NCBI RefSeq assembly: GCF_000473205.1
Contig: NZ_KI421507.1
Location: forward strand, 3,209,057-3,273,056
DNA length: 64,000 nucleotides
Direction of reading: 5' to 3'
Origin: Pseudophaeobacter arcticus DSM 23566
GTDB taxonomy: Bacteria; Pseudomonadota; Alphaproteobacteria; Rhodobacterales; Rhodobacteraceae
Positions within the stretch are counted from its first letter, which is position 1, and every line of letters starts with the position of its first letter. The position numbers and the translations under genes are program-made. Of this stretch, positions 1 to 64,000 are shown piece by piece. Below the pieces are notes generated by a model. It searched no databases. It saw nothing but the letters and a program-made list of their open reading frames with translations, and was not told the DNA's origin.

Positions 1-379
1 GCGATTGCTGAACCGATTTGACCAACATCTCTGCATAGATCGGCCAAATTGCTCTGCGGGTTTCCAGTCCTTTCGAGGTGAGCCTGATGATCTGCCCTCT
101 ACCATCGCCAGCTACATCCTCACGCGTGATGAGACCTGCCTTCGTGAGTCTATCCAACAGACGCGAGGTTCCATATTGAGGGAGCAATAGCCGCTCTTTC
201 AGCTCGTAAGGGCGTATGCCTTCGGCCCCGGCTTTTTCAATCTCCAACAAAGCATCATACCAGCTCAGTTTTGGCAGGCCGCGTTCTTTCAACTCGATTT
301 CAATCCCTTGAAGCAGCGTTTGGCTGACAGAGAGAAGGGATATCCATGCCCGGGTTGTTTGTGCGCTGAGTGTGGTCAT
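1..379 (-). CDS. MarR-family transcriptional regulator (3' end outside window)
   Basis: The reverse strand reads an open frame from an ATG at 379 to the left edge of the window, about 126 codons, so the C-terminus is missing. The translation begins MTTLSAQTTRAWISLL and contains a winged-helix pattern (LKERLLLPQYGTSRLLDRLTKAG, then an ITREDVAGDGRGQIIRLT wing) typical of MarR proteins. It is divergent from the glutathione S-transferase at 475, and two related palindromes lie between the two starts, so it probably represses both itself and that gene. The family usually senses small phenolic or oxidising compounds; the ligand here is unknown. Confidence 0.85.
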   Translation of the reverse strand, partial: MTTLSAQTTRAWISLLSVSQTLLQGIEIELKERGLPKLSWYDALLEIEKAGAEGIRPYELKERLLLPQYGTSRLLDRLTKAGLITREDVAGDGRGQIIRLTSKGLETRRAIWPIYAEMLVKSVQQS

Positions 380-398
380 AGGGTACATTAGCGCAAAA

Positions 399-412
399 GA
401 TGCAACTGCATC
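399..412. promoter_or_regulatory. Candidate MarR operator, copy 1
   Basis: GATGCAACTGCATC is a palindrome except for its central pair. It matches the core of the perfect palindrome at 443-460 at 13 of 14 bases. It lies 20 bp upstream of the divergent MarR start. Confidence 0.6.
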
Positions 413-442
413 AACCTTGACGTTCCGTTGGCTGCCCCTATA

Positions 443-460
443 TAGATGCAATTGCATCTA
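443..460. promoter_or_regulatory. Candidate MarR operator, copy 2 (perfect 18-bp palindrome)
   Basis: TAGATGCAATTGCATCTA reads the same on both strands and sits 14 bp upstream of the glutathione S-transferase start. Such palindromes in a divergent MarR/target gap are typical operator positions. Binding by this particular MarR protein is inferred from position only. Confidence 0.65.
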
Positions 461-474
461 CATGGAGATTCCGA

Positions 475-1149
475 ATGACCCTGCATCTGATAAGCCATTC
501 ACTTTGCCCATATGTTCAGCGAGCCGCGATCTCGATGTTGGAAAAAGGCGTTTCTTTTGAACGCACTGATATCGACCTTTCAAACAAGCCTGACTGGTTT
601 CTAACCATTTCGCCGCTGGGAAAGACGCCGGTTTTGACCGACAGGCAAGAAGCGATATTCGAATCCTCTGCGATCTTGGAGTACCTGGAAGATACCCGGC
701 CGTCGCCTCTCCACCCTTCGGCTGCGATAACGCGCGCACAGCACCGTGGTTGGATCGAGTTCGGGTCGGCCACCCTCAACGACATAGCGGGACTTTATAA
801 CGCCCAGACTGCCGACACGTTCAATAAGAAACTCCAAACACTGGAGGCAAAATTCACACAACTTGAGCGACAACTGGGACAAGGCCCGTATTTCGCAGGG
901 AGTGAGTTCACTCTTGTTGATGCCGTCTTTGCACCGGTCTTTCGGTACTTCGACTCGTTCGATGAAATCGGCGATTTCGACATCCTGACTGACAAAGAAA
1001 AGGTTCTGGCGTGGCGCGAAGTTTTGGCTGCACGACCATCGGTCAAACAGGCGGTATCTGAAAATTATCCAAGTCTTCTGAGGGCTTTTTTGCTCAACCG
1101 AAACTCCCACCTGTCTCGGCTCATGACGCGCCAAATCGGTGGAGACTAG
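475..1149 (+). CDS. Glutathione S-transferase family protein
   Basis: A 224-residue protein with the two-domain GST plan: an N-terminal thioredoxin-like half starting TLHLISHSLCPYVQRA, in which SLCPY occupies the glutathione-activating position, the conserved IxESxAIxEYLE glutathione-binding stretch at about residues 60-70, and an all-helical C-terminal half. The length is normal for the family. Enzymes of this type conjugate glutathione to electrophiles or reduce mixed disulfides in the cytoplasm. The cysteine in SLCPY suggests an omega/beta-like thiol-transfer chemistry, but the substrate is not predictable. The divergent MarR gene and the two palindromes imply induction by a toxic or oxidising compound. 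Confidence 0.88.
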   Translation: MTLHLISHSLCPYVQRAAISMLEKGVSFERTDIDLSNKPDWFLTISPLGKTPVLTDRQEAIFESSAILEYLEDTRPSPLHPSAAITRAQHRGWIEFGSATLNDIAGLYNAQTADTFNKKLQTLEAKFTQLERQLGQGPYFAGSEFTLVDAVFAPVFRYFDSFDEIGDFDILTDKEKVLAWREVLAARPSVKQAVSENYPSLLRAFLLNRNSHLSRLMTRQIGGD

Positions 1150-1150
1150 A

Positions 1151-1168
1151 CTAGGGTCTGGACCCTAG
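1151..1168. repeat. 18-bp inverted repeat directly after the GST stop codon
   Basis: CTAGGGTC-TG-GACCCTAG has two perfect 8-bp arms around two bases and begins 1 bp after the stop codon. No T-run follows, so a simple intrinsic terminator is unlikely. The rest of 1169-1480 holds no convincing gene. A 53-codon frame from a GTG at 1169 has no ribosome binding site and no recognisable similarity. Confidence 0.5.
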
Positions 1169-1480
1169 GTGTTCAGTCCCGGCATCTGGCAGCTTCGTCC
1201 GGCTCTGCTGACGTCCCACTGGCGCAATCTGAAACGCCGTTATCTAGCCTGTCTCATGGTGGCCCAGGATGCTGGTATTGACCGCTCAACTATGATGGAA
1301 GCCGATGCCCAAGAGTGTTGCGACGTGTGACCGCCAGCAACTTGGCGCAGTACTGGCCAGGCGGGGGGCGCAGAGAGCCAATCAGGGGAGCTGACGCGCG
1401 TTCACGGCGCGCGCCGGGCCGCAACTCCTGCCTTTCAATTTGATTGACAGTCTCAAGATTGACCTCATACATGGCCTAGA

Positions 1481-1712
1481 TGGTTTTTCCCGGGGTCACT
1501 CCGGGAAAATGAAAAGGGAATACGGTGTGGTGTAGCCAATAGGCGCCAAATCCGTGACTGCCCCCGCAACTGTGAGCGGAGAGCACTGCTGCAACAAGCC
1601 ACTGCCCCATAGGGTGGGAAGGCGCGGCAAGGCCTCGACCCGCGAGTCAGGAGACCTGCCATCCATTTGTTCACCCAACCCAGGACGGGGAGTCCTGACG
1701 GAGGCTTAGATG
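1481..1712 (+). ncRNA. Cobalamin riboswitch 1 (btu operon leader)
   Basis: The conserved cobalamin-aptamer blocks are present in order: AAAAGGGAATACGGTG at about 1513-1528, the CCGTGACTGCCCCCGCAACTG block at about 1550-1571, GGGAAGGCG, and the B12 box GCGAGTCAGGAGACCTGCC at 1642-1660, followed by a GACGGGGAGTCC 3' strand. A perfect 9-bp hairpin (1485-1493 with 1501-1509) precedes the core. The RNA ends about 70 nt before the DUF1636 start, so expression of the downstream uptake operon is expected to fall when cobalamin is plentiful. Confidence 0.95.
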
Positions 1713-1779
1713 GCACAGAGTAACTGGCTACACAGGACCGGCACCTGCTCTCTTCGCGCGTTTAACTGCGGGGCGAGAC

Positions 1780-2136
1780 ATGACCAACCACAGTGATCAT
1801 TCCATATTGATTTGCACCACCTGCAAAGGGGCAGGCGCCGCGCGCAAACTACGGGCAGCACTGGCGGAACATGTGTCAAAGCGGTTCGTTTTACGGGCCG
1901 TAGACTGCATGGCGGGCTGCGAACGCCCGATAACGGTCGGATTGCAGGGTCCGGGCAAGACACAGTATCTGTTTGGTGAGATCGAAGCCCAGGCGGATAT
2001 CGAGGCGATCGCCTGTTTTGCCCAGCAGTTTTTGGCAAGCGACACGGGCTGGAGCACAGCCTCGGAGCGACCAAAGAGATTGTACGACAAAACCCTGGCA
2101 CGGCTTCCCGCCTACAGGACGGAGGCCAAGACATGA
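1780..2136 (+). CDS. DUF1636 putative metal-binding protein, first gene of the cobalamin-uptake operon
   Basis: A 118-residue soluble protein with a thioredoxin-like-ferredoxin cysteine layout: C12xxC15 near the N-terminus (ICTTCKGAG) and C43xxxC47 (VDCMAGCERP). DUF1636 proteins are annotated as predicted metal- or iron-sulfur-binding proteins; no reaction is established. It is the first gene behind the cobalamin riboswitch and overlaps the btuD start by four bases (ATGA at 2133), which implies translational coupling. The context suggests a role in cobalt or cobalamin handling. A divergent paralogue lies behind a second cobalamin riboswitch at 9612. Confidence 0.8.
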   Translation: MTNHSDHSILICTTCKGAGAARKLRAALAEHVSKRFVLRAVDCMAGCERPITVGLQGPGKTQYLFGEIEAQADIEAIACFAQQFLASDTGWSTASERPKRLYDKTLARLPAYRTEAKT

Positions 2137-2951
2137 CCGGATCGCCACCTTTATCGCGACCTTTTCTCTGTGTGCGCGACCTGGAGTATTTTGCCCTGAA
2201 CGGAGACCTGCTGGTCTCGGGGGTTTCCTTTGATTTGCAGCAGGGTTCGATCCTCGCCATTGCCGGGCCAAATGGCGCCGGCAAATCGACCCTGCTGAAC
2301 CTGCTCTCAGGATGTGAACCTCTGGCGCTTGGTGAGGTTTTCATAGGGGGTGCCAGCCTGCGCCAGATGAAAGCTCAGGATCGGGCAGGACACATTGCCC
2401 TTGTCAGCCAGCAAAGCTCCCCGGATGGGCGGCTGCGACTTCAGGACTATATTGCCCTAGGGCAACTGCCAATCGCGGCGCGCCGGTCCGCACATCAAAA
2501 CAGCCAAGCCATCGAGGCCATTCTGGACCTCACAGGGCTTACGAAAATGGCGCATAAACCAATGGCACAGCTGTCAGGCGGGGAGCGCCAGCGTGCGCAT
2601 ATCGCCCGTGCCCTTGCGCAGGAGCCCAAGCTCTTGTTTCTCGATGAGCCGACCAACCACCTGGACCCGGATGCCAAAGGGCGCATTTTGTCCCTGGTTG
2701 CCTCTCTGGGCATCACCGTTGTCATGGTGGTGCATGATCTGGTGATGATCCCGGAATTTGCCACCCATGCGGCCTTGATGAAATCAACGCGGCTTGTGGC
2801 CTTTGGTCCCGCCGCCGAGGTCCTGACCCCTGAAAATGTCCAGGCGACCTTTGGGGTCAGCTATCTGTGCTTCCCCCATGAGGGCCGGATGATCCCTGCG
2901 CTCGATATTCGCAAAACAGACTTCCAAAATCTGAAGGAAAACTCACAATGA
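2133..2951 (+). CDS. btuD: ABC transporter ATP-binding protein, cobalamin uptake
   Basis: A 272-residue ATPase that powers the BtuC permease on the cytoplasmic face of the inner membrane. Walker A (GPNGAGKST) lies at about residues 44-52, the signature LSGGERQR at about 148-155, and Walker B with the catalytic glutamate (LLFLDEPTNH) at about 168-177, followed by the H-loop VVHDL. The length and motifs fit the siderophore/cobalamin subfamily (FepC/BtuD). It overlaps the gene before it and the gene after it by four bases each. Assignment to cobalamin rather than siderophores rests on the upstream riboswitch. Confidence 0.88.
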   Translation: MTGSPPLSRPFLCVRDLEYFALNGDLLVSGVSFDLQQGSILAIAGPNGAGKSTLLNLLSGCEPLALGEVFIGGASLRQMKAQDRAGHIALVSQQSSPDGRLRLQDYIALGQLPIAARRSAHQNSQAIEAILDLTGLTKMAHKPMAQLSGGERQRAHIARALAQEPKLLFLDEPTNHLDPDAKGRILSLVASLGITVVMVVHDLVMIPEFATHAALMKSTRLVAFGPAAEVLTPENVQATFGVSYLCFPHEGRMIPALDIRKTDFQNLKENSQ

Positions 2952-3895
2952 AAACTCTCTGGTCTGCTGCGCTCCTCCTTGGTGCTGCAAGTAGCGTCGC
3001 GGCACATGAAGTGAAGGTCGACAATTGCGGCACTCCACTGGTTTTTGAAACCATGCCGGAACGGCTGGTTGTGCATGACATCAATATGTCTGAAATGGCT
3101 TTTGCGCTTGGCCTGCAGGACAAGATGGTTGGCGTCACCGGCATCTCCGGATGGTATAAGACAAGCCCCACATTCGACAAAGATCGCGGCGATATCCCTG
3201 AACTTGCGCCCAAATATCCAAGCGTCGAAAATCTGGTCTCGGCCTCTGCTGATCTGTTTTTTGCCGGCTGGTACTACGGCATGAAGCCCGGTGGCGATGT
3301 GACCCCGGACACCCTGGCGCCCTTTGGTATCAAAACCATGGTCCTGACCGAAAGCTGCGTGCATCTGGACAAAGACCGCCCAGCGGCCAGTATGGATCTT
3401 TTGTTCAACGACGTTCTGCGGCTCGGCAAGGTCATGCATGTGGAAGACAAGGCAGAAGCCTTGATTGCAGGCTGGCAGCAGCACTTGGCCAGCATTGAAG
3501 CCAGAACCGCCGAATTCGCCAAACCGCGTGTTTTCCTGTTGGACGGACCCGCAGATGCGCCCTTCACGGCCGGCAGGTTTGCCATCCCTGACGCCATGAT
3601 CACAGCTGCAGGTGGCGCCAGCGTAACCCATGATCTGGACACCAGTTGGGGGCGCACCTCCTGGGAGGCGGTTGCGGCCGCCAATCCAGAATTTCTGGTG
3701 TTGCTGGACTACCAGAACGGCAATGGCGCCGCAGATACCTTCAAGTTCCTGCAAGAGCACCCGGTTATGGCACATACCGATGCGGTCAAGAATGAGCGCT
3801 GGGTGGGGCTGCGGTATGAAGAGCTGACGCCTGGGCCGGCAAATATTGCAGCCATCGAGAAAATGGCCAAGGCAATGCATCCGGGCCTCAACTGA
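2948..3895 (+). CDS. btuF: Periplasmic cobalamin-binding protein of the ABC transporter
   Basis: A 315-residue secreted solute-binding protein. A signal peptide of about 19 residues (MKTLWSAALLLGAASSVAA) precedes a class III periplasmic binding fold: an N-terminal lobe starting with the typical RLVVHDINMSEMAFALGL segment, a long connecting helix, and a C-terminal lobe ending in an ELTPGPANIAAIEKMAKAMHP helix. The family binds cobalamin, haem or siderophores and docks onto BtuC. The start ATG overlaps the btuD stop. The riboswitch makes a corrinoid the likely ligand. Confidence 0.85.
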   Translation: MKTLWSAALLLGAASSVAAHEVKVDNCGTPLVFETMPERLVVHDINMSEMAFALGLQDKMVGVTGISGWYKTSPTFDKDRGDIPELAPKYPSVENLVSASADLFFAGWYYGMKPGGDVTPDTLAPFGIKTMVLTESCVHLDKDRPAASMDLLFNDVLRLGKVMHVEDKAEALIAGWQQHLASIEARTAEFAKPRVFLLDGPADAPFTAGRFAIPDAMITAAGGASVTHDLDTSWGRTSWEAVAAANPEFLVLLDYQNGNGAADTFKFLQEHPVMAHTDAVKNERWVGLRYEELTPGPANIAAIEKMAKAMHPGLN

Positions 3896-3896
3896 T

Positions 3897-4910
3897 ATGG
3901 GCCGTTTTGGCCTTTCGCTGATATTGGGGGCGGCCGTTTTGGTCGCCCTGCTTTTACTCTCCGTCCTCTACGGGTCCACCGATGTGCCCATGGCGGAGGT
4001 CTTTGCCGCCCTCTCTTCGGGATTGGGGTTCAGCCCCCTGGAGCCAGAGCCCATTCATCGGATCATTTTTGACCTGCGCCTGCCGCGGGCGCTGTTCGCC
4101 GCCCTGATCGGCGCCGGATTAGGCCTGGTCGGCGTGGTTCTGCAAACCACAACCCGCAACGATCTGGCGGATCCGTTTTTGTTCGGACTTTCCTCCGGTG
4201 CCGCCGCCGGGGCGGTTCTGGTCATCACGGTCACCGGGGATTTTCTGGGGCTTTGGACCCTGCCCCTTGCGGCCTTTACTGGCGGGCTTGTGGCCTCCGG
4301 CATCGTGCTGCTGCTGGTGCGCAGCCTGCAAAGCAGCGCCCCGGAGAAACTTATCCTGGCCGGGCTGGCGGTCTCCTTTCTGTTTGCGGCAATCACCAAC
4401 TATTTGATCTTTTCGGGTGACACCCGCGCGGCCCATTCGGTGATCTTCTGGATGCTTGGCGGACTTGGCCTCGCCCGGTGGGAGACCCTGCCTCTGGTCG
4501 CGGCGGGCCTGGCCTTGATCGCGACCTATGCCATTTGGCGCAGCCGCTGGCTGGACGCGCTACTGGCGGGGGATACCACCGCGACCAGCCTGGGTGTGCC
4601 GGTCGGCGCGCTGCGCACCCGCATGTTTTTGGTCTGCGCCCTGGGCACCGCCGCCTTTGTCTCGGTCGCCGGAGTTATCGGCTTTGTCGGGCTCATGGTG
4701 CCCCATATCGCCCGTGGGCTTGCCGGGCCAATGCATGGGCGTCTCTTGCCCATGGCGGCCATAATCGGCGCGGTTTTGCTGACCGCTTCTGATATCGTAT
4801 CGCGCTTGCTTCTGGCGCCGCAGGAGTTGCCTGTGGGGATCGTCACCACCTCGGTTGGGGCAGCTTTTGTATTTCTTTTGCTATTGGGAACAAATCGGCG
4901 GGGGGCCTGA
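3897..4910 (+). CDS. btuC: FecCD/BtuC-family permease, cobalamin uptake
   Basis: A 337-residue polytopic inner-membrane protein of the FecCD family, with about ten hydrophobic segments. It shows the family motifs RLPRALFAALIGAGLGLVG near residue 60, the cytoplasmic coupling stretch SLGVPVG, and GFVGLMVPHIAR at about residue 265, which docks on the ATPase. The ATG at 3897 is one base after the btuF stop and gives the family length; an upstream in-frame ATG at 3846 would overlap btuF by 50 bases and is not used here. A hairpin terminator follows immediately. Confidence 0.88.
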   Translation: MGRFGLSLILGAAVLVALLLLSVLYGSTDVPMAEVFAALSSGLGFSPLEPEPIHRIIFDLRLPRALFAALIGAGLGLVGVVLQTTTRNDLADPFLFGLSSGAAAGAVLVITVTGDFLGLWTLPLAAFTGGLVASGIVLLLVRSLQSSAPEKLILAGLAVSFLFAAITNYLIFSGDTRAAHSVIFWMLGGLGLARWETLPLVAAGLALIATYAIWRSRWLDALLAGDTTATSLGVPVGALRTRMFLVCALGTAAFVSVAGVIGFVGLMVPHIARGLAGPMHGRLLPMAAIIGAVLLTASDIVSRLLLAPQELPVGIVTTSVGAAFVFLLLLGTNRRGA

Positions 4911-4932
4911 AAGAGCGTATCGCTCTTATTTT
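4911..4932 (+). terminator. Intrinsic terminator of the btu operon
   Basis: AAGAGCG-TAT-CGCTCTT forms a perfect 7-bp hairpin starting on the base after the btuC stop, followed by ATTTTC. The remaining stretch to 5079 shows no gene. Confidence 0.7.
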
Positions 4933-5079
4933 CGCATCCTTGCAACAGAGCCAGTGCACCAAACCGCCTGGCTTTCGTTCAAGGCTGCACCTGTTTCAGC
5001 CCTCCCCCGTTTTCAGGGGGTGCGCAGAGGGTTCAGATCCTCTGGGTATTCAAAATCGGGAGCTTAAGGGAGATAAGGT

Positions 5080-5173
5080 GAGAGGTTGGACATCGACCCA
5101 AGCGGGGCTCGTTGTGGCTGCTTCCTTCCGGATCTGACCAGGTTGGCGAGGCGCCTGCCCGCGCCAACCTCTC
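5080..5173 (-). ncRNA. ffs: Signal recognition particle RNA (4.5S RNA)
   Basis: On the reverse strand the universally conserved SRP tetraloop domain is present (GGTCAGATCCGGAAGGAAGCAGCC, quoted in two parts: GGTCAGATCCGG and AAGGAAGCAGCC, at about 5117-5140). The 5' end GAGAGGTTGG and the 3' end CCAACCTCTC pair to close a rod of about 94 nt, the size of the short bacterial 4.5S RNA. It binds Ffh to target membrane proteins co-translationally. The exact ends are inferred from pairing. Confidence 0.93.
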
Positions 5174-5336
5174 GAATCCCGATATAGGCAGAGTTTGGCC
5201 CGATGACAAGAGCCGGATACCAAGAGCGATGCCGCCATGCTTTGCGGCAAACAAGTGCCGCGCAGCCTGTTTGCCGCAGCCCGGATGCGTCGCCTTCAAA
5301 TATGCCCGGCAAGATGTCAGGCCAGAGTGCGCAGCG

Positions 5337-7265
5337 CTAAAGGCTCAGCCGCAGTTTCAGGAAACCATTTGGCGTCACGCCCTGATCTTCGGCCAGGCCC
5401 TCGGGCAATTCGTCCAGATAATTGCGCGCAACCGGCCCGGTGTAGACATTCACCCGCGTCTCTGGAAGTCGACTGAGCCGCCAGGGGTAGCGGGCCTCTG
5501 CCAGGGCATCTTTGGGCAGACGTCCCGATACGTAATCGCAGATCGCATCGCGGATCTTGATCCCGGGCAGGCGCAGGTTCTCTGCCTCCTGCACCATTTT
5601 GAAATTACCGCCGCCACTAACCCGATAACTGTTTGTCGCAACTGCAAACAGCTGTGTGCTGGACACAGGTGCACCGTTCCAGCGCAGGTTCCGTATCCGG
5701 TGGGAGTCCGGATTGATTACCAGGCCAGAAGACGAAAACCGCGGCGGTTGTGACACATCAATTTCATAGTCCAGGCCAAAGATCACATCAAAATTATGTC
5801 CGGCGCGGTCCAGGTTGACCAGTTCTGTGTTGCGACTTTCCGGGGTGATCTGATTGAACATGCCGGCTGACATTTCCAGCCAATCCCGCAGCTGATCACC
5901 AGTGACGGTCACCCCCCAGATGGCATTGGGAAAAACCTGCAAATCCGCAACATTGCGCATGCAGAGATCCCCTGCCGCAACATCCGTGTAATTCTCGGGC
6001 CCTGAGCGGCCACCAAATTTCCCCGGCGACACCGCTGACAAAAGAGGCAGATCGCCCGCTGTGGCCCCCGCTAACATGGGGCGCACCGCCGCCATCTGCG
6101 CGCAGGCCGTCAGAGCCAGACCATGGTCCTGGCCAAAGAAAGTGAAATAAGAGTGCAGAGCTTCGGAACTATGCCCAACCGGCTCTTTCATCCGGACCTG
6201 GGTCTGCGCGTTTGCCTCCGCCAGGATCTCGACAAGAGACGGATCCTCCTCCACCAGAGGCGTCAGCCGTCCCCAGGCATCACGGCGGGAAATGGGCAGC
6301 GCACTGGCCTGCCAGGTCTCCACCCGCCAGCCCTTAGACCCGTAGCGCAGATGCAAGTCGATCCGCCCCAGATGAGAGCCATGTGCTCCGGGCATAACCA
6401 CGGGTTTTGCAAAGGCATGTTCCGGATCGGGCAAGACCAAATGCGTATGGCCGCCAATCACCGCATCAATGCCAACAGTGGCCACAATCGGGCGCAGGGC
6501 GTTTTCCATGTTCGGAACAGAAAGCTCACCTCCAACCCCGGTATGCGCCAAGGCCACAACCAGATCGCAGCCCGCGGCCCGCAGGTCTGCGGTGCTGGCT
6601 GCGGCGGCCTGTACCATGTCTTGGATCTGGACCTCACCTTCCAGCAGATGTGCGTCCCAAATCATGGTCTGCGGCGGCAACACAGAGAGGATACCAATCC
6701 GCAGAACCGGCGCATCGGGCAGAGCAGCGAGCCGCCGTTCGATAATCGTTGTCTTTACAAAGGGAAGCGCGCGGTCCGGCGAAACCGCAGACATATTGGA
6801 GCAGACCACCGCACAGGGCGCATCTTTCAAAACCTCCTCGAGCATCGGAAGGCCATAATTGAAATCATGATTGCCCAGCCCTAAGGCATCATATTGCAGC
6901 GCCGAGAAGGCGGACATCAAAGGATGAACGGCAGTGGTGTCGGCAGAGGAGATCTTGGGGTCGACCTTCAGCGCGGCTTCCCCAATCGGGGATCCCTGTA
7001 AGGCGTCGCCATTGTCCAGCAGGAGAGTCACGCCCCCCTGGGCCTGAGCCTCTTTGCGTGCCTCGGAAATAAGACTGGCCAATCGGGACAGGCCCACGCC
7101 CGGGTCCTCCCGATCTGCGTAGTAATCTCGGCTGAGAAGGTGACAATGTAGATCCGTTGTCGCAAGGATGCGCAACATTCCAGAGGCTTCTGACTTGGAA
7201 GCTGCCATTTCTGTCATTGTGCTGATATCACAGCTGTCACTGCTTGGTCCAATCTCTTGCTTCAC
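5337..7265 (-). CDS. cpdB: 2',3'-cyclic-nucleotide 2'-phosphodiesterase / 3'-nucleotidase family protein
   Basis: A 642-residue two-domain 5'-nucleotidase-family enzyme. The N-terminal metallophosphatase domain shows the dimetal motifs ILATTDLHCH (residues about 32-41), LLLDNGDALQGS (about 82-93), GLGNHDFNYG (about 132-141) and VIGGHTHLV (about 272-280). The C-terminal substrate-binding domain starts near residue 360. The GTG start at 7265 has an AAGGGGG ribosome binding site. No signal peptide is visible in the first 30 residues, unlike the periplasmic E. coli enzyme, so location is uncertain. It would salvage phosphate and nucleosides from 2',3'-cyclic nucleotides and 3'-nucleotides. Confidence 0.85.
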   Translation of the reverse strand: MKQEIGPSSDSCDISTMTEMAASKSEASGMLRILATTDLHCHLLSRDYYADREDPGVGLSRLASLISEARKEAQAQGGVTLLLDNGDALQGSPIGEAALKVDPKISSADTTAVHPLMSAFSALQYDALGLGNHDFNYGLPMLEEVLKDAPCAVVCSNMSAVSPDRALPFVKTTIIERRLAALPDAPVLRIGILSVLPPQTMIWDAHLLEGEVQIQDMVQAAAASTADLRAAGCDLVVALAHTGVGGELSVPNMENALRPIVATVGIDAVIGGHTHLVLPDPEHAFAKPVVMPGAHGSHLGRIDLHLRYGSKGWRVETWQASALPISRRDAWGRLTPLVEEDPSLVEILAEANAQTQVRMKEPVGHSSEALHSYFTFFGQDHGLALTACAQMAAVRPMLAGATAGDLPLLSAVSPGKFGGRSGPENYTDVAAGDLCMRNVADLQVFPNAIWGVTVTGDQLRDWLEMSAGMFNQITPESRNTELVNLDRAGHNFDVIFGLDYEIDVSQPPRFSSSGLVINPDSHRIRNLRWNGAPVSSTQLFAVATNSYRVSGGGNFKMVQEAENLRLPGIKIRDAICDYVSGRLPKDALAEARYPWRLSRLPETRVNVYTGPVARNYLDELPEGLAEDQGVTPNGFLKLRLSL

Positions 7266-7540
7266 CAGCCCCCTTCAGAGAACCACCGTTCATTTGAAAC
7301 AGCGTTTCACAAATTTGCAAAGCCTCCAAATACGTCATCTTTAAGAAAAATTAACCAAGTTGCCAAGGAGCTAGCCTGAGGGCAAACAAAGTCAAGGCAG
7401 CAATTTCACCACCTCTGTGGCGCAATAAATCAGAGATACTCTGGTATTTCGTGCCCCAAGGGGCCATCACTTTGCATAAATGCGCCAGATCACGGGGAAC
7501 CGCTCGTTTCTGGCACCACAGTTAGTGCAGGGAGCGACGG

Positions 7541-8527
7541 ATGAAACGGGCAGAACAGGTAACCTTTGGCGGCGGTGGCGGTTTGGATCGCAAGGCGCAG
7601 CTGCGAGAAGATCCCGCCGCACTGGAGACCGCCTGGGCCGCACCGGAGACGCAGGTTCTCATGACTTGGCGCGGCAAGATCCTCAGCCAGCGCTCTGATC
7701 CTGAGCGTGGACCTGATGGTCTGGCCTGGATTGCCTCCTCTCACCCCGTCGCATCGGAACACCGCAGCGCGGCGCTCTATCTTGGTGTGGCGCCTGACGG
7801 GACAGAGCGATTTGCCTGCGACCTTGGCGCCTGGCAGCCGGATGCATTGGATGAGATGGCCCTGGCCAGTTTTGCCGACCTGAGCGAACAACAGCACCCG
7901 GACCTGCCGACGGGCTATGTCTTTGCCGAACTGCGCCGCATCATGGCGCGCCTCTCTCCGCTGGAGGCAGAGCTGGCCGCCACCGCCAAAGCCCTGCTGT
8001 CCTGGCATCAGTCACACCAGTTCTGTGCCCGCTGCGGTGGCAAAAGCCAGGTCGCGCAGGCCGGCTGGCAACGCAAATGCCCCAGCTGCAAGGCGCTGCA
8101 TTTCCCGCGCACCGATCCAGTTGTCATCATGCTGGTCACCCATGGCGATGACGTCCTGATGGGCCGATCACCTGGCTGGCCAGACGGTATGTATTCGCTC
8201 TTGGCCGGTTTTGTTGAGCCCGGGGAAACTCTGGAAGCAGCCGTGCGCCGCGAAGTGTTTGAAGAAACAGGCGTTTCTGTTGGCGAGGTTGGCTACCTCT
8301 CCAGTCAACCCTGGCCATTCCCGATGTCGCTGATGTTTGGCTGCAGCGGTCAGGCCACCAGCCGCGACATCACCATCGACCCCAAGGAAATCGAAGATGC
8401 AATCTGGGTGAGCCGTCAGGAGATGATGACTGTCTTTGCAGGAGAACACCCAATCATCAAACCGGCGAGAAAGGGTGCAATTGCACATTTTCTTCTCGAA
8501 AACTGGCTTGCGGACACTTTGGATTAA
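7541..8527 (+). CDS. nudC: NADH pyrophosphatase / NAD-capped RNA hydrolase
   Basis: A 328-residue Nudix hydrolase with the full NudC plan: an N-terminal NUDIX-like domain, a four-cysteine zinc ribbon (CARCGG ... CPSCK, about residues 162-185), the Nudix box GFVEPGETLEAAVRREVFEETGV split across about 221-243 (catalytic REVFEE), and the NudC signature SQPWPFPMS downstream. These enzymes cut NADH to NMNH plus AMP and remove NAD caps from RNA 5' ends in the cytoplasm. A GGAG-type ribosome binding site lies 6 bases before the ATG. It is monocistronic or leads the next gene, 67 bp away. Confidence 0.93.
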   Translation: MKRAEQVTFGGGGGLDRKAQLREDPAALETAWAAPETQVLMTWRGKILSQRSDPERGPDGLAWIASSHPVASEHRSAALYLGVAPDGTERFACDLGAWQPDALDEMALASFADLSEQQHPDLPTGYVFAELRRIMARLSPLEAELAATAKALLSWHQSHQFCARCGGKSQVAQAGWQRKCPSCKALHFPRTDPVVIMLVTHGDDVLMGRSPGWPDGMYSLLAGFVEPGETLEAAVRREVFEETGVSVGEVGYLSSQPWPFPMSLMFGCSGQATSRDITIDPKEIEDAIWVSRQEMMTVFAGEHPIIKPARKGAIAHFLLENWLADTLD

Positions 8528-8594
8528 GGAGATTATTCTATCACCTAATCCAATAATACTCTCTGAGGGCTGACCACTGGTCAGGCGGCATATC

Positions 8595-9062
8595 ATGGAA
8601 TTAACGAGTAAAGAGGACGTCGACACGCCTCTGGCTGAAGTCTTTGAAGCGATTTCCGATTTTGCCAGCTTTGAACGGTCGGCAATCCGGCGCGGCATCG
8701 AAGTACAGCGTTTGAGCGACGATGCCACCCCGCAGGTTGGCATGGCCTGGGATATTCGGACGGATTTTCGCGGCAAACCCCGTGAGTTGCACCTGGAGCT
8801 TTCCAACTACGAGCCCACCACCTTGATTGGTTTTGAGGGCGATAGCGCCAGCCTGTCTGGCAAGGGCCAGATTGAACTATTGGCGCTCTCGCCGCGCCGC
8901 ACCCGCCTTTCGGTGAAGGTCAATGTGCAGGCCAAAACCCTGTCTGGGCGGCTGCTGCTGCAATCGCTCAAACTGGCGCGGTCCAAGATCAACACCCGCT
9001 TCAAGCAGCGCGTGGCAGAGTTCGCCAGCCTGACCGAAGACCGGGTGAACCGCAGCGCCTGA
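8595..9062 (+). CDS. SRPBCC-family (START-like) protein
   Basis: A 155-residue protein with the polyketide-cyclase/START-like fold pattern: an N-terminal strand (MELTSKEDVDTPLAEVFEAISDFASFERSAIRRG), where the conserved A-x-v-f-x-x-i-s-D-f helix starts, several beta strands and a long C-terminal helix. SRPBCC proteins bind hydrophobic ligands; the ligand is unknown. It follows nudC on the same strand. Confidence 0.7.
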   Translation: MELTSKEDVDTPLAEVFEAISDFASFERSAIRRGIEVQRLSDDATPQVGMAWDIRTDFRGKPRELHLELSNYEPTTLIGFEGDSASLSGKGQIELLALSPRRTRLSVKVNVQAKTLSGRLLLQSLKLARSKINTRFKQRVAEFASLTEDRVNRSA

Positions 9063-9301
9063 TCCCGGTTGCGGCCAGCCACAGCTGTGACGACCCAACT
9101 GTCGGCGCCACCTGGCTGCTTGCTCCGCTGTCCATCCCTGCCCGCCACCCTTTGCCGCTGTGGCGTGGGTGATCCTGTCCATACTGTTTTCTCTGTACTG
9201 GTATCTCCGGGCCGGTATGGGCCTTGCTGTGCCAATTGCGCAATTGGTGATTGACGACTCATATCTGTCAGCGATAGCGGTTGGAGAGATGGTTTCTGCG
9301 A

Positions 9302-9530
9302 TGCATGTTCTTGTGTCCAGGATGAAAAGGGAACGCGGTGCGGCCAGGCTATTGCAGCCCTGCCAACTCCGCGACTGCCCCCGCAACTGTAAGCGGTGAG
9401 CGCTTCGGGTGAACCACTGGCACGGGGATATGATCCCTGCCGGGAAGGACCGAAACCGTATCGACCCGCAAGTCAGGAGACCTGCCATCACCAATGTAAC
9501 TCGAAACTGGACGGGGAGTCCGGGCGGGTG
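9302..9530 (+). ncRNA. Cobalamin riboswitch 2 (leader of the DUF1636-like orphan)
   Basis: A second complete cobalamin aptamer with the same ordered blocks as the first: GAAAAGGGAACGCGGTG at about 9323-9339, CCGCGACTGCCCCCGCAACTG, GGGAAGGACCG, and the B12 box GCAAGTCAGGAGACCTGCC at 9468-9486, followed by GGACGGGGAGTCC. It ends about 80 nt before the small gene at 9612, so that gene is under cobalamin control separately from the transport operon. Confidence 0.95.
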
Positions 9531-9611
9531 CATGAGGTGGTTGCGGGTAACGCCCTCCTGGTCTCATGCCTGCGCCTTCTGATTTTCCCGCCAGCGCGCG
9601 GAGGGCGCATC

Positions 9612-10037
9612 ATGACACCGATGGACCAGACAACGACCAAACAAACACATCACTTTTCCCAGAGCATCTGTATGCACCTGGGCAGGCCCTGCCCGGCCCT
9701 GTCCCGGATGCTCACGGCGCTGGCCGGGGCGCTGGATAAGGCCCGCCCGGTGACATCCGCCGAATTTGAGCTCTGCGGTGAAAGCCTTCTGGATGGCTGC
9801 GCGCGACATTGCCCGGCCCGGTTCATTGCCACCCACGACCGCATTCGGGTGTTTTGTGACGTCACCGAAGCAACCGATACCGAGGCCCTGGATCTGTTTG
9901 CTGATACTCTGTTCCAGCCAGACAGCCGGGCCTTTGCCGCAGCAAAACTGCATCAGCCCCCCTGCGCCATGGGCGAAGCCCTGCCAAAGCCTCTGCCCCA
10001 ACAGACCACTGCGCAAACCGTCCACCCAGCGCTGTAG
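9612..10037 (+). CDS. Divergent DUF1636-like small protein under cobalamin-riboswitch control
   Basis: A 141-residue soluble protein; its ATG is 6 bases after a GGAGGG ribosome binding site. It can be aligned over its length with the DUF1636 protein at 1780: the N-terminal ICMHLGRPCPALSRMLTAL against ICTTCKGAGAARKLRAAL, and a C-terminal ALDLFADTLF helix against AIACFAQQF. Its cysteines are laid out differently: C20, C27, C55, C63 and C67 in place of CxxC and CxxxC. A metal or corrinoid role is inferred from the riboswitch. No transporter or biosynthetic gene follows; the next gene is convergent. Confidence 0.6.
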   Translation: MTPMDQTTTKQTHHFSQSICMHLGRPCPALSRMLTALAGALDKARPVTSAEFELCGESLLDGCARHCPARFIATHDRIRVFCDVTEATDTEALDLFADTLFQPDSRAFAAAKLHQPPCAMGEALPKPLPQQTTAQTVHPAL

Positions 10038-10108
10038 CGGCAAGTTTTATTGGGGGGCGGGCGGTTTAAGAGCCAGAAGCTGCGCTCCGCCCCCTATATC
10101 TTTCGGCT

Positions 10109-10654
10109 TTATATCTTTCTGGCTTTCTTGGCTCCTGGCCGTTTTGCAGCGGCCCGCGCCCAGGTCATCTGATCCTCGGTCTCGACAGCGCAGGCGCGCA
10201 CAGCACGGAGCCGACGCAGCGCTTTGTCGGGCTGTTCCCCGGCCTCAATCATCAGACGCAGAACCACCATGCCGGACCGCCCGCAACCGCCTTTGCAATG
10301 CACCAGCACCCGGCCGCCCCCGCGCAGAGCCTGCAAGGCCAGCGCGCTGACCGCGGGCCATTGCGCCAGCATGTCTTTGGTTGGGGCGGAAAAATCTGGC
10401 AATGGCAGATGGATCCAGCGAGAGCCCATGGCCTGAAAATCCTGCCCCAAAGGCGCCGCACCAGCGCCGAGATGTTCAACTTCGGTTGTCATCGAGATCA
10501 CCAGCCCTGGCTGCCAGTCATGCAGGTGATCCATGTCTCCCTTGTAGTCGCCGCCACTGCCTGGCAGCGGGCAAAGCGCCAGAATGCCATCGCCAACACT
10601 CAGCGCATGCAGCGTGAGGGATCGCACGGATTGGTCTGTGAGATGATCATCCAT
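10109..10654 (-). CDS. Dual-specificity / tyrosine-type protein phosphatase
   Basis: A 181-residue protein with the cysteine phosphatase loop HCKGGCGRSG at about residues 120-129 (pattern HCxxGxGRSG). A general-acid aspartate is probable in PLPDFSAP, about 25 residues upstream of the loop. Bacterial members act on phospho-tyrosine or other phosphomonoesters in the cytoplasm. The ATG at 10654 follows a GGGAAAGGG sequence; an upstream in-frame ATG at 10714 would add a basic tail with no family support. The C-terminus is very basic (KRPGAKKARKI). Confidence 0.78.
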   Translation of the reverse strand: MDDHLTDQSVRSLTLHALSVGDGILALCPLPGSGGDYKGDMDHLHDWQPGLVISMTTEVEHLGAGAAPLGQDFQAMGSRWIHLPLPDFSAPTKDMLAQWPAVSALALQALRGGGRVLVHCKGGCGRSGMVVLRLMIEAGEQPDKALRRLRAVRACAVETEDQMTWARAAAKRPGAKKARKI

Positions 10655-10995
10655 ACCGAGCCCTTTCCCAGCCCCCCGCCGCGCTGGCAAGCGGGCCAAA
10701 GCAGCCCCTGCCAAACCCGGTGTTTTTAGACAATGGCATAGTCATATCACACAATCCGGATACACAGGCCCAACTTCGATCACAAACACGCGCCGAAAAA
10801 CCAGTTCATAAAAGGCGGGCCTTAAAACTCAATAAAACCGACCACGCAGCAGGGTCAGCACCCGGCGCCAAATCAGGCACCGCCCCCAAAGTCTGACCTG
10901 CCGAGCCCCAGTTGGTCAACAGCGGTGGACGAAGCCCGCCAGCCCGCGTACCTTGCGCGGACGCGATCCCGCCTTCCGAATCCGGCAAGAGACCT

Positions 10996-12813
10996 ATGAA
11001 CGACAGCACAAGCGACAGCAGCCAGCCCCAGTATCAAGTCTTGGCGCGGAAGTACCGCCCCGAGACATTTGCCGATCTCGTGGGCCAGGATGCCATGGTC
11101 AGAACGCTGAAAAATGCGTTTGAAACCAATCGTATCGCCCAGGCCTTTATCATGACCGGCATTCGCGGCACCGGGAAAACAACCACGGCACGGATCATCG
11201 CCAAGGGGATGAACTGCATCGGCCCCGATGGCACCGGTCAGCCCACCACCGAGCCCTGCGGGGTCTGCGAACATTGCACCGCCATCATGGAAGGCCGTCA
11301 TGTCGATGTGATGGAGATGGATGCGGCCAGCCGCACCGGTGTCGGAGACATTCGTGAAATCATCGATTCGGTCCAGTATCGCGCCGCATCGGCCCGCTAT
11401 AAGATCTACATCATCGATGAGGTGCATATGCTCTCCACCAGCGCCTTTAATGCGCTGTTGAAAACCCTGGAAGAGCCGCCAGCCCACGTCAAATTCATCT
11501 TTGCCACCACCGAGATCCGCAAGGTGCCGGTGACCGTGCTGTCGCGCTGCCAGCGCTATGATCTGCGCCGCATTGAGCCCGAAGTCATGATCGCCTTGAT
11601 GGGCAAGATCGCCACTGCTGAGAGTGCCGAGATCAACGACGATGCGCTGGCCCTGATCACCCGCGCCGCCGAAGGCTCGGTGCGCGACGCCACCTCGCTG
11701 CTGGATCAGGCTATTTCGCATGGCGCCGGCGAAACCACCGCCGATCAGGTCCGTGCCATGCTGGGTCTGGCCGACCGGGGACGGGTCCTGGATCTGATGG
11801 ACATGATCCTGCGCGGCGATGCTGCCGGCGCCCTGACAGAGCTGGGCGCGCAATATGCCGAAGGCGCAGATCCCCTGGCGGTGCTGCGCGATCTGGCCGA
11901 GATCACCCATTGGGTCTCGGTGGTGAAAATCACCCCTGATGCTGCGGAAGACCCCACCGTCAGCCCGGATGAACGCGCCCGCGGACGGCAAATGGCCGAT
12001 GCCCTGGCGATGCGGGTACTGACCCGGATGTGGCAAATGTTGCTCAAAGCCCTGGAAGAGGTCGCCGCCGCGCCAAACGCGATGATGGCAACTGAAATGG
12101 CGGTGATCCGGCTCACCCATGTGGCCGACCTGCCCAGCCCGGAAGAGCTGATCCGCAAATTGCAGGACAGCCCTCCGCCGCCCCCGAACGGACCCGGCGG
12201 CGGCATGGGCGCGGGTGGCTATGGCACCGCCTCTGCTCCAATGCAGGGCATGGCACCACCTGCGTCAGGTGGCGGTGCGCCGGGCGGAGGACCCACCATG
12301 GTATCCGGTGGCGCGCCGGTTGCGCAGGGCGGCAATGGCACCGCAACAGCGCTGGCACCAGAGACCCTTCAGGCCCTCGCCCGTTATCCAAGTTTTGAAC
12401 ATGTGGTCGACCTGATCCGTCAGCGACGCGACGGGTTGCTGCTGGAATATGTAAAGACCTATCTGCGCTTGGTCTCTTACCAGCCGGGACGCATTGCCAT
12501 CCAGCCAACGGCGGACGCGCCCAAGGATCTGGCGGCCAGATTGGGGCAACAGCTGCAAAACTGGACCCAGGCCCGCTGGATCATCTCGCTGGAAAACGAC
12601 GGCGGTGGCGACACCATCACCGAGCTGGAAAACGCCGCCGAAAATGCCCTGCGTGCCAAGGCCAGCGAACACCCGCTGGTGCAGGCCGTGCTGGCGAGCT
12701 TTCCCAAGGCCAAGATCACCCGCATCCGCACCGCACAGGAGCTCGCCGCTGAAGTCGAAGCCGAGGCCCTGCCAGAGGTGGAAGACGAATGGGATCCCTT
12801 TGAAGAAGACTAA
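10996..12813 (+). CDS. dnaX: DNA polymerase III subunits gamma and tau
   Basis: A 605-residue clamp-loader ATPase. It shows Walker A GIRGTGKTT (about residues 54-62), a zinc module containing CGVCEHCT, Walker B with IIDEVHMLS (about 136-144), the sensor region TTEIRKVPVTVLSRCQRYDLRRI, a Gly/Pro/Ala-rich linker at about 400-440, and a C-terminal tau-like domain ending in an acidic EVEDEWDPFEED tail. The ATG at 10996 fits the family start; an upstream in-frame ATG adds 28 atypical residues. No A-rich slippery sequence for a gamma frameshift was seen in the linker. Confidence 0.95.
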   Translation: MNDSTSDSSQPQYQVLARKYRPETFADLVGQDAMVRTLKNAFETNRIAQAFIMTGIRGTGKTTTARIIAKGMNCIGPDGTGQPTTEPCGVCEHCTAIMEGRHVDVMEMDAASRTGVGDIREIIDSVQYRAASARYKIYIIDEVHMLSTSAFNALLKTLEEPPAHVKFIFATTEIRKVPVTVLSRCQRYDLRRIEPEVMIALMGKIATAESAEINDDALALITRAAEGSVRDATSLLDQAISHGAGETTADQVRAMLGLADRGRVLDLMDMILRGDAAGALTELGAQYAEGADPLAVLRDLAEITHWVSVVKITPDAAEDPTVSPDERARGRQMADALAMRVLTRMWQMLLKALEEVAAAPNAMMATEMAVIRLTHVADLPSPEELIRKLQDSPPPPPNGPGGGMGAGGYGTASAPMQGMAPPASGGGAPGGGPTMVSGGAPVAQGGNGTATALAPETLQALARYPSFEHVVDLIRQRRDGLLLEYVKTYLRLVSYQPGRIAIQPTADAPKDLAARLGQQLQNWTQARWIISLENDGGGDTITELENAAENALRAKASEHPLVQAVLASFPKAKITRIRTAQELAAEVEAEALPEVEDEWDPFEED

Positions 12814-12889
12814 CCCTGTCTGCCACCTCCTGCCGCAGCGCAGATCTACGCTACGGCAAGGGCAGGCCTGGTGAATGCCCCAAAATGCG

Positions 12890-13438
12890 TCAGTTTTTCA
12901 GCAGCTCAGCGGTTGAAACAACCCGCGCATAGCTCATGGCTAAGGGCGCCATAAAGGCCGCATGAACCTGCTGGGCGCTCAGCTCAACGCCGCCAAACGC
13001 CATGGCCCGTGCGGCACAGGCATCTTCTGCCAGGGTGATGTCAAAGCCAAGATCACGCCCCGCCCGTGCTGTGGCATCAATGCACATCTGGCTCATGGCG
13101 CCACAGAGGGTCAGTGCCTCAATCCCGGCCTCTTGCAACAGGTCCGACAGGCCCGTGTCGAGAAAACTATTGGGCCGCGCCTTGGTCAAAATCGGCTCAT
13201 CTGCGGTGGGGGCAACCGCGCTGTGAATTTCTGCCCCGCGGCTGCCCGGACGAAAGAACGGAGCCTCAGCCGAAGGGTTTTCATGGCGAATATGAACCAC
13301 CATCTGGCCAGCCTCACGCGCTGCGGCAAGCAGAGACGCGGCATTTTCAGCCGCCTGCTCCATCGCATGCAGCTCCCAGTCCCCGCCTGGGAAATAGTCG
13401 TTCTGAATGTCCACCAACAACAATGCAGTCTTGCTCAT
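12890..13438 (-). CDS. Isochorismatase-like cysteine hydrolase
   Basis: A 182-residue protein with the triad of the family: Asp in LLLVDIQNDYFPGG (about residue 9), Lys in ILTKARPNSF (about 85) and Cys in LCGAMSQMCIDATA (about 119). Members hydrolyse isochorismate, nicotinamide or other small amides; the substrate cannot be told. A strong AAGGAGG site precedes the ATG. It is divergent from a GlxA-type regulator, a frequent pairing in proteobacteria in which the regulator controls the hydrolase. Confidence 0.85.
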   Translation of the reverse strand: MSKTALLLVDIQNDYFPGGDWELHAMEQAAENAASLLAAAREAGQMVVHIRHENPSAEAPFFRPGSRGAEIHSAVAPTADEPILTKARPNSFLDTGLSDLLQEAGIEALTLCGAMSQMCIDATARAGRDLGFDITLAEDACAARAMAFGGVELSAQQVHAAFMAPLAMSYARVVSTAELLKN

Positions 13439-13518
13439 CTTGAGCCTCCTTTTGATATCATGACCTCAGTAATGCCAGGGCTTGACTGCAGAACACATTG
13501 GCGCGTACGACAATAGAT

Positions 13519-14454
13519 ATGCAGGAACGGCCAAATATCTCACTTGCGCTGGTTGATTATCCCGGGGTGCAGAAATCCGCGCTTTGGGGGCTGGCGGATC
13601 TGTTTTCACTGGTGCCGCGCCTGGCCCCGGATGTGCCAGGGCCAGAAATCACCCTGGTGACCGCCGCGACCCCACCCGACAGGGACTTCACAGCCTTTGT
13701 GTTTCCGCCATCTCTGGAGCAGCAGCGGGGCACCCCGGGCGACCCGCTTGCCGACTGGGCGCACTCCCAGCACCGCAGAGGGGCGATTGCCTGTTCGGTC
13801 TGCGCCGGCGCCTTTTGGCTGGGGGCCGCAGGCCTGTTGCAGGGACGCCCCGCCACCACCCACTGGGCATTGGAGCAGGAATTTCAGACCAGGTTTCCAC
13901 AGGTGGACCTGCAGGCAGAAGAGATCCTGATTGATGATCACGATGTGATCACCGCCGGCGGGCTTATGGCCTGGCTGGATCTGGGCCTTCACCTCGTCGG
14001 GCTATGGTACGGGCCAGGCATGGTGTCAAAACTGTCGCGGCATCTTCTGGTCGACCCGGCGGGGCGGGCGCAGCGGCATTACTCCAGCTTTCGCCCCAAC
14101 CGCAGCCATGGCAACAGCGGCATCCTGAAGGCCCAGCGCCACATGGAGCAACATCTTGCCACGCCCCTGGCCAGCGCCGACCTGGCACAGGTTGCCGGCA
14201 TGAGCCTGCGCAGTTTCAGCCGCCATTTTGACCGCGCCACCGGCTATACGCCAGCGGCATATCTTCAAAGTCTGCGCATTGAAAAGGCCCGCAACCGGCT
14301 GGAGCAAAGCACAGCCACGGTTGCAGAGATTTCCTGGGCCGTCGGCTATGCGGATCTGCCTGCCTTTTCGCGCGCCTTCAAATCGGTCACGGGCCTCACC
14401 CCCGGCGCCTATCGCGACCGGTTTCGCATCGCGCCACAGTCTCGCAAGCCATAG
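13519..14454 (+). CDS. GlxA-family (DJ-1/PfpI plus AraC) transcriptional regulator
   Basis: A protein of about 311 residues. The N-terminal half is a DJ-1/PfpI-like domain with the GAIACSVCAGAFWLGAAGLL nucleophile-elbow region, which usually acts as a sensor. The C-terminal half carries two AraC helix-turn-helix motifs (LASADLAQVAGMSLRSFSRHF and VAEISWAVGYADLPAFSRAF). The start is uncertain: an ATG at 13519 is used, and a TTG at 13498 would add seven residues; neither has a good ribosome binding site. It is divergent from the isochorismatase-like gene, its probable target. Confidence 0.85.
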   Translation: MQERPNISLALVDYPGVQKSALWGLADLFSLVPRLAPDVPGPEITLVTAATPPDRDFTAFVFPPSLEQQRGTPGDPLADWAHSQHRRGAIACSVCAGAFWLGAAGLLQGRPATTHWALEQEFQTRFPQVDLQAEEILIDDHDVITAGGLMAWLDLGLHLVGLWYGPGMVSKLSRHLLVDPAGRAQRHYSSFRPNRSHGNSGILKAQRHMEQHLATPLASADLAQVAGMSLRSFSRHFDRATGYTPAAYLQSLRIEKARNRLEQSTATVAEISWAVGYADLPAFSRAFKSVTGLTPGAYRDRFRIAPQSRKP

Positions 14455-14528
14455 ATCGAGAGCTTACCCTTGTGCGCGTGGCCCTGGCTTCGTATTTAGA
14501 ACCCAACAGAACTTTTAGGAGAGATCCA

Positions 14529-14873
14529 ATGCTCAAAGGCCTCGGCGGTCTTGGCGACATGGCCAAGATGATGAAATCGGCACAGGAACTGCAGACCAAA
14601 ATGGCAGAGATGCAGGAAGAGCTGCACAATGTCATGGTGGTTGGCGAAGCAGGGGCCGGCTTGGTCAAGGCCACGGCCTCGGCCAAGGGGGAGCTGAAAG
14701 AGCTCGACATTGATCCGTCGATCTTTTCCGGTGATGACAAGGAAGTTGTCGAGGACCTGATCCTGGCGGCGATCAAGGATGCCCAGTCCAAGGCGGCGCT
14801 GAAGGCACAGGAAGAAATGAAAAACCTGACCGAGAGCATGGGCCTGCCCAAGGATATCAAGCTGCCTTTCTAA
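14529..14873 (+). CDS. YbaB/EbfC nucleoid-associated protein
   Basis: A 114-residue DNA-binding protein, standard length for YbaB/EbfC. It starts MLKGLGGLGDMAKMMKSAQ, contains the conserved MQEELHNVMVVGEAGAGLVKATASAKGE core, and forms a dimer that coats DNA. AGGAGAG lies 5 bases before the ATG at 14529. It normally sits between dnaX and recR; here it is separated from both by other genes. A strong terminator follows. Confidence 0.93.
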   Translation: MLKGLGGLGDMAKMMKSAQELQTKMAEMQEELHNVMVVGEAGAGLVKATASAKGELKELDIDPSIFSGDDKEVVEDLILAAIKDAQSKAALKAQEEMKNLTESMGLPKDIKLPF

Positions 14874-14897
14874 CAGCGCAGCACATGATCGAACCTG

Positions 14898-14926
14898 AAA
14901 AGGCGCCCCCAAGGGGGCGCCTTTTT
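14898..14926 (+). terminator. Intrinsic terminator after ybaB
   Basis: AAAGGCGCCCCC-AA-GGGGGCGCC pairs as a long GC-rich hairpin ending in CTTTTTAT. Confidence 0.9.
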
Positions 14927-14970
14927 ATGTGTCTGCAGCTTTGGCTCTTTGGTCTTTCGCCAATGCCAAA

Positions 14971-15005
14971 AGAAAAACGCGGCCCCCAAAAGGAGACCGC
15001 GTTTT
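14971..15005 (-). terminator. Intrinsic terminator of the cold-shock gene
   Basis: On the reverse strand AAAACGCGG (15005-14997) pairs with CCGCGTTTT (14982-14974) around a 14-nt loop and is followed by TCTTTT. Confidence 0.85.
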
Positions 15006-15028
15006 CAGAATTCTGGCTCGGAAAAGGC

Positions 15029-15235
15029 TTACGCCAGTTCGAGGTTCACAGCGGACTCACGACCGTCGCGGCCGGGTTCGATGTCAAAAGTCACTTTCTG
15101 GTTGTCGGCCAGACCGGTCAGACCGGAACGCTCAACAGCAGAAATGTGAACAAATACGTCTTTGCTGCCGCCATCGGGTGCAATGAAGCCGAAGCCTTTG
15201 GTCGAGTTAAACCATTTTACGGTGCCTGAAGCCAT
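15029..15235 (-). CDS. Cold-shock domain protein
   Basis: A 68-residue single cold-shock domain with both RNA-binding motifs, KGFGFIAPD (RNP1) and VFVHISAVE (RNP2), preceded by [11 protein letters not shown]. It acts as an RNA chaperone or single-stranded nucleic-acid binder in the cytoplasm. It is transcribed away from recR, with its own promoter about 130 bp upstream and its own terminator. The leader of about 120 nt is typical of cold-shock genes. Confidence 0.95.
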
Positions 15236-15360
15236 GTCCGTAATCTCCTATTAAATGCTGCCCGCGTTGGTGCGGCAGCCCGGCGTGGTAGGTCTGGATC
15301 GAAGACTGAACGCCGTAAACGGGAGACAGTGGGTCGAAAAAGAAAAACGTTAGCAGTGCC

Positions 15361-15389
15361 TATATGCGCGGAGGTTGATTTTTTTTCAA
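15361..15389 (-). promoter_or_regulatory. Candidate sigma-70 promoter of the cold-shock gene
   Basis: On the reverse strand TTGAAA (15389-15384) and CATATA (15366-15361) are separated by 17 bp. Transcription would begin near 15354, giving a 5' leader of about 120 nt. The stretch from here to recR at 15823 (about 430 bp) has no recognisable gene. Confidence 0.55.
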
Positions 15390-15822
15390 GGGTGAATATA
15401 CGTTCAAGGCTGGTTAGCACCTATGCAAACAGACAGGGGAGGTGGTCAGGGGCAGCCCCCATCGCGCCGAAACCCCAGAAAATCAGCGTTTGCGCCCAGC
15501 CCGCTGCATTCTGCCCTGCCCCGTCGCTGTTCATTCACCAACCCGCCCGCAGCCAATGGTGCCCAGGTTTTTTTTGGCCTTTGACGCAAATAGCGGGAAA
15601 CTGCCTGGCTGAAACACATGATGCCAGGGCTTTTAGGGGTTTTTCGGGGCCTGGCCGCCCCCCGTCGCCAGCTTGATTCGAAATCCTGTTTCGGCAAATT
15701 GCCCACCCCGCCCCTGGTGGACGAGGCCGGCCCCGGAAACAAAGCCCAGGCAGTTGGGCCATGGGCCTTGCAGCGCCCGGGTGCTTTGCGCCTATATGTA
15801 CCAATCGCAAAGGACCCAAGAC

Positions 15823-16422
15823 ATGAACGACGACAGCATCAGCGAGATCGAGCATTTGATTGCCCTGATGGCAAAACTCCCCGGCATGGGGCCGCGTTCG
15901 GCCCGTCGGGCGGTGCTGCATCTTATCCGCAAACGGGCGCTGCTGCTTACCCCGCTTGCCGAAAGTCTGGGACAGGTGGCGACCAGTGCCCGCGAATGCC
16001 TGAACTGCGGCAATGTCGGCACCCGTGACATTTGCGGGATCTGCACCGATGAGAGGCGCGCCAATGGAGAGATCTGCGTGGTCGAAACCGTCTCGGATCT
16101 TTGGGCGATGGAGCGGGCCGCGAGCTTTAAGGGCCGGTATCACGTGTTGGGCGGCACCCTGTCAGCGCTGGATGCCATTGGCCCCGAAGACCTGCGCATC
16201 CCGCGACTGGTGGACCGGGTCGCCAGCGAAGGGGTGCGCGAGGTCATTTTGGCACTCAACGCCACCATCGACGGCCAGACCACAGCCCATTACATCGCCG
16301 ACCAGCTGGAGGATCAGGTGCAGCTCACCACGCTGGCACAGGGCGTACCAATTGGCGGTGAGCTGGACTACCTGGATGACGGTACAATCATTGCCGCTCT
16401 CAAAGCCCGCAAACAGCTCTGA
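15823..16422 (+). CDS. recR: Recombination protein RecR
   Basis: A 199-residue protein of normal RecR length: an N-terminal helix-hairpin-helix ([21 protein letters not shown]), a four-cysteine zinc finger [16 protein letters not shown] (about residues 56-71), a Toprim domain starting [16 protein letters not shown], and a C-terminal [16 protein letters not shown] helix. With RecF and RecO it loads RecA at gaps. The ATG at 15823 is the family start. Usually downstream of dnaX-ybaB; here about 950 bp from ybaB, with the opposite-strand cold-shock gene in the gap. Confidence 0.95.
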
Positions 16423-16510
16423 GGTCAAAATCGCGACGACAATTACCGATGTGACTGGTTGCCTCCGCCTCCTCCGTCCGCTTCCTCCGGCAGGCGACCC
16501 TGTCTGGGCA

Positions 16511-17563
16511 TCAGCCGTAAAACTGCCGTAAGGCCTGCGTCACCAGGTCCAGCCCTGCGTCGCTGACATCACGGTGCAACACCAATCGGATCGGCCCCGT
16601 TTCACCGGCGCCAATTACCACGCCGCTCTCGGCCAAATGCGCCTGAAGGTCGGTGTTTCGCCCGTCGCCGGGGGTAAAGAACACCATGTTGCTGGCCTGG
16701 GTTACCGCGCCACATTCCAGGCTCCGAAGGGTTGCAGCCAGCGCTGCGGCCCTCGCGTGGTCTTCGCTCAGACGGGCAACATTGTGGTCCAGCGCATAAA
16801 GCCCCGCAGCCGCCAATAGACCAGACTGCCGCATGCCACCGCCCAGCATCTTGCGCCAGCGGCGCGCCTTGCGGATCAGATCCCTGGGGCCCACCAGAAC
16901 CGACCCCGCCGGCGTGCCAAGACCTTTGGAGAGGCAAATCGAAATGGTGTCAGGGATCCGCGCCAGATCCTGCTCTGCACATCCCAGTTCCGCGATCGCG
17001 TTAAAAAACCGGGCCCCGTCCAGATGAACCGCCAGCCCGGCCTGGCGCGCAGTGTCGGCGGCGGCTTGGGTCTGCGCCAACGAGACAGCCTGGCCGTTAT
17101 GGGTGTTCTCCAGCGACAGCAACCGGCTGATTGCCATGTGGCTGTCATCGGGCTTTATCGCAGCGCCAATTGCATCCGGGTGCAAACTGCCATCCGCCTG
17201 GATCGGCAGCGGGCAAAGCGCAATACCGCCCAGCACCGAAGCCCCGGCGGCCTCGTATTTGTTCACATGGTAGTCAACGCCCACCAGGATCTCTTCACCG
17301 CGGCCACAATGGGCCAGCAGCGCTACCAGATTGCTTTGGGTTCCGGTGGGCAGCAATAGCCCTGCCTCTTTGCCCAGACGTTCGGCAAGCAGGGCCTCAA
17401 GCCGGTTGACGGACGGATCCTCGCCATAGACATCATCGCCAAGATCCGCCGCTGCAATTGCAGCCATCATGCCTGCATCGGGCCGGGTCACTGTATCGCT
17501 GCGCAAATCACACAGCGGCTGATTGCGCCCCAAACCGGGGGACGTGCCTGCATATTGGTTCAC
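16511..17563 (-). CDS. ltaE: Low-specificity L-threonine aldolase
   Basis: A 350-residue fold-type I PLP enzyme. It begins with the family hallmark LCDLRSDTVTRP, has GDDVYGEDPSVNRLEALLAE near residue 42 and VHLDGARFFNA around 174, and the PLP lysine in CLSKGLGTPAGSVLVG at about 209. It cleaves L-threonine or L-allo-threonine to glycine and acetaldehyde. The GTG at 17563 is preceded by AGGAGAG. It is convergent with recR and probably monocistronic. Confidence 0.9.
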   Translation of the reverse strand: MNQYAGTSPGLGRNQPLCDLRSDTVTRPDAGMMAAIAAADLGDDVYGEDPSVNRLEALLAERLGKEAGLLLPTGTQSNLVALLAHCGRGEEILVGVDYHVNKYEAAGASVLGGIALCPLPIQADGSLHPDAIGAAIKPDDSHMAISRLLSLENTHNGQAVSLAQTQAAADTARQAGLAVHLDGARFFNAIAELGCAEQDLARIPDTISICLSKGLGTPAGSVLVGPRDLIRKARRWRKMLGGGMRQSGLLAAAGLYALDHNVARLSEDHARAAALAATLRSLECGAVTQASNMVFFTPGDGRNTDLQAHLAESGVVIGAGETGPIRLVLHRDVSDAGLDLVTQALRQFYG

Positions 17564-17684
17564 CTTGCGCTCTCCTGTAACTGGTCAGTGTGAAACTAGG
17601 GGCGGGCAGGCGCAAAAACAAAGAGATTATTGTTTCGGTCACAATGATCCCCCACAGGCGCAAGACATGCAAATCAGACATGCC

Positions 17685-17716
17685 AAAAAGGCCACACCCG
17701 GCGGGCATGGCCTTTG
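17685..17716 (-). terminator. Intrinsic terminator of trcR
   Basis: On the reverse strand AAAGGCCA pairs with TGGCCTTT and is followed by TT, just downstream of the trcR stop. Confidence 0.8.
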
Positions 17717-17743
17717 AAAGTCTATGTATCAGGGTAGATGATA

Positions 17744-18508
17744 TTAGCCGCGTGGGTCGTCCGAATTGTCTTCGTCGTCCTCGTCATCCGCATCGGGAAG
17801 GTTAAAGAAACTATCCGCATCCGCCATCGGATTATTTGAGGGACGTTCATTGCCGCCACCCAGGGTAAAGCTTTCGAGACCTTCGATCCCGGCAGGCATC
17901 TTGGGCTCTGAATCCATACCCAGAGACTGCTCGGTGGAGACCAGCTTGCGGCGCTCGTCATCGTTCATCACGCCGCCTTCGGCGGCCTTCTTCGCGGCGG
18001 CCTTTTGCACAATCGCGTCCAGTTCGGACTGCTTGCACAGACCCAGAGCAACCGGGTCAATTGGCTGCATGTTGGAAATGTTCCAGTGGGTGCGCTCGCG
18101 GATCGACTGGATCGTCGGCTTGGTGGTGCCAACCAGTTTGGCAATCTGAGCATCCGACAGTTCGGGGTGGAACTTTACCAGCCAGAGAATCGAATTGGGC
18201 CGGTCCTGGCGCTTGGACAGGGGCGTGTAGCGCGGGCCACGGCGTTTTTCTTCGCCTGCAGCTGCGGCGTTGAATTTAAGCTTCAGCTTGTACAGCGGGC
18301 TGGCCTCGGCCTTGTCGATTTCATCCTGGGTCAGCTGATTGTTGGTCACCGGGTCAAAGCCTTTGACACCCGTAGCGACATCCCCATCCGCAATGCCCTG
18401 AATTTCCAACTCGTGCATGCCGACGAAATCCGCAATCTGCTTGAAGCTGATCGTTGTATTGTCCACCAGCCACACGGCGGTTGCCTTGGCCATCAATGGT
18501 TTTGCCAT
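17744..18508 (-). CDS. trcR: TrcR (DUF1013) cell-cycle transcriptional regulator
   Basis: A 254-residue protein conserved in alphaproteobacteria. It starts MAKPLMAKATAVWLVDNTTISFKQIADFVGMHELEIQGIADG, a helix-turn-helix-like segment, and has a second one in LSDAQIAKLVGTTKPTIQSIRERTHWN, which looks like a sigma-factor-type DNA-recognition helix. The C-terminus is low-complexity and acidic (DADDEDDEDNSDDPRG). The ATG at 18508 has AGGAGAT upstream; a longer in-frame extension lacks family support. The exact target set is not known from sequence. It is divergent from the RNase T2 gene. Confidence 0.85.
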   Translation of the reverse strand: MAKPLMAKATAVWLVDNTTISFKQIADFVGMHELEIQGIADGDVATGVKGFDPVTNNQLTQDEIDKAEASPLYKLKLKFNAAAAGEEKRRGPRYTPLSKRQDRPNSILWLVKFHPELSDAQIAKLVGTTKPTIQSIRERTHWNISNMQPIDPVALGLCKQSELDAIVQKAAAKKAAEGGVMNDDERRKLVSTEQSLGMDSEPKMPAGIEGLESFTLGGGNERPSNNPMADADSFFNLPDADDEDDEDNSDDPRG

Positions 18509-18653
18509 GTGCTCATCTCCTAAACTGCACCTTGTCCCAACATACAACTTCCCCGCCGCCTGAATTAGGCTGCCCCGGTGATTTGGGGTCGGTTTCCATT
18601 GTCGGGGAACTTCAGTCCTATATAGTCGCGCTGTTTTCATAAGGAAAGAGGCG

Positions 18654-19301
18654 ATGCGCAGGTTCTTGTTCGCAGCTATTTTGGCTCTCACCGGGGGATT
18701 TGCCCCTGCCGCCTGGGCAGATGGCGAAAAATCAGGTGAGTTCGACTATTACGTATTGGCGCTCAGCTGGTCGCCCAACTGGTGTGAGATCGAAGGCGAC
18801 GCCAAGAGATCCGATCAATGTGACCCGCGCCATGACCATGGCTGGACCCTGCACGGGCTCTGGCCGCAGTTTCATCGCGGCTGGCCCACATATTGCAACA
18901 CCCCAGAGGCCCCGCCCCGGCGCAGTGATACAGCACAAATGGCTGATATCATGGGAACTCCCGGTCTTGCCTGGCACCAATGGAAGAAACACGGCAGCTG
19001 CTCTGGCCTCAGCGCGCAGGCCTATCTGGACCTGTCGCGCGCGGCCTATGACAGCATCAACCGGCCAGCGATCTTTCGCAAGCTGGAGCGCCCTGTGACC
19101 CTGCCTGCGACATTGGTGGAGCAGGCGTTTTTGCAAGCCAACCCGCAGTTTGATGCCGACAGCGTCACCGTGACCTGCCGCGATCATCACATCCAAGAGG
19201 TCCGCCTGTGCCTGTCGCGCGATATGCAGCCGGTGCCCTGTGGGCGCGATGTAATCAAGGATTGTTCGCTAAAGGATGCCCTTTTTACACCAGTTCGGTG
19301 A
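18654..19301 (+). CDS. RNase T2 family ribonuclease, secreted
   Basis: A 215-residue protein with a cleavable signal peptide (about residues 1-22, ending in PAAWA-D). Both catalytic motifs of the T2 family are intact: CAS1 WTLHGLWPQ at about residues 63-71 and CAS2 WHQWKKHGSCS at about 102-112. Several paired cysteines fit a periplasmic or extracellular disulfide-bonded enzyme that cuts RNA through 2',3'-cyclic phosphate intermediates. The cyclic-nucleotide phosphodiesterase at 5337 could use such products, though the genes are not linked. Confidence 0.9.
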   Translation: MRRFLFAAILALTGGFAPAAWADGEKSGEFDYYVLALSWSPNWCEIEGDAKRSDQCDPRHDHGWTLHGLWPQFHRGWPTYCNTPEAPPRRSDTAQMADIMGTPGLAWHQWKKHGSCSGLSAQAYLDLSRAAYDSINRPAIFRKLERPVTLPATLVEQAFLQANPQFDADSVTVTCRDHHIQEVRLCLSRDMQPVPCGRDVIKDCSLKDALFTPVR

Positions 19302-19592
19302 CAGGAGAATCGGACCGGTCGTCACCTTTGCCCTACTCAATCTGGCTGCCCCTTGCGGCGTCAGGGGCTTGCTGTTTGCCCGGCCTGGCGCGTTGGTTTC
19401 TTTTGTACCAAAGCTGATATCTCGCACGCGCGCCCCTGTGGCAGGCCTGTGACCTGGGCTTGTGAAGGCCGGTAAACTGGATGTGATCACGCTATGTGCT
19501 AGATCTTGGTAATATGGGTCCTGTGCCGCATTGGCGCGGCTTTGCGGCATTCTTGATCCGGGCCCTCATATGGGATGAACGGGAGCACGCAC

Positions 19593-20450
19593 ATGGCACA
19601 TACAATCGGAAATCCGCTCAGCTGGCTGGCACAGCATCTGGGCTTAACCTCGGCGCATGTCTCGGATTCGGTGGCACACCTGGGCAGCGATGAGACCACC
19701 GCCCACCCCGAGGTAAATCACCTGGAAATGTCGGACCTGCGGGCTGCGCTGAAGGCTGGGGTCAAGGATTTTGCCGCCTGCCGCAGCGATGCGATGTTTC
19801 TGATCCTGTGCTACCCGTTGATCGGCCTTGGCCTGGTGATCATGAGCCTGCACGTCAACATGCTGCCACTGATCTTTCCGATGATCCTGGGCTTTGCCCT
19901 GCTGGGCCCTGCGGCCTCTGTCGGGCTGTATATCATGTCGGCGCGCCGGGCTGCCGGTTTCACCCCGCGCTGGGGCGATGCCTTTGAGGTGCTGCGCTCT
20001 CCGGCGCTGCTGTCGGTTCTGACCCTTGGGTTTTACCTTGCAGCGCTGTTCACGGCTTGGCTGATGGTGGCGAATGCGATCTACAACCACACCCTCGGTC
20101 CCGAGGCGCCAAGTTCTCTCAGCTCTTTCCTGCTTTCCATCGTGCAACAGCCCGAGGGCTGGCAAATGGTCTTTTGGGGCGGGCTGATTGGCGCAGTCTT
20201 TGCCATCACTGCCCTGGCGGTCAGCCTCGTCTCCTTTCCGCTGCTGCTAGAGCGCAATGTCGGCCTGCCCATTGCCGTCACCACCTCGGCCAGACTGGTG
20301 CGGAAGAACCCACGCGTGACCCTGACCTGGGGGGCCTTTGTGGCGCTGGCGATTTTCCTCGGCTCCCTGCCTGCCTTTGCCGGGCTGGTGCTGGTGATTC
20401 CAATCCTGGGACATGCCAGTTGGCATCTCTATCGGCGCGCGGTGCGCTGA
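19593..20450 (+). CDS. DUF2189 multi-pass membrane protein
   Basis: About 285 residues with a hydrophilic N-terminus (about 55 residues) and around six hydrophobic segments, including LILCYPLIGLGLVIMSLHV and FALLGPAASVGLYIMSARR, the pattern of the DUF2189 family. Function is unknown. An ATG at 19575 would add six residues; the ATG at 19593 has GGGAG upstream and is used. The 290 bp upstream hold no recognisable gene. Confidence 0.75.
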   Translation: MAHTIGNPLSWLAQHLGLTSAHVSDSVAHLGSDETTAHPEVNHLEMSDLRAALKAGVKDFAACRSDAMFLILCYPLIGLGLVIMSLHVNMLPLIFPMILGFALLGPAASVGLYIMSARRAAGFTPRWGDAFEVLRSPALLSVLTLGFYLAALFTAWLMVANAIYNHTLGPEAPSSLSSFLLSIVQQPEGWQMVFWGGLIGAVFAITALAVSLVSFPLLLERNVGLPIAVTTSARLVRKNPRVTLTWGAFVALAIFLGSLPAFAGLVLVIPILGHASWHLYRRAVR

Positions 20451-20611
20451 GACCCTCCTCCTCTTACGCTGCTGGGGACAGCCGAGGAGGTGTCGCCCGG
20501 GGCGCCCACCGGGTGGTGCCTGGCCGTCCCCACCGTCCCCCCGGGGTCAGGCGCGCTTTTCCAGCCTCCCGCAGGTTTCCCTGCGGTGCAACTGCGGGTG
20601 CAGCTGTCAGG

Positions 20612-21601
20612 CTAGGCGTCGGAAACTTTCAGAACGATCTTGCCGATATGGCCTGAGCTTTCCATCCGGGCATGGGCGGCGGCAGCTTCTTCCAGTGGGA
20701 ATTCGCTGTCCATTACCGGCGCCAGTTTTCCGGCCTCAATCAGTGGCCAGACCACCTCGAACAGATCCTGAGCGATGCGCGCCTTTGCCAGATCGCTTTG
20801 CGGCCGCAGGGTGGACCCTGTCACCGTCAGGCGACGGGCCATGATCTGGGCAAAGTTCAGCTCGGCTTTGGGACCGGAGAGAAAGGCGATATGCACCATC
20901 CGGCCATCATCGGCGAGGGTTTTGATATTGCGGGGGATATACTCCCCACCCACCATGTCGAGGATCAGATCAGCACCGCCCTCGGCGCGCAGCACCTCAA
21001 CAAAATCTTCGGTTTTGTAGTTGATCGCCCGTTCAGCACCAAGATCACGACAGGCCTGGCATTTTTCATCCGACCCGGCGGTGGTGAAGACCCGCGCGCC
21101 CAGCGCAGTGGCCAGCTGGATTGCGGTGGTGCCAATGCCGGAGGATCCGCCATGCACCAAAAACCGCTCGCCGGCCTTTAGCCCACCACGGGCAAAGACA
21201 TTGGACCAGACGGTGAAACAGGTTTCCGGCAGGCAGGCCGCCTGTTTCAGGCTCATGCCATCCGGAATGGGCAGGCAATGGGCCGCCGGGGTTGCGACAT
21301 ATTCGGCGTAGCCACCACCGGGCAACAGGGCGCAGACCCGGTCGCCAATTTCCAATCCGGTGACACCGGCGCCCAGGGCGACAACTTCGCCTGCCGCCTC
21401 CAGCCCTGGCAGATCACTGGCGCCGGCGGGCGGATTATAGGCCCCGGCCCGTTGCAGCGCATCCGGACGGTTGACGCCTGCATAGGCCACCTTCAGCACC
21501 ACCTGACCATGCGCTGGCTGCGGCATTGGCCGTTGGGTGAGCGTCAGCACCTCTGGCCCGCCGGGGGTGGAGATTTCAATGGCACGCATCATGTCGCTCA
21601 T
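20612..21601 (-). CDS. NAD(P)H:quinone oxidoreductase, zinc-free MDR family
   Basis: A 329-residue medium-chain reductase of the PIG3/quinone-oxidoreductase type. It has a GroES-like N-terminal domain (GVNRPDALQRAGAY), a Rossmann nucleotide site with VHGGSSGIGTTAIQLA (about residues 148-163), and no catalytic zinc cysteine set. These enzymes reduce quinones or enones with NADPH. It lies downstream of COQ9 on the same strand, but a 200-bp gap containing a 14-bp tandem repeat separates the two. Confidence 0.88.
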   Translation of the reverse strand: MSDMMRAIEISTPGGPEVLTLTQRPMPQPAHGQVVLKVAYAGVNRPDALQRAGAYNPPAGASDLPGLEAAGEVVALGAGVTGLEIGDRVCALLPGGGYAEYVATPAAHCLPIPDGMSLKQAACLPETCFTVWSNVFARGGLKAGERFLVHGGSSGIGTTAIQLATALGARVFTTAGSDEKCQACRDLGAERAINYKTEDFVEVLRAEGGADLILDMVGGEYIPRNIKTLADDGRMVHIAFLSGPKAELNFAQIMARRLTVTGSTLRPQSDLAKARIAQDLFEVVWPLIEAGKLAPVMDSEFPLEEAAAAHARMESSGHIGKIVLKVSDA

Positions 21602-21648
21602 ACGGGAGATCCTTATTGTCCTGGCCCAGCCGTCTGCTTTGGCCCCTG

Positions 21649-21714
21649 TCTTGGTGTGTCTGTCTTGGTGTGTCTGTCTTGGTGTGTCTGTCTTGGTGTG
21701 TCTGTCTTGGTGTG
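21649..21714. repeat. 14-bp tandem repeat, about 4.7 copies
   Basis: Four exact copies of TCTTGGTGTGTCTG (21649-21704) are followed by a partial copy TCTTGGTGTG. It lies 48 bp upstream of the quinone oxidoreductase start codon (reverse strand) and 90 bp after the COQ9 stop. Confidence 0.97.
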
Positions 21715-21804
21715 AAAGTTACCCTGATCGCTCAGCCCGGCAAAGCCCAGCCGGATCCTACGTCACAAACCGGTGGCGCTAAACCGGTGGCTCTAATCCT
21801 GGCC

Positions 21805-22503
21805 CTAGTCCTGGCGCCCCGGCAGGTCATCCTGTGCCGCAGGTCGTTTGATCTGGGAGGACAGCCACTCTGGCGCCGCCAAAAGAGGCTTGAGCAGAGG
21901 GTTCTTGCGCAGGCCCGCCTTTACCTTCTCAAACTGCATCACGTTGTCGATACGCCGATCCAGAAATTCCCAGGTGGCCTGATGATTGGGGCTGTCATCC
22001 CCCAGCCAATAAAGCAGCGTCGAGGAATAGACCCCCGACAGGATGGTACGTTTACTGTACCAGTTCAGATCCTCCGAGCTGTCGCCCAGCGCGGTCCAGA
22101 TCGCATCACAGGTGCCCCACACAGCCTTGGCCCCCGCTGCGGCATGTTGCGGCAAGGCAAACAGTGTCACACCACGGCGCACCGCTTCTTTGTCTTCGGC
22201 CACCTCTAACCGGTAGCGCACCATGGCGGCGATTCGGTCACGGAACCGCAGGTCCGACAGATCACTCTGCGCCAGACGCGCCAGCATCATCTGGTCACCA
22301 CGCCGGTGATAGGCCAGGGCCAGATCCACCGCGCCCCGCGGACAGATCGCCCGCGCCAGCACCGGGTTGATGCCGGTATCCGCAATCGCCGCCTCAAATG
22401 TTGCCTCGGACCAGCCATCAAACACCACATGCAGCAGGGCTGCATCCAGCAATTGGGTCACCAGATCGCTGGGCTGATCTGTCTGGTTTTCCTGGCTGCT
22501 CAT
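21805..22503 (-). CDS. COQ9-family ubiquinone biosynthesis protein
   Basis: A 232-residue protein of the COQ9 family: a TetR-like helical N-terminus (LLDAALLHVVFDGWSEATFEAAIADTGI) without DNA-recognition features, and a C-terminal part with the conserved DLNWYSKRTILSGVYSSTLLYWLGDDSP segment that forms the lipid-binding surface. It supports late ubiquinone hydroxylation. GGGAG precedes the ATG. It is divergent from rpsU. Confidence 0.88.
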   Translation of the reverse strand: MSSQENQTDQPSDLVTQLLDAALLHVVFDGWSEATFEAAIADTGINPVLARAICPRGAVDLALAYHRRGDQMMLARLAQSDLSDLRFRDRIAAMVRYRLEVAEDKEAVRRGVTLFALPQHAAAGAKAVWGTCDAIWTALGDSSEDLNWYSKRTILSGVYSSTLLYWLGDDSPNHQATWEFLDRRIDNVMQFEKVKAGLRKNPLLKPLLAAPEWLSSQIKRPAAQDDLPGRQD

Positions 22504-22636
22504 GGGGGGTCTCCCGAAATGAAAGTGATGCGACCCCCGGCATCTGGGGAGTCGCGGCGTGATATCACAGTACTAGACAACATACAGGAGCTTTGCTATA
22601 TGGCCACTTCCTGCAAATCCTTGCAACTCTATCTAG

Positions 22637-22654
22637 AAAGGTGGTGAAAACCAC
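22637..22654 (+). promoter_or_regulatory. Shine-Dalgarno hairpin at the rpsU start
   Basis: AAAG-GTGGT-GAAA-ACCAC-ATG: a perfect 5-bp stem (22641-22645 with 22650-22654) capped by a GNRA-type GAAA loop abuts the start codon and contains most of the AAGGTGG ribosome binding sequence. Confidence 0.55.
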
Positions 22655-22861
22655 ATGCAGGTTAGTGTTCGTGACAACAATGTCGATCAGGCGCTCCGCG
22701 CTCTGAAGAAAAAGCTGCAGCGTGAAGGCGTCTTCCGCGAAATGAAGCTCAAGCAACATTTCGAAAAGCCGTCCGAGAAAAAAGCGCGCGAGAAAGCTGA
22801 AGCGATCCGTCGTGCCCGTAAACTGGCGCGTAAGAAAGCACAGCGCGAAGGTATGCTCTAA
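22655..22861 (+). CDS. rpsU: 30S ribosomal protein S21
   Basis: A 68-residue basic protein starting [20 protein letters not shown], with the [38 protein letters not shown] core typical of S21. It binds the 3' minor domain of 16S rRNA near the anti-Shine-Dalgarno sequence. It stands alone between divergent COQ9 and a terminator-like hairpin. Confidence 0.96.
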
Positions 22862-22916
22862 GCTCCTTCTATCGGCCTTTTAGGCTTCCAGTTCTTTTCT
22901 GGACACAAAGTTGATG

Positions 22917-22944
22917 ACCCCCGCGCCATGGCTCGGGGGTTTGT
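22917..22944 (+). terminator. Probable terminator after rpsU
   Basis: ACCCCCG and CGGGGGT form a 7-bp stem followed by a short TTGTCATTTC tract. Confidence 0.6.
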
Positions 22945-23502
22945 CATTTCTAGGGCCCCGTGATCCTGACCGTGATCCTGACCGCCTGCCATCCCGACCG
23001 CCGGTTTTGCAGACAGCCCGCGCCCCCATCTGTGCCGGCAGCTTTGCCACCATAAGAGAGCCAGCTTTGCTTTTGCGGCAAAGCGCAGGACGACCTATAG
23101 GCAAGATTTTTCCCAATACTAAACTTTAACGTGTATTTTTTCTCCGTACGTTCTATACTGGCTGTACTGGGCGACACCTCTGGGTTTCCCCGCCCATGTG
23201 CTTGCAGCCGGATTTGGAACACCCGGCTCTACCCGAGGTGACATAGCGCTCCCCCTAGTCAATAGGCGCGCCTTGCCCCCCTGCGCTCAAGGCTTATGTC
23301 ACCTCGGGATCCTTCCCCGCGCGCCCAAATCTTTCCGGCTCTTGCCCCACGCCGTCCCAGAATCCTGCCGGTTTCGAACCGGTAACCACAGCCCCGATCA
23401 GCGGGCTGAACACCACACTGGCTGAACAGCACGCCAGCCATGCCAGCCCACGCCAGCCCACTCCAGCCCGCCACCTGGGCACTCACTCAGCCACCTGGGC
23501 GC
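22945..23502. other. Gene-free stretch with short repeats and a long inverted repeat
   Basis: No supported gene in about 560 bp. It contains a 12-bp direct duplication (GTGATCCTGACC twice, near 22960), a perfect 14-bp inverted repeat (23232-23245 and 23295-23308, CCCGAGGTGACATA / TATGTCACCTCGGG, 49-nt loop) and CCAGCCCA-type repeats near 23430-23490. A reverse-strand frame at 23294-23482 has a hydrophobic start but no ribosome binding site. Confidence 0.7.
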
Positions 23503-24675
23503 TTAGTCTGGCTTGGGTGACCAGGCGACCGGAACTGTGATTGGCCCTCGAAACGCCCAGCCTCCGAACTGCGTATCCCCTGCAAGACGCAGATCTTCCA
23601 CTGCTTCAAACAGCATCGGCAGCGCAACCTGGCTTATCAGCGCCTTGGACAGCCACGCCCCGGCACAGAAATGCGGCCCAGCCCCAAAAGAGATCGCGGC
23701 AGAGCAATCGCGGTGCAGATCAAAGACATCCGGGCGGGCAAAGATCCGTTCATCCCGATTGCCCGACCCATACATCAAAAACACCCGATCCTCTGGCTGC
23801 AGGCTCGCCCCCTGCAGCGTGTATGGTTTTGCCACCCGGCGCGGTGACATGCCAATGGGAGAAATCCATCGCGCGTATTCTTCAAAGGCCTGCATCCAGG
23901 GAACCCGCCCCGACAGCACCTCCGCAAGCTGGTCGCGGTGGCGCAACAGCGCCCAGATCGTTCCGGCGATGGCATCGCGCGGTTCATTCTGGCCACCAGA
24001 AATCGCAAGCTTGATATTGGCCCGTATCGCCGCGTCCTGTAGCCCCGCCCGCTGCTGCACCGCCAAAAGAGAGCGATCATCGGGATCCAAAGGCTGCGCC
24101 AGTCTGTCGCTGATGCAGGCATCAATCCTGTCTGTCGCCACCTGACAGCGGCGCTCGACTTCGCCATCGCCTGCATAATTGGCACAGCCATCAATCATAT
24201 GCTGGCTGACCTGATCCATCTCATAAGCCGTCAAATTGGTCAGCCCGGTGATCCGCTTCAGCGCCTCACCCGAGACAACCATGGCGTAGTCACGCACCAG
24301 ATCGCAGCCCCCCTTGGGCACCAGCTGTTCAAGCACATCCTGCGTCAAGGCCTGAAACTGCGCCAACCAGTGATCACGCACTGTTTTGGGAGAGACCGTG
24401 GGGAAAATCGCCCGACGCTCTTGCATATGCGCATCGCCATCTTTGCGCATCATGTTCTCGCCCATCAGCTGGACCATCAACCCATCCGGCTGTTCAGAAG
24501 AGAAGACCTCCACCCTCTTTTCTTCGCAAAAGATGTCGTCCCGGCGGGTGATCAGATAGGCCTGAAGCTGCGGCACATAGACCACCGCAGCCCGCTCCCG
24601 CATCTTCGCCAGATCCGGATAGGGATCCTGCCAGAACCGTTTGAGGTCAATGTCATACTGTTCAGCCCGTGCCAT
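23503..24675 (-). CDS. Cytochrome P450
   Basis: About 390 residues, usual bacterial P450 length. The haem loop is FGAGPHFCAGAWLS (about residues 340-353, Cys the thiolate ligand). The I-helix shows AISGGQNEPRDAIAG in place of the usual acid-threonine pair. The K-helix-type stretch (FEEYARWISPIGMSPRRVA) keeps an E-x-x-R pair at EYAR and the downstream R of the ERR triad. A soluble monooxygenase needing separate redox partners, none of which is encoded nearby. A GGGAGG site favours the ATG at 24675 over the preceding GTG. It is divergent from a MarR gene; substrate unknown. Confidence 0.88.
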   Translation of the reverse strand: MARAEQYDIDLKRFWQDPYPDLAKMRERAAVVYVPQLQAYLITRRDDIFCEEKRVEVFSSEQPDGLMVQLMGENMMRKDGDAHMQERRAIFPTVSPKTVRDHWLAQFQALTQDVLEQLVPKGGCDLVRDYAMVVSGEALKRITGLTNLTAYEMDQVSQHMIDGCANYAGDGEVERRCQVATDRIDACISDRLAQPLDPDDRSLLAVQQRAGLQDAAIRANIKLAISGGQNEPRDAIAGTIWALLRHRDQLAEVLSGRVPWMQAFEEYARWISPIGMSPRRVAKPYTLQGASLQPEDRVFLMYGSGNRDERIFARPDVFDLHRDCSAAISFGAGPHFCAGAWLSKALISQVALPMLFEAVEDLRLAGDTQFGGWAFRGPITVPVAWSPKPD

Positions 24676-24722
24676 CACAGCCTCCCGCTTTGATCTTGCT
24701 GGCTGTACTGAAAGATGAATGA

Positions 24723-24736
24723 GTTGTCATGTCAAC
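24723..24736. promoter_or_regulatory. Candidate MarR operator in the P450/MarR gap
   Basis: GTTGTCATGTCAAC is palindromic at 12 of 14 positions and lies between the two divergent starts. Binding is inferred from position. Confidence 0.4.
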
Positions 24737-24752
24737 ACAGTCCCCCTAAGAT

Positions 24753-25271
24753 ATGGGCATGAGTGATACCCCTCCCCTGCCTGACGATATGTTCCTGGTC
24801 ACCGCCACCGGCAGCCCCGATGACCCTGCCGCGCCAACGCTGAGCCTGCAAAACAGCCCGGTCGTGCTGGTGACCTTTGCCGGCAACCGGCTGACACGGG
24901 AAGCAACCCGTGCCTATCAGGCAGAGTTTGGCATTGGCGTAATGGACTGGCGCATGCTGGTGATGCTGACCCGCAGCCCTGGCTGCTCTGTCGCTCAGGC
25001 GGCCCGCCTCACAGGGATCGACAAGGCAGCCGTCAGCCGGTCGTTGCAGCGGCTCGAAGGCAGCGGGCTGGCACAGTCCGAGGCCCAGGGCGGGGATGAG
25101 CGGCGCAAGTCCTGGAGCCTCACCCCAAAAGGGCAGGATCTCCACGGCAAAATCCTCCCCCGCGCGCTTGAGCGTCAGCAGGATCTGCTACAGGGGTTTT
25201 CACCAGAGGAGACCGCCCGTTTTACCAACTACCTGCGACGGTTTTTATCCAATATCGAAACCTCGCCATAG
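24753..25271 (+). CDS. MarR-family transcriptional regulator
   Basis: A 172-residue winged-helix regulator with an N-terminal extension of about 35 residues, a recognition helix in QAARLTGIDKAAVSRSLQRLEGSGL and a wing QGGDERRKSWSLTPKG. It is divergent from the P450 gene, its probable target. A second in-frame ATG at 24759 is an equally possible start; neither has a good ribosome binding site. Confidence 0.85.
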   Translation: MGMSDTPPLPDDMFLVTATGSPDDPAAPTLSLQNSPVVLVTFAGNRLTREATRAYQAEFGIGVMDWRMLVMLTRSPGCSVAQAARLTGIDKAAVSRSLQRLEGSGLAQSEAQGGDERRKSWSLTPKGQDLHGKILPRALERQQDLLQGFSPEETARFTNYLRRFLSNIETSP

Positions 25272-25383
25272 AGGCCCCGCACTGTGCCCTCGGGCACAGT
25301 GCGGGGCCCAACAGTGTGGGGCCTTCGTCAGAAGGTCGCTAAGCTGGCGGGAGCCCCCCCTTTAGCCTTTAATACCTTAGCCC

Positions 25384-26301
25384 TTAATAGATTTTGGGCA
25401 CATAAAGCTCGTCCGGCAACACCCGGCGCTCGTAGTCGGGATTATACTCCCGGTCCGGCAAAGACACTTTTTCGCTGCTCACCTCGGTATAGGGGATCTT
25501 GCTCAAAAGATGCTCGATGCAGTTCAGGCGTTCGCGTTTTTTGTCATTGCCTTCCACGATATACCAGGGGGCCTCGGGGATGTTCGTGCGTTCGAACATC
25601 TCTTCCTTGGATTTGGTATACTGCTCCCAGTGGATGCGGCTTTCCAGATCCATCGGTGACAGTTTCCATTGTTTCATCGGATCATGAATGCGCATCATAA
25701 ACCGCAGCTGCTGCTCTTCGTCGGTGATCGAGAACCAGTATTTCAACACGATAGTGTTTGAACGTACCAACATACGTTCAAATTCCGGTACATCTCGAAA
25801 GAAGGTTTCCACCTGGTCTTCATCGGCAAAGCCCATCACCCGTTCCACTCCGGCGCGGTTGTACCAGGAGCGGTCAAACAGCACGATCTCACCGCCCGAA
25901 GGCAGATGGGGCACATAGCGCTGGAAATACCACTGACTTTGCTCGCGCCGGCTCGGAGCCGGCAGCGCCACCACCCGCGCCACCCGCGGGTTAAGCCGCT
26001 GGGTGATCCGCTTGATCACCCCGCCCTTGCCGGCACTGTCGCGCCCTTCCATGATCACCAGCACCTTGGCGCCGGTCTCCACCACCCAGTCCTGCAGCTT
26101 GATCAGCTCTGCCTGAAGACGCAGCAGGTTGCGGAAATAGACTTTGCGATCCAGCATCTCCGGGTGTTGCTCGCGGTAAATCTTCCGCAGCTCCATGGAC
26201 AACATCGGCTCGGCAAATTCAATTTCGATATCCTCGTCCAGTGTGTCCTGCAGCTCAGCCTCAAGCCAATCAAAGGAGTCGGAGTCGGTATCGCTGGTCA
26301 C
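25384..26301 (-). CDS. ppk2: Polyphosphate kinase 2
   Basis: A 305-residue PPK2 enzyme with Walker A VIMEGRDSAGKGG (about residues 83-95), the lid region LPAPSRREQSQWYFQRYVPHLP and Walker B IVLFDRSWYNRAGVERVMGF (about 140-159). These cytoplasmic enzymes transfer phosphate from polyphosphate to nucleoside di- or monophosphates. The single PPK2 domain and an acidic N-terminus fit class I. No phosphate-regulon genes are adjacent. Confidence 0.92.
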   Translation of the reverse strand: MTSDTDSDSFDWLEAELQDTLDEDIEIEFAEPMLSMELRKIYREQHPEMLDRKVYFRNLLRLQAELIKLQDWVVETGAKVLVIMEGRDSAGKGGVIKRITQRLNPRVARVVALPAPSRREQSQWYFQRYVPHLPSGGEIVLFDRSWYNRAGVERVMGFADEDQVETFFRDVPEFERMLVRSNTIVLKYWFSITDEEQQLRFMMRIHDPMKQWKLSPMDLESRIHWEQYTKSKEEMFERTNIPEAPWYIVEGNDKKRERLNCIEHLLSKIPYTEVSSEKVSLPDREYNPDYERRVLPDELYVPKIY

Positions 26302-26555
26302 GGGCGTATTCCTTTACTGTACTGTCATTTGTCGATCCCACTACCAAGCCAGTGTGATCCTTTGATGTCACGCGCAAAAAAAACTGCAGGATCGCGACTG
26401 TTCGGCAAAGCCTCATGTGGTCCACCTGGGACGCGCCACTGTACTCGGCCATGTCCCAATGGAACCGCGTTTCACCGTGAGGTGCAACCGCAATTTCTGC
26501 GGTTGCGGCATCCCGGCACCACTGCACGACCTCTCGGCTCAAAGGATCAGCAGCG

Positions 26556-28145
26556 CTATCCCCGCGCGGCCGCAAGGATCAGATCAGCGGCTTTTTCGCC
26601 AATCATGATACTGGGAGCATTGGTATTGCCGCTGGGAATGGTGGGCATGGCGCTGGCATCCGCCACCCTTAGCCCTTTGATCCCCCGCAGGCGCAGCTCA
26701 GCATCCAGCGGTGCCGTGTCCTCTGCGCCCATATGCACGGTGCAGGTGGGATGGAAGATCGTGGTGCCAATCTCTCCGGCCGCCTTTGCCAGATCCTCCA
26801 CCGCATCCGAAGCGCCCCCGGGCTTCATCTCCTGCGGGCCATAGCCCTGCATTGCCGGCTGCGCCATAATCTGGCGCGCCTGACGGATTGCCGCCACCGC
26901 CACCTGACGATCGCCCTCGGTGGACAGGTAATTAGGCGCAATCTCGGGCGCCTGATACGGATCGTCAGAGGTGATCTGCACCGTGCCGCGACTTTCGGGG
27001 CGCAGGTTGCAGACACTGGCGGTCAGCCCAGGGAAGTCATGCAGCGGCTGGCCAAAGGCCTCCAGCGTCAGGGGCTGCACGTGATATTCCAGATCCGGCG
27101 TCGCCAGATCGGGACGCGAGCGCGAAAAGGCGCCCAGCTGACTGGGTGCCATCGACATCGGCCCCGAGCGTTTCAGCGCATATTCCAACCCAATCTTGGC
27201 CTTGCCCAGCAGCGAGTTTGCCAGGGTGTTCAGCGTCTTTCCCCGCTCCAGCCGCCAGGCGCAGCGCAGTTGCAAATGGTCCTGCAGATTGGCGCCCACC
27301 GCCGGCATATCCCGCAGCACTGCAATGCCGTGGCGCTGCAACAGCTCCCCCGGCCCCAGGCCGGACAGTTGCAGGATCTGCGGCGAGTTCACCGCCCCTG
27401 CCGACAGCACCACCTCACCGCGTGCCCGCACCTGATGGGTGCTGCCGCCCTTGTCATATTCCACCCCAACCGCGCGGCCGTCTTCGATCAGGATGCGGCG
27501 GGTATGGGCCTTGGTCTCAACTTTCAGGGAACTGCCAGTGACCGTCCGCAAAAAGGCCTTGGCCGTGTTCATCCGCCAACCGCCGCGCTGGTTGACCCGG
27601 AAATAGCCGACGCCCTCATTGTTGCCGGTGTTGAAATCGGTGACCTTGGGCAGCCCCCAACTGGCGGCGGCCTGCATCCAGTCGTCCAGCACATCCCAGT
27701 GCAGCCGCTGGTTTTCCACCCGCCATTCGCCGCCCGCACCATGCATGTCAGACGCGCCTTCAACATAGTCTTCGGACTTTTTGAAATAGGGCAGCACATC
27801 GTCCCAACCCCAGCCCGCCAGCCCACGCTGTCGCCAGCCATCATAATCCGCCGCCTGCCCGCGCAGATAAAGCATGCCGTTGATCGACGAACATCCCCCC
27901 AGCACCTTGCCACGCGGATACAGCAGGCTGCGCCCATTCAGCCCCGCCTCGGCAGCGGTGCGATACATCCAGTCAGTGCGGGGATTGTCGATACAATAGA
28001 GATAGCCCATGGGGATATGGACCCAGTGATAATTGTCCTTGCCGCCCGCCTCAAGCAGCAGAACCTTATGGCCTGCTTCGCTCAGCCGCTTGGCGACAAC
28101 ACATCCGGCGCTGCCCGCGCCCACCACGATATAGTCCCACTCCAT
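26556..28145 (-). CDS. GMC-family FAD-dependent oxidoreductase (choline/alcohol dehydrogenase type)
   Basis: A 529-residue flavoenzyme. It begins with the FAD-binding VVGAGSAGCVVAKRLSE and LLLEAGG, contains the GMC signatures KVLGGCSSINGMLYLRG (about residues 80-96) and GAVNSPQILQLSGLGP (about 255-270), and ends with the catalytic-His region FHPTCTVHMG and NTNAPSIMIGEKAADLIL. The ATG at 28145 follows GGCAGGAG and is preferred to an ATG 72 bp upstream. Members oxidise choline or other alcohols; with no betaine aldehyde dehydrogenase or transporter nearby, choline is only one option. Confidence 0.87.
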   Translation of the reverse strand: MEWDYIVVGAGSAGCVVAKRLSEAGHKVLLLEAGGKDNYHWVHIPMGYLYCIDNPRTDWMYRTAAEAGLNGRSLLYPRGKVLGGCSSINGMLYLRGQAADYDGWRQRGLAGWGWDDVLPYFKKSEDYVEGASDMHGAGGEWRVENQRLHWDVLDDWMQAAASWGLPKVTDFNTGNNEGVGYFRVNQRGGWRMNTAKAFLRTVTGSSLKVETKAHTRRILIEDGRAVGVEYDKGGSTHQVRARGEVVLSAGAVNSPQILQLSGLGPGELLQRHGIAVLRDMPAVGANLQDHLQLRCAWRLERGKTLNTLANSLLGKAKIGLEYALKRSGPMSMAPSQLGAFSRSRPDLATPDLEYHVQPLTLEAFGQPLHDFPGLTASVCNLRPESRGTVQITSDDPYQAPEIAPNYLSTEGDRQVAVAAIRQARQIMAQPAMQGYGPQEMKPGGASDAVEDLAKAAGEIGTTIFHPTCTVHMGAEDTAPLDAELRLRGIKGLRVADASAMPTIPSGNTNAPSIMIGEKAADLILAAARG

Positions 28146-28266
28146 CGCCCGTCTCCTGCCTGAATTTTTCTGCAACAGACCACAGATGCACCGAGCGTGA
28201 CAGAGGGAAATCTGCAAACCCCACTGTCATCAAAGCCTTGGCCATCAGAGCCTTGCCTGGTCGGCC

Positions 28267-28725
28267 CTAGACCGGCAGCGCAGTGGTTTTGAACACGGTC
28301 CGCAGGGCAAAGCTCGACTGCATCTGCGCCACCCCCGGCAGGCGGGTCAGGTGCTGGCGGTGGATGCGGGCAAAATCATCGGTGTTTTCGGCGACAACCT
28401 TGAGCAGGTAATCCGCAGTTCCGGCCATCAGATGGCACTCCAGCACGTCCGGAATACGCGCCACCGCACGTTCAAAAGCATCCAGCAGCTCATCCGCCTG
28501 GCTTTGCAATGTAATCTCGACAAAAACCGTGGTAGGCACCGCCATCTTGCGGGCATCCAACAAAGCAACGTAGCTTTTGATATAGGCGTCGCTTTCCAGC
28601 CGCTGCACCCGCCGGTGGCAGGCTGAGGCCGACAGGTTGACCCGCTCGCTCAGCTCGGCGTTGGAGATCCGCCCCTGCCGTTGCAGAACCTGTAGAATCC
28701 GACGATCCGTGCTATCCAGAGACAT
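28267..28725 (-). CDS. Lrp/AsnC-family regulator, divergent from alanine dehydrogenase
   Basis: A 152-residue feast/famine regulator: an N-terminal helix-turn-helix (RISNAELSERVNLSASACHRRVQRLE) and a C-terminal ligand-binding RAM domain (VLECHLMAGTADYLLKVVAENTDDF). Members form octamers and respond to amino acids. It is divergent from ald, the usual AldR-type arrangement, so alanine-dependent control of ald is likely. Confidence 0.9.
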   Translation of the reverse strand: MSLDSTDRRILQVLQRQGRISNAELSERVNLSASACHRRVQRLESDAYIKSYVALLDARKMAVPTTVFVEITLQSQADELLDAFERAVARIPDVLECHLMAGTADYLLKVVAENTDDFARIHRQHLTRLPGVAQMQSSFALRTVFKTTALPV

Positions 28726-28763
28726 TTCTTCAAAGATCCTTGCTAGGTTCCGCCGGTTTAGGT

Positions 28764-28775
28764 GAAGATTCTTCG
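28764..28775. promoter_or_regulatory. Candidate Lrp-type site between lrp and ald
   Basis: GAAGATTCTTCG, with palindromic core GAAGATTCTTC, lies in the divergent gap. The same 12 bases recur at 56158-56169 upstream of dgcN and mcl1. Confidence 0.4.
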
Positions 28776-28861
28776 AATGTCATGTTTTTATTCCGCTCAA
28801 AAAAGCAGCACCTGTCGTCAGAGCTGCGTCAGACTGACGCAAAGAAAACGGAGGAGAGATC

Positions 28862-29980
28862 ATGAAAATTGGCTGCCCAACAGAGATCAAGCCACAGGAA
28901 TTCCGGGTTGGCATGACGCCTGACGCGGCACGCGAAGCTGTCAATCACGGCCATCAGGCCCTTGTTCAAAAGGGTGCCGGTCTGGGCGCGGGCTTTAGCG
29001 ATGACGACTATATCGCCGCCGGGGCCGTGATCATCGACACAGCCGAAGAGATCTTTGCCACCGCCGATATGATCGTGAAGGTAAAAGAGCCGCAAGCGGT
29101 TGAGCGCAAGATGCTGCGCGAAGGCCAACTGCTGTTCACCTATCTTCACCTGGCCCCCGATCCACAGCAAACCCATGATCTGCTGGAAAGCGGCTGCACC
29201 GCCATCGCCTATGAAACCGTCACCGATGCCTCCGGCGGCCTGCCGCTGCTGGCGCCGATGTCCGAAGTGGCCGGGCGTCTGGCACCGCAGGTTGGCGCCT
29301 GGACGCTGCAAAAGGCCAATGGTGGTCGCGGTATCCTGATGGGCGGCGTGCCCGGCGTAGCGCCGGCCAAGGTTGTTGTCATTGGCGGCGGTGTTGTTGG
29401 CACCCATGCGGCCAAAATCGCCGCAGGCATGGGCGCAGATGTCACCATTCTGGACCGCTCTCTGCCCCGGCTGAAATATCTTGATGATGTCTTTGGCCGC
29501 AACTTCAAAAACCAGTATTCCACCGCTGGTGCCACCGCCGATCTGGTCCGCGAGGCCGATATGGTGATCGGCGCCGTGCTGATCCCCGGCGCCGAAGCCC
29601 CCAAGCTGGTGTCACGCGCCATGCTCAGCGAAATGAAGCCCGGTGCGGCATTGGTAGATGTGGCCATCGACCAAGGCGGCTGTTTTGAGACCTCCCGTGC
29701 GACCACCCATGCAGATCCAATTTATGAGGTCGATGGTATCATGCACTACTGCGTCGCCAACATGCCCGGCGCGGTTGCGCGCACCTCGACCCAGGCGCTT
29801 GGCAATGCGACGCTGCCCTTCATGCTGAACCTGGCCAACAAAGGCTGGCGTCAGGCCTGCGAAGATGACCCACATCTGCTGAACGGCCTGAATGTACACG
29901 CAGGCAAGCTGACCTACTATGCCGTCGGCAAGGCCCTGGGGCTGGACGTGATCTCTCCGAGCTTGGCGCTGAAACCCTAA
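28862..29980 (+). CDS. ald: Alanine dehydrogenase
   Basis: A 372-residue NAD-dependent enzyme interconverting L-alanine with pyruvate and ammonia. It starts [20 protein letters not shown], with catalytic Lys75 in VKVKEP and His96 in YLHLAP, and a Rossmann site [25 protein letters not shown] split at about residues 169-191. The length is exactly that of bacterial Ald. GGAGAGATC precedes the ATG. It is controlled by the divergent Lrp gene by inference and followed by a strong terminator. Confidence 0.96.
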
Positions 29981-30003
29981 AGGGTCTCTCGCAAATAGCT
30001 CAT

Positions 30004-30038
30004 GGCCCGCCTGTTTCTCCCGACTGGCGGGCCTTTTT
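30004..30038 (+). terminator. Intrinsic terminator of ald
   Basis: GGCCCGCC pairs with GGCGGGCC and is followed by TTTTT. Confidence 0.92.
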
Positions 30039-30183
30039 GTGTCCTAAAAGACCCGCCAAAACCCATTTGTAATGGCGGAATGGGAATTTTCCTCTAGCCA
30101 ATAGATGTATTTCGCAGTTCCCTTAATGGATCGCGCCAAAGGGTCAAAGTCCCGGAGGGTGCCAGCAGAAACAGGGGGTACAG

Positions 30184-30618
30184 ATGTTATCAGAATTTAA
30201 AGACTTTATCGCCAAGGGCAATGTCATGGACATGGCCGTTGGGATCATCATTGGCGCCGCCTTTACCGCCATTGTCAAATCCATGGTCGGGGATTTGATC
30301 AATCCACTGGTCGGGTTGTTCACCGGCGGGGTTGATTTCACCAATTCCTATATCGTCCTGTCTGGAGAGGTTGCCGCCGGCGCCTCGTTGGAAGCCGCCC
30401 GCGAAGCCGGGGCCGCCGTCTTTGCCCATGGCGCCTTTATCATGGCAGTGATCAACTTCCTCATCATCGCCTTTGTTGTCTTTATGCTGGTGCGCTACGT
30501 CAACAAGGTGAAAGACGCCGCCACCCGCAAAGCAGAGGCCGCCCCCGAACCCGAAGCCCCGGCGGGTCCAAGTGAGCTGGATATCCTGATGGAGATCCGC
30601 GACGCGCTCAAAAAGTAG
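30184..30618 (+). CDS. mscL: Large-conductance mechanosensitive channel
   Basis: A 144-residue inner-membrane channel: N-terminal amphipathic [11 protein letters not shown]1 [20 protein letters not shown], a periplasmic loop, TM2 [20 protein letters not shown], and a cytoplasmic helix after a Pro/Ala/Glu linker. It opens under membrane tension to release solutes on hypo-osmotic shock. It is followed by its own terminator and then mscS. Confidence 0.96.
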
Positions 30619-30680
30619 GGCGCAGGCCTGACCACTGGCCTGACCACAGACCCGGCCACAAACCCAGACAACAGCACTCA

Positions 30681-30709
30681 GGCCCTCAGATCACTTTGGG
30701 GGCCTTTTC
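30681..30709 (+). terminator. Intrinsic terminator of mscL
   Basis: GGCCCTC pairs with GGGGGCC (one G-U pair) and is followed by TTTTCTT. Confidence 0.75.
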
Positions 30710-30789
30710 TTGTTGATCTCCCCTTGTCTGGTTTGGCCCAACTGTGCTTGATCCGCGCAAAACCACAAAACCGGAAGAGTGACACAACT

Positions 30790-31596
30790 ATGGAAAATAT
30801 TATTGAACAGGGTTTTGCCTATTGGCCCATGGTGCTGAACGGCTGCAAGGCGCTGGCCGTTTTGATCATTGGTTGGATGGTCGCCGGAATGGTGAGCAGC
30901 GCCATTCGCAAACGGATCAATGCCACCCCGGAAATAGACGCCACGCTTGGCAATTTTGTTGCCAGCATGGTGCGTTGGGTGCTGATTGCCGTTGTCCTGA
31001 TTGCTGTGCTTGGCATCTTTGGCATCGAAGCCACCAGCCTGGTGGCGATGATGGGCGCGGCCACTCTGGCGATTGGCCTGGCCCTGCAGGGCACGCTGAG
31101 CGATCTGGCAGCCGGCTTCATGCTCGTGCTGTTTCGCCCCTATAAGATTGGCCAATACGTCGATATCGGCGGCACCGCCGGCACGGTTGTAGATCTGAAC
31201 CTGTTTGTGACTGAGCTGGCAACACCGGACAATGTGCAGATCATCATTCCCAATGGGCAGGCCTGGGGCGCGGTGATCACCAACTTCTCGCACCACAAAA
31301 CCCGCCGTGTTGATCTGGTCTTTGGCATCGACTACGGCGACAGCGCCGATGCGGCCAAAGCAATCATTCTGCAACAGGCCGCCGCAGACAGCCGGATCAA
31401 ACAGGACCCCGAGCCATGGGTCCGGGTGACCAATCTGGGCGATAGCTCGGTTGATCTGACCACCCGCATCTGGGTGGATGCCGCAGACTACTGGGAGGTG
31501 AAATTTGCCATGACCCAGGCGGTCAAAGAAGCCTTCGACACCAAGGGCATCTCGATCCCCTATCCCCATACCGTGGAAATCAAACGCGACGCCTAG
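30790..31596 (+). CDS. mscS: Small-conductance mechanosensitive channel
   Basis: A 268-residue MscS channel with three transmembrane segments. The pore-lining TM3 is the Gly/Ala-rich SLVAMMGAATLAIGLALQG, followed by the signature FMLVLFRPYKIGQYVDIGG, then beta and alpha-beta cytoplasmic domains. The ATG at 30790 matches the family start. It works beside MscL in osmotic down-shock. A GC-rich hairpin lies downstream. Confidence 0.94.
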   Translation: MENIIEQGFAYWPMVLNGCKALAVLIIGWMVAGMVSSAIRKRINATPEIDATLGNFVASMVRWVLIAVVLIAVLGIFGIEATSLVAMMGAATLAIGLALQGTLSDLAAGFMLVLFRPYKIGQYVDIGGTAGTVVDLNLFVTELATPDNVQIIIPNGQAWGAVITNFSHHKTRRVDLVFGIDYGDSADAAKAIILQQAAADSRIKQDPEPWVRVTNLGDSSVDLTTRIWVDAADYWEVKFAMTQAVKEAFDTKGISIPYPHTVEIKRDA

Positions 31597-31647
31597 CGCT
31601 CCCGCCCGTCATCGGGATTTTGAAAAACCCTCTTCCCGTTGGGCCCG

Positions 31648-31670
31648 GCACCCCGCCTTTGGCGGGGTGC
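31648..31670. terminator. GC-rich hairpin between mscS and the convergent gene
   Basis: GCACCCCGCC-TTT-GGCGGGGTGC is a perfect 10-bp hairpin at the convergence of mscS and the gene at 31673. It has no T-run, so termination is inferred. Confidence 0.55.
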
Positions 31671-31672
31671 TG

Positions 31673-32125
31673 TTACGAAAACGGAGGGCGACCACCCAGA
31701 TTTGTCATGCCATCGGCATCGGAAAAGGCCCAGCGAGAGGCCAGCAACTGGAAGCTTCTGTGGTCCCAACCCGAGACATCCCGCTGAAACCGCGACCGCC
31801 AAGAGCCTTCGACATGGACAGGCAGGCGAATTGCATTGACGTCTGGAGGCGTTCTGCCTGCTTTTGCAGCAGCTTGGCTGGCCCGTGCAAACATGGATTT
31901 AATCCGGCTCTCAACAGCGAGCGCTTCCTTGGCCCGCCGCCCGGCAAAAATCACAAAGACCTCTCGCCTGTCATTGAGATAGCCCCGAACCACCAGGTCC
32001 CCGCGGCTGCTGCGTTTGATATGCGGCACCAAAGAAACCCGGAACTGGCCCAGGTCCTTTTTGAACAGGCCCTGATCTTCACTTCTGTGGGTGATTTCTT
32101 TGGATGCGCGTCGACGGTTCTGCAT
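31673..32125 (-). CDS. Hypothetical protein, basic
   Basis: A 150-residue basic soluble protein of unknown family. The N-terminal third contains RVSLVPHIKRSSRGDLVVRGYLNDRREVFVIF, which reads as several beta strands. The middle is a helical RRAKEALAVESRIKSMFARASQAAAKAGR, and the C-terminus is aromatic (SWRSRFQRDVSGWDHRSFQLLASRW). Base composition is like its neighbours. The ATG at 32125 has no clear ribosome binding site, so start and even coding status are less certain. Confidence 0.5.
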   Translation of the reverse strand: MQNRRRASKEITHRSEDQGLFKKDLGQFRVSLVPHIKRSSRGDLVVRGYLNDRREVFVIFAGRRAKEALAVESRIKSMFARASQAAAKAGRTPPDVNAIRLPVHVEGSWRSRFQRDVSGWDHRSFQLLASRWAFSDADGMTNLGGRPPFS

Positions 32126-32242
32126 AGGTATTGTCCATTGGAGCCCCAGAAACGGGACTCACCAAGTGTTGGGGTAAGAATGTGCTGCGGCACAGTCTAG
32201 GCAGCGCCCGTTAATGAGTGGTATTCAGCAGCGCTGCAGAAC

Positions 32243-32776
32243 TCACCCAATCGCAGATCTTTGGCGGGACATGATCAAAATCTTGTCGTCAAAATAGCTG
32301 GCCTCACCGGAGGCCTGATAGCCCTGCTTGGCCGCGACCCGTTGCGAGGCGGCATGTTCAGGCGCAAAGATTGCCACCGTCTGTGGCCAGTCCTGCATCT
32401 GGTCGGCCCAATCATGGATGCAGGCCACCGCTTCGCTGGCTATTCCGCGCCCATGGGCCTGCGTCGCAAGAACCCAGCCTGCCTCGGGGACATCTGGCAG
32501 CGGTGGCGCGATCTCGCGGCGAAAATTGGCAAAGCCCACCTCCCCCAGGAAGTCGCCGCTGTCCCGATCACAAACCACCCAATAGCCATACCCCAGAGCC
32601 TGCCAATGGCCCATGTTGCGCAGCAATCGCGCCCAGGACTGCTCACGGCTGTTGGGGGACCCACCGATGTATTTCACCACCGCCGGGTCCGCCCACAGCG
32701 CCGCCACATCATCAAAATCCTGCACCCCATGTGGGCGCAGGATCAGGCGTTCGGTCCGGAGGATTGGCGCCGTCAT
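32243..32776 (-). CDS. GNAT N-acetyltransferase, RimJ/RimL type
   Basis: A 177-residue protein starting with the RimJ/L hallmark LRTERLILRPHGVQDFDDVAALW, and with the acetyl-CoA-binding stretch QAHGRGIASEAVACI (about residues 108-122). The substrate, a protein N-terminus or small amine, is unknown. Its start overlaps the ytoQ stop by four bases (ATGA at 32776), so the two are co-translated. Confidence 0.85.
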   Translation of the reverse strand: MTAPILRTERLILRPHGVQDFDDVAALWADPAVVKYIGGSPNSREQSWARLLRNMGHWQALGYGYWVVCDRDSGDFLGEVGFANFRREIAPPLPDVPEAGWVLATQAHGRGIASEAVACIHDWADQMQDWPQTVAIFAPEHAASQRVAAKQGYQASGEASYFDDKILIMSRQRSAIG

Positions 32777-33222
32777 TTCGGCAGCGAGCCCGTCAGTACA
32801 TAGGACAGGATTTCCACCACCTGGCGCGGCTCATCCGTCACCGCCAGGGCTGCGGCGTGAACCTCTTTCAGGGCGTGCTGGTGCTCTGGCTGGCTGAGCA
32901 CAATGATGGATTTCCCCAGCGCCGCCGCATAGCCCGCATCAAAGGCAGCGTTCCACTGTTTGTATTTCTCGCCAAAGCGCACCACCACAACATCCGCATC
33001 TTCTATCCCCTTCCGGGTCCGAATTGCGTTCAGCTTTGCGCCCTTGTGGTCATGCCAGAATTTGCTGCCTTCGGCGCCCATGATGGCGACACCGCAATCG
33101 TCACTGGCACCGTGATCGGTGACCGGGCTTTGAAAGCTCACATCCAACCCCTTGGCCCCCGCAATGATCTGCTCGCGCCAATCGGTGTGGATTTCACCAG
33201 AAAGATAAACCTTGAGTGTCAT
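32773..33222 (-). CDS. YtoQ-family protein (nucleoside 2-deoxyribosyltransferase-like)
   Basis: A 149-residue protein starting MTLKVYLSGEIHTDWRE, with the family motifs SPVTDHGASDDCG and GAKLNAIRTRKGIEDADVVVVRFGEKYKQWNAAFDAGYAAALGK. The fold resembles nucleoside 2-deoxyribosyltransferases, but the reaction is not established. A GGGAGCG site supports the ATG at 33222 over one 51 bp upstream. It overlaps the acetyltransferase gene and follows the methyltransferase gene by 68 bp. Confidence 0.82.
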   Translation of the reverse strand: MTLKVYLSGEIHTDWREQIIAGAKGLDVSFQSPVTDHGASDDCGVAIMGAEGSKFWHDHKGAKLNAIRTRKGIEDADVVVVRFGEKYKQWNAAFDAGYAAALGKSIIVLSQPEHQHALKEVHAAALAVTDEPRQVVEILSYVLTGSLPK

Positions 33223-33290
33223 TTTGCGCTCCCGTTCTATTTTGCTTGCGATAGAAATAGGTCGGATCGCCAATCGGCACCAGAGCCCAA

Positions 33291-33929
33291 TCAGAGGCGG
33301 CGTGCCACAATGTAACGCCCCGGCGTCGAAACCGGATAGCTGCCCGTCTCGACCACGGCAAACCCAGCGGCCTCGACCGCATCGTCAAGGCTGGAAATGT
33401 CGAAGAAATGTACCGCAGAGCCCGGAGCTTTCCCAAAGAACCGCATCACCGGTATCATTGTCTTGAACAGATAATATTTGGCACTGCCCCGCGCCTCGCC
33501 CAGGCAGGGTGTCTTGGATATGAACAGCCCGCCTTTTGGCAAGCGCGACGCCACCACCGCCAGTGCTGCATTCAAGTCAGGCAACAGATGCAAAAGGTTA
33601 TGCGCCAGTACCACATCAAATGCCCCTTCCGGGGCCTGCGCAACGCTCCCATGGTGAAAACGGATATTATCAACCGCTGCGGCCTTTGCCCGTTCACGAC
33701 CGATTCCCAGCATTTCCTGTGATAGATCCGACGCCGTGATCTCAGCCACTTGGGGCGCCAGTTCAATTGCCGTCGAGCCAGTGCCGCAGCCCAGTTCGAG
33801 AACCCGATCTTCAGGTTTCAGATAGCTGGCTGTGCGCGACAGCGCCTGACGATAGGCAGCCTCATCGCGAATGGCGTCTTTGGCATATTTGGCGGCAATT
33901 TTGTCCCAAAAAGGCGCATCCTCATTCAT
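33291..33929 (-). CDS. Class I SAM-dependent methyltransferase
   Basis: A 212-residue enzyme with motif I VLELGCGTGSTAIELA (about residues 44-59), the acidic motif ITASDLS and the AHNLLHLLPD motif typical of small-molecule methyltransferases. GGAGAG precedes the ATG at 33929. First gene of a probable three-gene unit with ytoQ and the acetyltransferase. It is divergent from a LysR gene. The acceptor is unknown. Confidence 0.85.
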   Translation of the reverse strand: MNEDAPFWDKIAAKYAKDAIRDEAAYRQALSRTASYLKPEDRVLELGCGTGSTAIELAPQVAEITASDLSQEMLGIGRERAKAAAVDNIRFHHGSVAQAPEGAFDVVLAHNLLHLLPDLNAALAVVASRLPKGGLFISKTPCLGEARGSAKYYLFKTMIPVMRFFGKAPGSAVHFFDISSLDDAVEAAGFAVVETGSYPVSTPGRYIVARRL

Positions 33930-34016
33930 CCGGTCTCTCCTTCTTTTTGCGCAGTCTAGCCATACGGAGAACATATATAAATTGCCAAAAACCGGAGGTT
34001 CGATATACAGATATGC

Positions 34017-34895
34017 ATGAATACTCTCGATTGGACCCATATCCGCGCCTTTCTTGCCACGGCCGAAACAGGTTCTCTTTCCGCTGCCGCCCGCCAACTG
34101 GGCTTGACCCAGCCGACCCTGTCCCGACAGGTGGCAGCATTGGAAGCGAACCTGGGGCTGATGTTATTTGAACGGCTCGGCCGTAGCCTCGCCTTGACGG
34201 ATGCCGGGCACGAGCTGCTCCCCCACGGGCGCAAGATGGTAGAGGGTGCCAATGGGCTGAGCCTTGCCGCGAGTGCCCAGGCGCAGTCGATTGAGGGCAC
34301 AGTCCGTATCACGGCAAGCGATGTGATGTCGGCTTTTGTCTTGCCGCCAGTGTTACATCAACTGCGCCAACAGGCGCCGCGTCTCACCATCGATATCGTC
34401 GCCGCCAATGACATTCGCGATCTGATGCGGCGTGAAGCAGACATTGCTATTCGTCACGTCCGGCCAGAGCAACCAGAGCTGATCGCCCGTCTGGTACAGG
34501 AAGCCACGGCACATTTTTACGCAGCCCCTAGTTATTTACAACGCCGGGGACGGCCCGAAAGCTTTTCTGCGCTTTCGGCGCATGATTTTGTCAATTTTGG
34601 AGATGTGCAGCGCTCGATTGATTTCCTCACGCCTCTCGGTATCGACCTCAGCAAGGACAATTTCAAGATCGGCTCCAACAGTGGGCTGGCCGCCTGGGAA
34701 CTGGTCCGGCAAGGCTTTGGCATCGGCGCGATGGCCGATGATGTGGTCAAACACTCCAGTGGTGTGGAGCGACTGTTAACAGACCAGCCCCCCCTCCGGT
34801 TTCCGGTTTGGCTGACCACCCACCGCGAACTGCACACAAGTCGGCGCATTCGATTGGTCTATGATCTGCTTGCCGACTATTTTTCTGGAAAATAA
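34017..34895 (+). CDS. LysR-family transcriptional regulator
   Basis: A 292-residue LysR protein: N-terminal helix-turn-helix AFLATAETGSLSAAARQLGLTQPTLSRQVAALEANLG, then a substrate-binding domain starting GTVRITASDVMSAFVLPPVL. It is divergent from the methyltransferase unit, which it may regulate. Ligand unknown. A terminator follows. Confidence 0.9.
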   Translation: MNTLDWTHIRAFLATAETGSLSAAARQLGLTQPTLSRQVAALEANLGLMLFERLGRSLALTDAGHELLPHGRKMVEGANGLSLAASAQAQSIEGTVRITASDVMSAFVLPPVLHQLRQQAPRLTIDIVAANDIRDLMRREADIAIRHVRPEQPELIARLVQEATAHFYAAPSYLQRRGRPESFSALSAHDFVNFGDVQRSIDFLTPLGIDLSKDNFKIGSNSGLAAWELVRQGFGIGAMADDVVKHSSGVERLLTDQPPLRFPVWLTTHRELHTSRRIRLVYDLLADYFSGK

Positions 34896-34897
34896 AA

Positions 34898-34922
34898 ACG
34901 CGCCCCGAAAGGCGCGTCTTTG
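34898..34922 (+). terminator. Intrinsic terminator after the LysR gene
   Basis: ACGCGCC and GGCGCGT form a 7-bp stem, followed by CTTTGTT. Confidence 0.75.
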
Positions 34923-34951
34923 TTGGTACTCTGATGCATTCGAAACGACAC

Positions 34952-37348
34952 TTAACCGCGCAGGGTGCCACCTGTGGCCTTGGTCACCTTGGCGATGATC
35001 TTCTCGCTCACCGCCTCGATGTCCTTTTCCTTCAGCGTCTTGTCACTGGGTTGCAGGCGCACGGTCAGGGCCAGGCTCTTTTTGCCCTCGCCCAGCGACC
35101 CACCAATGAATTCGTCAAAGATACGAACATCGGTGATCAGCGCCTTATCTGCGCCAGAGGCCGCATTGACCAGTGTCAGCGCCTCGACCTCGGCATCAAC
35201 CACAAAGGCAAAATCGCGCTCGACTGCTTGTAGATCGCTTTGCCCCAGAGCGGCACGGGTGGCGCCACTCTTGCGTGGCAATGGCACCTCATCCGGCCAG
35301 ATGGTGAAGGCAACAACCGGACCTTTGATCCCCATGGCAGTGATCACCTTGGGGTGCAGTTCGCCAAAGATGCCCAGCACCTTTTTGGGGCCGAGGCAGA
35401 TCTTGCCGTGACGGCCAGGATGCCACCAGTCCTGTGCGCCGCGCAGGATCTGCACCTTGGTCGGGGCACCGATGGCGGCCAGAATAGCCTCGATATCCGC
35501 CTTGGCGTCAAAGGTATCGACGGCACGCGCAGAGCCATGCACATCCTTGGGGCCGGTACTGCCCACCAGAATGCCCGAGATCAGATTGTGCTGCTCGCCA
35601 GGCTCGCCGCCATGAAAGGCCGGGCCAACCTCAAACAGCGCCAGATCCATGAACCCGCGCGCCTGATTGCGCGCTGCCGCCTGCAACAGACCCGGCAGCA
35701 AGGCTGGGCGCATATGTGACATTTCCGACGAGATCGGGTTGGCCAGCATGGTGGCGTCATCGCCGCCGCCAAACAGGGCAGCCGAGGCCTGGTCGATAAA
35801 GGTGTAGCTGACCACCTCGTTGTAGCCGAGACCAGCTGCGGTGCGCCGGGCCATCTGCTGGCGGCGCTGCTGCGGGGTCATCACCGCCTTGGGGATACCA
35901 TCCGTGATCCGTGGCAGCGGCTTGCCCTGCAATTTGGTCAATGAGGCAATCCGGGCAACCTCTTCCACCAGATCGGCCTCTCCCTGCACATCAGGGCGCC
36001 AGCTGGGCACATTGGCCATATTGCCCTCAAGGCGGAAGCCAAGGCGGGTCAGCGTCTGGCGCTGATCGCTTTCGGGGATATCCATGCCCACCAGCGACTG
36101 CACCCGTTCGGCATCCAGTTTATAGGCGCGGGAATGATCGGGCACATCGCCTGCAATCACCACTTCCGATGCCTCACCACCGCAAAGATCCAGAATCATC
36201 TGGGTTGCCAGATGCAGGCCCTGGATGGTGAACTCTGGGTCAACGCCGCGCTCAAAACGATAGCGCGCATCCGAGTTGATCTTAAGCGCGCGGCCTGTAA
36301 GGGCGATCTGCACGTGATCCCAAAAGGCGCTCTCGAGAAAGACATCCACGGTCTCGTCCGTGCAACCGGTTTCTTCACCGCCCATGATGCCGGCAATGCT
36401 TTCGGCGCCGTTGTCATCTGAGATCACCATTTGCCCGGGCGCAAATGTATAGTCTTTCTCATCAAGCGCCTTGATCACTTCACCACCTGCGGCGCGGTGC
36501 ACCCGCAGATCGCCTGCAACCTTGGCCGCGTCAAAGACATGCAGCGGGCGGTTCTGGTCATAGGTAAAGAAGTTGGTGATATCGACCAGCGCCGAAATCG
36601 GCCGCAGACCAATCGCCTTGAGCCGATCCTGCAGCCACTGCGGGCTGGGGCCGTTCTTGACACCCTTGATCAGGCGACCCGAGAACAGCGGACAGCCATC
36701 CAGGGTATCGTCATCAATACTCACCTTTATCGGGCAGGGGAAGCTGCCCGCGACGGGCGCAAAGTCTGGGGTTTTCAGCGTGCCAAGTCCCCGGGCGGCC
36801 AGATCACGGGCAATACCGTGAATGCCCAGCGCATCGGGGCGGTTTGGCGTGATGGCGATCTCGATCACCGGATCCACCTTGGCGGGCTGGTTTTCCGCCA
36901 GCCAGTCGACAAAGCGGTCGCCCACTTCGCCCGAGGGCAGCTCGATAATGCCGTCGTGTTCATCCGACAGTTCCAGCTCGCGCTCGGACGCCATCATGCC
37001 AAAGCTTTCCACGCCGCGGATCTTGCCCACGCCAATGGTGATGTCGAGACCGGGGATATACATGCCCGGCTTGCAGACCACCACGGTGATGCCTTCGCGG
37101 GCGTTGGGCGCGCCGCAGATGATCTGCATCTCGCCCTCATCCGTGTCCACCTTGCAGACCCGCAGCTTATCTGCATCCGGGTGCTTTTCGGCGTGTTTCA
37201 CATAGCCCAGGGTAAAATCCTTGAGCCGATCGCCGGGATTGCTGATCTCTTCGACCTCTAGGCCAAGGTCAGTCAGGGTTTCAGCGATCTCATCCACTGA
37301 TGCGTCAGTGTCGAGGTGATCTTTCAGCCAGGAAAGAGTGAATTTCAT
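34952..37348 (-). CDS. pheT: Phenylalanine-tRNA ligase beta subunit
   Basis: A 798-residue subunit with the complete domain series: N-terminal FTLSWLKDHLDTDASVDEIAETLTDLGLEVE, the tRNA-binding EMAP/OB domain (LRVCKVDTDEGEMQIICGAPNAREG), B3/B4 editing domain, B5 repeats, the class II-like core and a C-terminal anticodon-binding FDX-ACB domain. Together with PheS it charges tRNA-Phe in an alpha2-beta2 enzyme and edits mischarged tyrosine. Its ATG overlaps the stop of the unusual gene at 37345 rather than following pheS directly. Confidence 0.97.
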   Translation of the reverse strand: MKFTLSWLKDHLDTDASVDEIAETLTDLGLEVEEISNPGDRLKDFTLGYVKHAEKHPDADKLRVCKVDTDEGEMQIICGAPNAREGITVVVCKPGMYIPGLDITIGVGKIRGVESFGMMASERELELSDEHDGIIELPSGEVGDRFVDWLAENQPAKVDPVIEIAITPNRPDALGIHGIARDLAARGLGTLKTPDFAPVAGSFPCPIKVSIDDDTLDGCPLFSGRLIKGVKNGPSPQWLQDRLKAIGLRPISALVDITNFFTYDQNRPLHVFDAAKVAGDLRVHRAAGGEVIKALDEKDYTFAPGQMVISDDNGAESIAGIMGGEETGCTDETVDVFLESAFWDHVQIALTGRALKINSDARYRFERGVDPEFTIQGLHLATQMILDLCGGEASEVVIAGDVPDHSRAYKLDAERVQSLVGMDIPESDQRQTLTRLGFRLEGNMANVPSWRPDVQGEADLVEEVARIASLTKLQGKPLPRITDGIPKAVMTPQQRRQQMARRTAAGLGYNEVVSYTFIDQASAALFGGGDDATMLANPISSEMSHMRPALLPGLLQAAARNQARGFMDLALFEVGPAFHGGEPGEQHNLISGILVGSTGPKDVHGSARAVDTFDAKADIEAILAAIGAPTKVQILRGAQDWWHPGRHGKICLGPKKVLGIFGELHPKVITAMGIKGPVVAFTIWPDEVPLPRKSGATRAALGQSDLQAVERDFAFVVDAEVEALTLVNAASGADKALITDVRIFDEFIGGSLGEGKKSLALTVRLQPSDKTLKEKDIEAVSEKIIAKVTKATGGTLRG

Positions 37349-37899
37349 CGTTCCAGTTCCTCAACATGGGTAAGGGTAGGGTCAATTTTGGTACCCTCCA
37401 CTATGTCGTTTCTCATTGCGCGAATTAACTCGCCGCGTGCGTTTCTAATTGGCTCACTAGCTCGAAACATCGCCCGAACATCCTCTTTTGTCGGTTCCCC
37501 CTGAAGCTTGTGCAAAAGACGGATCTTTTTCCCATCAGCCCAAAGATGGTCGCCAACATAGGAATTAAGAAGCTTTAGTGACGCTTGGGCGACCTCGTCG
37601 GGCGCCATCAAAGAAATTTGCTGATGAGACGGGGCGAGCTTGGACGCCCTCTCCAGCCCTTCATCAGCGTAAGTAAGGTTAGTCTCGCTTAGATTGCTAT
37701 CCAACACGCGCAGATATTCCTTGTAAACGGCGAGTCGTTCACGACGCAGTTCATCATGCCGCTCTTCTTTGACTTTGAGAAAGTACATCCATAACGCCCC
37801 TCCCAAAGCAATAAACGGAGAGAAAATAGTGACTGCAAACTTGGCCCAATCCAACCAGTAAGGGCCTGGAGACATGACTGCAGCCGCAACTTCACTCAC
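37345..37899 (-). CDS. Unknown membrane-anchored helical protein lodged between pheS and pheT
   Basis: About 184 residues from a GTG at 37899 that overlaps the pheS stop (GTGA); the stop overlaps the pheT ATG (ATGA). One hydrophobic segment ([21 protein letters not shown], about residues 20-40) is followed by a charged, largely helical region ([22 protein letters not shown]) with coiled-coil character. No catalytic motif was found and the family is not recognised. Codon use is visibly unlike the flanking genes: AT-richer, with TTA, CTA, ATA and AGA codons, which suggests acquisition by transfer. Translation is probably coupled to both synthetase subunits. An ATG at 37875 is an alternative start. 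Confidence 0.75.
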
Positions 37900-38969
37900 C
37901 GGCTCAAACCACCATGCAGTGTGGGCACATCCAGGCATTGGAAGCCGTAGTGGCGCAGCCAGCGTAGGTCGGAATCGAAGAAGGCGCGCAGGTCGGGGAT
38001 GCCGTATTTCAGCATTGCCAGACGGTCGATGCCGATACCAAAGGCAAAGCCCTGGTAGATATCCGGGTCAATACCGCCAGCGGCGATCACCTTGGGGTGC
38101 ACCATGCCGGAGCCAAGGATCTCCATCCAGTCGTCGCCCTCACCGATTTTCAGCTGGCCATTGTCCCAAGAGCAGCGAATATCGACCTCGGCCGATGGTT
38201 CGGTGAAGGGAAAGTGTGACGCGCGGAAGCGCAGCTCGACATCGTCCACTTCAAAGAAGCTTTTGACAAATTCCTCCAGCACCCACTTGAGGTTCGCCAT
38301 CGAGATGTCCTTGTCCAGCGCCAGGCCTTCGACCTGGTGAAACATCGGCGTGTGGGTCTGGTCATAGTCGGCGCGATAGACACCGCCGGGGCAGATGATG
38401 CGCAGGGGCGCGCCCATCTTTTCCATCGAACGGATCTGCACCGGGCTGGTGTGCGTGCGCAGCACATGCGGCGGGCGGTCATCGCCTGTCGCGCGGTGCA
38501 TGTAGAACGTGTCCATCTCGGCCCGGGCGGGGTGATGGCCGGGGATGTTCAGTGCGTCAAAGTTATACCAGTCAGTATCAATGCGCGGCCCTTCGGCAAC
38601 GGAAAAGCCCAGCTCGGCAAAGATCGCGGTCAGCTCTTCCTGAGCCTGGCTGATCGGGTGCAGGCTGCCCTGACGCGAGGGGCGGACCGGCAGGGTCACA
38701 TCCAGCCATTCGGTGCGCAGACGTTCATCCAGCGCCGCATCAGCCAGACCTGCCTTCTTGGCGGTGAGGGCAGAGTTGATTTCATCCTTCAGCGCGTTCA
38801 GCGCCGGGCCGGCCACCTGGCGTTCTTCGGGCGTCATCTTGCCCAGCTCGCGCATCTTCAGTGCGACTTCGCCTTTTTTACCAACGGCTGCGACCCGGAT
38901 GGTCTCCAGCGCGTTTTCATCGGCAGCATCGGCGATCTGCCCTAGATATTTTGCTTTAAGATCGTCCAT
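37896..38969 (-). CDS. pheS: Phenylalanine-tRNA ligase alpha subunit
   Basis: A 357-residue catalytic subunit with an N-terminal coiled-coil arm and class II motifs: motif 1 [19 protein letters not shown], motif 2 [26 protein letters not shown] and motif 3 [22 protein letters not shown]. It activates phenylalanine and transfers it to tRNA-Phe with PheT. It ends inside the GTGA start of the following unknown gene. The 200 bp upstream separate it from a divergent cyclase gene. Confidence 0.97.
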
Positions 38970-39167
38970 GACGGTCCCCTGAGTTTTGGCTTATGCCCTG
39001 CTACCACAGGTGCGCGCGAAAGCAAGACCATGGCTGCGTTCCGCACCGCCATGATGCGGGCATGACGCGGGTTGAACAGCAACAATTGCCTGGGAAATGG
39101 AGTTGCGACTTGCATCCCAGCGTTGCGCGCCCCATCTTTGCATCGCTGGCGTGAGGATTTTGGTGCC

Positions 39168-40178
39168 GTGTCCCAAAAAGTTATTCGTAAACTGACAACA
39201 ATTCTGGCCGCTGATGCGCAGTCCTTCAGCACCGCGATGACTCGTGATGAGCTCGGCACCTATACCGATCTGCAGGCTGCGCGGAATGTGTTTTTCAAAC
39301 TGATCGAACGCCACGGCGGCCGCGTGGCCAATACTGCGGGCGACGGGTTGATCGCGGATTTTCCTTCGGTGGTCGAGGCGGTGCATTGTGCCACCGAGGT
39401 ACAGCAGGAGCTGACCCAAAAGGACAGCGGTTTGCGCTTTCGCATTGGCCTGCATCTTGGCGATGTGATCTGCGATGGCGATGATCTCATTGGCGAGGGC
39501 GTCAATCTGGCAGCCCGGTTGCAGACCATGGCCGACCCCGGCGGGGTTTTGATTTCACAGCAGGTCTATGACCAGGTCCGCAACAAGCTTTCTGTCGGGT
39601 TTGAATTCCTGGGTGACAAGCGCCCCCGGAACATGGTCGAAGACATCCCGGTCTACCGCCTGGCGCTTGGCCAGCCAATCAACATCGCCCCAGAGACTGC
39701 CTCTGCGGCCCCCAAACGACGCAGCCGTGTGTCACAGGTCTGGAGCGACCCTGAACCTGAGATCCCAACGCCTCTCTCCAGCCCGTCGACCGGTCAACCG
39801 CCCCAGTCCCAAGATGATCTCGCCGCTGGGTCCAGTGCCCCCCGTCCCGGCGTGGCGCTATCCCCGCTGGCCAAGGTCAAGCGCCTGCGCTATCTTGGCC
39901 TTGGCACAGGCGCTGCGGTGCTGCTCAACATGATCAGCGGCGGCTCGTTCTGGCCGGCCTGGCCCATTGTGACCGCAGCCGGGCTTTACGGGCTTCACAG
40001 TGGCGCTGCACTGCTGGGGCAGAACCACATCAAGGGAATTTCCCTGAACCTATGGGTCATCGCCGCCTTTCTGGTCTGCGTAAACCTGATGACCTGGTCT
40101 GGCACCCCCTGGGCCCTTTGGCCGCTGTCTGGATTACTGGCGGTCGGCGTTCTGGCACGTAAAAAGCAAACCAGCTAG
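39168..40178 (+). CDS. Class III adenylate/guanylate cyclase with C-terminal membrane segments
   Basis: About 336 residues. The cyclase domain is N-terminal: metal-binding Asp in LAADAQSF (about residue 16) and in AGDGLIADF (about 59), and the transition-state Asn-Arg pair in GVNLAARLQ. A Pro/Ser-rich linker (about 185-240) is followed by four hydrophobic segments starting LRYLGLGTGAAVLLNMIS. It would make cAMP or cGMP on the cytoplasmic face. The GTG at 39168 has GAGGA upstream, at longer than usual spacing; an ATG at 39072 would add 32 unlikely residues. It is divergent from pheS. Confidence 0.82.
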   Translation: MSQKVIRKLTTILAADAQSFSTAMTRDELGTYTDLQAARNVFFKLIERHGGRVANTAGDGLIADFPSVVEAVHCATEVQQELTQKDSGLRFRIGLHLGDVICDGDDLIGEGVNLAARLQTMADPGGVLISQQVYDQVRNKLSVGFEFLGDKRPRNMVEDIPVYRLALGQPINIAPETASAAPKRRSRVSQVWSDPEPEIPTPLSSPSTGQPPQSQDDLAAGSSAPRPGVALSPLAKVKRLRYLGLGTGAAVLLNMISGGSFWPAWPIVTAAGLYGLHSGAALLGQNHIKGISLNLWVIAAFLVCVNLMTWSGTPWALWPLSGLLAVGVLARKKQTS

Positions 40179-40300
40179 GGCGCGGTCTATCCAACCCCGC
40201 TTGCCAGGGTTTGACAGGGCCAGCCAATCCCCGGGACGCTGCGCAACAGCACCTCGCCCCTGTCATGCCTTTGCCCCGCCATGCCTTTGTCCGCGCATGG

Positions 40301-40328
40301 AAAAAGCCCGCCCCAAAGGAGCGAGCTT
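40301..40328 (-). terminator. Intrinsic terminator for the lipoprotein genes
   Basis: On the reverse strand an 11-bp stem with G-U pairs (AAGCTCGCTCC / GGGGCGGGCTT) around TTT is followed by TTT. Confidence 0.8.
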
Positions 40329-40379
40329 GATACCCCACGCAGACACAAACCCGATCTGCATGGATCAGGTCAATCAGGT

Positions 40380-40763
40380 CTAGTTCAGCAATTTGACCGC
40401 TGTTCCGGTGGATATCCGGCAAGCCCAGCTAAAGGGACAGACCTGGATATTGCCAATCCTCGCATTGATCACCGCATCCGCCTTAAGCTCAGCGGCCTCG
40501 ACCTGGAGCTTTCTGCGGGCCTGCTCAACTGTTGGATTCGGATGGAAGGCCGTGGCCTTGCCGACCGTGGTGGAGATTTCACCAAGCACTTGGAACTTGC
40601 CACCGTTAATTGTGTCCGACACAAGGACCGGCAGCTGATCAACTGGTGTCGCGCTGACCTGCTCAACCGCTTGGGCATCGCGTTCAATTCCAGCAGGATA
40701 AGTCATTTGATCGGCGCAACCCGCCAGCATCAGCAGGGGCAACGTCAAAAGAATTCTTTTCAT
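40380..40763 (-). CDS. Putative lipoprotein, YbjQ/DUF4156-like fold
   Basis: A 127-residue protein with a lipoprotein signal peptide and lipobox (MKRILLTLPLLMLAGC, Cys16). The mature part contains FQVLGEIS and EQARRKLQVEAAELKADAVINARIG, the pattern of YbjQ-like and DUF4156-like domains, where a helix rich in Ala precedes an ADAV strand. It ends with two further cysteines (VCPFSWACR) that may form a disulfide. Outer-membrane location is likely; function unknown. A second lipoprotein gene lies 45 bp upstream on the same strand. Confidence 0.72.
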   Translation of the reverse strand: MKRILLTLPLLMLAGCADQMTYPAGIERDAQAVEQVSATPVDQLPVLVSDTINGGKFQVLGEISTTVGKATAFHPNPTVEQARRKLQVEAAELKADAVINARIGNIQVCPFSWACRISTGTAVKLLN

Positions 40764-40808
40764 AATAGGTCCTGTTTAATAGGTATCGGGGCTCGGCAAA
40801 GGCGCTGA

Positions 40809-41075
40809 TTAGGCCTTTAGGCAAGCGGTAAAGATGGCGTGCTGGCTTTTGGAAAAGACTCCACCCGGCTGAATCCCAGCGGCCTCTTCCGGGGTCATGA
40901 ACTTGTACAGATCGCCTTTGATCCCTGCCTGTTTCCAACAGGTTTCAATCAAGGCTTTGGTGATCTTGCCCCCTTGATCTTGCACTGGTCTGGCAACAAC
41001 AGACTCCCCTCCGCCGCTGCTCACGCAACCAGAGAGCAACACAGCTGCAATGACCCACACACCTTTGATGTTCAT
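40809..41075 (-). CDS. Small putative lipoprotein
   Basis: An 88-residue protein with a lipobox (AAVLLSGC, Cys at about residue 17), a Gly/Ser-rich linker and a small domain with the cysteine pair ETCWKQAGIKG and FTACLKA. No family recognised. It precedes the other lipoprotein gene on the same strand and may be co-transcribed with it. Confidence 0.65.
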   Translation of the reverse strand: MNIKGVWVIAAVLLSGCVSSGGGESVVARPVQDQGGKITKALIETCWKQAGIKGDLYKFMTPEEAAGIQPGGVFSKSQHAIFTACLKA

Positions 41076-41216
41076 AATATTTTACCTGCTTCCCTAATGT
41101 TCAGTGAGGAACCTATAACAACAAGCGGCGCAAGCAACCTGAAATTGAAATGAACACGCCCAAAGCCACCGCTCAAACTGCAATCCTTACCCACGACATC
41201 AACGGTTTAGGCACAG

Positions 41217-41245
41217 AAAAAGGCCGCCCCAAAGGAGCGGCCTTT
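41217..41245 (-). terminator. Intrinsic terminator of rpmI-rplT
   Basis: AAAGGCCGC and GCGGCCTTT form a 9-bp stem, followed on the reverse strand by a T-run. Confidence 0.9.
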
Positions 41246-41295
41246 CAAATCTGCAAAGCTGTAACAGCCTTAGGCTGCCAGCTCAGGTTGCCAGC

Positions 41296-41661
41296 TTACG
41301 CTGCCAGAGCGGACTGGGCCTGGCGCACGATGGCACCAAAGGCTTCGGGCTCGTGTACGGCCAGGTCGGCCAGAACTTTACGGTCAACTTCGATACCGGC
41401 CAGGTTCAGACCGTTGATGAAGCGGCTGTATGTCAGCGCTTCGTCGTGGCTGCGGACGGCGGCGTTGATACGCTGGATCCACAGAGCGCGGAAGTTACGC
41501 TTGCGCGCCTTCCGGTCACGTGTTGCGTATTGATTTGCCTTGTCGACGGCCTGACGGGCGACTTTAAAGGTGCTCTTGCGGCGGCCATAATAACCTTTGG
41601 CTGCCTTGATGACCTTCTTGTGACGGGCGTGGGTTACGGTACCACCTTTAACGCGGGACAT
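41296..41661 (-). CDS. rplT: 50S ribosomal protein L20
   Basis: A 121-residue basic protein starting [32 protein letters not shown] and containing [21 protein letters not shown], the invariant L20 core. It is an early 23S rRNA assembly protein and in many bacteria represses its own operon. It follows rpmI by 14 bp, the standard order; infC is not in the window. Confidence 0.97.
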
Positions 41662-41675
41662 ATCTCAAACTCCTC

Positions 41676-41876
41676 TTAGCGATCGTAGGGCATATAGCCC
41701 TTGACGATTTTGGCGTCGGGAGCGGAGAGCTCCGAGGTGCCGCGTGCGTTACGGATGAATTTCTTGGTGCGTTTGATCATGCCGTGCTGTTTGCCGGCCT
41801 GAGCAGCCAGGACCTTACCGGTCGCTGTCACCTTGAAGCGCTTTTTGGCGCTCGATTTGGTCTTCATTTTGGGCAT
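41676..41876 (-). CDS. rpmI: 50S ribosomal protein L35
   Basis: A 66-residue protein starting [22 protein letters not shown], the L35 signature. GAAGGAG precedes the ATG at 41876; five extra in-frame residues upstream are not used. It is the leader of the rpmI-rplT pair. Confidence 0.97.
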
Positions 41877-41991
41877 TTCCGTCTCCTTCAATGCGGGTTC
41901 GGTCTATGCGCGACTCGGCATGCCACTTCCGGCCGGCCACGCGAACAGGAGGGCCATGTACGAAAGCTGCTGCCAAAGGGCAAGCGAATTA

Positions 41992-42213
41992 TCAGAAGAA
42001 ACGTCCCAAAACTGAGAAAAAGACATCCGGGATCTGTTCCAACCGGTAGCCACCGGGATGAAAGATCATCGCATAGGCAATCAAACCCACCCCCGCGAGC
42101 AGAAAAACGCTGGACACGCGCGGCGGATGGGTCTCGCTCAAGGCCGACAGGATAGAGGGTATGGATAGTCCGCCCAGGACAATCCCCAGGATCAACGCCA
42201 GATCAGTATCCAT
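41992..42213 (-). CDS. Small two-span membrane protein
   Basis: A 73-residue protein with two hydrophobic segments (LALILGIVLGGLSIPSIL and VSSVFLLAGVGLIAYAMIF) and a short cytoplasmic or periplasmic tail. No domain recognised. It lies between pyk and rpmI on the same strand, 41 bp after pyk, and is probably in the pyk transcript. Confidence 0.65.
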   Translation of the reverse strand: MDTDLALILGIVLGGLSIPSILSALSETHPPRVSSVFLLAGVGLIAYAMIFHPGGYRLEQIPDVFFSVLGRFF

Positions 42214-42254
42214 GTAACCCTCTCACAACAGACTAATACAGTACTGCTGCGAGG

Positions 42255-43700
42255 TTACTCCGGGTCTGTGCTGTAAATCAAACGTTCATCACAGGGGGCC
42301 ACCCGCAGGATATTGGTGGTGCCGGGCACATTAAAGGGCACCCCGGCAGTGACCACAATCTGATCGGTTTCGCTGGCAAAGCCACCGGCGCGGGCAGCCC
42401 GTGCCGCGCTCACAACGGCGCCCTTGAAACGCCCCTGTTCAGAGGTCAGCACACAGTGGCAGCCCCAGCTCAACGCCAGCCGCCTGGCGGTGCGTGGCAG
42501 TGGCGTCAGCGCGATGATCGGCACACCTGGGCGTTCGCGCGCGGTCAGCAAGGCGGTGGTGCCGCTTTGGGTAAAGCAGCAGATTGCCTTGATCTCGGTC
42601 TTTTCGGCAATCTCGCGGGCGGCAGCCACGATGGCATCCGCCACGGTGTCGCCCTTGGCAGAGCGCGAGGCGGCGATGATCTGTGCATAGGTCGGATCGG
42701 CCTCGACCTCGACCGCAACCCGGTCCATGGTCTGTACGGCCTCGACGGGATAGCTGCCCGCCGCTGATTCAGCGCTCAGCATGATGGCATCGGTGCCCTC
42801 GTAGATCGCCGTGGCGACATCCGAAACCTCTGCCCGGGTTGGCATTGGGCTGTCGATCATGCTTTCCAGCATCTGGGTCGCGACAATCACCGGCTTGGCC
42901 GCAGCGCGGCATTTGCGGACCAGACGCTTCTGGATCGGTGGCACCGCCGCCACGGGCAGTTCGACCCCCAGATCCCCGCGCGCCACCATGATGCCATCCG
43001 AGGCATCGAGAATTTCACTAAACCGTTCCACAGCCGAAGGTTTTTCGATCTTGGAGAGCACCGCCGCGCGGCCATCCGCCAGCCCCTTGGCCTCGAACAC
43101 ATCCTTGGCCCGCTGCACAAAGGAGAGCGCCAGCCAGTCCACCCCCAGACCACAGGCAAACTCCAGATCCGCCCGGTCTTTTTCCGACAGCGCCGCCAGG
43201 GGCAGCTCGACATCTGGCACATTGACGCCCTTGCGGTTGGAGATGGTGCCGCCGATCACCACTTCGCAGTCAGCAAAGTCAGCGCCACAACGCACCACCT
43301 TGAGGCGGATCTTGCCATCGTTGACCAAAAGATGCGCGCCCGGCTCCAAAGCGGCAAAAATCTCTGGATGCGGCAGACAGACCCGAGAGAGATCGCCTTC
43401 TGCCCCGTCCAGATCCATCCGGAAAGCCGCTCCTGGAACCAGCTCCTCTTCGCCCTTGGCAAAGACACCAACCCGCAGTTTTGGCCCCTGAAGATCCGCC
43501 AGAATTCCGATAGAGCGGCCCAGGTCCTGTTCAACCTGACGAATGATGGCATGTTTTTCTGCAATCTCAGCCTGGGTGCCGTGGGACATATTCAAACGGA
43601 ACACATCGGCGCCGGCCTCAAACAGCGCCCGAATGGTCTCGTAGGTGTCCGATGCGGGCCCCAGAGTGGCGACAATCTTTACATTGCGCGAGCGTTTCAT
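42255..43700 (-). CDS. pyk: Pyruvate kinase
   Basis: A 481-residue glycolytic enzyme converting phosphoenolpyruvate and ADP to pyruvate and ATP. The N-terminus is KIVATLGPASDTYETIRALFEAGADVFRLNMSHG, with active-site motifs SKIEKPSAVERF and GIMVARGDLGVELP (about residues 240-253) and a complete C-terminal regulatory domain. AAGGAGAG precedes the ATG at 43700. It is divergent from an N-formylglutamate amidohydrolase gene. Confidence 0.96.
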   Translation of the reverse strand: MKRSRNVKIVATLGPASDTYETIRALFEAGADVFRLNMSHGTQAEIAEKHAIIRQVEQDLGRSIGILADLQGPKLRVGVFAKGEEELVPGAAFRMDLDGAEGDLSRVCLPHPEIFAALEPGAHLLVNDGKIRLKVVRCGADFADCEVVIGGTISNRKGVNVPDVELPLAALSEKDRADLEFACGLGVDWLALSFVQRAKDVFEAKGLADGRAAVLSKIEKPSAVERFSEILDASDGIMVARGDLGVELPVAAVPPIQKRLVRKCRAAAKPVIVATQMLESMIDSPMPTRAEVSDVATAIYEGTDAIMLSAESAAGSYPVEAVQTMDRVAVEVEADPTYAQIIAASRSAKGDTVADAIVAAAREIAEKTEIKAICCFTQSGTTALLTARERPGVPIIALTPLPRTARRLALSWGCHCVLTSEQGRFKGAVVSAARAARAGGFASETDQIVVTAGVPFNVPGTTNILRVAPCDERLIYSTDPE

Positions 43701-43853
43701 CAGGTCTCTCCTTTTGGGCATATCATGGGCCACCGTGCGAACATGTGGCCATAAAGCAAATGTTACCGCAAACAGCATTTGGGGCGGTTATCGCTCAATT
43801 CCCATTCTGCTGCAACTGCAGTATGGCTATTCCCAACAACAGGCGACAAATCC

Positions 43854-44591
43854 ATGACATACAGTCCATTTATTATCCAAGGGGGCGATCGCCCCGGCCG
43901 CTGGCTCATCACCTGCGATCATGCCAGCAATGTGGTGCCGCCCTTTGTCGGCGGTGGCGACCTCGGCCTGCCAGAGACCGACATGCGCCGCCACATCGCC
44001 TATGATCCGGGCGCGCTGGCGGTAAGCACTTTGCTGGGAGAGTACCTGGACGCCCCGGTTGTGGCCTCAAATTTCTCCCGCCTGGTAATCGACCCCAATC
44101 GGGGCGAAGATGATCCAACCCTGCTGATGCAGCTCTATGACGGGACAATCATCCCCGCCAATCGCCACGCCGATGAGGCCGAACGCGAGAGCCGCCTTGC
44201 CCGCTGTTATCGCCCCTATCATGCGGCCCTGGCCGAATTGGCCGCACGGCCTGATACCGTGATTATCTCGGTGCATTCCTTTACGCCGCAGCTGCGTGGC
44301 CGCACGCCGCGCCCCTGGGAGATCGGCATCCTGCATCCAGAAGGTGAGCGGTTCTCCCCCTGTCTGATCGCCGCGCTACAGGCCGGCGGTGATCTTTGCG
44401 TCGGTATCAACGAACCCTATACCGGCTATCTGCCGGGAGATGCGATTGACACCCATGCCACCAAGATGGGCCGCCCCAATACCCTGATCGAGCTGCGCAA
44501 CGATCTGATTGCCGATGACGCCGGGCAGCAGCTCTGGGCCGAGCGGTTGGCAGACTCCCTGCCACAGGCCTTGATTGCCTCGGGTCTGTAG
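43854..44591 (+). CDS. N-formylglutamate amidohydrolase
   Basis: A 245-residue zinc hydrolase of the HutG/N-formylglutamate deformylase family. It has ITCDHASNVVP (metal-binding Asp-His near residue 22), SNFSRLVIDPNR, and IISVHSFTPQL (about residue 136). It releases glutamate and formate from N-formylglutamate or related amides. No histidine-utilisation genes are adjacent, so it may be a stand-alone salvage enzyme. Confidence 0.88.
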   Translation: MTYSPFIIQGGDRPGRWLITCDHASNVVPPFVGGGDLGLPETDMRRHIAYDPGALAVSTLLGEYLDAPVVASNFSRLVIDPNRGEDDPTLLMQLYDGTIIPANRHADEAERESRLARCYRPYHAALAELAARPDTVIISVHSFTPQLRGRTPRPWEIGILHPEGERFSPCLIAALQAGGDLCVGINEPYTGYLPGDAIDTHATKMGRPNTLIELRNDLIADDAGQQLWAERLADSLPQALIASGL

Positions 44592-44684
44592 CGCCCCCTC
44601 AGCGCAGATTGTGAGGCAACATTGTACCCCTTGGGCTGGATTGCTAGAACATTACAGGACGCCAGCACAAATCAGGAGCCCCAA

Positions 44685-45023
44685 ATGAACAAGCAGATCG
44701 ACCCACAGATCGACCCACAGACCGAGATCGAACTCCAGGCCGCCGCCTTTCGCCGCTTGCAAAAGCACCTGATGGAAGACCGCACCGATGTGCAGAACAT
44801 CGACATGATGAACCTGGCAGGGTTTTGTCGCAACTGCCTGAGCCGCTGGTATCAGGAAGCCGCCAATGAACGCGGCATCGAAATGGGCAAAGTGGAAGCC
44901 CGCGAGATCTACTATGGCATGACCATGGATGAGTGGAAAACCACCTACCAAACCGAGGCCAGCCCGGAAAAACAGGCCAAATTCGAAGTCGCCTTCAAAG
45001 AGAACGTGACTGATAAGAGCTAG
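44685..45023 (+). CDS. DUF1244 protein
   Basis: A 112-residue protein with the DUF1244 core AAAFRRLQKHLMEDRTDVQNIDMMNLAGFCRNCLSRWY and GIEMGKVEAREIYYGM. Function unknown. CAGGAG precedes the ATG. The N-terminus contains a 12-bp in-frame duplication (CAGATCGACCCA twice, giving QIDPQIDPQ), a small length polymorphism candidate. Confidence 0.88.
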   Translation: MNKQIDPQIDPQTEIELQAAAFRRLQKHLMEDRTDVQNIDMMNLAGFCRNCLSRWYQEAANERGIEMGKVEAREIYYGMTMDEWKTTYQTEASPEKQAKFEVAFKENVTDKS

Positions 45024-45151
45024 GGGAAAGCGCCCCTTTGCACCAATCCACTGGCGCGGTCGCACACAGCTCCTGTGCGGCCAGGGACATGTAAACGGGA
45101 GTGGGCGGGGCCTAGGTTGTCGGCACAGGTTGATCATCCCGGAGAAGACCC

Positions 45152-45985
45152 ATGCCCCAGGCCACGCCCCAGCCCACCGTCAAAATACCCACCGCCAAAA
45201 TGCCCAGCTATTTCATTTCTCACGGGGGTGGCCCCTGGCCCTGGATTCCCGATTGGCGGGCTCAGTTCGCGCCACTAGAAGCCTCCCTCGCCGACATGCC
45301 CACACAATTGCCAGACCGCCCCAAGGCCGTGCTGATGATCTCTGGCCACTGGGAAAGCGATTGTTTTGCGGTCATATCCGCCGCCAGGCCGCCAATGGTT
45401 TATGACTATTCCGGCTTCCCAGCCGAAACCTATGAGATCACCTACCCAGCCCCCGGCGCGCCAGATCTCGCCAAACGCGTCGCGGATCTCATCGAACAGG
45501 CGGGGCTGCCCAGCAGATTGGATCCGGAAATGGGGTTTGACCACGGCTGTTTTGTCCCCATGGCCGTCATGTATCCCGAGGCCGATATCCCCCTGTTTCA
45601 GGTCTCCCTGCGCCATGGTTATGACCCGGAACAGCATTTCAGGTTGGGCCGAGCCCTGGCGCCGCTGCGCGACGAAGGCGTTCTGATCATCGGCTCCGGG
45701 CTCAGCTATCACAACCTCGGTCTGTTTGGCCCCGCTGCCAAACAGCCCTCGCTGCAGTTCGATGCCTGGCTCGACGCGACTCTGGCCCTGCCTCAACCGG
45801 CGCGCACCGCTGCGCTGCTGGACTGGGAGCAAGCGCCCGCAGCCCGAATATGCCATGCCAAAGAAGACCACTTTGCACCGATCTTTGCCGCCCTGGGTGC
45901 AGCCGAAGACGCGCAGGCACTGCGGATCTATCACCAAGATGGCATCTTTGGTGGCGTAACCGCCTCTGGCTATCGCTTCGGCTGA
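45152..45985 (+). CDS. Extradiol ring-cleavage dioxygenase, DODA type
   Basis: A 277-residue class III extradiol dioxygenase-like protein. It has ISHGGGPWPW, SGHWESDC, MGFDHGCFVPMAVMYP and GSGLSYHNLG, providing the histidines that bind metal in the 4,5-DOPA dioxygenase (YgiD) family. GGAGAAG precedes the ATG. The natural substrate is unknown; these enzymes open catechol rings. Confidence 0.88.
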   Translation: MPQATPQPTVKIPTAKMPSYFISHGGGPWPWIPDWRAQFAPLEASLADMPTQLPDRPKAVLMISGHWESDCFAVISAARPPMVYDYSGFPAETYEITYPAPGAPDLAKRVADLIEQAGLPSRLDPEMGFDHGCFVPMAVMYPEADIPLFQVSLRHGYDPEQHFRLGRALAPLRDEGVLIIGSGLSYHNLGLFGPAAKQPSLQFDAWLDATLALPQPARTAALLDWEQAPAARICHAKEDHFAPIFAALGAAEDAQALRIYHQDGIFGGVTASGYRFG

Positions 45986-46036
45986 CCTCACCGGGTCCAT
46001 TTTGGCCTCTGGCCCCTCTAGGGAGGCGGTCGCCTT

Positions 46037-46822
46037 TCAGCCTCTGATGTGGGGCGCGATGCTGTCGGCCGCCTCAATAATATAGGGCAGGATCTCCTGC
46101 TCGATTTTCTCGATACTCCACATCCGGGTTGAAACCGAACATTGAATGGCGGCAAAGGCCTGGCCATTTGGTCCCTTGATGGGGGCCGCAATACCGGTCT
46201 GGGACAGGATCGACTGATCCTGCGTCATTGCAAACCCGTTGGCCTCTGCTTCGTCGACGATCTTGACGATACTGTCGCGATCCATGTTTGTGCGCGGTGT
46301 CATTTGCGGCAGCGGCCATGTTGCGATCATTTTGTCGCGCGTCTCCTTGGGCAGGGTCGACAAAACGGCACGTCCCGCCGCAGAGCTCAGGGCGGGCAAC
46401 CGACGGCCAACAATTGTCGACGCAAATTGGCCACTGCGGCCGGGAACCCGGCTGACATAAAGAATGTGATCCCCCGACAATTCAGCAAGGTTCACGGTTG
46501 CATCCAGCTGGTGCGATAATTCAATCAGCTTGGGCATGGCCAGCCGAACCAGAGGGTTCGACCAGAAATAGGCATAGGCCATCTCCAGCCAGGCATGTGA
46601 CGGCCGATAGCGTTTGGTCGCCGGATCTTTGTCCAGCATGCCTTCCAGGTGCAGGGTATTTGCCAGCCGCTGCGCGGCGCTTTTCTCCAAACCGGTTCGT
46701 TTCACCAGCTCACTCAGGGACAGTTCGGTCGCGGTTTCATCAAAGGCGCGCAGAATTCTGAGCCCCTTGGCCAAAGAGCCTACATAAAGAGTGTTTTGTT
46801 TTTCAGGCACTTGAGCCGGCAT
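46037..46822 (-). CDS. IclR-family transcriptional regulator of the malonate operon
   Basis: A 261-residue IclR protein: winged-helix N-terminus (LYVGSLAKGLRILRAFDETATELSLSELVKRTGLEKSAAQRLANTL) and an IclR effector domain (LVRLAMPKLIELSHQLDATVNLAELSGDHILYVSRVPG). The ATG at 46822 gives the normal length. It is divergent from the M20-matA-matB operon across an AT-rich gap and is its likely regulator; the effector may be malonate or a malonyl compound, by inference. Confidence 0.88.
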   Translation of the reverse strand: MPAQVPEKQNTLYVGSLAKGLRILRAFDETATELSLSELVKRTGLEKSAAQRLANTLHLEGMLDKDPATKRYRPSHAWLEMAYAYFWSNPLVRLAMPKLIELSHQLDATVNLAELSGDHILYVSRVPGRSGQFASTIVGRRLPALSSAAGRAVLSTLPKETRDKMIATWPLPQMTPRTNMDRDSIVKIVDEAEANGFAMTQDQSILSQTGIAAPIKGPNGQAFAAIQCSVSTRMWSIEKIEQEILPYIIEAADSIAPHIRG

Positions 46823-47301
46823 AGCGAGGCTTCTTTTGGTTGGGGCAAATTTTGCTTGACGCAACAGATTATATAAAGAGTATTTTGGATAATAAATGAT
46901 ACTTAGCATTATAATATAATACAACAAAAATCCAACGTCCCTGCCGGGAGCGATCAATGAAAACCGCCGAAAAGATTGACGACTTTACCCTATGTATCCA
47001 TCTCAAAGCGACCTTGCTGGACTCGGTGCTGACACCGCAACCGGACATGGAGGTCCCCGACACTCATCCTGGCATCGCCTTTGCCCCCCCGATTGCCCCC
47101 CCCTCTCGGGCCGTCATTTCCATCCACGCAGTACAGCGGCAAGCGGCCGATGCAAGACGACCACCCCAGTGAGGCAGTTCACGTCACATAGTCGCATAAA
47201 ATGTCGCCTGCATGATCCCCATTCTGCCATGCCGTCAAATGAACCGGCATGATGCGCCGCCCTTTGCACCACCAGCAGACCAAGAAACGGAAACAGCCTA
47301 A
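46823..47301. promoter_or_regulatory. IclR / M20 intergenic region with AT-rich promoter zone
   Basis: The gap of about 480 bp holds a strongly AT-rich core at 46870-46930, unlike its surroundings. Two overlapping TATAAT hexamers (46911-46916 and 46916-46921) could serve the rightward operon; on the reverse strand the same block also offers a TATAAT for iclR. An AGTAT/ATACT pair (46880-46884 and 46900-46904) could be part of an IclR operator. Confidence 0.45.
46957..47172 (+). other. Small open frame of doubtful status in the IclR/M20 gap
   Basis: A 71-codon frame starting MKTAEKIDDFTLCIHLKATL with GGGAG placed 7 bases before the ATG and a promoter-like block upstream. The second half is proline-rich and not protein-like. 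It may be a short leader gene or the remnant of a deleted gene such as a transporter. No family recognised. Confidence 0.25.
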
Positions 47302-48526
47302 ATGACCCGTAATGACGCCCTAAACCAAGCGACCGAGTATTTTGAAACCGGGCGGCTGCAGTCCGATCTGGCCGCACTGGTGGCCTATCGCAGTGAAAGC
47401 CAGAACCCGGATCAGGCTCTGGTGCTGGATCAATACCTGCAGGAAGCCATTCAACCCCGGCTTGAGGCCATGGGCTTTATCTGTACGATTCACCAAAACC
47501 CAAGTTCAAAGATCGCCGGAGGCCCATTATTGCTAGGGGTACGGATCGAAGACCCCAGCCTGCCGACAGTGCTGACCTATGGCCATGGCGATGTGATCTG
47601 GGGGCAGGAAGGCGAATGGCGCGACGGGCTCACCCCGTTTGAGCTGACCGAAGAGGATGACCGTCTGTATGGCCGTGGGACGGCCGATAACAAGGTGCAG
47701 CATCTGGTCAATATCGCGGCGCTTGAATCTGTTCTGGCCGTGCGCGGCAAGCTTGGCTTTAACGTCAAAATCGTCCTGGAAATGAGCGAAGAAATCGGCT
47801 CGCCTGGCCTGGCCGAAATGATGGACAAGCACCGGGACACTATGGCGGCGGATGTTCTGATTGCCTCTGACGGACCACGACTAAGCGCCGAGCGACCCAC
47901 AATGTTCATGGGCGCACGCGGCGGAATCAGCTTTGATCTGGTGGTGGATCTGCGCAAAGGCGCGCATCATTCAGGCAATTGGGGCGGGCTGCTGGCTGAT
48001 CCCGCTATCATCCTGGCCCAGGCTTTGGCCAGCATCACTGATGCACGCGGCCAGTTGCAGATCCCCGAATGGCGCCCGACAAGCCTGACCCCAAAAATAC
48101 GCGAAGCCCTGCGTGATTTGCCCGTGGGCACCGACAAGGAACCCACCGTCGACACCGATTGGGGTGAAGCAGGCCTAACGCCAGCCGAACGCGCCTATGG
48201 CTGGAACAGTTTTACGATCCTGGCGATGAAAGCAGGACTCCCCGAAGCCCCGGTCAATGCCATCGCCCCAATGGCCTGGGCGCGGTGTCAGCTGCGCTAT
48301 GTGGTTGGCACCGACATTGAACAAACGCTCCCGGCCCTGCGGCGCCACCTGGATGCAAAAGGATTCGACAAGGTTCAGATCAGACCTTTGGACAAAGCCG
48401 TGTTTGGTGCCACCCGGTTAGACCCCGACCACCCTTGGGTGACCTATGTGCAGGCCTCTCTCAAGGAGACAACGGGCAAGGATCCGCATGTTCTGCCCAA
48501 TCTGGCCGGGTCGCTGCCCAATGACT
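47302..48526 (+). pseudogene. M20-family metallopeptidase, 5' part (split by the IS element)
   Basis: 408 intact codons of a dimetal M20/dipeptidase-like hydrolase: VLTYGHGDVIWGQ (first metal His-Asp), LYGRGTADNKVQHL, VLEMSEEIGSPGL (catalytic Glu), IASDGPRL and GAHHSGNWGG. The frame breaks at SLPND, where the insertion sequence begins; ribosomes would read about 68 foreign codons to a stop at 48729. Joined to 49883-50058 it makes 466 residues, normal for the family. It led the M20-matA-matB operon; the amide it cleaves may release malonate, by inference. Confidence 0.9.
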
Positions 48527-48529
48527 TCT

Positions 48530-48544
48530 GTGGGTGGCTCCTGC
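48530..48544 (+). repeat. Subterminal inverted repeat, transposase 3' side
   Basis: GTGGGTGGCTCCTGC, exact reverse complement of 49861-49875. Confidence 0.95.
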
Positions 48545-48778
48545 ATTGCAAGCGTTTTCTGTCGGTATTTGCGGTCATTTTCGTCAGTACTGTCGTCTGT
48601 CCGGCCTGTTTATGTTTTGGCATTGCCTCCACTGGCCCTAATGAATTCCGCGAGCGAGGTTCCAATCGGCTTATCGACCTCAGAGGGCCGCAGCCATTCC
48701 CGGAGTGTCCTTGCTCTTGGTTGACTTAAGTCCGCATCATTACTTCAACGTCTTGCATCTGGTAGGCAGTCGGCGCGG
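48545..48778 (-). ncRNA. Predicted bridge-RNA region of the IS1111-type element
   Basis: A 234-nt non-coding segment between the transposase stop and the inverted repeat. IS110-family recombinases are guided by a structured bridge RNA encoded in a non-coding end; in the IS1111 subgroup this is the end downstream of the recombinase. Only position and length support the call here; no fold was computed. A loose match to the target is visible: CCCTAATGA at 48636-48644 against CCCAATGAC at the junction (48517-48525). Confidence 0.45.
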
Positions 48779-49798
48779 TTAGAACGCGGGCTGCCTGTAT
48801 TCCTGTTTCTTTGTGAGCATCGCCCAGATGGAACGCGCTGCCTTGTTCGCCATCGCGACGGTTGCCAGCCGGAACGGTTTCTCCGCGATGATCTTCGCCG
48901 TCCACAGATCGACTTTTTCAGGTGAGCGCTTCGCCATTACGGCGCGAGACGTCATGCCCACGACCAGAAGCTTGCGAATGTAGCGGTCGCCAGCCTTTGT
49001 GATCTTGCCCAATCGCTCCTTGCCGCCGCTGGATTTGTTGAGCGGGGTCAGCCCCAGCCAAGCCGCTAGATCGCGCCCGGTGCGGAATTGTTTTGCGTCC
49101 CCGATCGTAGCGACAATGGCCGATGCTGTTATTGGCCCAATTCCTGGCATGCGCATCAATCTGCGCGCATTAGCATTTAGCAGAGCATGTTGCTCGATCA
49201 TCTTGGAATAGCCAGAGATGCGTTCGTTCAGGCCGATGAATTGGTAGCACTGTATCCCGAGCATCCCGTTCGCGATCTCAGGCATGTCCGGGTGATCACC
49301 GTCAAGGTGGCGCTTCGCAAAGGCCGTTACCGCTTCGATCCCGATAGGCAAGATATGCCCGAACTCGCGCAACAGGCTGCGGATCATATTGGCCAGCTGG
49401 GTGCGCTGCCGGACTGCCAGATCCCGCGTGCGGTGGATCGATAGAATAGCCTGTTGATCCTCGGTCTTGATCTCGACAAAGCGCATCGTCGGGCGCCTGA
49501 CGGCTTCGCAAATTGCCTCCGCGTCCACCGCATCTGTCTTTCCGCGTTTGACATAAGGCTTTACATAGTTCGCAGGCATCAACCTGACATCGTGACCAAG
49601 TTTGCGCAGTGTGCGCCCCCAATGGTGCGCTGATCCACAGGCCTCCATTCCGACCATACAAGGCGGCAGCGTCTCGAAGAACGCCAATAGCTTCGCACGC
49701 TTGATCGCCTTGTTGAAGATCACGCGACCATTCTCGGAAATACCGTGAACTTGAAAAACATCCTTGGCCAAATCTAGGCCGACTGTCTTAACTGTCAT
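48779..49798 (-). CDS. IS110-family (IS1111 type) transposase
   Basis: A 339-residue recombinase, intact. The N-terminal RuvC-like DEDD domain shows Asp9 (GLDLAK), Glu52 (MEACGSAHHW), Asp89 and Asp92 (KTDAVDAE). The C-terminal Tnp domain contains the helix-hairpin-helix RLMRMPGIGPITASAIVATIGDA and the conserved serine region LNKSSGGKERLGKITKAGD (Ser256/257). This combination is specific to the IS110 family. It is encoded opposite to the gene it interrupts. The ATG at 49798 is immediately preceded by a partial copy of the inverted-repeat sequence (GGAGCCACCC). Confidence 0.95.
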   Translation of the reverse strand: MTVKTVGLDLAKDVFQVHGISENGRVIFNKAIKRAKLLAFFETLPPCMVGMEACGSAHHWGRTLRKLGHDVRLMPANYVKPYVKRGKTDAVDAEAICEAVRRPTMRFVEIKTEDQQAILSIHRTRDLAVRQRTQLANMIRSLLREFGHILPIGIEAVTAFAKRHLDGDHPDMPEIANGMLGIQCYQFIGLNERISGYSKMIEQHALLNANARRLMRMPGIGPITASAIVATIGDAKQFRTGRDLAAWLGLTPLNKSSGGKERLGKITKAGDRYIRKLLVVGMTSRAVMAKRSPEKVDLWTAKIIAEKPFRLATVAMANKAARSIWAMLTKKQEYRQPAF

Positions 49799-49860
49799 TG
49801 GGTGGCTCCTTTCCTAGCAGTTGATGATAATTGCACTTTGGCACATTCGATGCCGGTGGA

Positions 49861-49875
49861 GCAGGAGCCACCCAC
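49861..49875 (+). repeat. Subterminal inverted repeat, transposase 5' side
   Basis: GCAGGAGCCACCCAC, exact reverse complement of 48530-48544; 7 bp separate it from the inferred element end. Confidence 0.95.
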
Positions 49876-49882
49876 CTCATCC

Positions 49883-50058
49883 GCTTTGCCGATGTTCTGG
49901 GCCTGCCAACCATCTGGATTCCGCACAGCTATCTGGGCTGCAACCAACACGCCCCGGATGAGCACGTCCTGAAATCTGTTTGTCGCGAAGCCATGCAGGT
50001 TATGGCAGGCTTGTTCTGGGATATCGGAACCCGTGCCCCTGACCGCGCAACTTCATAA
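49883..50058 (+). pseudogene. M20-family metallopeptidase, 3' part
   Basis: The continuation of the interrupted gene: FADVLGLPTIWIPHSYLGCNQHAPDEHVL, which carries the C-terminal metal-binding His of the M20 active site (QHAPDEH), and the terminal helix to the stop at 50058. It cannot be expressed as part of the enzyme while the element is present. The matA start is 9 bp downstream. Confidence 0.9.
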
Positions 50059-50067
50059 AGGTGATCC

Positions 50068-51348
50068 ATGACCCTACTAGCCGACCTTTTGGCAACTATC
50101 TTTGACAGACGCGCTGCCAGTGTGACAACCGGCAGCTATGACGACAGTTCCTTGTTGGAAATGGTCGATGCCCTGATGGTGACCCGCAGCGAAACCCAGG
50201 TGCTTGGCTTGGCACGCGAGATCCTGGCGCGGTTTCCTAAACTCACCGATGAGCAAAAGCTTGCGTTTTTCAGGCATCTGGCCCTCGGCATGGACATTGA
50301 TCCCCAGGCGGTGCGCGCTGCCCTGAACGCCTATGAGGCGGCGCCTTCTCAATCCACCTACCGCGCCTTTCTGGCCGCTGCTGAACCCCAAAGGCAAGAG
50401 CTGGTGCGGAGGTTAAACCAGGCACCAAATGCAACCGCCGCTCTGGTCCATATGCGCACAGACCTGCTGCGCCTGGGACGTGATGATGCCACCTTGTCGG
50501 CCATTGATTTGGACTTTCGGCATTTGTTTGTCTCTTGGTTCAACCGTGGGTTTCTGGTTCTGCGGCCCATCAGCTGGGAAAGCCCGGCCCATATTCTGGA
50601 AAAAGTGATCGCCTATGAAGCGGTGCATGAAATCCAAAGCTGGGATGACCTGCGCCGCAGACTGGCCCCCGAGGACCGGCGCTGCTTTGCCTTTTTCCAC
50701 CCCGCCATGCCGGACGAGCCGTTGATTTTTGTCGAAGTCGCCCTGACCAAAGGCCGTGCCTCCTCGATCCAGGCCTTGCTCAGCGAGGACCGCACCCCCA
50801 TTGCTGCCAGTGACGCGGATACGGCGGTTTTTTATTCGATCTCCAATTGCCAACCCGGCCTTGCCCAGATCTCTTTTGGCAGTTCCCTGATCAAACAGGT
50901 GGCAACAGATCTTGCGGCGGAACAGGACGGGCTAAAAACCTTTGTGACCCTGTCCCCGATGCCCGGGTTGCGCAAATGGTCCGACCAGATCGGTGCGCCC
51001 TGGGATCCTGACACCCCCGAGACCATGCAGGGATTGGCGGCGCATTATCTGGTCAACGCCAAGCGGGATGATGGCCTGCCCTTTGATCCTGTCGCGCGCT
51101 TCCATCTTGGCAATGGCGCTGTGATTTCAGACATTTATCCAACTGGCGACCAATCTCCCAAGGGATTGGAGCAATCCGGCGGCGTGATGGTCAGCTATTA
51201 TTACGATCTGGCCAAGGTGACTGCCAACCAAGAACATTACATCGCAACCAAAGACGTACAGGCCCTGCCATCCGTCAAGACCCTGGCGAAAGCGACGGCG
51301 GGTACCATCGGCACAAATGAGACCCCATTACATGGTCAATCAACATGA
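50068..51348 (+). CDS. matA: Malonyl-CoA decarboxylase
   Basis: A 426-residue enzyme converting malonyl-CoA to acetyl-CoA and CO2. It has the helical N-terminal domain and the GNAT-like catalytic domain with AVHEIQSWDDLRRRLAPEDRRCFAFFHP, FYSISNCQPGLAQISFG and RFHLGNGAVI (catalytic region). AAAGGTG lies before the ATG. It is second gene of the interrupted operon and overlaps matB by four bases (ATGA at 51345). The upstream insertion sequence may reduce its transcription. Confidence 0.93.
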   Translation: MTLLADLLATIFDRRAASVTTGSYDDSSLLEMVDALMVTRSETQVLGLAREILARFPKLTDEQKLAFFRHLALGMDIDPQAVRAALNAYEAAPSQSTYRAFLAAAEPQRQELVRRLNQAPNATAALVHMRTDLLRLGRDDATLSAIDLDFRHLFVSWFNRGFLVLRPISWESPAHILEKVIAYEAVHEIQSWDDLRRRLAPEDRRCFAFFHPAMPDEPLIFVEVALTKGRASSIQALLSEDRTPIAASDADTAVFYSISNCQPGLAQISFGSSLIKQVATDLAAEQDGLKTFVTLSPMPGLRKWSDQIGAPWDPDTPETMQGLAAHYLVNAKRDDGLPFDPVARFHLGNGAVISDIYPTGDQSPKGLEQSGGVMVSYYYDLAKVTANQEHYIATKDVQALPSVKTLAKATAGTIGTNETPLHGQST

Positions 51349-52844
51349 CTAATCCACTTTATGATACTCTGTTCGGCCGTCACGCCGGGCAATCCACCCC
51401 GTTCCTGCAACTGTTGGATGGCACTTGCCTAACCCATGACAGCTTTTTGGCCATGGCCTCCCAGATCGCCCATGTTTTTGCAGACAAAGGCCTGTCGCCA
51501 GGGGATCGCGTTGCCGTACAGGTAGATAAATCGCCGGAATGCCTTGCGATTTATGCCGCTTGCGCGCAGGCGGGTCTGGTGTTTTTGCCGCTCAACACCG
51601 CCTATACCGCCAGCGAAGTGCAGTATTTCTTTGCAGACAGCGGTGCGGCCCTGATCATCTGCGCCAGCCGCTCCCAGCCGCTGATCCAAGCGATGGCGGA
51701 TGAACTGGATGCGGCGGTGCTGACGCTGGATGCCGATGGCTCGGGGTCTTTGATGGATCACGCCCGCAGCAGGCCCACGACATTGGCCCCGGTCAAGCGC
51801 AGCCCCAGTGATCTGGCCGCATTGCTCTATACATCGGGGACAACCGGGCGCTCCAAGGGCGCAATGCTGAGCCAGGAAAACCTGTTGTCCAATGCCCAGG
51901 TCCTGGCCGCCGAGTGGCAATTCACCAACCAGGACATCCTGCTGCACGCCTTGCCGATCTTTCACACCCACGGCTTGTTTGTTGCGGCCAATGTGACGCT
52001 TATTGCCGGCGGCAGCATGGTGTTTATGCCCAAATTCGATCTCGATACCATGATCAGCTGGATGCCGCGCGCCACCTGCCTGATGGGGGTGCCAACCTTT
52101 TACACCCGCCTGCTGCAAGATGCCCGGTTCAACCGCGATCTGACGGCGCATATGCGGCTGTTCATCTCCGGTTCCGCTCCGCTCCTGGCCGAGACCCATA
52201 TCCAGTTCGAAGAGCGCACCGGCCACCGTATCCTTGAGCGCTATGGTATGACGGAAACCAATATGAACACGTCAAATCCCTATAGTGGCGAACGTCGTGC
52301 GGGCACTGTTGGCTTTCCACTGCCCGGCGTCGAGCTGAAGATAACCAATCCCGACACCGGCGCCGCCCTCCCCCAGGGCGAGATTGGTCAAATCGAAGTG
52401 CGCGGGACAAATGTCTTTCAGGGCTATTGGCAAATGCCGGACAAGACGGCCGCTGAACTGCGCGCTGATGGCTTTTTCATCACCGGAGATCTGGGCCAGA
52501 TCGACAGCGACGGCTATCTGCACATCGTCGGGCGCAACAAAGACCTGATCATCTCGGGCGGGTACAATATTTACCCCAAGGAAATAGAGCTGCTGCTTGA
52601 TGATCAGCCTGATGTACTGGAAAGCGCGGTCATCGGCGTGCCACATGCGGATTTTGGGGAATCGGTGATTGGCATTCTGGTGCCAAAGCCGGGGAAAACA
52701 CCCGATATTTCTGCAATCAAGCTCTCTGTCAGCGCAGCACTCGCAGGTTTCAAACAGCCCCGCAAATTGATCATTGTGGATGAACTGCCGCGCAATGCCA
52801 TGGGCAAAGTCCAAAAGAACATTCTGCGTGACAGGTTTTCCTGA
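51345..52844 (+). CDS. matB: Malonyl-CoA synthetase
   Basis: A 499-residue acyl-CoA synthetase of the MatB group. It shows the adenylate-forming motifs LLYTSGTTGRSKGAMLS (about residues 160-176), YGMTETNMNTSNPY (about 300), GFFITGDLGQID, GRNKDLIISGGYNIYPKEIE and the C-terminal lysine in NAMGKVQKN. The product of matB is the substrate of matA, so the pair converts malonate to acetyl-CoA. No MatC-type or TRAP malonate carrier is adjacent. Confidence 0.92.
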   Translation: MTNPLYDTLFGRHAGQSTPFLQLLDGTCLTHDSFLAMASQIAHVFADKGLSPGDRVAVQVDKSPECLAIYAACAQAGLVFLPLNTAYTASEVQYFFADSGAALIICASRSQPLIQAMADELDAAVLTLDADGSGSLMDHARSRPTTLAPVKRSPSDLAALLYTSGTTGRSKGAMLSQENLLSNAQVLAAEWQFTNQDILLHALPIFHTHGLFVAANVTLIAGGSMVFMPKFDLDTMISWMPRATCLMGVPTFYTRLLQDARFNRDLTAHMRLFISGSAPLLAETHIQFEERTGHRILERYGMTETNMNTSNPYSGERRAGTVGFPLPGVELKITNPDTGAALPQGEIGQIEVRGTNVFQGYWQMPDKTAAELRADGFFITGDLGQIDSDGYLHIVGRNKDLIISGGYNIYPKEIELLLDDQPDVLESAVIGVPHADFGESVIGILVPKPGKTPDISAIKLSVSAALAGFKQPRKLIIVDELPRNAMGKVQKNILRDRFS

Positions 52845-52946
52845 AGGCCCGCCTCTCGCAGGTGCACTGCCAGGGGGACCACACCTAAATCGCGCGGACC
52901 ACAACGGATGCTGCCCCCGCGCTGACATGTCAGGCTCAATAAAGAA

Positions 52947-52971
52947 GGCCCCGCCAGATGCTGGCGGGGCC
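52947..52971. terminator. Strong hairpin between convergent matB and dat
   Basis: GGCCCCGCCAG-ATG-CTGGCGGGGCC is a perfect 11-bp hairpin. The reverse-strand flank is TTCTTTATT, so it serves dat best and may also stop matB transcripts. Confidence 0.8.
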
Positions 52972-53039
52972 ATATTCTAAAATCCAACATGCGCCATCAG
53001 CTGGCGCAGGGCCGCAAAATTGCGGTCTGTTCGTCAGAC

Positions 53040-53903
53040 TTAAATCGCCGTTTTCAGGCTTTCGTCCAGATAGATCTCCCGCAGACGCTTGGCAATCGGC
53101 CCAGGCGTGCCATCCCCCAGCGCCACACCGTCGATTTCAACCACTGGCATCACAAAGGCGCTGGCAGAGGTGGTGAAAGCCTCATCCGCCTCTTTTGCCT
53201 CATCAATGGTGAACAGACGCTCTTCCACTTCCATCTGCGCCTCAGCCGCCATGCGCAGAACCGCCTTGCGGGTGATGCCATGCAGGATATCGGTGCTCAG
53301 CGGACGGGTCACGATCTTGCCGTTCTTGACAAAATAGGCGTTGTTCGAAGTGCCCTCGGTGACATAGCCATCCTCGATCAGCCAGGCATCATCCGCACCG
53401 GCCTTCTTGGCCATCATCTTGCCCATCGAGGGGTAAAGCAGCTGCACGGTCTTGATGTCGCGGCGGCCCCAGCGGATATCCTCAATCGAAATGATCTTGG
53501 CGCCTTTCTTGGCAGCCGGGTTGTCGGCCAGACCGGGCTTGTTCTGGGTGAACAGCACGATGGTTGGCTTTGTCGTCTCCGGATCCGGAAAAACAAAATC
53601 GCGATCGCCATCAGATCCACGGGTGATCTGCAGATAGACCAGACCTTCGACAATGCCGTTGCGGGCGACCAGCTCACGGTGGATCTCCAAGAGCTCCTCC
53701 TTGGAACAGGCCGCAGCCATGTCCAGCTCATCAAGCGACCGCTGCAGCCGCACCGCGTGGCCTTCAAAATCGATCAGCTTGCCATCCAGAACAGATGTCA
53801 CCTCATAGACGCCATCCGCCATCAGAAAGCCGCGGTCAAAGATCGAAACTGTTGCTTCGGTCTCGGGCAGATATTCGCCATTTACATAAACAGTACGGGT
53901 CAT
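53040..53903 (-). CDS. dat: D-amino-acid aminotransferase (class IV)
   Basis: A 287-residue PLP fold-type IV enzyme. It has YVNGEYLPETEATVSIFDRGFLMADGVYEVT, TVQLLYPSMGKMMAKKAGADDAWLI, in which the PLP lysine is expected, and VTEGTSNNAYFVKNG. The family swaps amino groups between D-alanine, D-glutamate and keto acids. Two adjacent ATGs (53906, 53903) follow GAGGAG; the second has the better spacing. It is 10 bp after dgcA and belongs to the D-amino-acid unit. Confidence 0.87.
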   Translation of the reverse strand: MTRTVYVNGEYLPETEATVSIFDRGFLMADGVYEVTSVLDGKLIDFEGHAVRLQRSLDELDMAAACSKEELLEIHRELVARNGIVEGLVYLQITRGSDGDRDFVFPDPETTKPTIVLFTQNKPGLADNPAAKKGAKIISIEDIRWGRRDIKTVQLLYPSMGKMMAKKAGADDAWLIEDGYVTEGTSNNAYFVKNGKIVTRPLSTDILHGITRKAVLRMAAEAQMEVEERLFTIDEAKEADEAFTTSASAFVMPVVEIDGVALGDGTPGPIAKRLREIYLDESLKTAI

Positions 53904-53913
53904 CATGGTCTCC

Positions 53914-54879
53914 TCAACCCCAGAGCGCGGCCTTCGGCGGATGCACCCCGGCGGCGTCAAATTGTAGTGGTTCATTGCGGTCTTCGGCCAGCAGAAGCGG
54001 CCCGTCAAGGTCTGTTACCAAAACACCCTGCGCCAACAAGGTCGCAGGGGCCATCGCCAGCGAAGATCCAACCATGCAGCCGACCATCACATCATAGCCC
54101 TGTGCCAGTGCCTCCTGGCGCAGTTTCAGCGCCTCGGTGAGGCCACCTGTCTTGTCCAGCTTGATGTTGACCACATCATATTTGCCTTTGAGCTTTGGCA
54201 GGCTGGCGCGGTCATGGCAGCTCTCATCAGCGCAAACGGGCACCGGGCGTTCCATGCCAATCAGCGCTTCGTCCTCACCTGCGGGCAGCGGTTGTTCCAC
54301 CAGCTCCACCCCCAGCCGCACCAGATGCGGCGCCAGCTCAGCGTAGACCTCAGCAGACCAGCCTTCATTGGCATCGACAATGATCTTGGCCTCTGGCGCC
54401 CCCGCACGCACGGCCTCGAGCCGGGGCATATCATCCGCCGTGCCAAGCTTGATCTTCAACAGGGGGCGATGGACATTCTCAGCCGCCTGTTTTTGCATCT
54501 CCTCGGGACTGGCCAGCGACAGGGTATAGGCGGTGATCTCGGGACCCGGCGCAGGCAGTCCAGCCAGTTCCCAAACCCGTTTACCGGCTTGTTTTGCCTC
54601 CAGATCCCACAGTGCGCAATCCACCGCATTCCGGGCTGCCCCAGCAGGCAACAGCTCTTGCAGCTCAGCGCGGGTGAACGCCGCAGGCAGACCTTCAATC
54701 TCAGCCGTGACGCTTTCCAGAGTTTCATTGTAGCGCGCATAGGGCACACATTCGCCCCGGCCAACAAACCCTGATTTTTCCACCGTTACCGTCAGCACCC
54801 TGGCCTCGGTCCGCGATCCCCGCGAGATGGTAAAAACCTGCGCCAGCTTAAAAACATCCGCAGTCACTGTGATCTTCAT
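53914..54879 (-). CDS. dgcA: DgcA: enolase-superfamily racemase of D-glutamate catabolism
   Basis: A 321-residue enolase-superfamily enzyme close to dipeptide epimerases: LLKIKLG (catalytic K-x-K), AKIIVDANEGW and VELVEQPLP (metal Asp and Glu), PVCADESCHDR, and VVNIKLDKTGG (second lysine). In marine proteobacteria DgcA, next to DgcN, is reported to racemise N-acetyl-D-glutamate to the L form. The ATG at 54879 matches family length. It follows dgcN across a 150-bp gap with a hairpin and lies just upstream of dat. Confidence 0.83.
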   Translation of the reverse strand: MKITVTADVFKLAQVFTISRGSRTEARVLTVTVEKSGFVGRGECVPYARYNETLESVTAEIEGLPAAFTRAELQELLPAGAARNAVDCALWDLEAKQAGKRVWELAGLPAPGPEITAYTLSLASPEEMQKQAAENVHRPLLKIKLGTADDMPRLEAVRAGAPEAKIIVDANEGWSAEVYAELAPHLVRLGVELVEQPLPAGEDEALIGMERPVPVCADESCHDRASLPKLKGKYDVVNIKLDKTGGLTEALKLRQEALAQGYDVMVGCMVGSSLAMAPATLLAQGVLVTDLDGPLLLAEDRNEPLQFDAAGVHPPKAALWG

Positions 54880-54951
54880 AAAACAGCCCCTTAGTTCATG
54901 CCCCCTGTAACCGCCAAAGAGCCATGGATAGAGCCTTGTACACCGCGGCCC

Positions 54952-54977
54952 CATCTTTCATCTTTCCCAAAATACCT
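54952..54977. repeat. Short interspersed sequence, copy 1
   Basis: TTTCATCTTTCCCAAAATAC... at about 54957-54975 matches 58039-58059 with few changes. Both copies follow a gene end. Confidence 0.6.
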
Positions 54978-55019
54978 CCGCCGGAGGCTCCAGCCCTAAA
55001 AGCCAGGCACCTCCGGCGG
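54978..55019 (-). terminator. Hairpin between dgcN and dgcA
   Basis: CCGCCGGAGG and CCTCCGGCGG form a perfect 10-bp stem with a 22-nt loop, followed on the reverse strand by AGGTATTTTGGG. It may attenuate dgcN-to-dgcA read-through. The tail belongs to a short sequence repeated at 58039. Confidence 0.55.
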
Positions 55020-55030
55020 GGGCAGGTAGA

Positions 55031-56032
55031 TCAGATCGCGGCCAAGGCGTCTACCAGACGGCCTGCCCCGTGACGGTAGGGATCAACCGCTGGCAGGCCC
55101 ATACGCGCCTCTGTCTCGGCCAAATATTTTGTCGCTTCGTCTTCAGACAGGTGCTGGGTGTTCACCGAGATCCCAACAATCTTGCACTTGGCATTGGCCC
55201 GCTGTGCCAGCGGCAAAGCCACGTCGCGCAGCTCTTCCAGCGACGGAACCGTGTAGTCCGGCAAACCGCGCATATGCGACCGGGTTGGCTCGTGGCACAG
55301 GATCAGCGCATCAGGCTGACCGCCATGGACCAGCGCCATGGTCACACCGGAATAGGACACATGGAACAAAGAGCCCTGACCCTCGATCAGGTCCCAGTGG
55401 TCGTCATCATTGTCAGGGGTAAGATATTCAACAGAACCCGCCATAAAATCGGCAATCACCGCATCCAGCGGCACACCGTGGCCGGTGATCAAAATACCGG
55501 TCTGGCCGGTGGCCCGGAAGGTGGATTTCATCCCGCGCTTTTGCATTTCGGCGTCCATCGCCAGGGCCGTGTACATCTTGCCAACCGAACAATCGGTACC
55601 CACCGCCAGGCAGCGCTTCCCAGAGCGGTTCACACCATTGGCAATTGGATAGCCATCGGTGGGCACGCGCACATCATGCAAAGTGCCGCCATGGGTCTGC
55701 GCCGCAGCCACCAGGTCACCTTCGTCGCGCAACAGGTTATGCAGGCCCGAGGCCAGGTCAAAGCCCATCTCAAGCGCCTGAATCAGCACTTCTTTCCAGG
55801 CTGCAGAAATAACGCCACCGCGGTTGGCCACGCCAATCACCAGCGTCTTGGCGCCAGCCGCCTTGGCCTCTGCCAGGGTCATTTCGGTCAAGCCGAGATC
55901 CGCGCCGCAGCCAGGCAGACGAATTTGGCCAACGGCGTGATCCGGACGCCAGTCACGGATGCCAATGGCAACCTTGGCCGCCAGCATGTCGGGCGCATCG
56001 CCCAGGAACAACAGGTATGGTGTCTCGATCAT
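55031..56032 (-). CDS. dgcN: DgcN: D-glutamate N-acetyltransferase (DUF1611)
   Basis: A 333-residue DUF1611 protein with an N-terminal Rossmann-like domain and a P-loop-like C-terminal domain (LAVGTDCSVGKMYTALAM, about residues 142-159), and GQTGILITGHGVPLDAVIADFMAG. In marine bacteria DgcN is reported to acetylate D-glutamate as the first step of its breakdown, followed by DgcA; the same order is seen here. GGAGGG precedes the ATG. It is first gene of the unit; a palindrome 125 bp upstream could be an operator. Confidence 0.85.
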   Translation of the reverse strand: MIETPYLLFLGDAPDMLAAKVAIGIRDWRPDHAVGQIRLPGCGADLGLTEMTLAEAKAAGAKTLVIGVANRGGVISAAWKEVLIQALEMGFDLASGLHNLLRDEGDLVAAAQTHGGTLHDVRVPTDGYPIANGVNRSGKRCLAVGTDCSVGKMYTALAMDAEMQKRGMKSTFRATGQTGILITGHGVPLDAVIADFMAGSVEYLTPDNDDDHWDLIEGQGSLFHVSYSGVTMALVHGGQPDALILCHEPTRSHMRGLPDYTVPSLEELRDVALPLAQRANAKCKIVGISVNTQHLSEDEATKYLAETEARMGLPAVDPYRHGAGRLVDALAAI

Positions 56033-56156
56033 CTCGGGCCCTCCACGAATTTACATTTCCTTGCGATCCTAGTTGAGCCCGCAAGCGATGCGGTCCCGTT
56101 TTTGCATTTGCGTAATCAAGGAATTCGAAAGATCCACCATCATACAGCGAAAACTT

Positions 56157-56169
56157 CGAAGATTCTTCG
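56157..56169. promoter_or_regulatory. Palindrome upstream of dgcN and mcl1
   Basis: CGAAGATTCTTCG shares 12 consecutive bases with the site in the lrp/ald gap (28764-28775). It lies in the divergent gap of about 300 bp between dgcN and mcl1, in which no gene is visible. Confidence 0.45.
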
Positions 56170-56334
56170 TCAGGAGCCAACCACACCGCTGATCCTTGCG
56201 CCGAGACGCCAAGAGCCGCGCATATGCCGCAGGAGCAATGCTGCACATGCAAAGTAGCCCTTGCAAGCCTTCGCGCAATTTCTTACCACTTCCAGAGACA
56301 AAATCGTAATTTCCTTACGCAAAGGATTGCCACT

Positions 56335-57294
56335 ATGAGCTTTCGCCTTCAACCCACCGCCCCTGCCCGCCCCAACCGCTGCCAGTTGTTTGGCCCTGGC
56401 TCCAATACCAAACTCTTCCTCAAGATGGCCGCCTCAGCTGCCGATGTGATCAACCTTGATCTCGAAGATTCCGTGGCCCCATCAGACAAAGACAGCGCCC
56501 GCGCCAATGTCATCGAGGCGCTCAACACCGTGGATTGGGGCACTAAATACATGTCCGTGCGCATCAATGGGCTGGACACGCCCTATTGGTACCGGGACGT
56601 GGTGGATCTGCTGGAACAAGCCGGTGATCGCCTTGACCAGATCATGATCCCCAAGGTCGGCTGCGCCGCAGACGTCTATGCGGTGGACGCGCTGGTCACC
56701 GCCATTGAGCGCGCCAAGGGCCGCAGCAAGCCGATTTCCTTTGAAGTCATCATCGAATCGGCAGCTGGCATCGCCCATGTGGAAGAGATCGCCGCCGCCT
56801 CCCCACGGATGCAGGCAATGTCCCTGGGCGCGGCCGATTTTGCCGCCTCCATGGGCATGCAGACCACCGGCATCGGTGGCACCCAGGAAAACTATTACAT
56901 GCTGCGCGACGGCGAAAAACATTGGTCCGATCCCTGGCACTGGGCCCAGGCCGCCATTGTTGCCGCCTGCCGTACCCACGGTGTGCTGCCGGTCGACGGC
57001 CCCTTTGGCGACTTCTCCGATGACGAAGGCTATATCGCCCAGGCCAAACGCTCTGCCACTTTGGGCATGGTAGGCAAATGGGCCATCCACCCCAAACAAA
57101 TTAGCTTGGCCAACGAGGTCTTCACCCCCTCGGATGAGGCCGTTCTCGAGGCCCGCGAGATCCTCGCCGCAATGGAACAGGCCAAGGCCAACGGCGAAGG
57201 CGCCACCGTCTACAAGGGCCGCCTGGTGGATATCGCCTCGATCAAACAGGCCGAGGTCATCGTCGCCCAGTCCGAACTGATCGCTGCAAGCTAG
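56335..57294 (+). CDS. mcl1: L-malyl-CoA / beta-methylmalyl-CoA lyase
   Basis: A 319-residue CitE-like aldolase: RCQLFGPGSNTKLFLKMAASAADVINLDLEDSVAPSDK (substrate Arg and metal Glu/Asp), VIIESAAGIAHVEEIA (metal Glu), SLGAADFAASMG and GKWAIHPKQI. It splits beta-methylmalyl-CoA to glyoxylate and propionyl-CoA in the ethylmalonyl-CoA pathway. AAAGGA precedes the ATG at 56335. The pathway needs two B12-dependent mutases, consistent with the cobalamin uptake operon in the window. Confidence 0.92.
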   Translation: MSFRLQPTAPARPNRCQLFGPGSNTKLFLKMAASAADVINLDLEDSVAPSDKDSARANVIEALNTVDWGTKYMSVRINGLDTPYWYRDVVDLLEQAGDRLDQIMIPKVGCAADVYAVDALVTAIERAKGRSKPISFEVIIESAAGIAHVEEIAAASPRMQAMSLGAADFAASMGMQTTGIGGTQENYYMLRDGEKHWSDPWHWAQAAIVAACRTHGVLPVDGPFGDFSDDEGYIAQAKRSATLGMVGKWAIHPKQISLANEVFTPSDEAVLEAREILAAMEQAKANGEGATVYKGRLVDIASIKQAEVIVAQSELIAAS

Positions 57295-57374
57295 CCCTAT
57301 CGGCGACGCCCGATATGTAACTAGAGTGAAAGGGGCGCCAACCCGGCGCTCCTTATTCCGTTTGGAGGTGCCCC

Positions 57375-58013
57375 TTGGCCGCACTCACCCTGTTTCACAC
57401 TGCCAAAGTGCACGTGGAGACCTTTGACCGTCTGGCGCCAAAGGCAGATCTGATCCATGTGGTGCGCCCGGATTGGCTGGAGCGTGCCCAGGGTGGCATA
57501 GATTCAGACCTGAGGCAGGAGATCACACAGGCCATCGCGGCTGTACCGGGGGCAAGCCTGTGCACCTGCACCACCATCGGCGAGCTCGCCGAGACCGCAG
57601 GCGCCACCCGCATTGACTGGCCAATGATGCAAATCGCCGCCCGGATCGGTGGTCCGGTGCTGATGGCCTATTGCCTGGACAGCACCCTTGCGCCCTCCAA
57701 CGCCTTGCTCCGCCGCGCGTTCCAGGAAACCGGCCAGCCCGCTGAGGTCCACCCTCTCGACCTCACCACGGCCTGGCCCTTGTTTCAAGCAGGAGACACC
57801 GCAGGTTTTGCCGCAGCCATCACTGCCGCCATCATGGCAGAGCTAAAAACACGCCCCGAGATCTCAGCCGTGGTGCTGGCCCAGGCCTCCATGGCGGCGG
57901 CAGGCGCCCCGTTGCGCTCTCAGTTGGATATTCCCGTCCTGACCTCGCCCGAGATTGCCCTCCAGGCACTGCTCCCTTCGAAGCATAAGCAGACAGGGCC
58001 CAAAGGCGCCTAG
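57375..58013 (+). CDS. Asp/Glu-racemase-superfamily protein with a single catalytic-type cysteine region
   Basis: A 212-residue protein resembling Asp/Glu/hydantoin racemases: ASLCTCTTIGELAE (Cys63/Cys65) in the first half and a second-half VVLAQASMAAAG strand where true racemases carry another cysteine. Loss of that cysteine suggests a decarboxylase-, isomerase- or lyase-like reaction. The TTG at 57375 has a strong GGAGGTG site. It follows mcl1 by 80 bp on the same strand. Substrate unknown. Confidence 0.7.
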   Translation: MAALTLFHTAKVHVETFDRLAPKADLIHVVRPDWLERAQGGIDSDLRQEITQAIAAVPGASLCTCTTIGELAETAGATRIDWPMMQIAARIGGPVLMAYCLDSTLAPSNALLRRAFQETGQPAEVHPLDLTTAWPLFQAGDTAGFAAAITAAIMAELKTRPEISAVVLAQASMAAAGAPLRSQLDIPVLTSPEIALQALLPSKHKQTGPKGA

Positions 58014-58038
58014 GCGAATTGCAAAGAGGCAACCGCTG

Positions 58039-58068
58039 TTTCATCTTTCCAAAAATATCCCCCTCGCC
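58039..58068. repeat. Short interspersed sequence, copy 2
   Basis: TTTCATCTTTCCAAAAATAT followed by CCCCCTCGCC resembles 54957-54977. It lies between the convergent gene ends at 58013 and 58075. Confidence 0.6.
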
Positions 58069-58074
58069 CAGGGA

Positions 58075-58527
58075 TCAGCTGCGCAGATCTTTGGGCGAGC
58101 CCATCACCACATAGGTGGTGATCGCGGTGACAAAGGGCGAGGTGCCCAGGATATCCGTGTGAAACCGCTTGTAGCTGGGCAGATCGGCGCATTCGACCCG
58201 CAACAGATACTCGATCGTTCCGGTGATATTGTGGCATTCCACCACTTCGGCTGCCTCATTCATCGCCCGCTCAAAGGCCTCTTGCGCCTCTTTGGTATGC
58301 TCCCCCAGCGCGACGCCAATATAGGTGACAAAACCCGCCCCCATGGCATCGCGGTCCAGCACCGCGCGATAGCCTGTGATAACCCCGTTTTGCTCCAGAT
58401 CCTGAACCCGCCGCAGACAGGCAGAGGGCGAGAGCCCGACCCGGTCGGCAAGCTCCAGATTGCTGATGCGCCCATCGCGCGACAGCTCTTGCAATATTTG
58501 CTGGTTTATACGGTCATTTTTCGCCAT
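58075..58527 (-). CDS. Lrp/AsnC-family regulator, divergent from a LysE exporter
   Basis: A 150-residue feast/famine regulator: helix-turn-helix RISNLELADRVGLSPSACLRRVQDLE and a RAM domain (VVECHNITGTIEYLLRVECADLPSY). The ATG at 58527 gives the family start MAKNDRINQQILQELSRDG. It is divergent from the LysE-type exporter gene 72 bp away, a classical regulator/exporter pair, so amino-acid-induced export is likely. Confidence 0.9.
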   Translation of the reverse strand: MAKNDRINQQILQELSRDGRISNLELADRVGLSPSACLRRVQDLEQNGVITGYRAVLDRDAMGAGFVTYIGVALGEHTKEAQEAFERAMNEAAEVVECHNITGTIEYLLRVECADLPSYKRFHTDILGTSPFVTAITTYVVMGSPKDLRS

Positions 58528-58599
58528 TAATTGCCGTATTAACCAAACTTCACACAAAAACGCAATTTCATTCCGGGCAAAACACGTCACTTTCACCAG

Positions 58600-59196
58600 A
58601 TGACATATGACCTCTTCCTCGCCCTCGCGCTTTTTGCCTTTGTCTCCTCGATCACACCTGGCCCCAACAATCTGATGTTGATGGCCTCAGGCGCCAATTT
58701 TGGCTTCCGCCGCACCATTCCCCATATGTTGGGGGTGGCGCTTGGCTTTGTCTTTATGGTGGTGCTGGTCGGCGCCGGATTGGTACAGATCTTTGATGCC
58801 TTCCCAATCAGCTACACGGTGCTAAAAGTTGCCTCGGTGCTGTACCTGCTCTACCTCGCCTGGAAGATCGCCAATGCCGGCCCGGCAGAAGCTTCGGGAA
58901 ACACCGGCACCCCTATGACCTTTTTGCAGGCCGCCGCGTTTCAATGGGTCAACCCCAAGGCCTGGACCATGGCCCTCATCGCGATCAGCGCCTATACGCC
59001 GGACCAAACGCTTTGGGCGATCCTGCTGGTGGCGACAGTGTTTGGCGCCATAAACCTGCCTTCGGTGGGATCCTGGACCATTCTGGGTCAGCAGATGGCG
59101 CGCTTTCTCACCAATTCCCGCCGCCTGACCCAGTTCAACTGGCTGATGGCCGTGCTTTTGGTGGCCTCGCTCTATCCAGTGATCTGGCCGCAGTAA
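58600..59196 (+). CDS. LysE/RhtB-family amino-acid exporter
   Basis: A 198-residue inner-membrane protein with about six hydrophobic segments and the family signature ITPGPNNLMLMASGANFGFRR (quoted in part) near residue 20, followed by IPHMLGVALGFVFM, and FQWVNPKAWTMALIAIS in the middle. It exports amino acids; the specific substrate is unknown but probably the effector of the divergent Lrp protein. Confidence 0.92.
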   Translation: MTYDLFLALALFAFVSSITPGPNNLMLMASGANFGFRRTIPHMLGVALGFVFMVVLVGAGLVQIFDAFPISYTVLKVASVLYLLYLAWKIANAGPAEASGNTGTPMTFLQAAAFQWVNPKAWTMALIAISAYTPDQTLWAILLVATVFGAINLPSVGSWTILGQQMARFLTNSRRLTQFNWLMAVLLVASLYPVIWPQ

Positions 59197-59235
59197 CGGC
59201 GGCCAGACCTCTGTCAGCCAAACAGGTAACAGATC

Positions 59236-60069
59236 TTACTTCAAGGGCAGGCAGATTTCAGTCAGCAACTCCTCCGGTGCCACCTCACGGGGATTGTTGA
59301 GATAGAGCTCATAACAAGGCACCTCTGCCGGCTCTTCGCCTGACCCGGGCAGCCAATTTCCAAACAGACTGTGATAAGCCGCCGAAATACCGGCATAGGG
59401 ACCCTTATAGGTCAACACTGCCACCTTGCCGCCCGCCAGGTGCCGCTCTTCCAGCCCCTCTGGGATCTCCGCTCCGTGGAATTCACCGCCCGCATAGCTG
59501 CGCAGATCCGCGGCGGGAACACTGTCTGGATCATCATAATAGATTGCCGCCATGACACCCAGATGCGGCCAGAGATTCCGGGTTTCACAAAGCGCGCCAA
59601 AGGCTTCGAATTTTTTGCCAATCAGGTGGTAGTCGCCAGTATGAGCCAAGCCGATCAGACGGCGGGCAGGCTCTTGGCGTAGGGAAACAGGATACATGGG
59701 ATAGACTCCGGTTTTAAAATCAGGACGCGAGGGCAGATGGCACCCCGCTTTGCGAAAGGCCGCAGGGCTTGCGCCATAGGCCTCGGTGAACGCCCGATTG
59801 AAGGATCCCAGATTGGCATAGCCAACCGATTGCGCGATCTGCGCAACTGCGTCACCCGTCATTACCAGCGCGCTGGCGGCACGATGCAAACGAATGCGAC
59901 GCACCGCTTGGGCGCAGGTCTCGCCGGTCACCGCATGAAATACACGGTGCCAGTGAAAGCGCGACATCGCCGCGACATCCGCCAACTGGTCCAGCGACAA
60001 ATCCCCGGCAGGGGTATCGTGAATGTAGTTGAGGACGCGCAGGATGCGCTGTTCATAGGGGGCAGACAT
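59236..60069 (-). CDS. AraC-family regulator with GyrI-like effector domain
   Basis: A 277-residue regulator. The N-terminal DNA-binding domain has two helix-turn-helix motifs (LSLDQLADVAAMSRFHWHRVFHAV and VAQIAQSVGYANLGSFNRAF). The C-terminal GyrI-like domain (RRLIGLAHTGDYHLIGKKFEAFGAL ... LYLNNPREVAPEELLTEICLPL) usually binds hydrophobic or cationic drugs. The ATG at 60069 fits the family start. It is convergent with the exporter gene. Confidence 0.88.
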   Translation of the reverse strand: MSAPYEQRILRVLNYIHDTPAGDLSLDQLADVAAMSRFHWHRVFHAVTGETCAQAVRRIRLHRAASALVMTGDAVAQIAQSVGYANLGSFNRAFTEAYGASPAAFRKAGCHLPSRPDFKTGVYPMYPVSLRQEPARRLIGLAHTGDYHLIGKKFEAFGALCETRNLWPHLGVMAAIYYDDPDSVPAADLRSYAGGEFHGAEIPEGLEERHLAGGKVAVLTYKGPYAGISAAYHSLFGNWLPGSGEEPAEVPCYELYLNNPREVAPEELLTEICLPLK

Positions 60070-60277
60070 TGCTGTTGGGCTCCTTCTCTCTGACCTGTTC
60101 AGATCTGCCACGAAGCGGATTCACAAATCTTGCTGATCATTGCCACTGCCATCGCCGCTATGATTTTCCCTGCGGGAAACCGGACTATTCGGAATTTGGT
60201 TGACCCGAGGCAAGCCACAGAGTTGCATCTGGTCGCACAGAAGGCCATATACGGCAAAACCGCGTGAGCGAGGCGAT

Positions 60278-61240
60278 ATGACTCAGTACCTGGAATTTGA
60301 AAAACCGCTGGCCGAAATCGAAGGCAAAGCAGAAGAGCTCCGAGCCCTGGCACGGGCCAACGAAGAGATGGACATCGCCGACGAGGCCGCAGCGCTGGAC
60401 GCCAAGGCCGCTCAGCTGCTGAAGGATCTCTACAAGGAGCTCACCCCCTGGCGCAAATGCCTGGTGGCACGCCACCCGGAGCGGCCCCATTGCCGCGACT
60501 ACATCGACGCGCTGTTCACCGAATACACCCCGCTGGCAGGGGATCGGAATTTTGCCGATGATCTTGCTGTCATGGGTGGGCTGGCGCGGTTCAACGACCA
60601 GCCGGTGATGGTGATTGGCCACGAAAAGGGCTCTAACACCAAGGCGCGCATCCTGCATAACTTTGGCATGGCCCGCCCCGAAGGCTATCGCAAGGCCGTG
60701 CGCCTGATGGAGATGGCCGGGCGCTTTGGTCTGCCGGTGGTAACACTGGTCGACACCACCGGCGCCTACCCCGGCAAGGGCGCCGAAGAGCGCGGCCAGT
60801 CCGAGGCGATTGCCCGCTCCACCGAGATGAGCCTGAAAATTGGCGTGCCGGTTGTGTCGGTGATTATCGGCGAGGGCGGCTCTGGTGGCGCCGTTGCCTT
60901 TGCCACCGCCAATCGCGTGGCGATGCTGGAACATGCCGTCTATTCAGTGATTTCCCCCGAAGGCTGCGCTTCGATCCTGTGGAAAGACGCCGAAAAGATG
61001 CGCGAGGCCGCCGAGGCCCTGCGCCTTACAGCGCAAAACCTGCATGAACTGGCCGTGATCGACCGGATCATTCCCGAGCCTCTAGGCGGTGCACATCGCG
61101 ACGCCAAGGCGGCGATGGCATCCGTCGCCACCGCCATTCAGGATATGCTGGATGAGCTGAAAGACAAAGACGGTTCCGAGCTGATCAAGGATCGCCGTCA
61201 AAAGTTCCTCGACATCGGCTCCAAAGGCCTGGCAGCCTGA
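60278..61240 (+). CDS. accA: Acetyl-CoA carboxylase carboxyltransferase subunit alpha
   Basis: A 320-residue Acc[23 protein letters not shown] start, the substrate-binding [49 protein letters not shown] and [40 protein letters not shown]. It transfers the carboxyl group from biotin to acetyl-CoA with AccD, the first step of fatty-acid synthesis. A terminator follows. Confidence 0.97.
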
Positions 61241-61258
61241 GGTTGTCCTAACACACGG

Positions 61259-61286
61259 AAAAGTCGGCGAATTCGCCGGCTTTTTT
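61259..61286 (+). terminator. Intrinsic terminator of accA
   Basis: AAGTCGGCG-AATT-CGCCGGCTT forms a 9-bp stem with one G-U pair, followed by TTTT. Confidence 0.92.
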
Positions 61287-61338
61287 GTGCCGGTTTTTGA
61301 TGGAGATTCGCGTTCAGCTCTCTGGCAAGCTGGCTTGC

Positions 61339-61794
61339 TCACACGGTTTTCTTGGCGCTTCCCAGATTTTTGCGCATCGATACGCGATTGCCATTGCGTT
61401 CGTATTCTTGCCAGCCAAGGTATTGGTACAACCGCACATTCTCAGGCATATCCACATGTGTGCTGAGGTGCATTTCGCTCATCCCCTGCCGCTTGGCCTC
61501 GTTTTCCGCGCGTTCCATAAGCGCCCGCCCCAAGCCCTTGCCTCCGTGTTCAGGGTGAACCGCGATGTTGGCCAGCTTCAAGACCCCCTCATGGGCAGAG
61601 AGAAACAAACCCGCTATCACTTCACCGCTTTCGGTCGCGACCCAGACTTGGCTCTGCTCGATTTCCTCTGAAATCCCAGAGGAGACGGGGGGCAGGTCGG
61701 AAATACGGCTGGCATATTTAGCATAGGCTGCATCAATGCAGGCGGCCAAAGCCTCTGCATCGGCAGCATTTGCCTTTCGTATTTCTATTGGCAT
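61339..61794 (-). CDS. GNAT-family N-acetyltransferase
   Basis: A 151-residue acetyltransferase starting MPIEIRKANAADAEALAACIDAAYAKYA, with the acetyl-CoA loop VHPEHGGKGLGRALMERAENEAKRQG (about residues 88-113) and the typical NVRLYQYLGWQEYERNG end. Substrate unknown. The ATG at 61794 fits family starts; a GTG at 61821 would add nine residues. Neither has a strong ribosome binding site. Confidence 0.85.
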   Translation of the reverse strand: MPIEIRKANAADAEALAACIDAAYAKYASRISDLPPVSSGISEEIEQSQVWVATESGEVIAGLFLSAHEGVLKLANIAVHPEHGGKGLGRALMERAENEAKRQGMSEMHLSTHVDMPENVRLYQYLGWQEYERNGNRVSMRKNLGSAKKTV

Positions 61795-61831
61795 CAGTTC
61801 CAAATCTCTTTTCACGTTCACTTGTTTGAGC

Positions 61832-62497
61832 CTAGACCACCAGCAACCGCAACCCCTGTGTCACGTCAGACCGCACCGCCAGGCGCAGGCCCGGTTCATC
61901 CCCCGCCTTGAGCGCAGCAATGATCAGACGGTGATTTTGCGGCGGGTCGGTACGCCGCAGCCGCCCATAGAGCGCACGCATCGTCGGCCCCAGCTGCAGC
62001 CAGACGGTCTCTGCCATGGCCAGCATCGCCGGGGCCTGGGCGCGCAGATAGAGGGTGCGATGAAATTCCAGATTGGTGCGGATATAGCCAACCGCATCCC
62101 GTTTGGAGACCATCTCGGCGATGGTGACATTGATGCTGTGCAGCCTGTCGATCAACGCCATATGCGCCCGTGGCAGGGCGCGGCTGGACAGCTCAACCTC
62201 CAACAACGCCCGCAAAGCGGCCAGTTCTTCTATCCGTTCGTTGCTCAGCTCCGGCGTTGTGACCCGCCCCGAGGAGGACAGTGACAAGGCCCCCTCCGCC
62301 ACCAGGCGGCGCAGGGATTCGCGCGCAGGCGTCATCGACACCCCGTATTCGCGGCCAATCCCGCGCAGGGTCAGGGCCTCGCCGGGGGCAATATCGCCAT
62401 ACATGATCCGCGCCCGCAGCGCCCGGTAGACCCGGTCATGCGCCGAAGCCGTGGTATCAGACGAAGGTGAAGCGGTGGGTTTGGCTGAAATGGACAT
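61832..62497 (-). CDS. GntR-family (FadR/FCD) transcriptional regulator
   Basis: A 221-residue regulator: winged helix HDRVYRALRARIMYGDIAPGEALTLRGIGREYGVSMTPARESLRRL and an FCD effector domain with ALLEVELSSRAL and LEFHRTLYLRA, whose histidines usually bind a metal and a carboxylic acid. No target gene is obvious: the gene upstream is the YgjP-like hydrolase on the same strand and the one downstream is the acetyltransferase. Confidence 0.88.
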   Translation of the reverse strand: MSISAKPTASPSSDTTASAHDRVYRALRARIMYGDIAPGEALTLRGIGREYGVSMTPARESLRRLVAEGALSLSSSGRVTTPELSNERIEELAALRALLEVELSSRALPRAHMALIDRLHSINVTIAEMVSKRDAVGYIRTNLEFHRTLYLRAQAPAMLAMAETVWLQLGPTMRALYGRLRRTDPPQNHRLIIAALKAGDEPGLRLAVRSDVTQGLRLLVV

Positions 62498-62568
62498 ACC
62501 CTATGCTGTGATCACAAAATCACCCATGGTCAACCTCAGAATGCGCTCTGCCGTCGTAATTGGCGCCT

Positions 62569-63258
62569 CTAGCGCGCGTCGAATCGATAGCGGTGCAGCT
62601 CGCCGCCCTCGCTTCGCAGCCACTGGCGCGGCGCGGCGCTATCGCCATAAAGCTGCGCCACCACGGCCCAGAAATCAGCAGAGTGGTTCATTTCGACCAG
62701 ATGCGCCACCTCATGCGCCGCCACATAGGACAACACCTCAGAAGGGGCCAGGATCAGACGCCAGGAATACATCAATGTCCCCGCCGAAGAACAAGACCCC
62801 CAGCGCGAGCGCGTGTCACGCAGGCTCAGCTTGGCATAGGAACGCCCCACCTGCGCCGCATAGTGGTCCGACGCCGCCGCCAGCCGGTCCCGCGCCAACT
62901 CCTTGAGGTAGCGCTCAATCGACCTGGCGGGACGCGTGCCACCCACCACAATTGCCTCCGGCTCCAGGCGCACCCCCCGTTTCCCCCCCGCCACAATATG
63001 CCGCTGCTGCCCTTCGACCGGGATAGTGCTGCCAACCCCGATCTCAACCACCTCTGGACGGCGCGCCAGGTGGTCACGGATCCACCCTTCCTTTTCAGCA
63101 GCAAAATCCAGAGCTTCGCGCGCAGGCAACCGGGCAGGCAGGGTCAGGGTCACCCGGCCATCCAGGGCAGAAATCCGCAGGCTGATCCGCTTGGCACGCG
63201 CCGAACGACGCAGGACAAGAGGAACCGGCGGGTTTCCAGGCAGGTGATATGCGCTCAT
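62569..63258 (-). CDS. YgjP/DUF45-type metal-dependent hydrolase
   Basis: A 229-residue protein with the conserved zinc-metalloprotease-like motif YVAAHEVAHLVEMNHSADFW (His-Glu-x-x-His plus a distal His; about residues 175-194), preceded by RDTRSRWGSCSSAGTLMYSWRLILAP, the DUF45 hallmark. These proteins resemble SprT-type proteases; the substrate is unknown. It is divergent from the FYDLN protein gene. Confidence 0.88.
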   Translation of the reverse strand: MSAYHLPGNPPVPLVLRRSARAKRISLRISALDGRVTLTLPARLPAREALDFAAEKEGWIRDHLARRPEVVEIGVGSTIPVEGQQRHIVAGGKRGVRLEPEAIVVGGTRPARSIERYLKELARDRLAAASDHYAAQVGRSYAKLSLRDTRSRWGSCSSAGTLMYSWRLILAPSEVLSYVAAHEVAHLVEMNHSADFWAVVAQLYGDSAAPRQWLRSEGGELHRYRFDAR

Positions 63259-63358
63259 GGCGGCGCCCCTTCATGGCAAAGGCTTTGACAGTGCTCACCT
63301 CATATGGCAAGGCAACTGAATCGTCGATACGACTCACCAGTAAATCAAGGGGACCCAC

Positions 63359-63688
63359 ATGCCCAACGAAGAATGGGGCGTAAAGCGCGTCTGCCCAACC
63401 ACCGGCAAACGGTTTTATGACCTGAATAAAAACCCGATCATCAGCCCCTACACGGGCGAAGTCGTGGAGCTGAGCACTGGCAAAAGCCGGATGATTGAAG
63501 CCGACGCCGCAGATGCCGCCAGCGCCAAGGCTAAAGAAAACGACGCGGATGACACAGATGTTCTGGACGATGACGACGATGTCGATCTGGATCTGGGCGA
63601 TGATGTTCTGGACGATGATGACGATGACTCCGATACCGTGCCTCTCGAAGAGATCGCGGATGTCGCGTCGGATGACGACGATTCCTAA
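63359..63688 (+). CDS. FYDLN-acid family protein (TIGR02300)
   Basis: A 109-residue protein found in alphaproteobacteria: a conserved N-terminal domain EWGVKRVCPTTGKRFYDLNKNPIISPYTGEVV, in which the FYDLN motif is followed by a zinc-ribbon-like remnant with a single cysteine, and a C-terminal tail made almost entirely of aspartate with short D-V-L-D-D repeats. Function unknown. A weak hairpin (63690-63707) follows, then 200 bp without a gene before the tRNA. Confidence 0.88.
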   Translation: MPNEEWGVKRVCPTTGKRFYDLNKNPIISPYTGEVVELSTGKSRMIEADAADAASAKAKENDADDTDVLDDDDDVDLDLGDDVLDDDDDDSDTVPLEEIADVASDDDDS

Positions 63689-63914
63689 GATCACAAGATG
63701 TGATTTTAGCTCTCCCATGCAGCCATTTGGCTGCTTGGGGACCCAAGGGGGAATTGCACAGGTATCCGTGTAAAATCACCGCCAAGACGCCCGACAAAAA
63801 AACTCACGACGATGGTGCATTTTCCACTTGCGGCCTGCTGCATCGTCCCTTAAATCACCCTCACACCGCAAGACGGAGCGGCCGAATGGCCAGGAAGTTC
63901 CGACGGTGTGATTT

Positions 63915-63990
63915 GGGGCCTTAGCTCAGCTGGGAGAGCGCCTGCATGGCATGCAGGAGGTCAGGAGTTCGATCCTCCTAGGCTCCACCA
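63915..63990 (+). tRNA. tRNA-Ala (anticodon GGC)
   Basis: A complete 76-nt cloverleaf: acceptor GGGGCCT/AGGCTCC with one G-U pair, D-arm AGCTCAGCTGGGAGAGC, anticodon stem CCTGC/GCAGG around ATGGCAT giving GGC, T-arm with GTTCGAT, and encoded CCA. It reads GCC and GCU alanine codons. Confidence 0.97.
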
Positions 63991-64000
63991 AATCACTTGA

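Follow-up and report, generated by a model that had tools for sequence, protein, structure and literature searches.

An IS1111-group insertion sequence in an M20 peptidase gene of Pseudophaeobacter arcticus and its predicted target-guiding RNA

The closest described relatives in kind of the element reported here are the IS1111-group insertion sequences ISEc11, ISKpn4, and ISPa11, for which a guide RNA (seekRNA) has been described (PMC11187229). In the sections of that paper available to us, they share with our element subterminal inverted repeats, 7-bp and 3-bp extensions, a lack of target duplication, and a non-coding region downstream of the transposase gene; in their RNA the complement of the target top strand precedes the match to the bottom strand, an order that the RNA predicted here would follow. 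ISPa11 also has a dispersed palindromic repeat as its target. Insertion at REP-type repeats is likewise described, in the available part of PMC1525189, for the IS110-family elements ISPpu9, ISPpu10, and ISRm19, which we compare by description. The IS621 bridge RNA system (PDB 8wt6), as presented in the accessible text of PMC11208160, combines a related transposase with one RNA that has both target and donor parts.

We analyzed a 64,000-nucleotide stretch (the window) of the genome of P. arcticus DSM 23566, in which an initial annotation made from the letters alone had placed an IS1111-type element inside an M20 peptidase gene. We found that the element is bounded as proposed, that it usually occupies a fixed position in a dispersed repeat, and that its putative guide RNA co-varies with its targets. 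The guide RNA, the dispersed-repeat target, and the other copies lay beyond what the initial annotation could see. The features are collected in Table 1.

Table 1. Features of the element and the interrupted locus, in window coordinates
Feature	Position	Strand	Basis or remark
M20 peptidase gene, 5' part	47302..48526	+	PF01546, NF005478
IS1111-group insertion sequence	48527..49882	-	1356 bp; ends set by orthologous empty sites and four other copies
Right-end 3-bp extension	48527..48529	-	TCT on +, AGA in transposase orientation; identical in 5/5 own copies
Right subterminal inverted repeat, 15 bp	48530..48544	-	GTGGGTGGCTCCTGC on +; perfect match to left arm
Predicted bridge/seekRNA, inside downstream non-coding region	48583..48725	-	alignment A3 and consensus fold
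Donor segment 3' arm ACAGA (predicted)	48596..48600	-	same as right-end terminus; 67/67 agreement
Donor segment 5' arm TTCATT (predicted)	48640..48645	-	candidate pairing with GATGAG of left end; inspection
Target guide 3' arm TAAGC (predicted)	48669..48673	-	same sequence as last bases of target left half; 64 sites
GCGGCCC, overlapping apical hairpin	48685..48691	-	matches distal GGCCC of repeat targets; candidate role
Target guide 5' arm AATGGC (predicted)	48693..48698	-	pairs with right half of target; co-variation, 59 sites
DEDD/serine transposase (IS110-family recombinase), 339 aa	48779..49798	-	PF01548 (DEDD_Tnp_IS110), PF02371 (Transposase_20)
Third, internal inverted-repeat copy	49799..49810	-	AGGAGCCACCCA; 12/12 complementary to left repeat
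Left subterminal inverted repeat, 15 bp	49861..49875	-	exact reverse complement of GTGGGTGGCTCCTGC, 15/15
Left-end 7-bp extension	49876..49882	-	CTCATCC on +, GGATGAG in transposase orientation; identical in 5/5 own copies
M20 peptidase gene, 3' part, cut off from start	49883..50058	+	orthologue comparison
Malonyl-CoA decarboxylase, intact	50068..51348	+	PF05292, PF17408
Malonyl-CoA synthase, intact	51345..52844	+	NF005702, 798.1 bits

The element, its ends, and the interrupted gene

IS1111 elements usually carry repeats of 11 to 13 bp with a 7-bp left and a 3-bp right extension; here the repeats, correctly described in the initial annotation as perfect and subterminal with 3- and 7-bp outer flanks, are 15 bp long and the extensions are 7 and 3 bp. 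The group has a DEDD transposase of 330 to 350 residues with the motif GL-P----S(t)G, and the product of our element has 339 residues, with the motif GL-P----SG at residues 249 to 258; the frame is open and both Pfam domains are present, in line with the intact DEDD domain of the earlier description. Residues D9, E52, D89, and D92 lie at what we take to be the positions of the DEDD residues. The protein matches the NCBIfam model NF033542 (“IS110 family RNA-guided transposase”) with 335.7 bits (cut-off, 140), and in a comparison with PDB sequences its residues 212 to 280 match the IS621 and ISCro4 transposases (E = 8.7e-06 for IS621, 8wt6). Strict patterns for the transposase motifs, which are narrow, were all matched in only 30 of the 52 relatives that were translated, a count to which we attach no weight. 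Of the two non-coding regions, the one that follows the transposase gene is the longer, as is usual in the group (234 bp, positions 48545 to 48778, versus 62 bp between the left repeat and the ATG), and all five copies in the genome have the same orientation relative to their sites. On every feature open to testing, the sequence thus agrees with membership of the IS1111 group, as had been proposed.

Deletion of positions 48527 to 49882 joins GACT to GCTTTGCC and gives a peptidase gene of 466 codons, equal to those of two same-genus orthologues, L107 and L108. We found peptidase orthologues in 6 of the 11 other genomes of the genus searched (67 to 89% identity, none with stops), and each of the six reads straight through the junction, neither gaining nor losing a codon. 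The empty site in L107 and L108 (89% and 88% protein identity) reads GACTGCTTTGCC (CCCAATGACTGCTTTGCCGA), exactly the joined flanks; L110 to L112 read NDSF and L109 reads NECF at the junction. A cut moved one base either way would read GACTTCTTT or GACCGCTTT, unlike the orthologues, so the ends of the element are unique. The comparison confirmed, at the level of sequence, that the insertion is clean, with no target duplication, no footprint, and no base gained or lost, and with it the earlier claims that removal of the 1356 bp restores the M20 frame exactly and that the target is not duplicated. As it stands, the broken peptidase frame reads into the element (475 aa) and lacks its last 58 residues, namely, that of the split codon and the 57 that follow.

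The 9-base gap between the peptidase stop and the start of the malonyl-CoA decarboxylase gene, together with the overlap of the decarboxylase and synthase genes, makes cotranscription of the three genes plausible here. We found neither of these partner genes nor the IclR-type regulator near the peptidase gene of G010, G009, or G002 (tblastn, E 1e-5; 2.1 to 2.6 kb upstream and 2.8 to 3.0 kb downstream), so in these three relatives the operon is not kept together as a unit. For the other three orthologues, the check was confined to 1.5 kb and to the decarboxylase and regulator. The gene upstream of the P. arcticus peptidase (45152 to 45985) also occurs in G010 and G009.

The P. arcticus genome (5.05 Mb, six contigs) holds five full copies of the element, four of them identical over 1356 bp, in line with the description of the element as recent. 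All five bear the same TCT and CTCATCC ends and none has different ones, so the boundaries are not due to chance. The fifth copy, L005 (contig C6:24338-25719), is damaged: it is 1382 bp long, with 26 extra bases and an altered patch near the transposase start, and its protein matches the transposase only from residue 43; both of its ends are intact. In the family, 22 of 394 genomes (P. arcticus included) carry the transposase at E 1e-120 or better, and three loci in viral contigs match. A first search for ends covered 78 of 86 loci. A later scan of all loci gave 67 related elements, defined as those passing end patterns that favor similar ends, deduplicated by their flanks. Among these 67, the right-end extension is AGA in 39 and ACA in 28, and the left-end extension is GGATGAG in 54. 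Three loci of one genome (Candidatus Rhodobacter lobularis; L053, L054, and L055) have a common right-flank start and differing left flanks, as if through recombination or mis-assembly. A literature search found no paper joining “IS1111” and “Rhodobacteraceae”; most subscription journals lay outside its scope, and we make no claim of priority.

The internal third copy of the repeat adjoins the transposase ATG and overlaps the ribosome-binding site, with its AGGAG seven bases before the ATG, and AGGAGCCAYCCRATG is found at this position in 61 of the 67 related elements. In the predicted fold of the transposase leader (-37.8 kcal/mol, z -2.0), AGGAG lies in a stem. We rejected the idea of a co-varying hairpin: where the left repeat has become GTGGATGG, the internal copy in most cases is still CCACCC, which shows that pairing is not strictly maintained. 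As a change in the left repeat thus usually goes without a compensating one, a protein-binding role for the internal copy is as likely as a hairpin. Among the literature matches listed, no title or abstract opening hinted at such a third copy.

Target sites and the predicted guide RNA

In the orientation of the transposase, the peptidase site reads CATCGGCAAAGC/AGTCATT (the slash marks the insertion point), and the other four sites in the genome read ACGGCCCACACC/AGCCATT, CCGGCCCAATGC/TGCCTTT, CCGGCCCGGAGC/TGCCACT, and ACGGCCCATACC/GGCCATT. These four have in common a downstream hairpin, GCYGCNNNGCRGC, which in three of them is followed by TTCNCCRAAGCG or a close variant. Four of the five copies thus sit, as repetitive extragenic palindrome (REP)-targeting insertion sequences do, in a palindromic repeat that is dispersed through the genome, always at the same position within it; the peptidase copy does not. 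Using a profile of seven unoccupied repeat copies, we located the repeat at 17 or more places in the genome (E 0.02 or better), among them those seven and three of the four occupied sites. This is a lower bound, as scoring covered 150 of the 2256 first-look candidates.

None of the repeat copies listed lies in the window, the nearest being 1.8 kb past its end (contig C6:3274850-3274928, E 1.5e-7). The listed copies cluster on contig C6 at 24 to 128 kb, 1.637 Mb, 1.82 to 1.87 Mb, and 2.77 to 2.80 Mb. Two sampled clusters resemble mobile islands: L215 carries genes for a phage-type integrase, an SNase-domain protein, and a glycosyltransferase, and L217 carries those for a GmrSD-domain protein, an IS66 transposase, and a protein that matches PADLOC “Orf5” (1.3e-132) and, less strongly, SspE. 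L003 and L004, identical copies of the element in opposite orientation about 2.4 kb apart (contig C6:119772-124850), enclose the integrase gene (L215:9221-10264) and the SNase-domain gene (L215:10852-11475).

The preference extends to relatives. Twenty-three of 60 comparable sites (those of P. arcticus included) are repeat-like, versus 1.2 expected from shuffles. The distal motif GGCCC is present in 22 of these 23 sites and in 23 of the remaining 37, that is, at four or more of its five bases in 45 of 60 sites versus about 2% at other offsets. The last base of the left half is C in 65 of 67 sites, and the second base of the right half is G in all 65 with a flank. A target pattern finds 19 sites versus 3 + 3 for its reversed control.

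The non-coding region 3' of the transposase gene is conserved in relatives. A first alignment of it used 61 loci, and alignment A3 contains 47 of 52 distinct sequences (L018, L030, L069, L070, and L076 were left out, and four further elements gave no match). The consensus fold of A3 has AATGGC and AAGC facing each other across an internal loop with a hairpin at its tip, with weak structural co-variation (-0.71 kcal/mol; double changes in 3 of 24 pairs). Folded singly, the P. arcticus sequence does no better than its own shuffles (z -0.03), and some of the bases of one target arm pair with those of the other. An Rfam search returned just two microRNA matches, both below threshold. The 5' arm varies across elements (AATGGC, AAGGTC, AACGGC, AATGTC), as do the right halves of their sites. 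The donor 5' arm, TTCATC or CTCATC in most relatives, varies hardly at all.

We found that the variable arms co-vary with the targets. Over 59 of 62 right flanks (duplicates dropped), the 5' guides made 295 Watson-Crick pairs with the right halves of their own sites versus 272.7 +/- 3.8 in shuffles within right-end classes; 0 of 20000 shuffles reached this level, and slid registers gave no excess. Over 64 left flanks, the 3' guides matched positions -5 to -2 of the left half 159 times versus 133.9 +/- 4.9 (0 of 10000 shuffles). By position, the observed value was reached in 0 of 10000 shuffles at -2, 56 at -4, and 268 at -5; position -3 showed no co-variation (2945 of 10000). Own-guide fit to the right half was poor in a few elements (L013, 4/6; L018 and L067, 2/6).

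These shuffle statistics ignore descent. Mapped onto the transposase tree, the 6-mer guide calls for 18 changes, and in about 14 independent pairs of tips with separate paths (unsupported branches included; L065 left out of the trees) the own 5' guide fitted better in 10, worse in 0, and equally in 4 (p ~0.002). For the 3' guide, 14.6 such pairs gave 8.7 better, 0.7 worse, and 5.2 equal (median p 0.02, range 0.002 to 0.29). Slid controls were null, and tree-corrected tests on single guide positions were not significant (median p 0.06, 0.5, and 0.25). In every one of the 67 elements, the variable base of the donor segment, ACA(G/C)A, is the one present in the right end, A(G/C)A; this base changed only three times on the tree, and both supported independent pairs agree. 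Guide-target co-variation thus supports the target part of the IS1111 RNA, and the donor part more weakly. The roughly 60 related sites with differing guides amount to a natural test of RNA-guided target choice.

Together, the data favor, with high probability, an autonomous IS1111-group element whose transposase is guided by RNA from its own right end, which usually targets the repeat, one copy having broken the M20 peptidase gene at a chance guide match, where it is effectively stable. The ends, the empty site, the five copies, the shared target, and the guide-target co-variation are established by the sequences compared, and we propose in addition that the guide RNA is made and used and that a circle is the intermediate. 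The right-end RNA would direct the DEDD/serine transposase through a target loop, in which AATGGC (5' arm) would pair with the right half-site and TAAGC (3' arm) would match the left one, and its donor part would match the element's own ends. Insertion would usually occur at the one fixed position in the palindromic repeat; one copy would instead have gone to a chance guide match in the peptidase gene.

An extension of this scheme, which we put forward tentatively and think rather unlikely, is that three separate parts of the RNA recognize the target in this clade, one arm for the right half, one for the proximal left half, and the apical GCGGCCC, which would lock onto the distal GGCCC, and that the third repeat folds over the ribosome-binding site, limiting transposase translation. 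If such three-part recognition were true, repeat sites could tolerate poor proximal pairing, and stray sites such as the peptidase would need good proximal pairing. By eye, GCGGCCC and the target GGCCC do not co-vary. Proximal pairing was not significantly stronger at sites without GGCCC (p 0.21; 0.40 in a second test, with 60 sites). Sorted post hoc by repeat score, these 60 sites averaged 3.73 proximal matches outside the repeat versus 2.96 in it (p 0.003); right-half pairing went the opposite way (5.22 versus 5.57), and the sum of the two did not differ significantly (p 0.11).

Stability and origin of the peptidase insertion

The initial annotation had also suggested that the insertion was possibly reversible and that the operon could switch back on. 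Such a switch, in which the element would leave the peptidase gene precisely and at a useful rate, reactivating it and the genes that follow, would resemble IS492 (IS110 group), whose precise excision is cited in the available text of PMC11208160. Deletion would indeed restore the peptidase frame exactly, and the flanks still match the guides, as circle formation demands: in ISEc11, replacing target bases on either side abolished it (PMC11187229, accessible sections). However, frame restoration is no evidence of excision, because any clean IS1111 insertion gives it, and three relatives showed no such operon around their peptidase gene. Published elements of the group also behave otherwise. In the available parts of the reports, ISEc11 gave a circle that was easy to detect, with no detection of a rejoined target (PMC11187229), and the counts of circle-junction and deletion-junction reads were 5248 and 0 for IS4321 and 403 and 0 for IS5075 (PMC5001619). 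On these counts, we ruled out the switch as the leading reading and consider it improbable; neither suggestion was supported, and the published work on kin gives little reason to expect the peptidase gene to switch back on. Since no resealed donor site has been detected alongside the circles of IS1111 elements, the insertion is probably effectively stable. Its flanks keep the guide match, so the peptidase copy may still form circles and seed new copies.

Could the insertion have been independent of the guide, the match being a coincidence? The peptidase site lies outside the repeat (repeat score 7/16 versus 13 to 15 at the other four sites) and lacks the distal GGCCC of most sites (1/5), and the pattern AAGCNGYCRTT is no commoner in the genome than its reversed control (77 unoccupied sites versus 79), so the guide match alone could be chance. 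Against this, the insertion point, the orientation, and the flanking C and G are the same as at other sites, and the guides fit the peptidase site at 6/6 positions on the right (one of them a wobble) and 4/5 on the left, a sum of 10 versus 8 at each other site in the genome. We consequently hold guide independence to be very unlikely. A reading of the site as off-target, raised by the missing GGCCC, was dropped, since it is the best guide match of the five. Because 77 unoccupied sites fit the guides equally, the peptidase copy reads as a stray but guide-matched insertion, a view that we take from this single site, and it would show what such an insertion looks like. That the conserved peptidase motif is instead a programmed target, the guide having evolved to hit M20 genes, is barely credible in spite of that best match, given that four of five copies and 23 of 60 comparable sites are in the dispersed repeat, that the genome has 77 further matches to the 11-mer pattern, and that all six genus orthologues are uninterrupted.

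Comparison with known systems

We conclude that this mobile element is recent and of an ordinary, known kind, with natural guide-target co-variation that is unusually easy to read. Its full-length relatives include annotated plasmid transposases, known there by their IS110-family annotation only, in Qingshengfaniella (H1, 85.5%), Phaeobacter inhibens (H2, 83.5%), and Ruegeria conchae (H3, 83.2%); among 527 matching records, these three alone span 80% or more of the element. The order of the guide arms in the predicted RNA (top-strand complement, then bottom-strand match) and their co-variation with targets fit the IS1111 seekRNA pattern. Compared with ISEc11, ISKpn4, and ISPa11, which we liken to our element by description rather than by sequence from the available sections of PMC11187229, the target is another one, the left guide would be a separate 3' arm, and the donor segment agrees with the right end. 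ISPpu9, ISPpu10, and ISRm19 differ in their hosts (PMC1525189, in the part available). IS621 differs in other ways: as described in the accessible text of PMC11208160, it belongs to the IS110 group, carries its RNA in the left end with the guide order reversed, and has no long inverted repeats, whereas in our element perfect 15-bp repeats flank a transposase gene with the putative guide at the right end.
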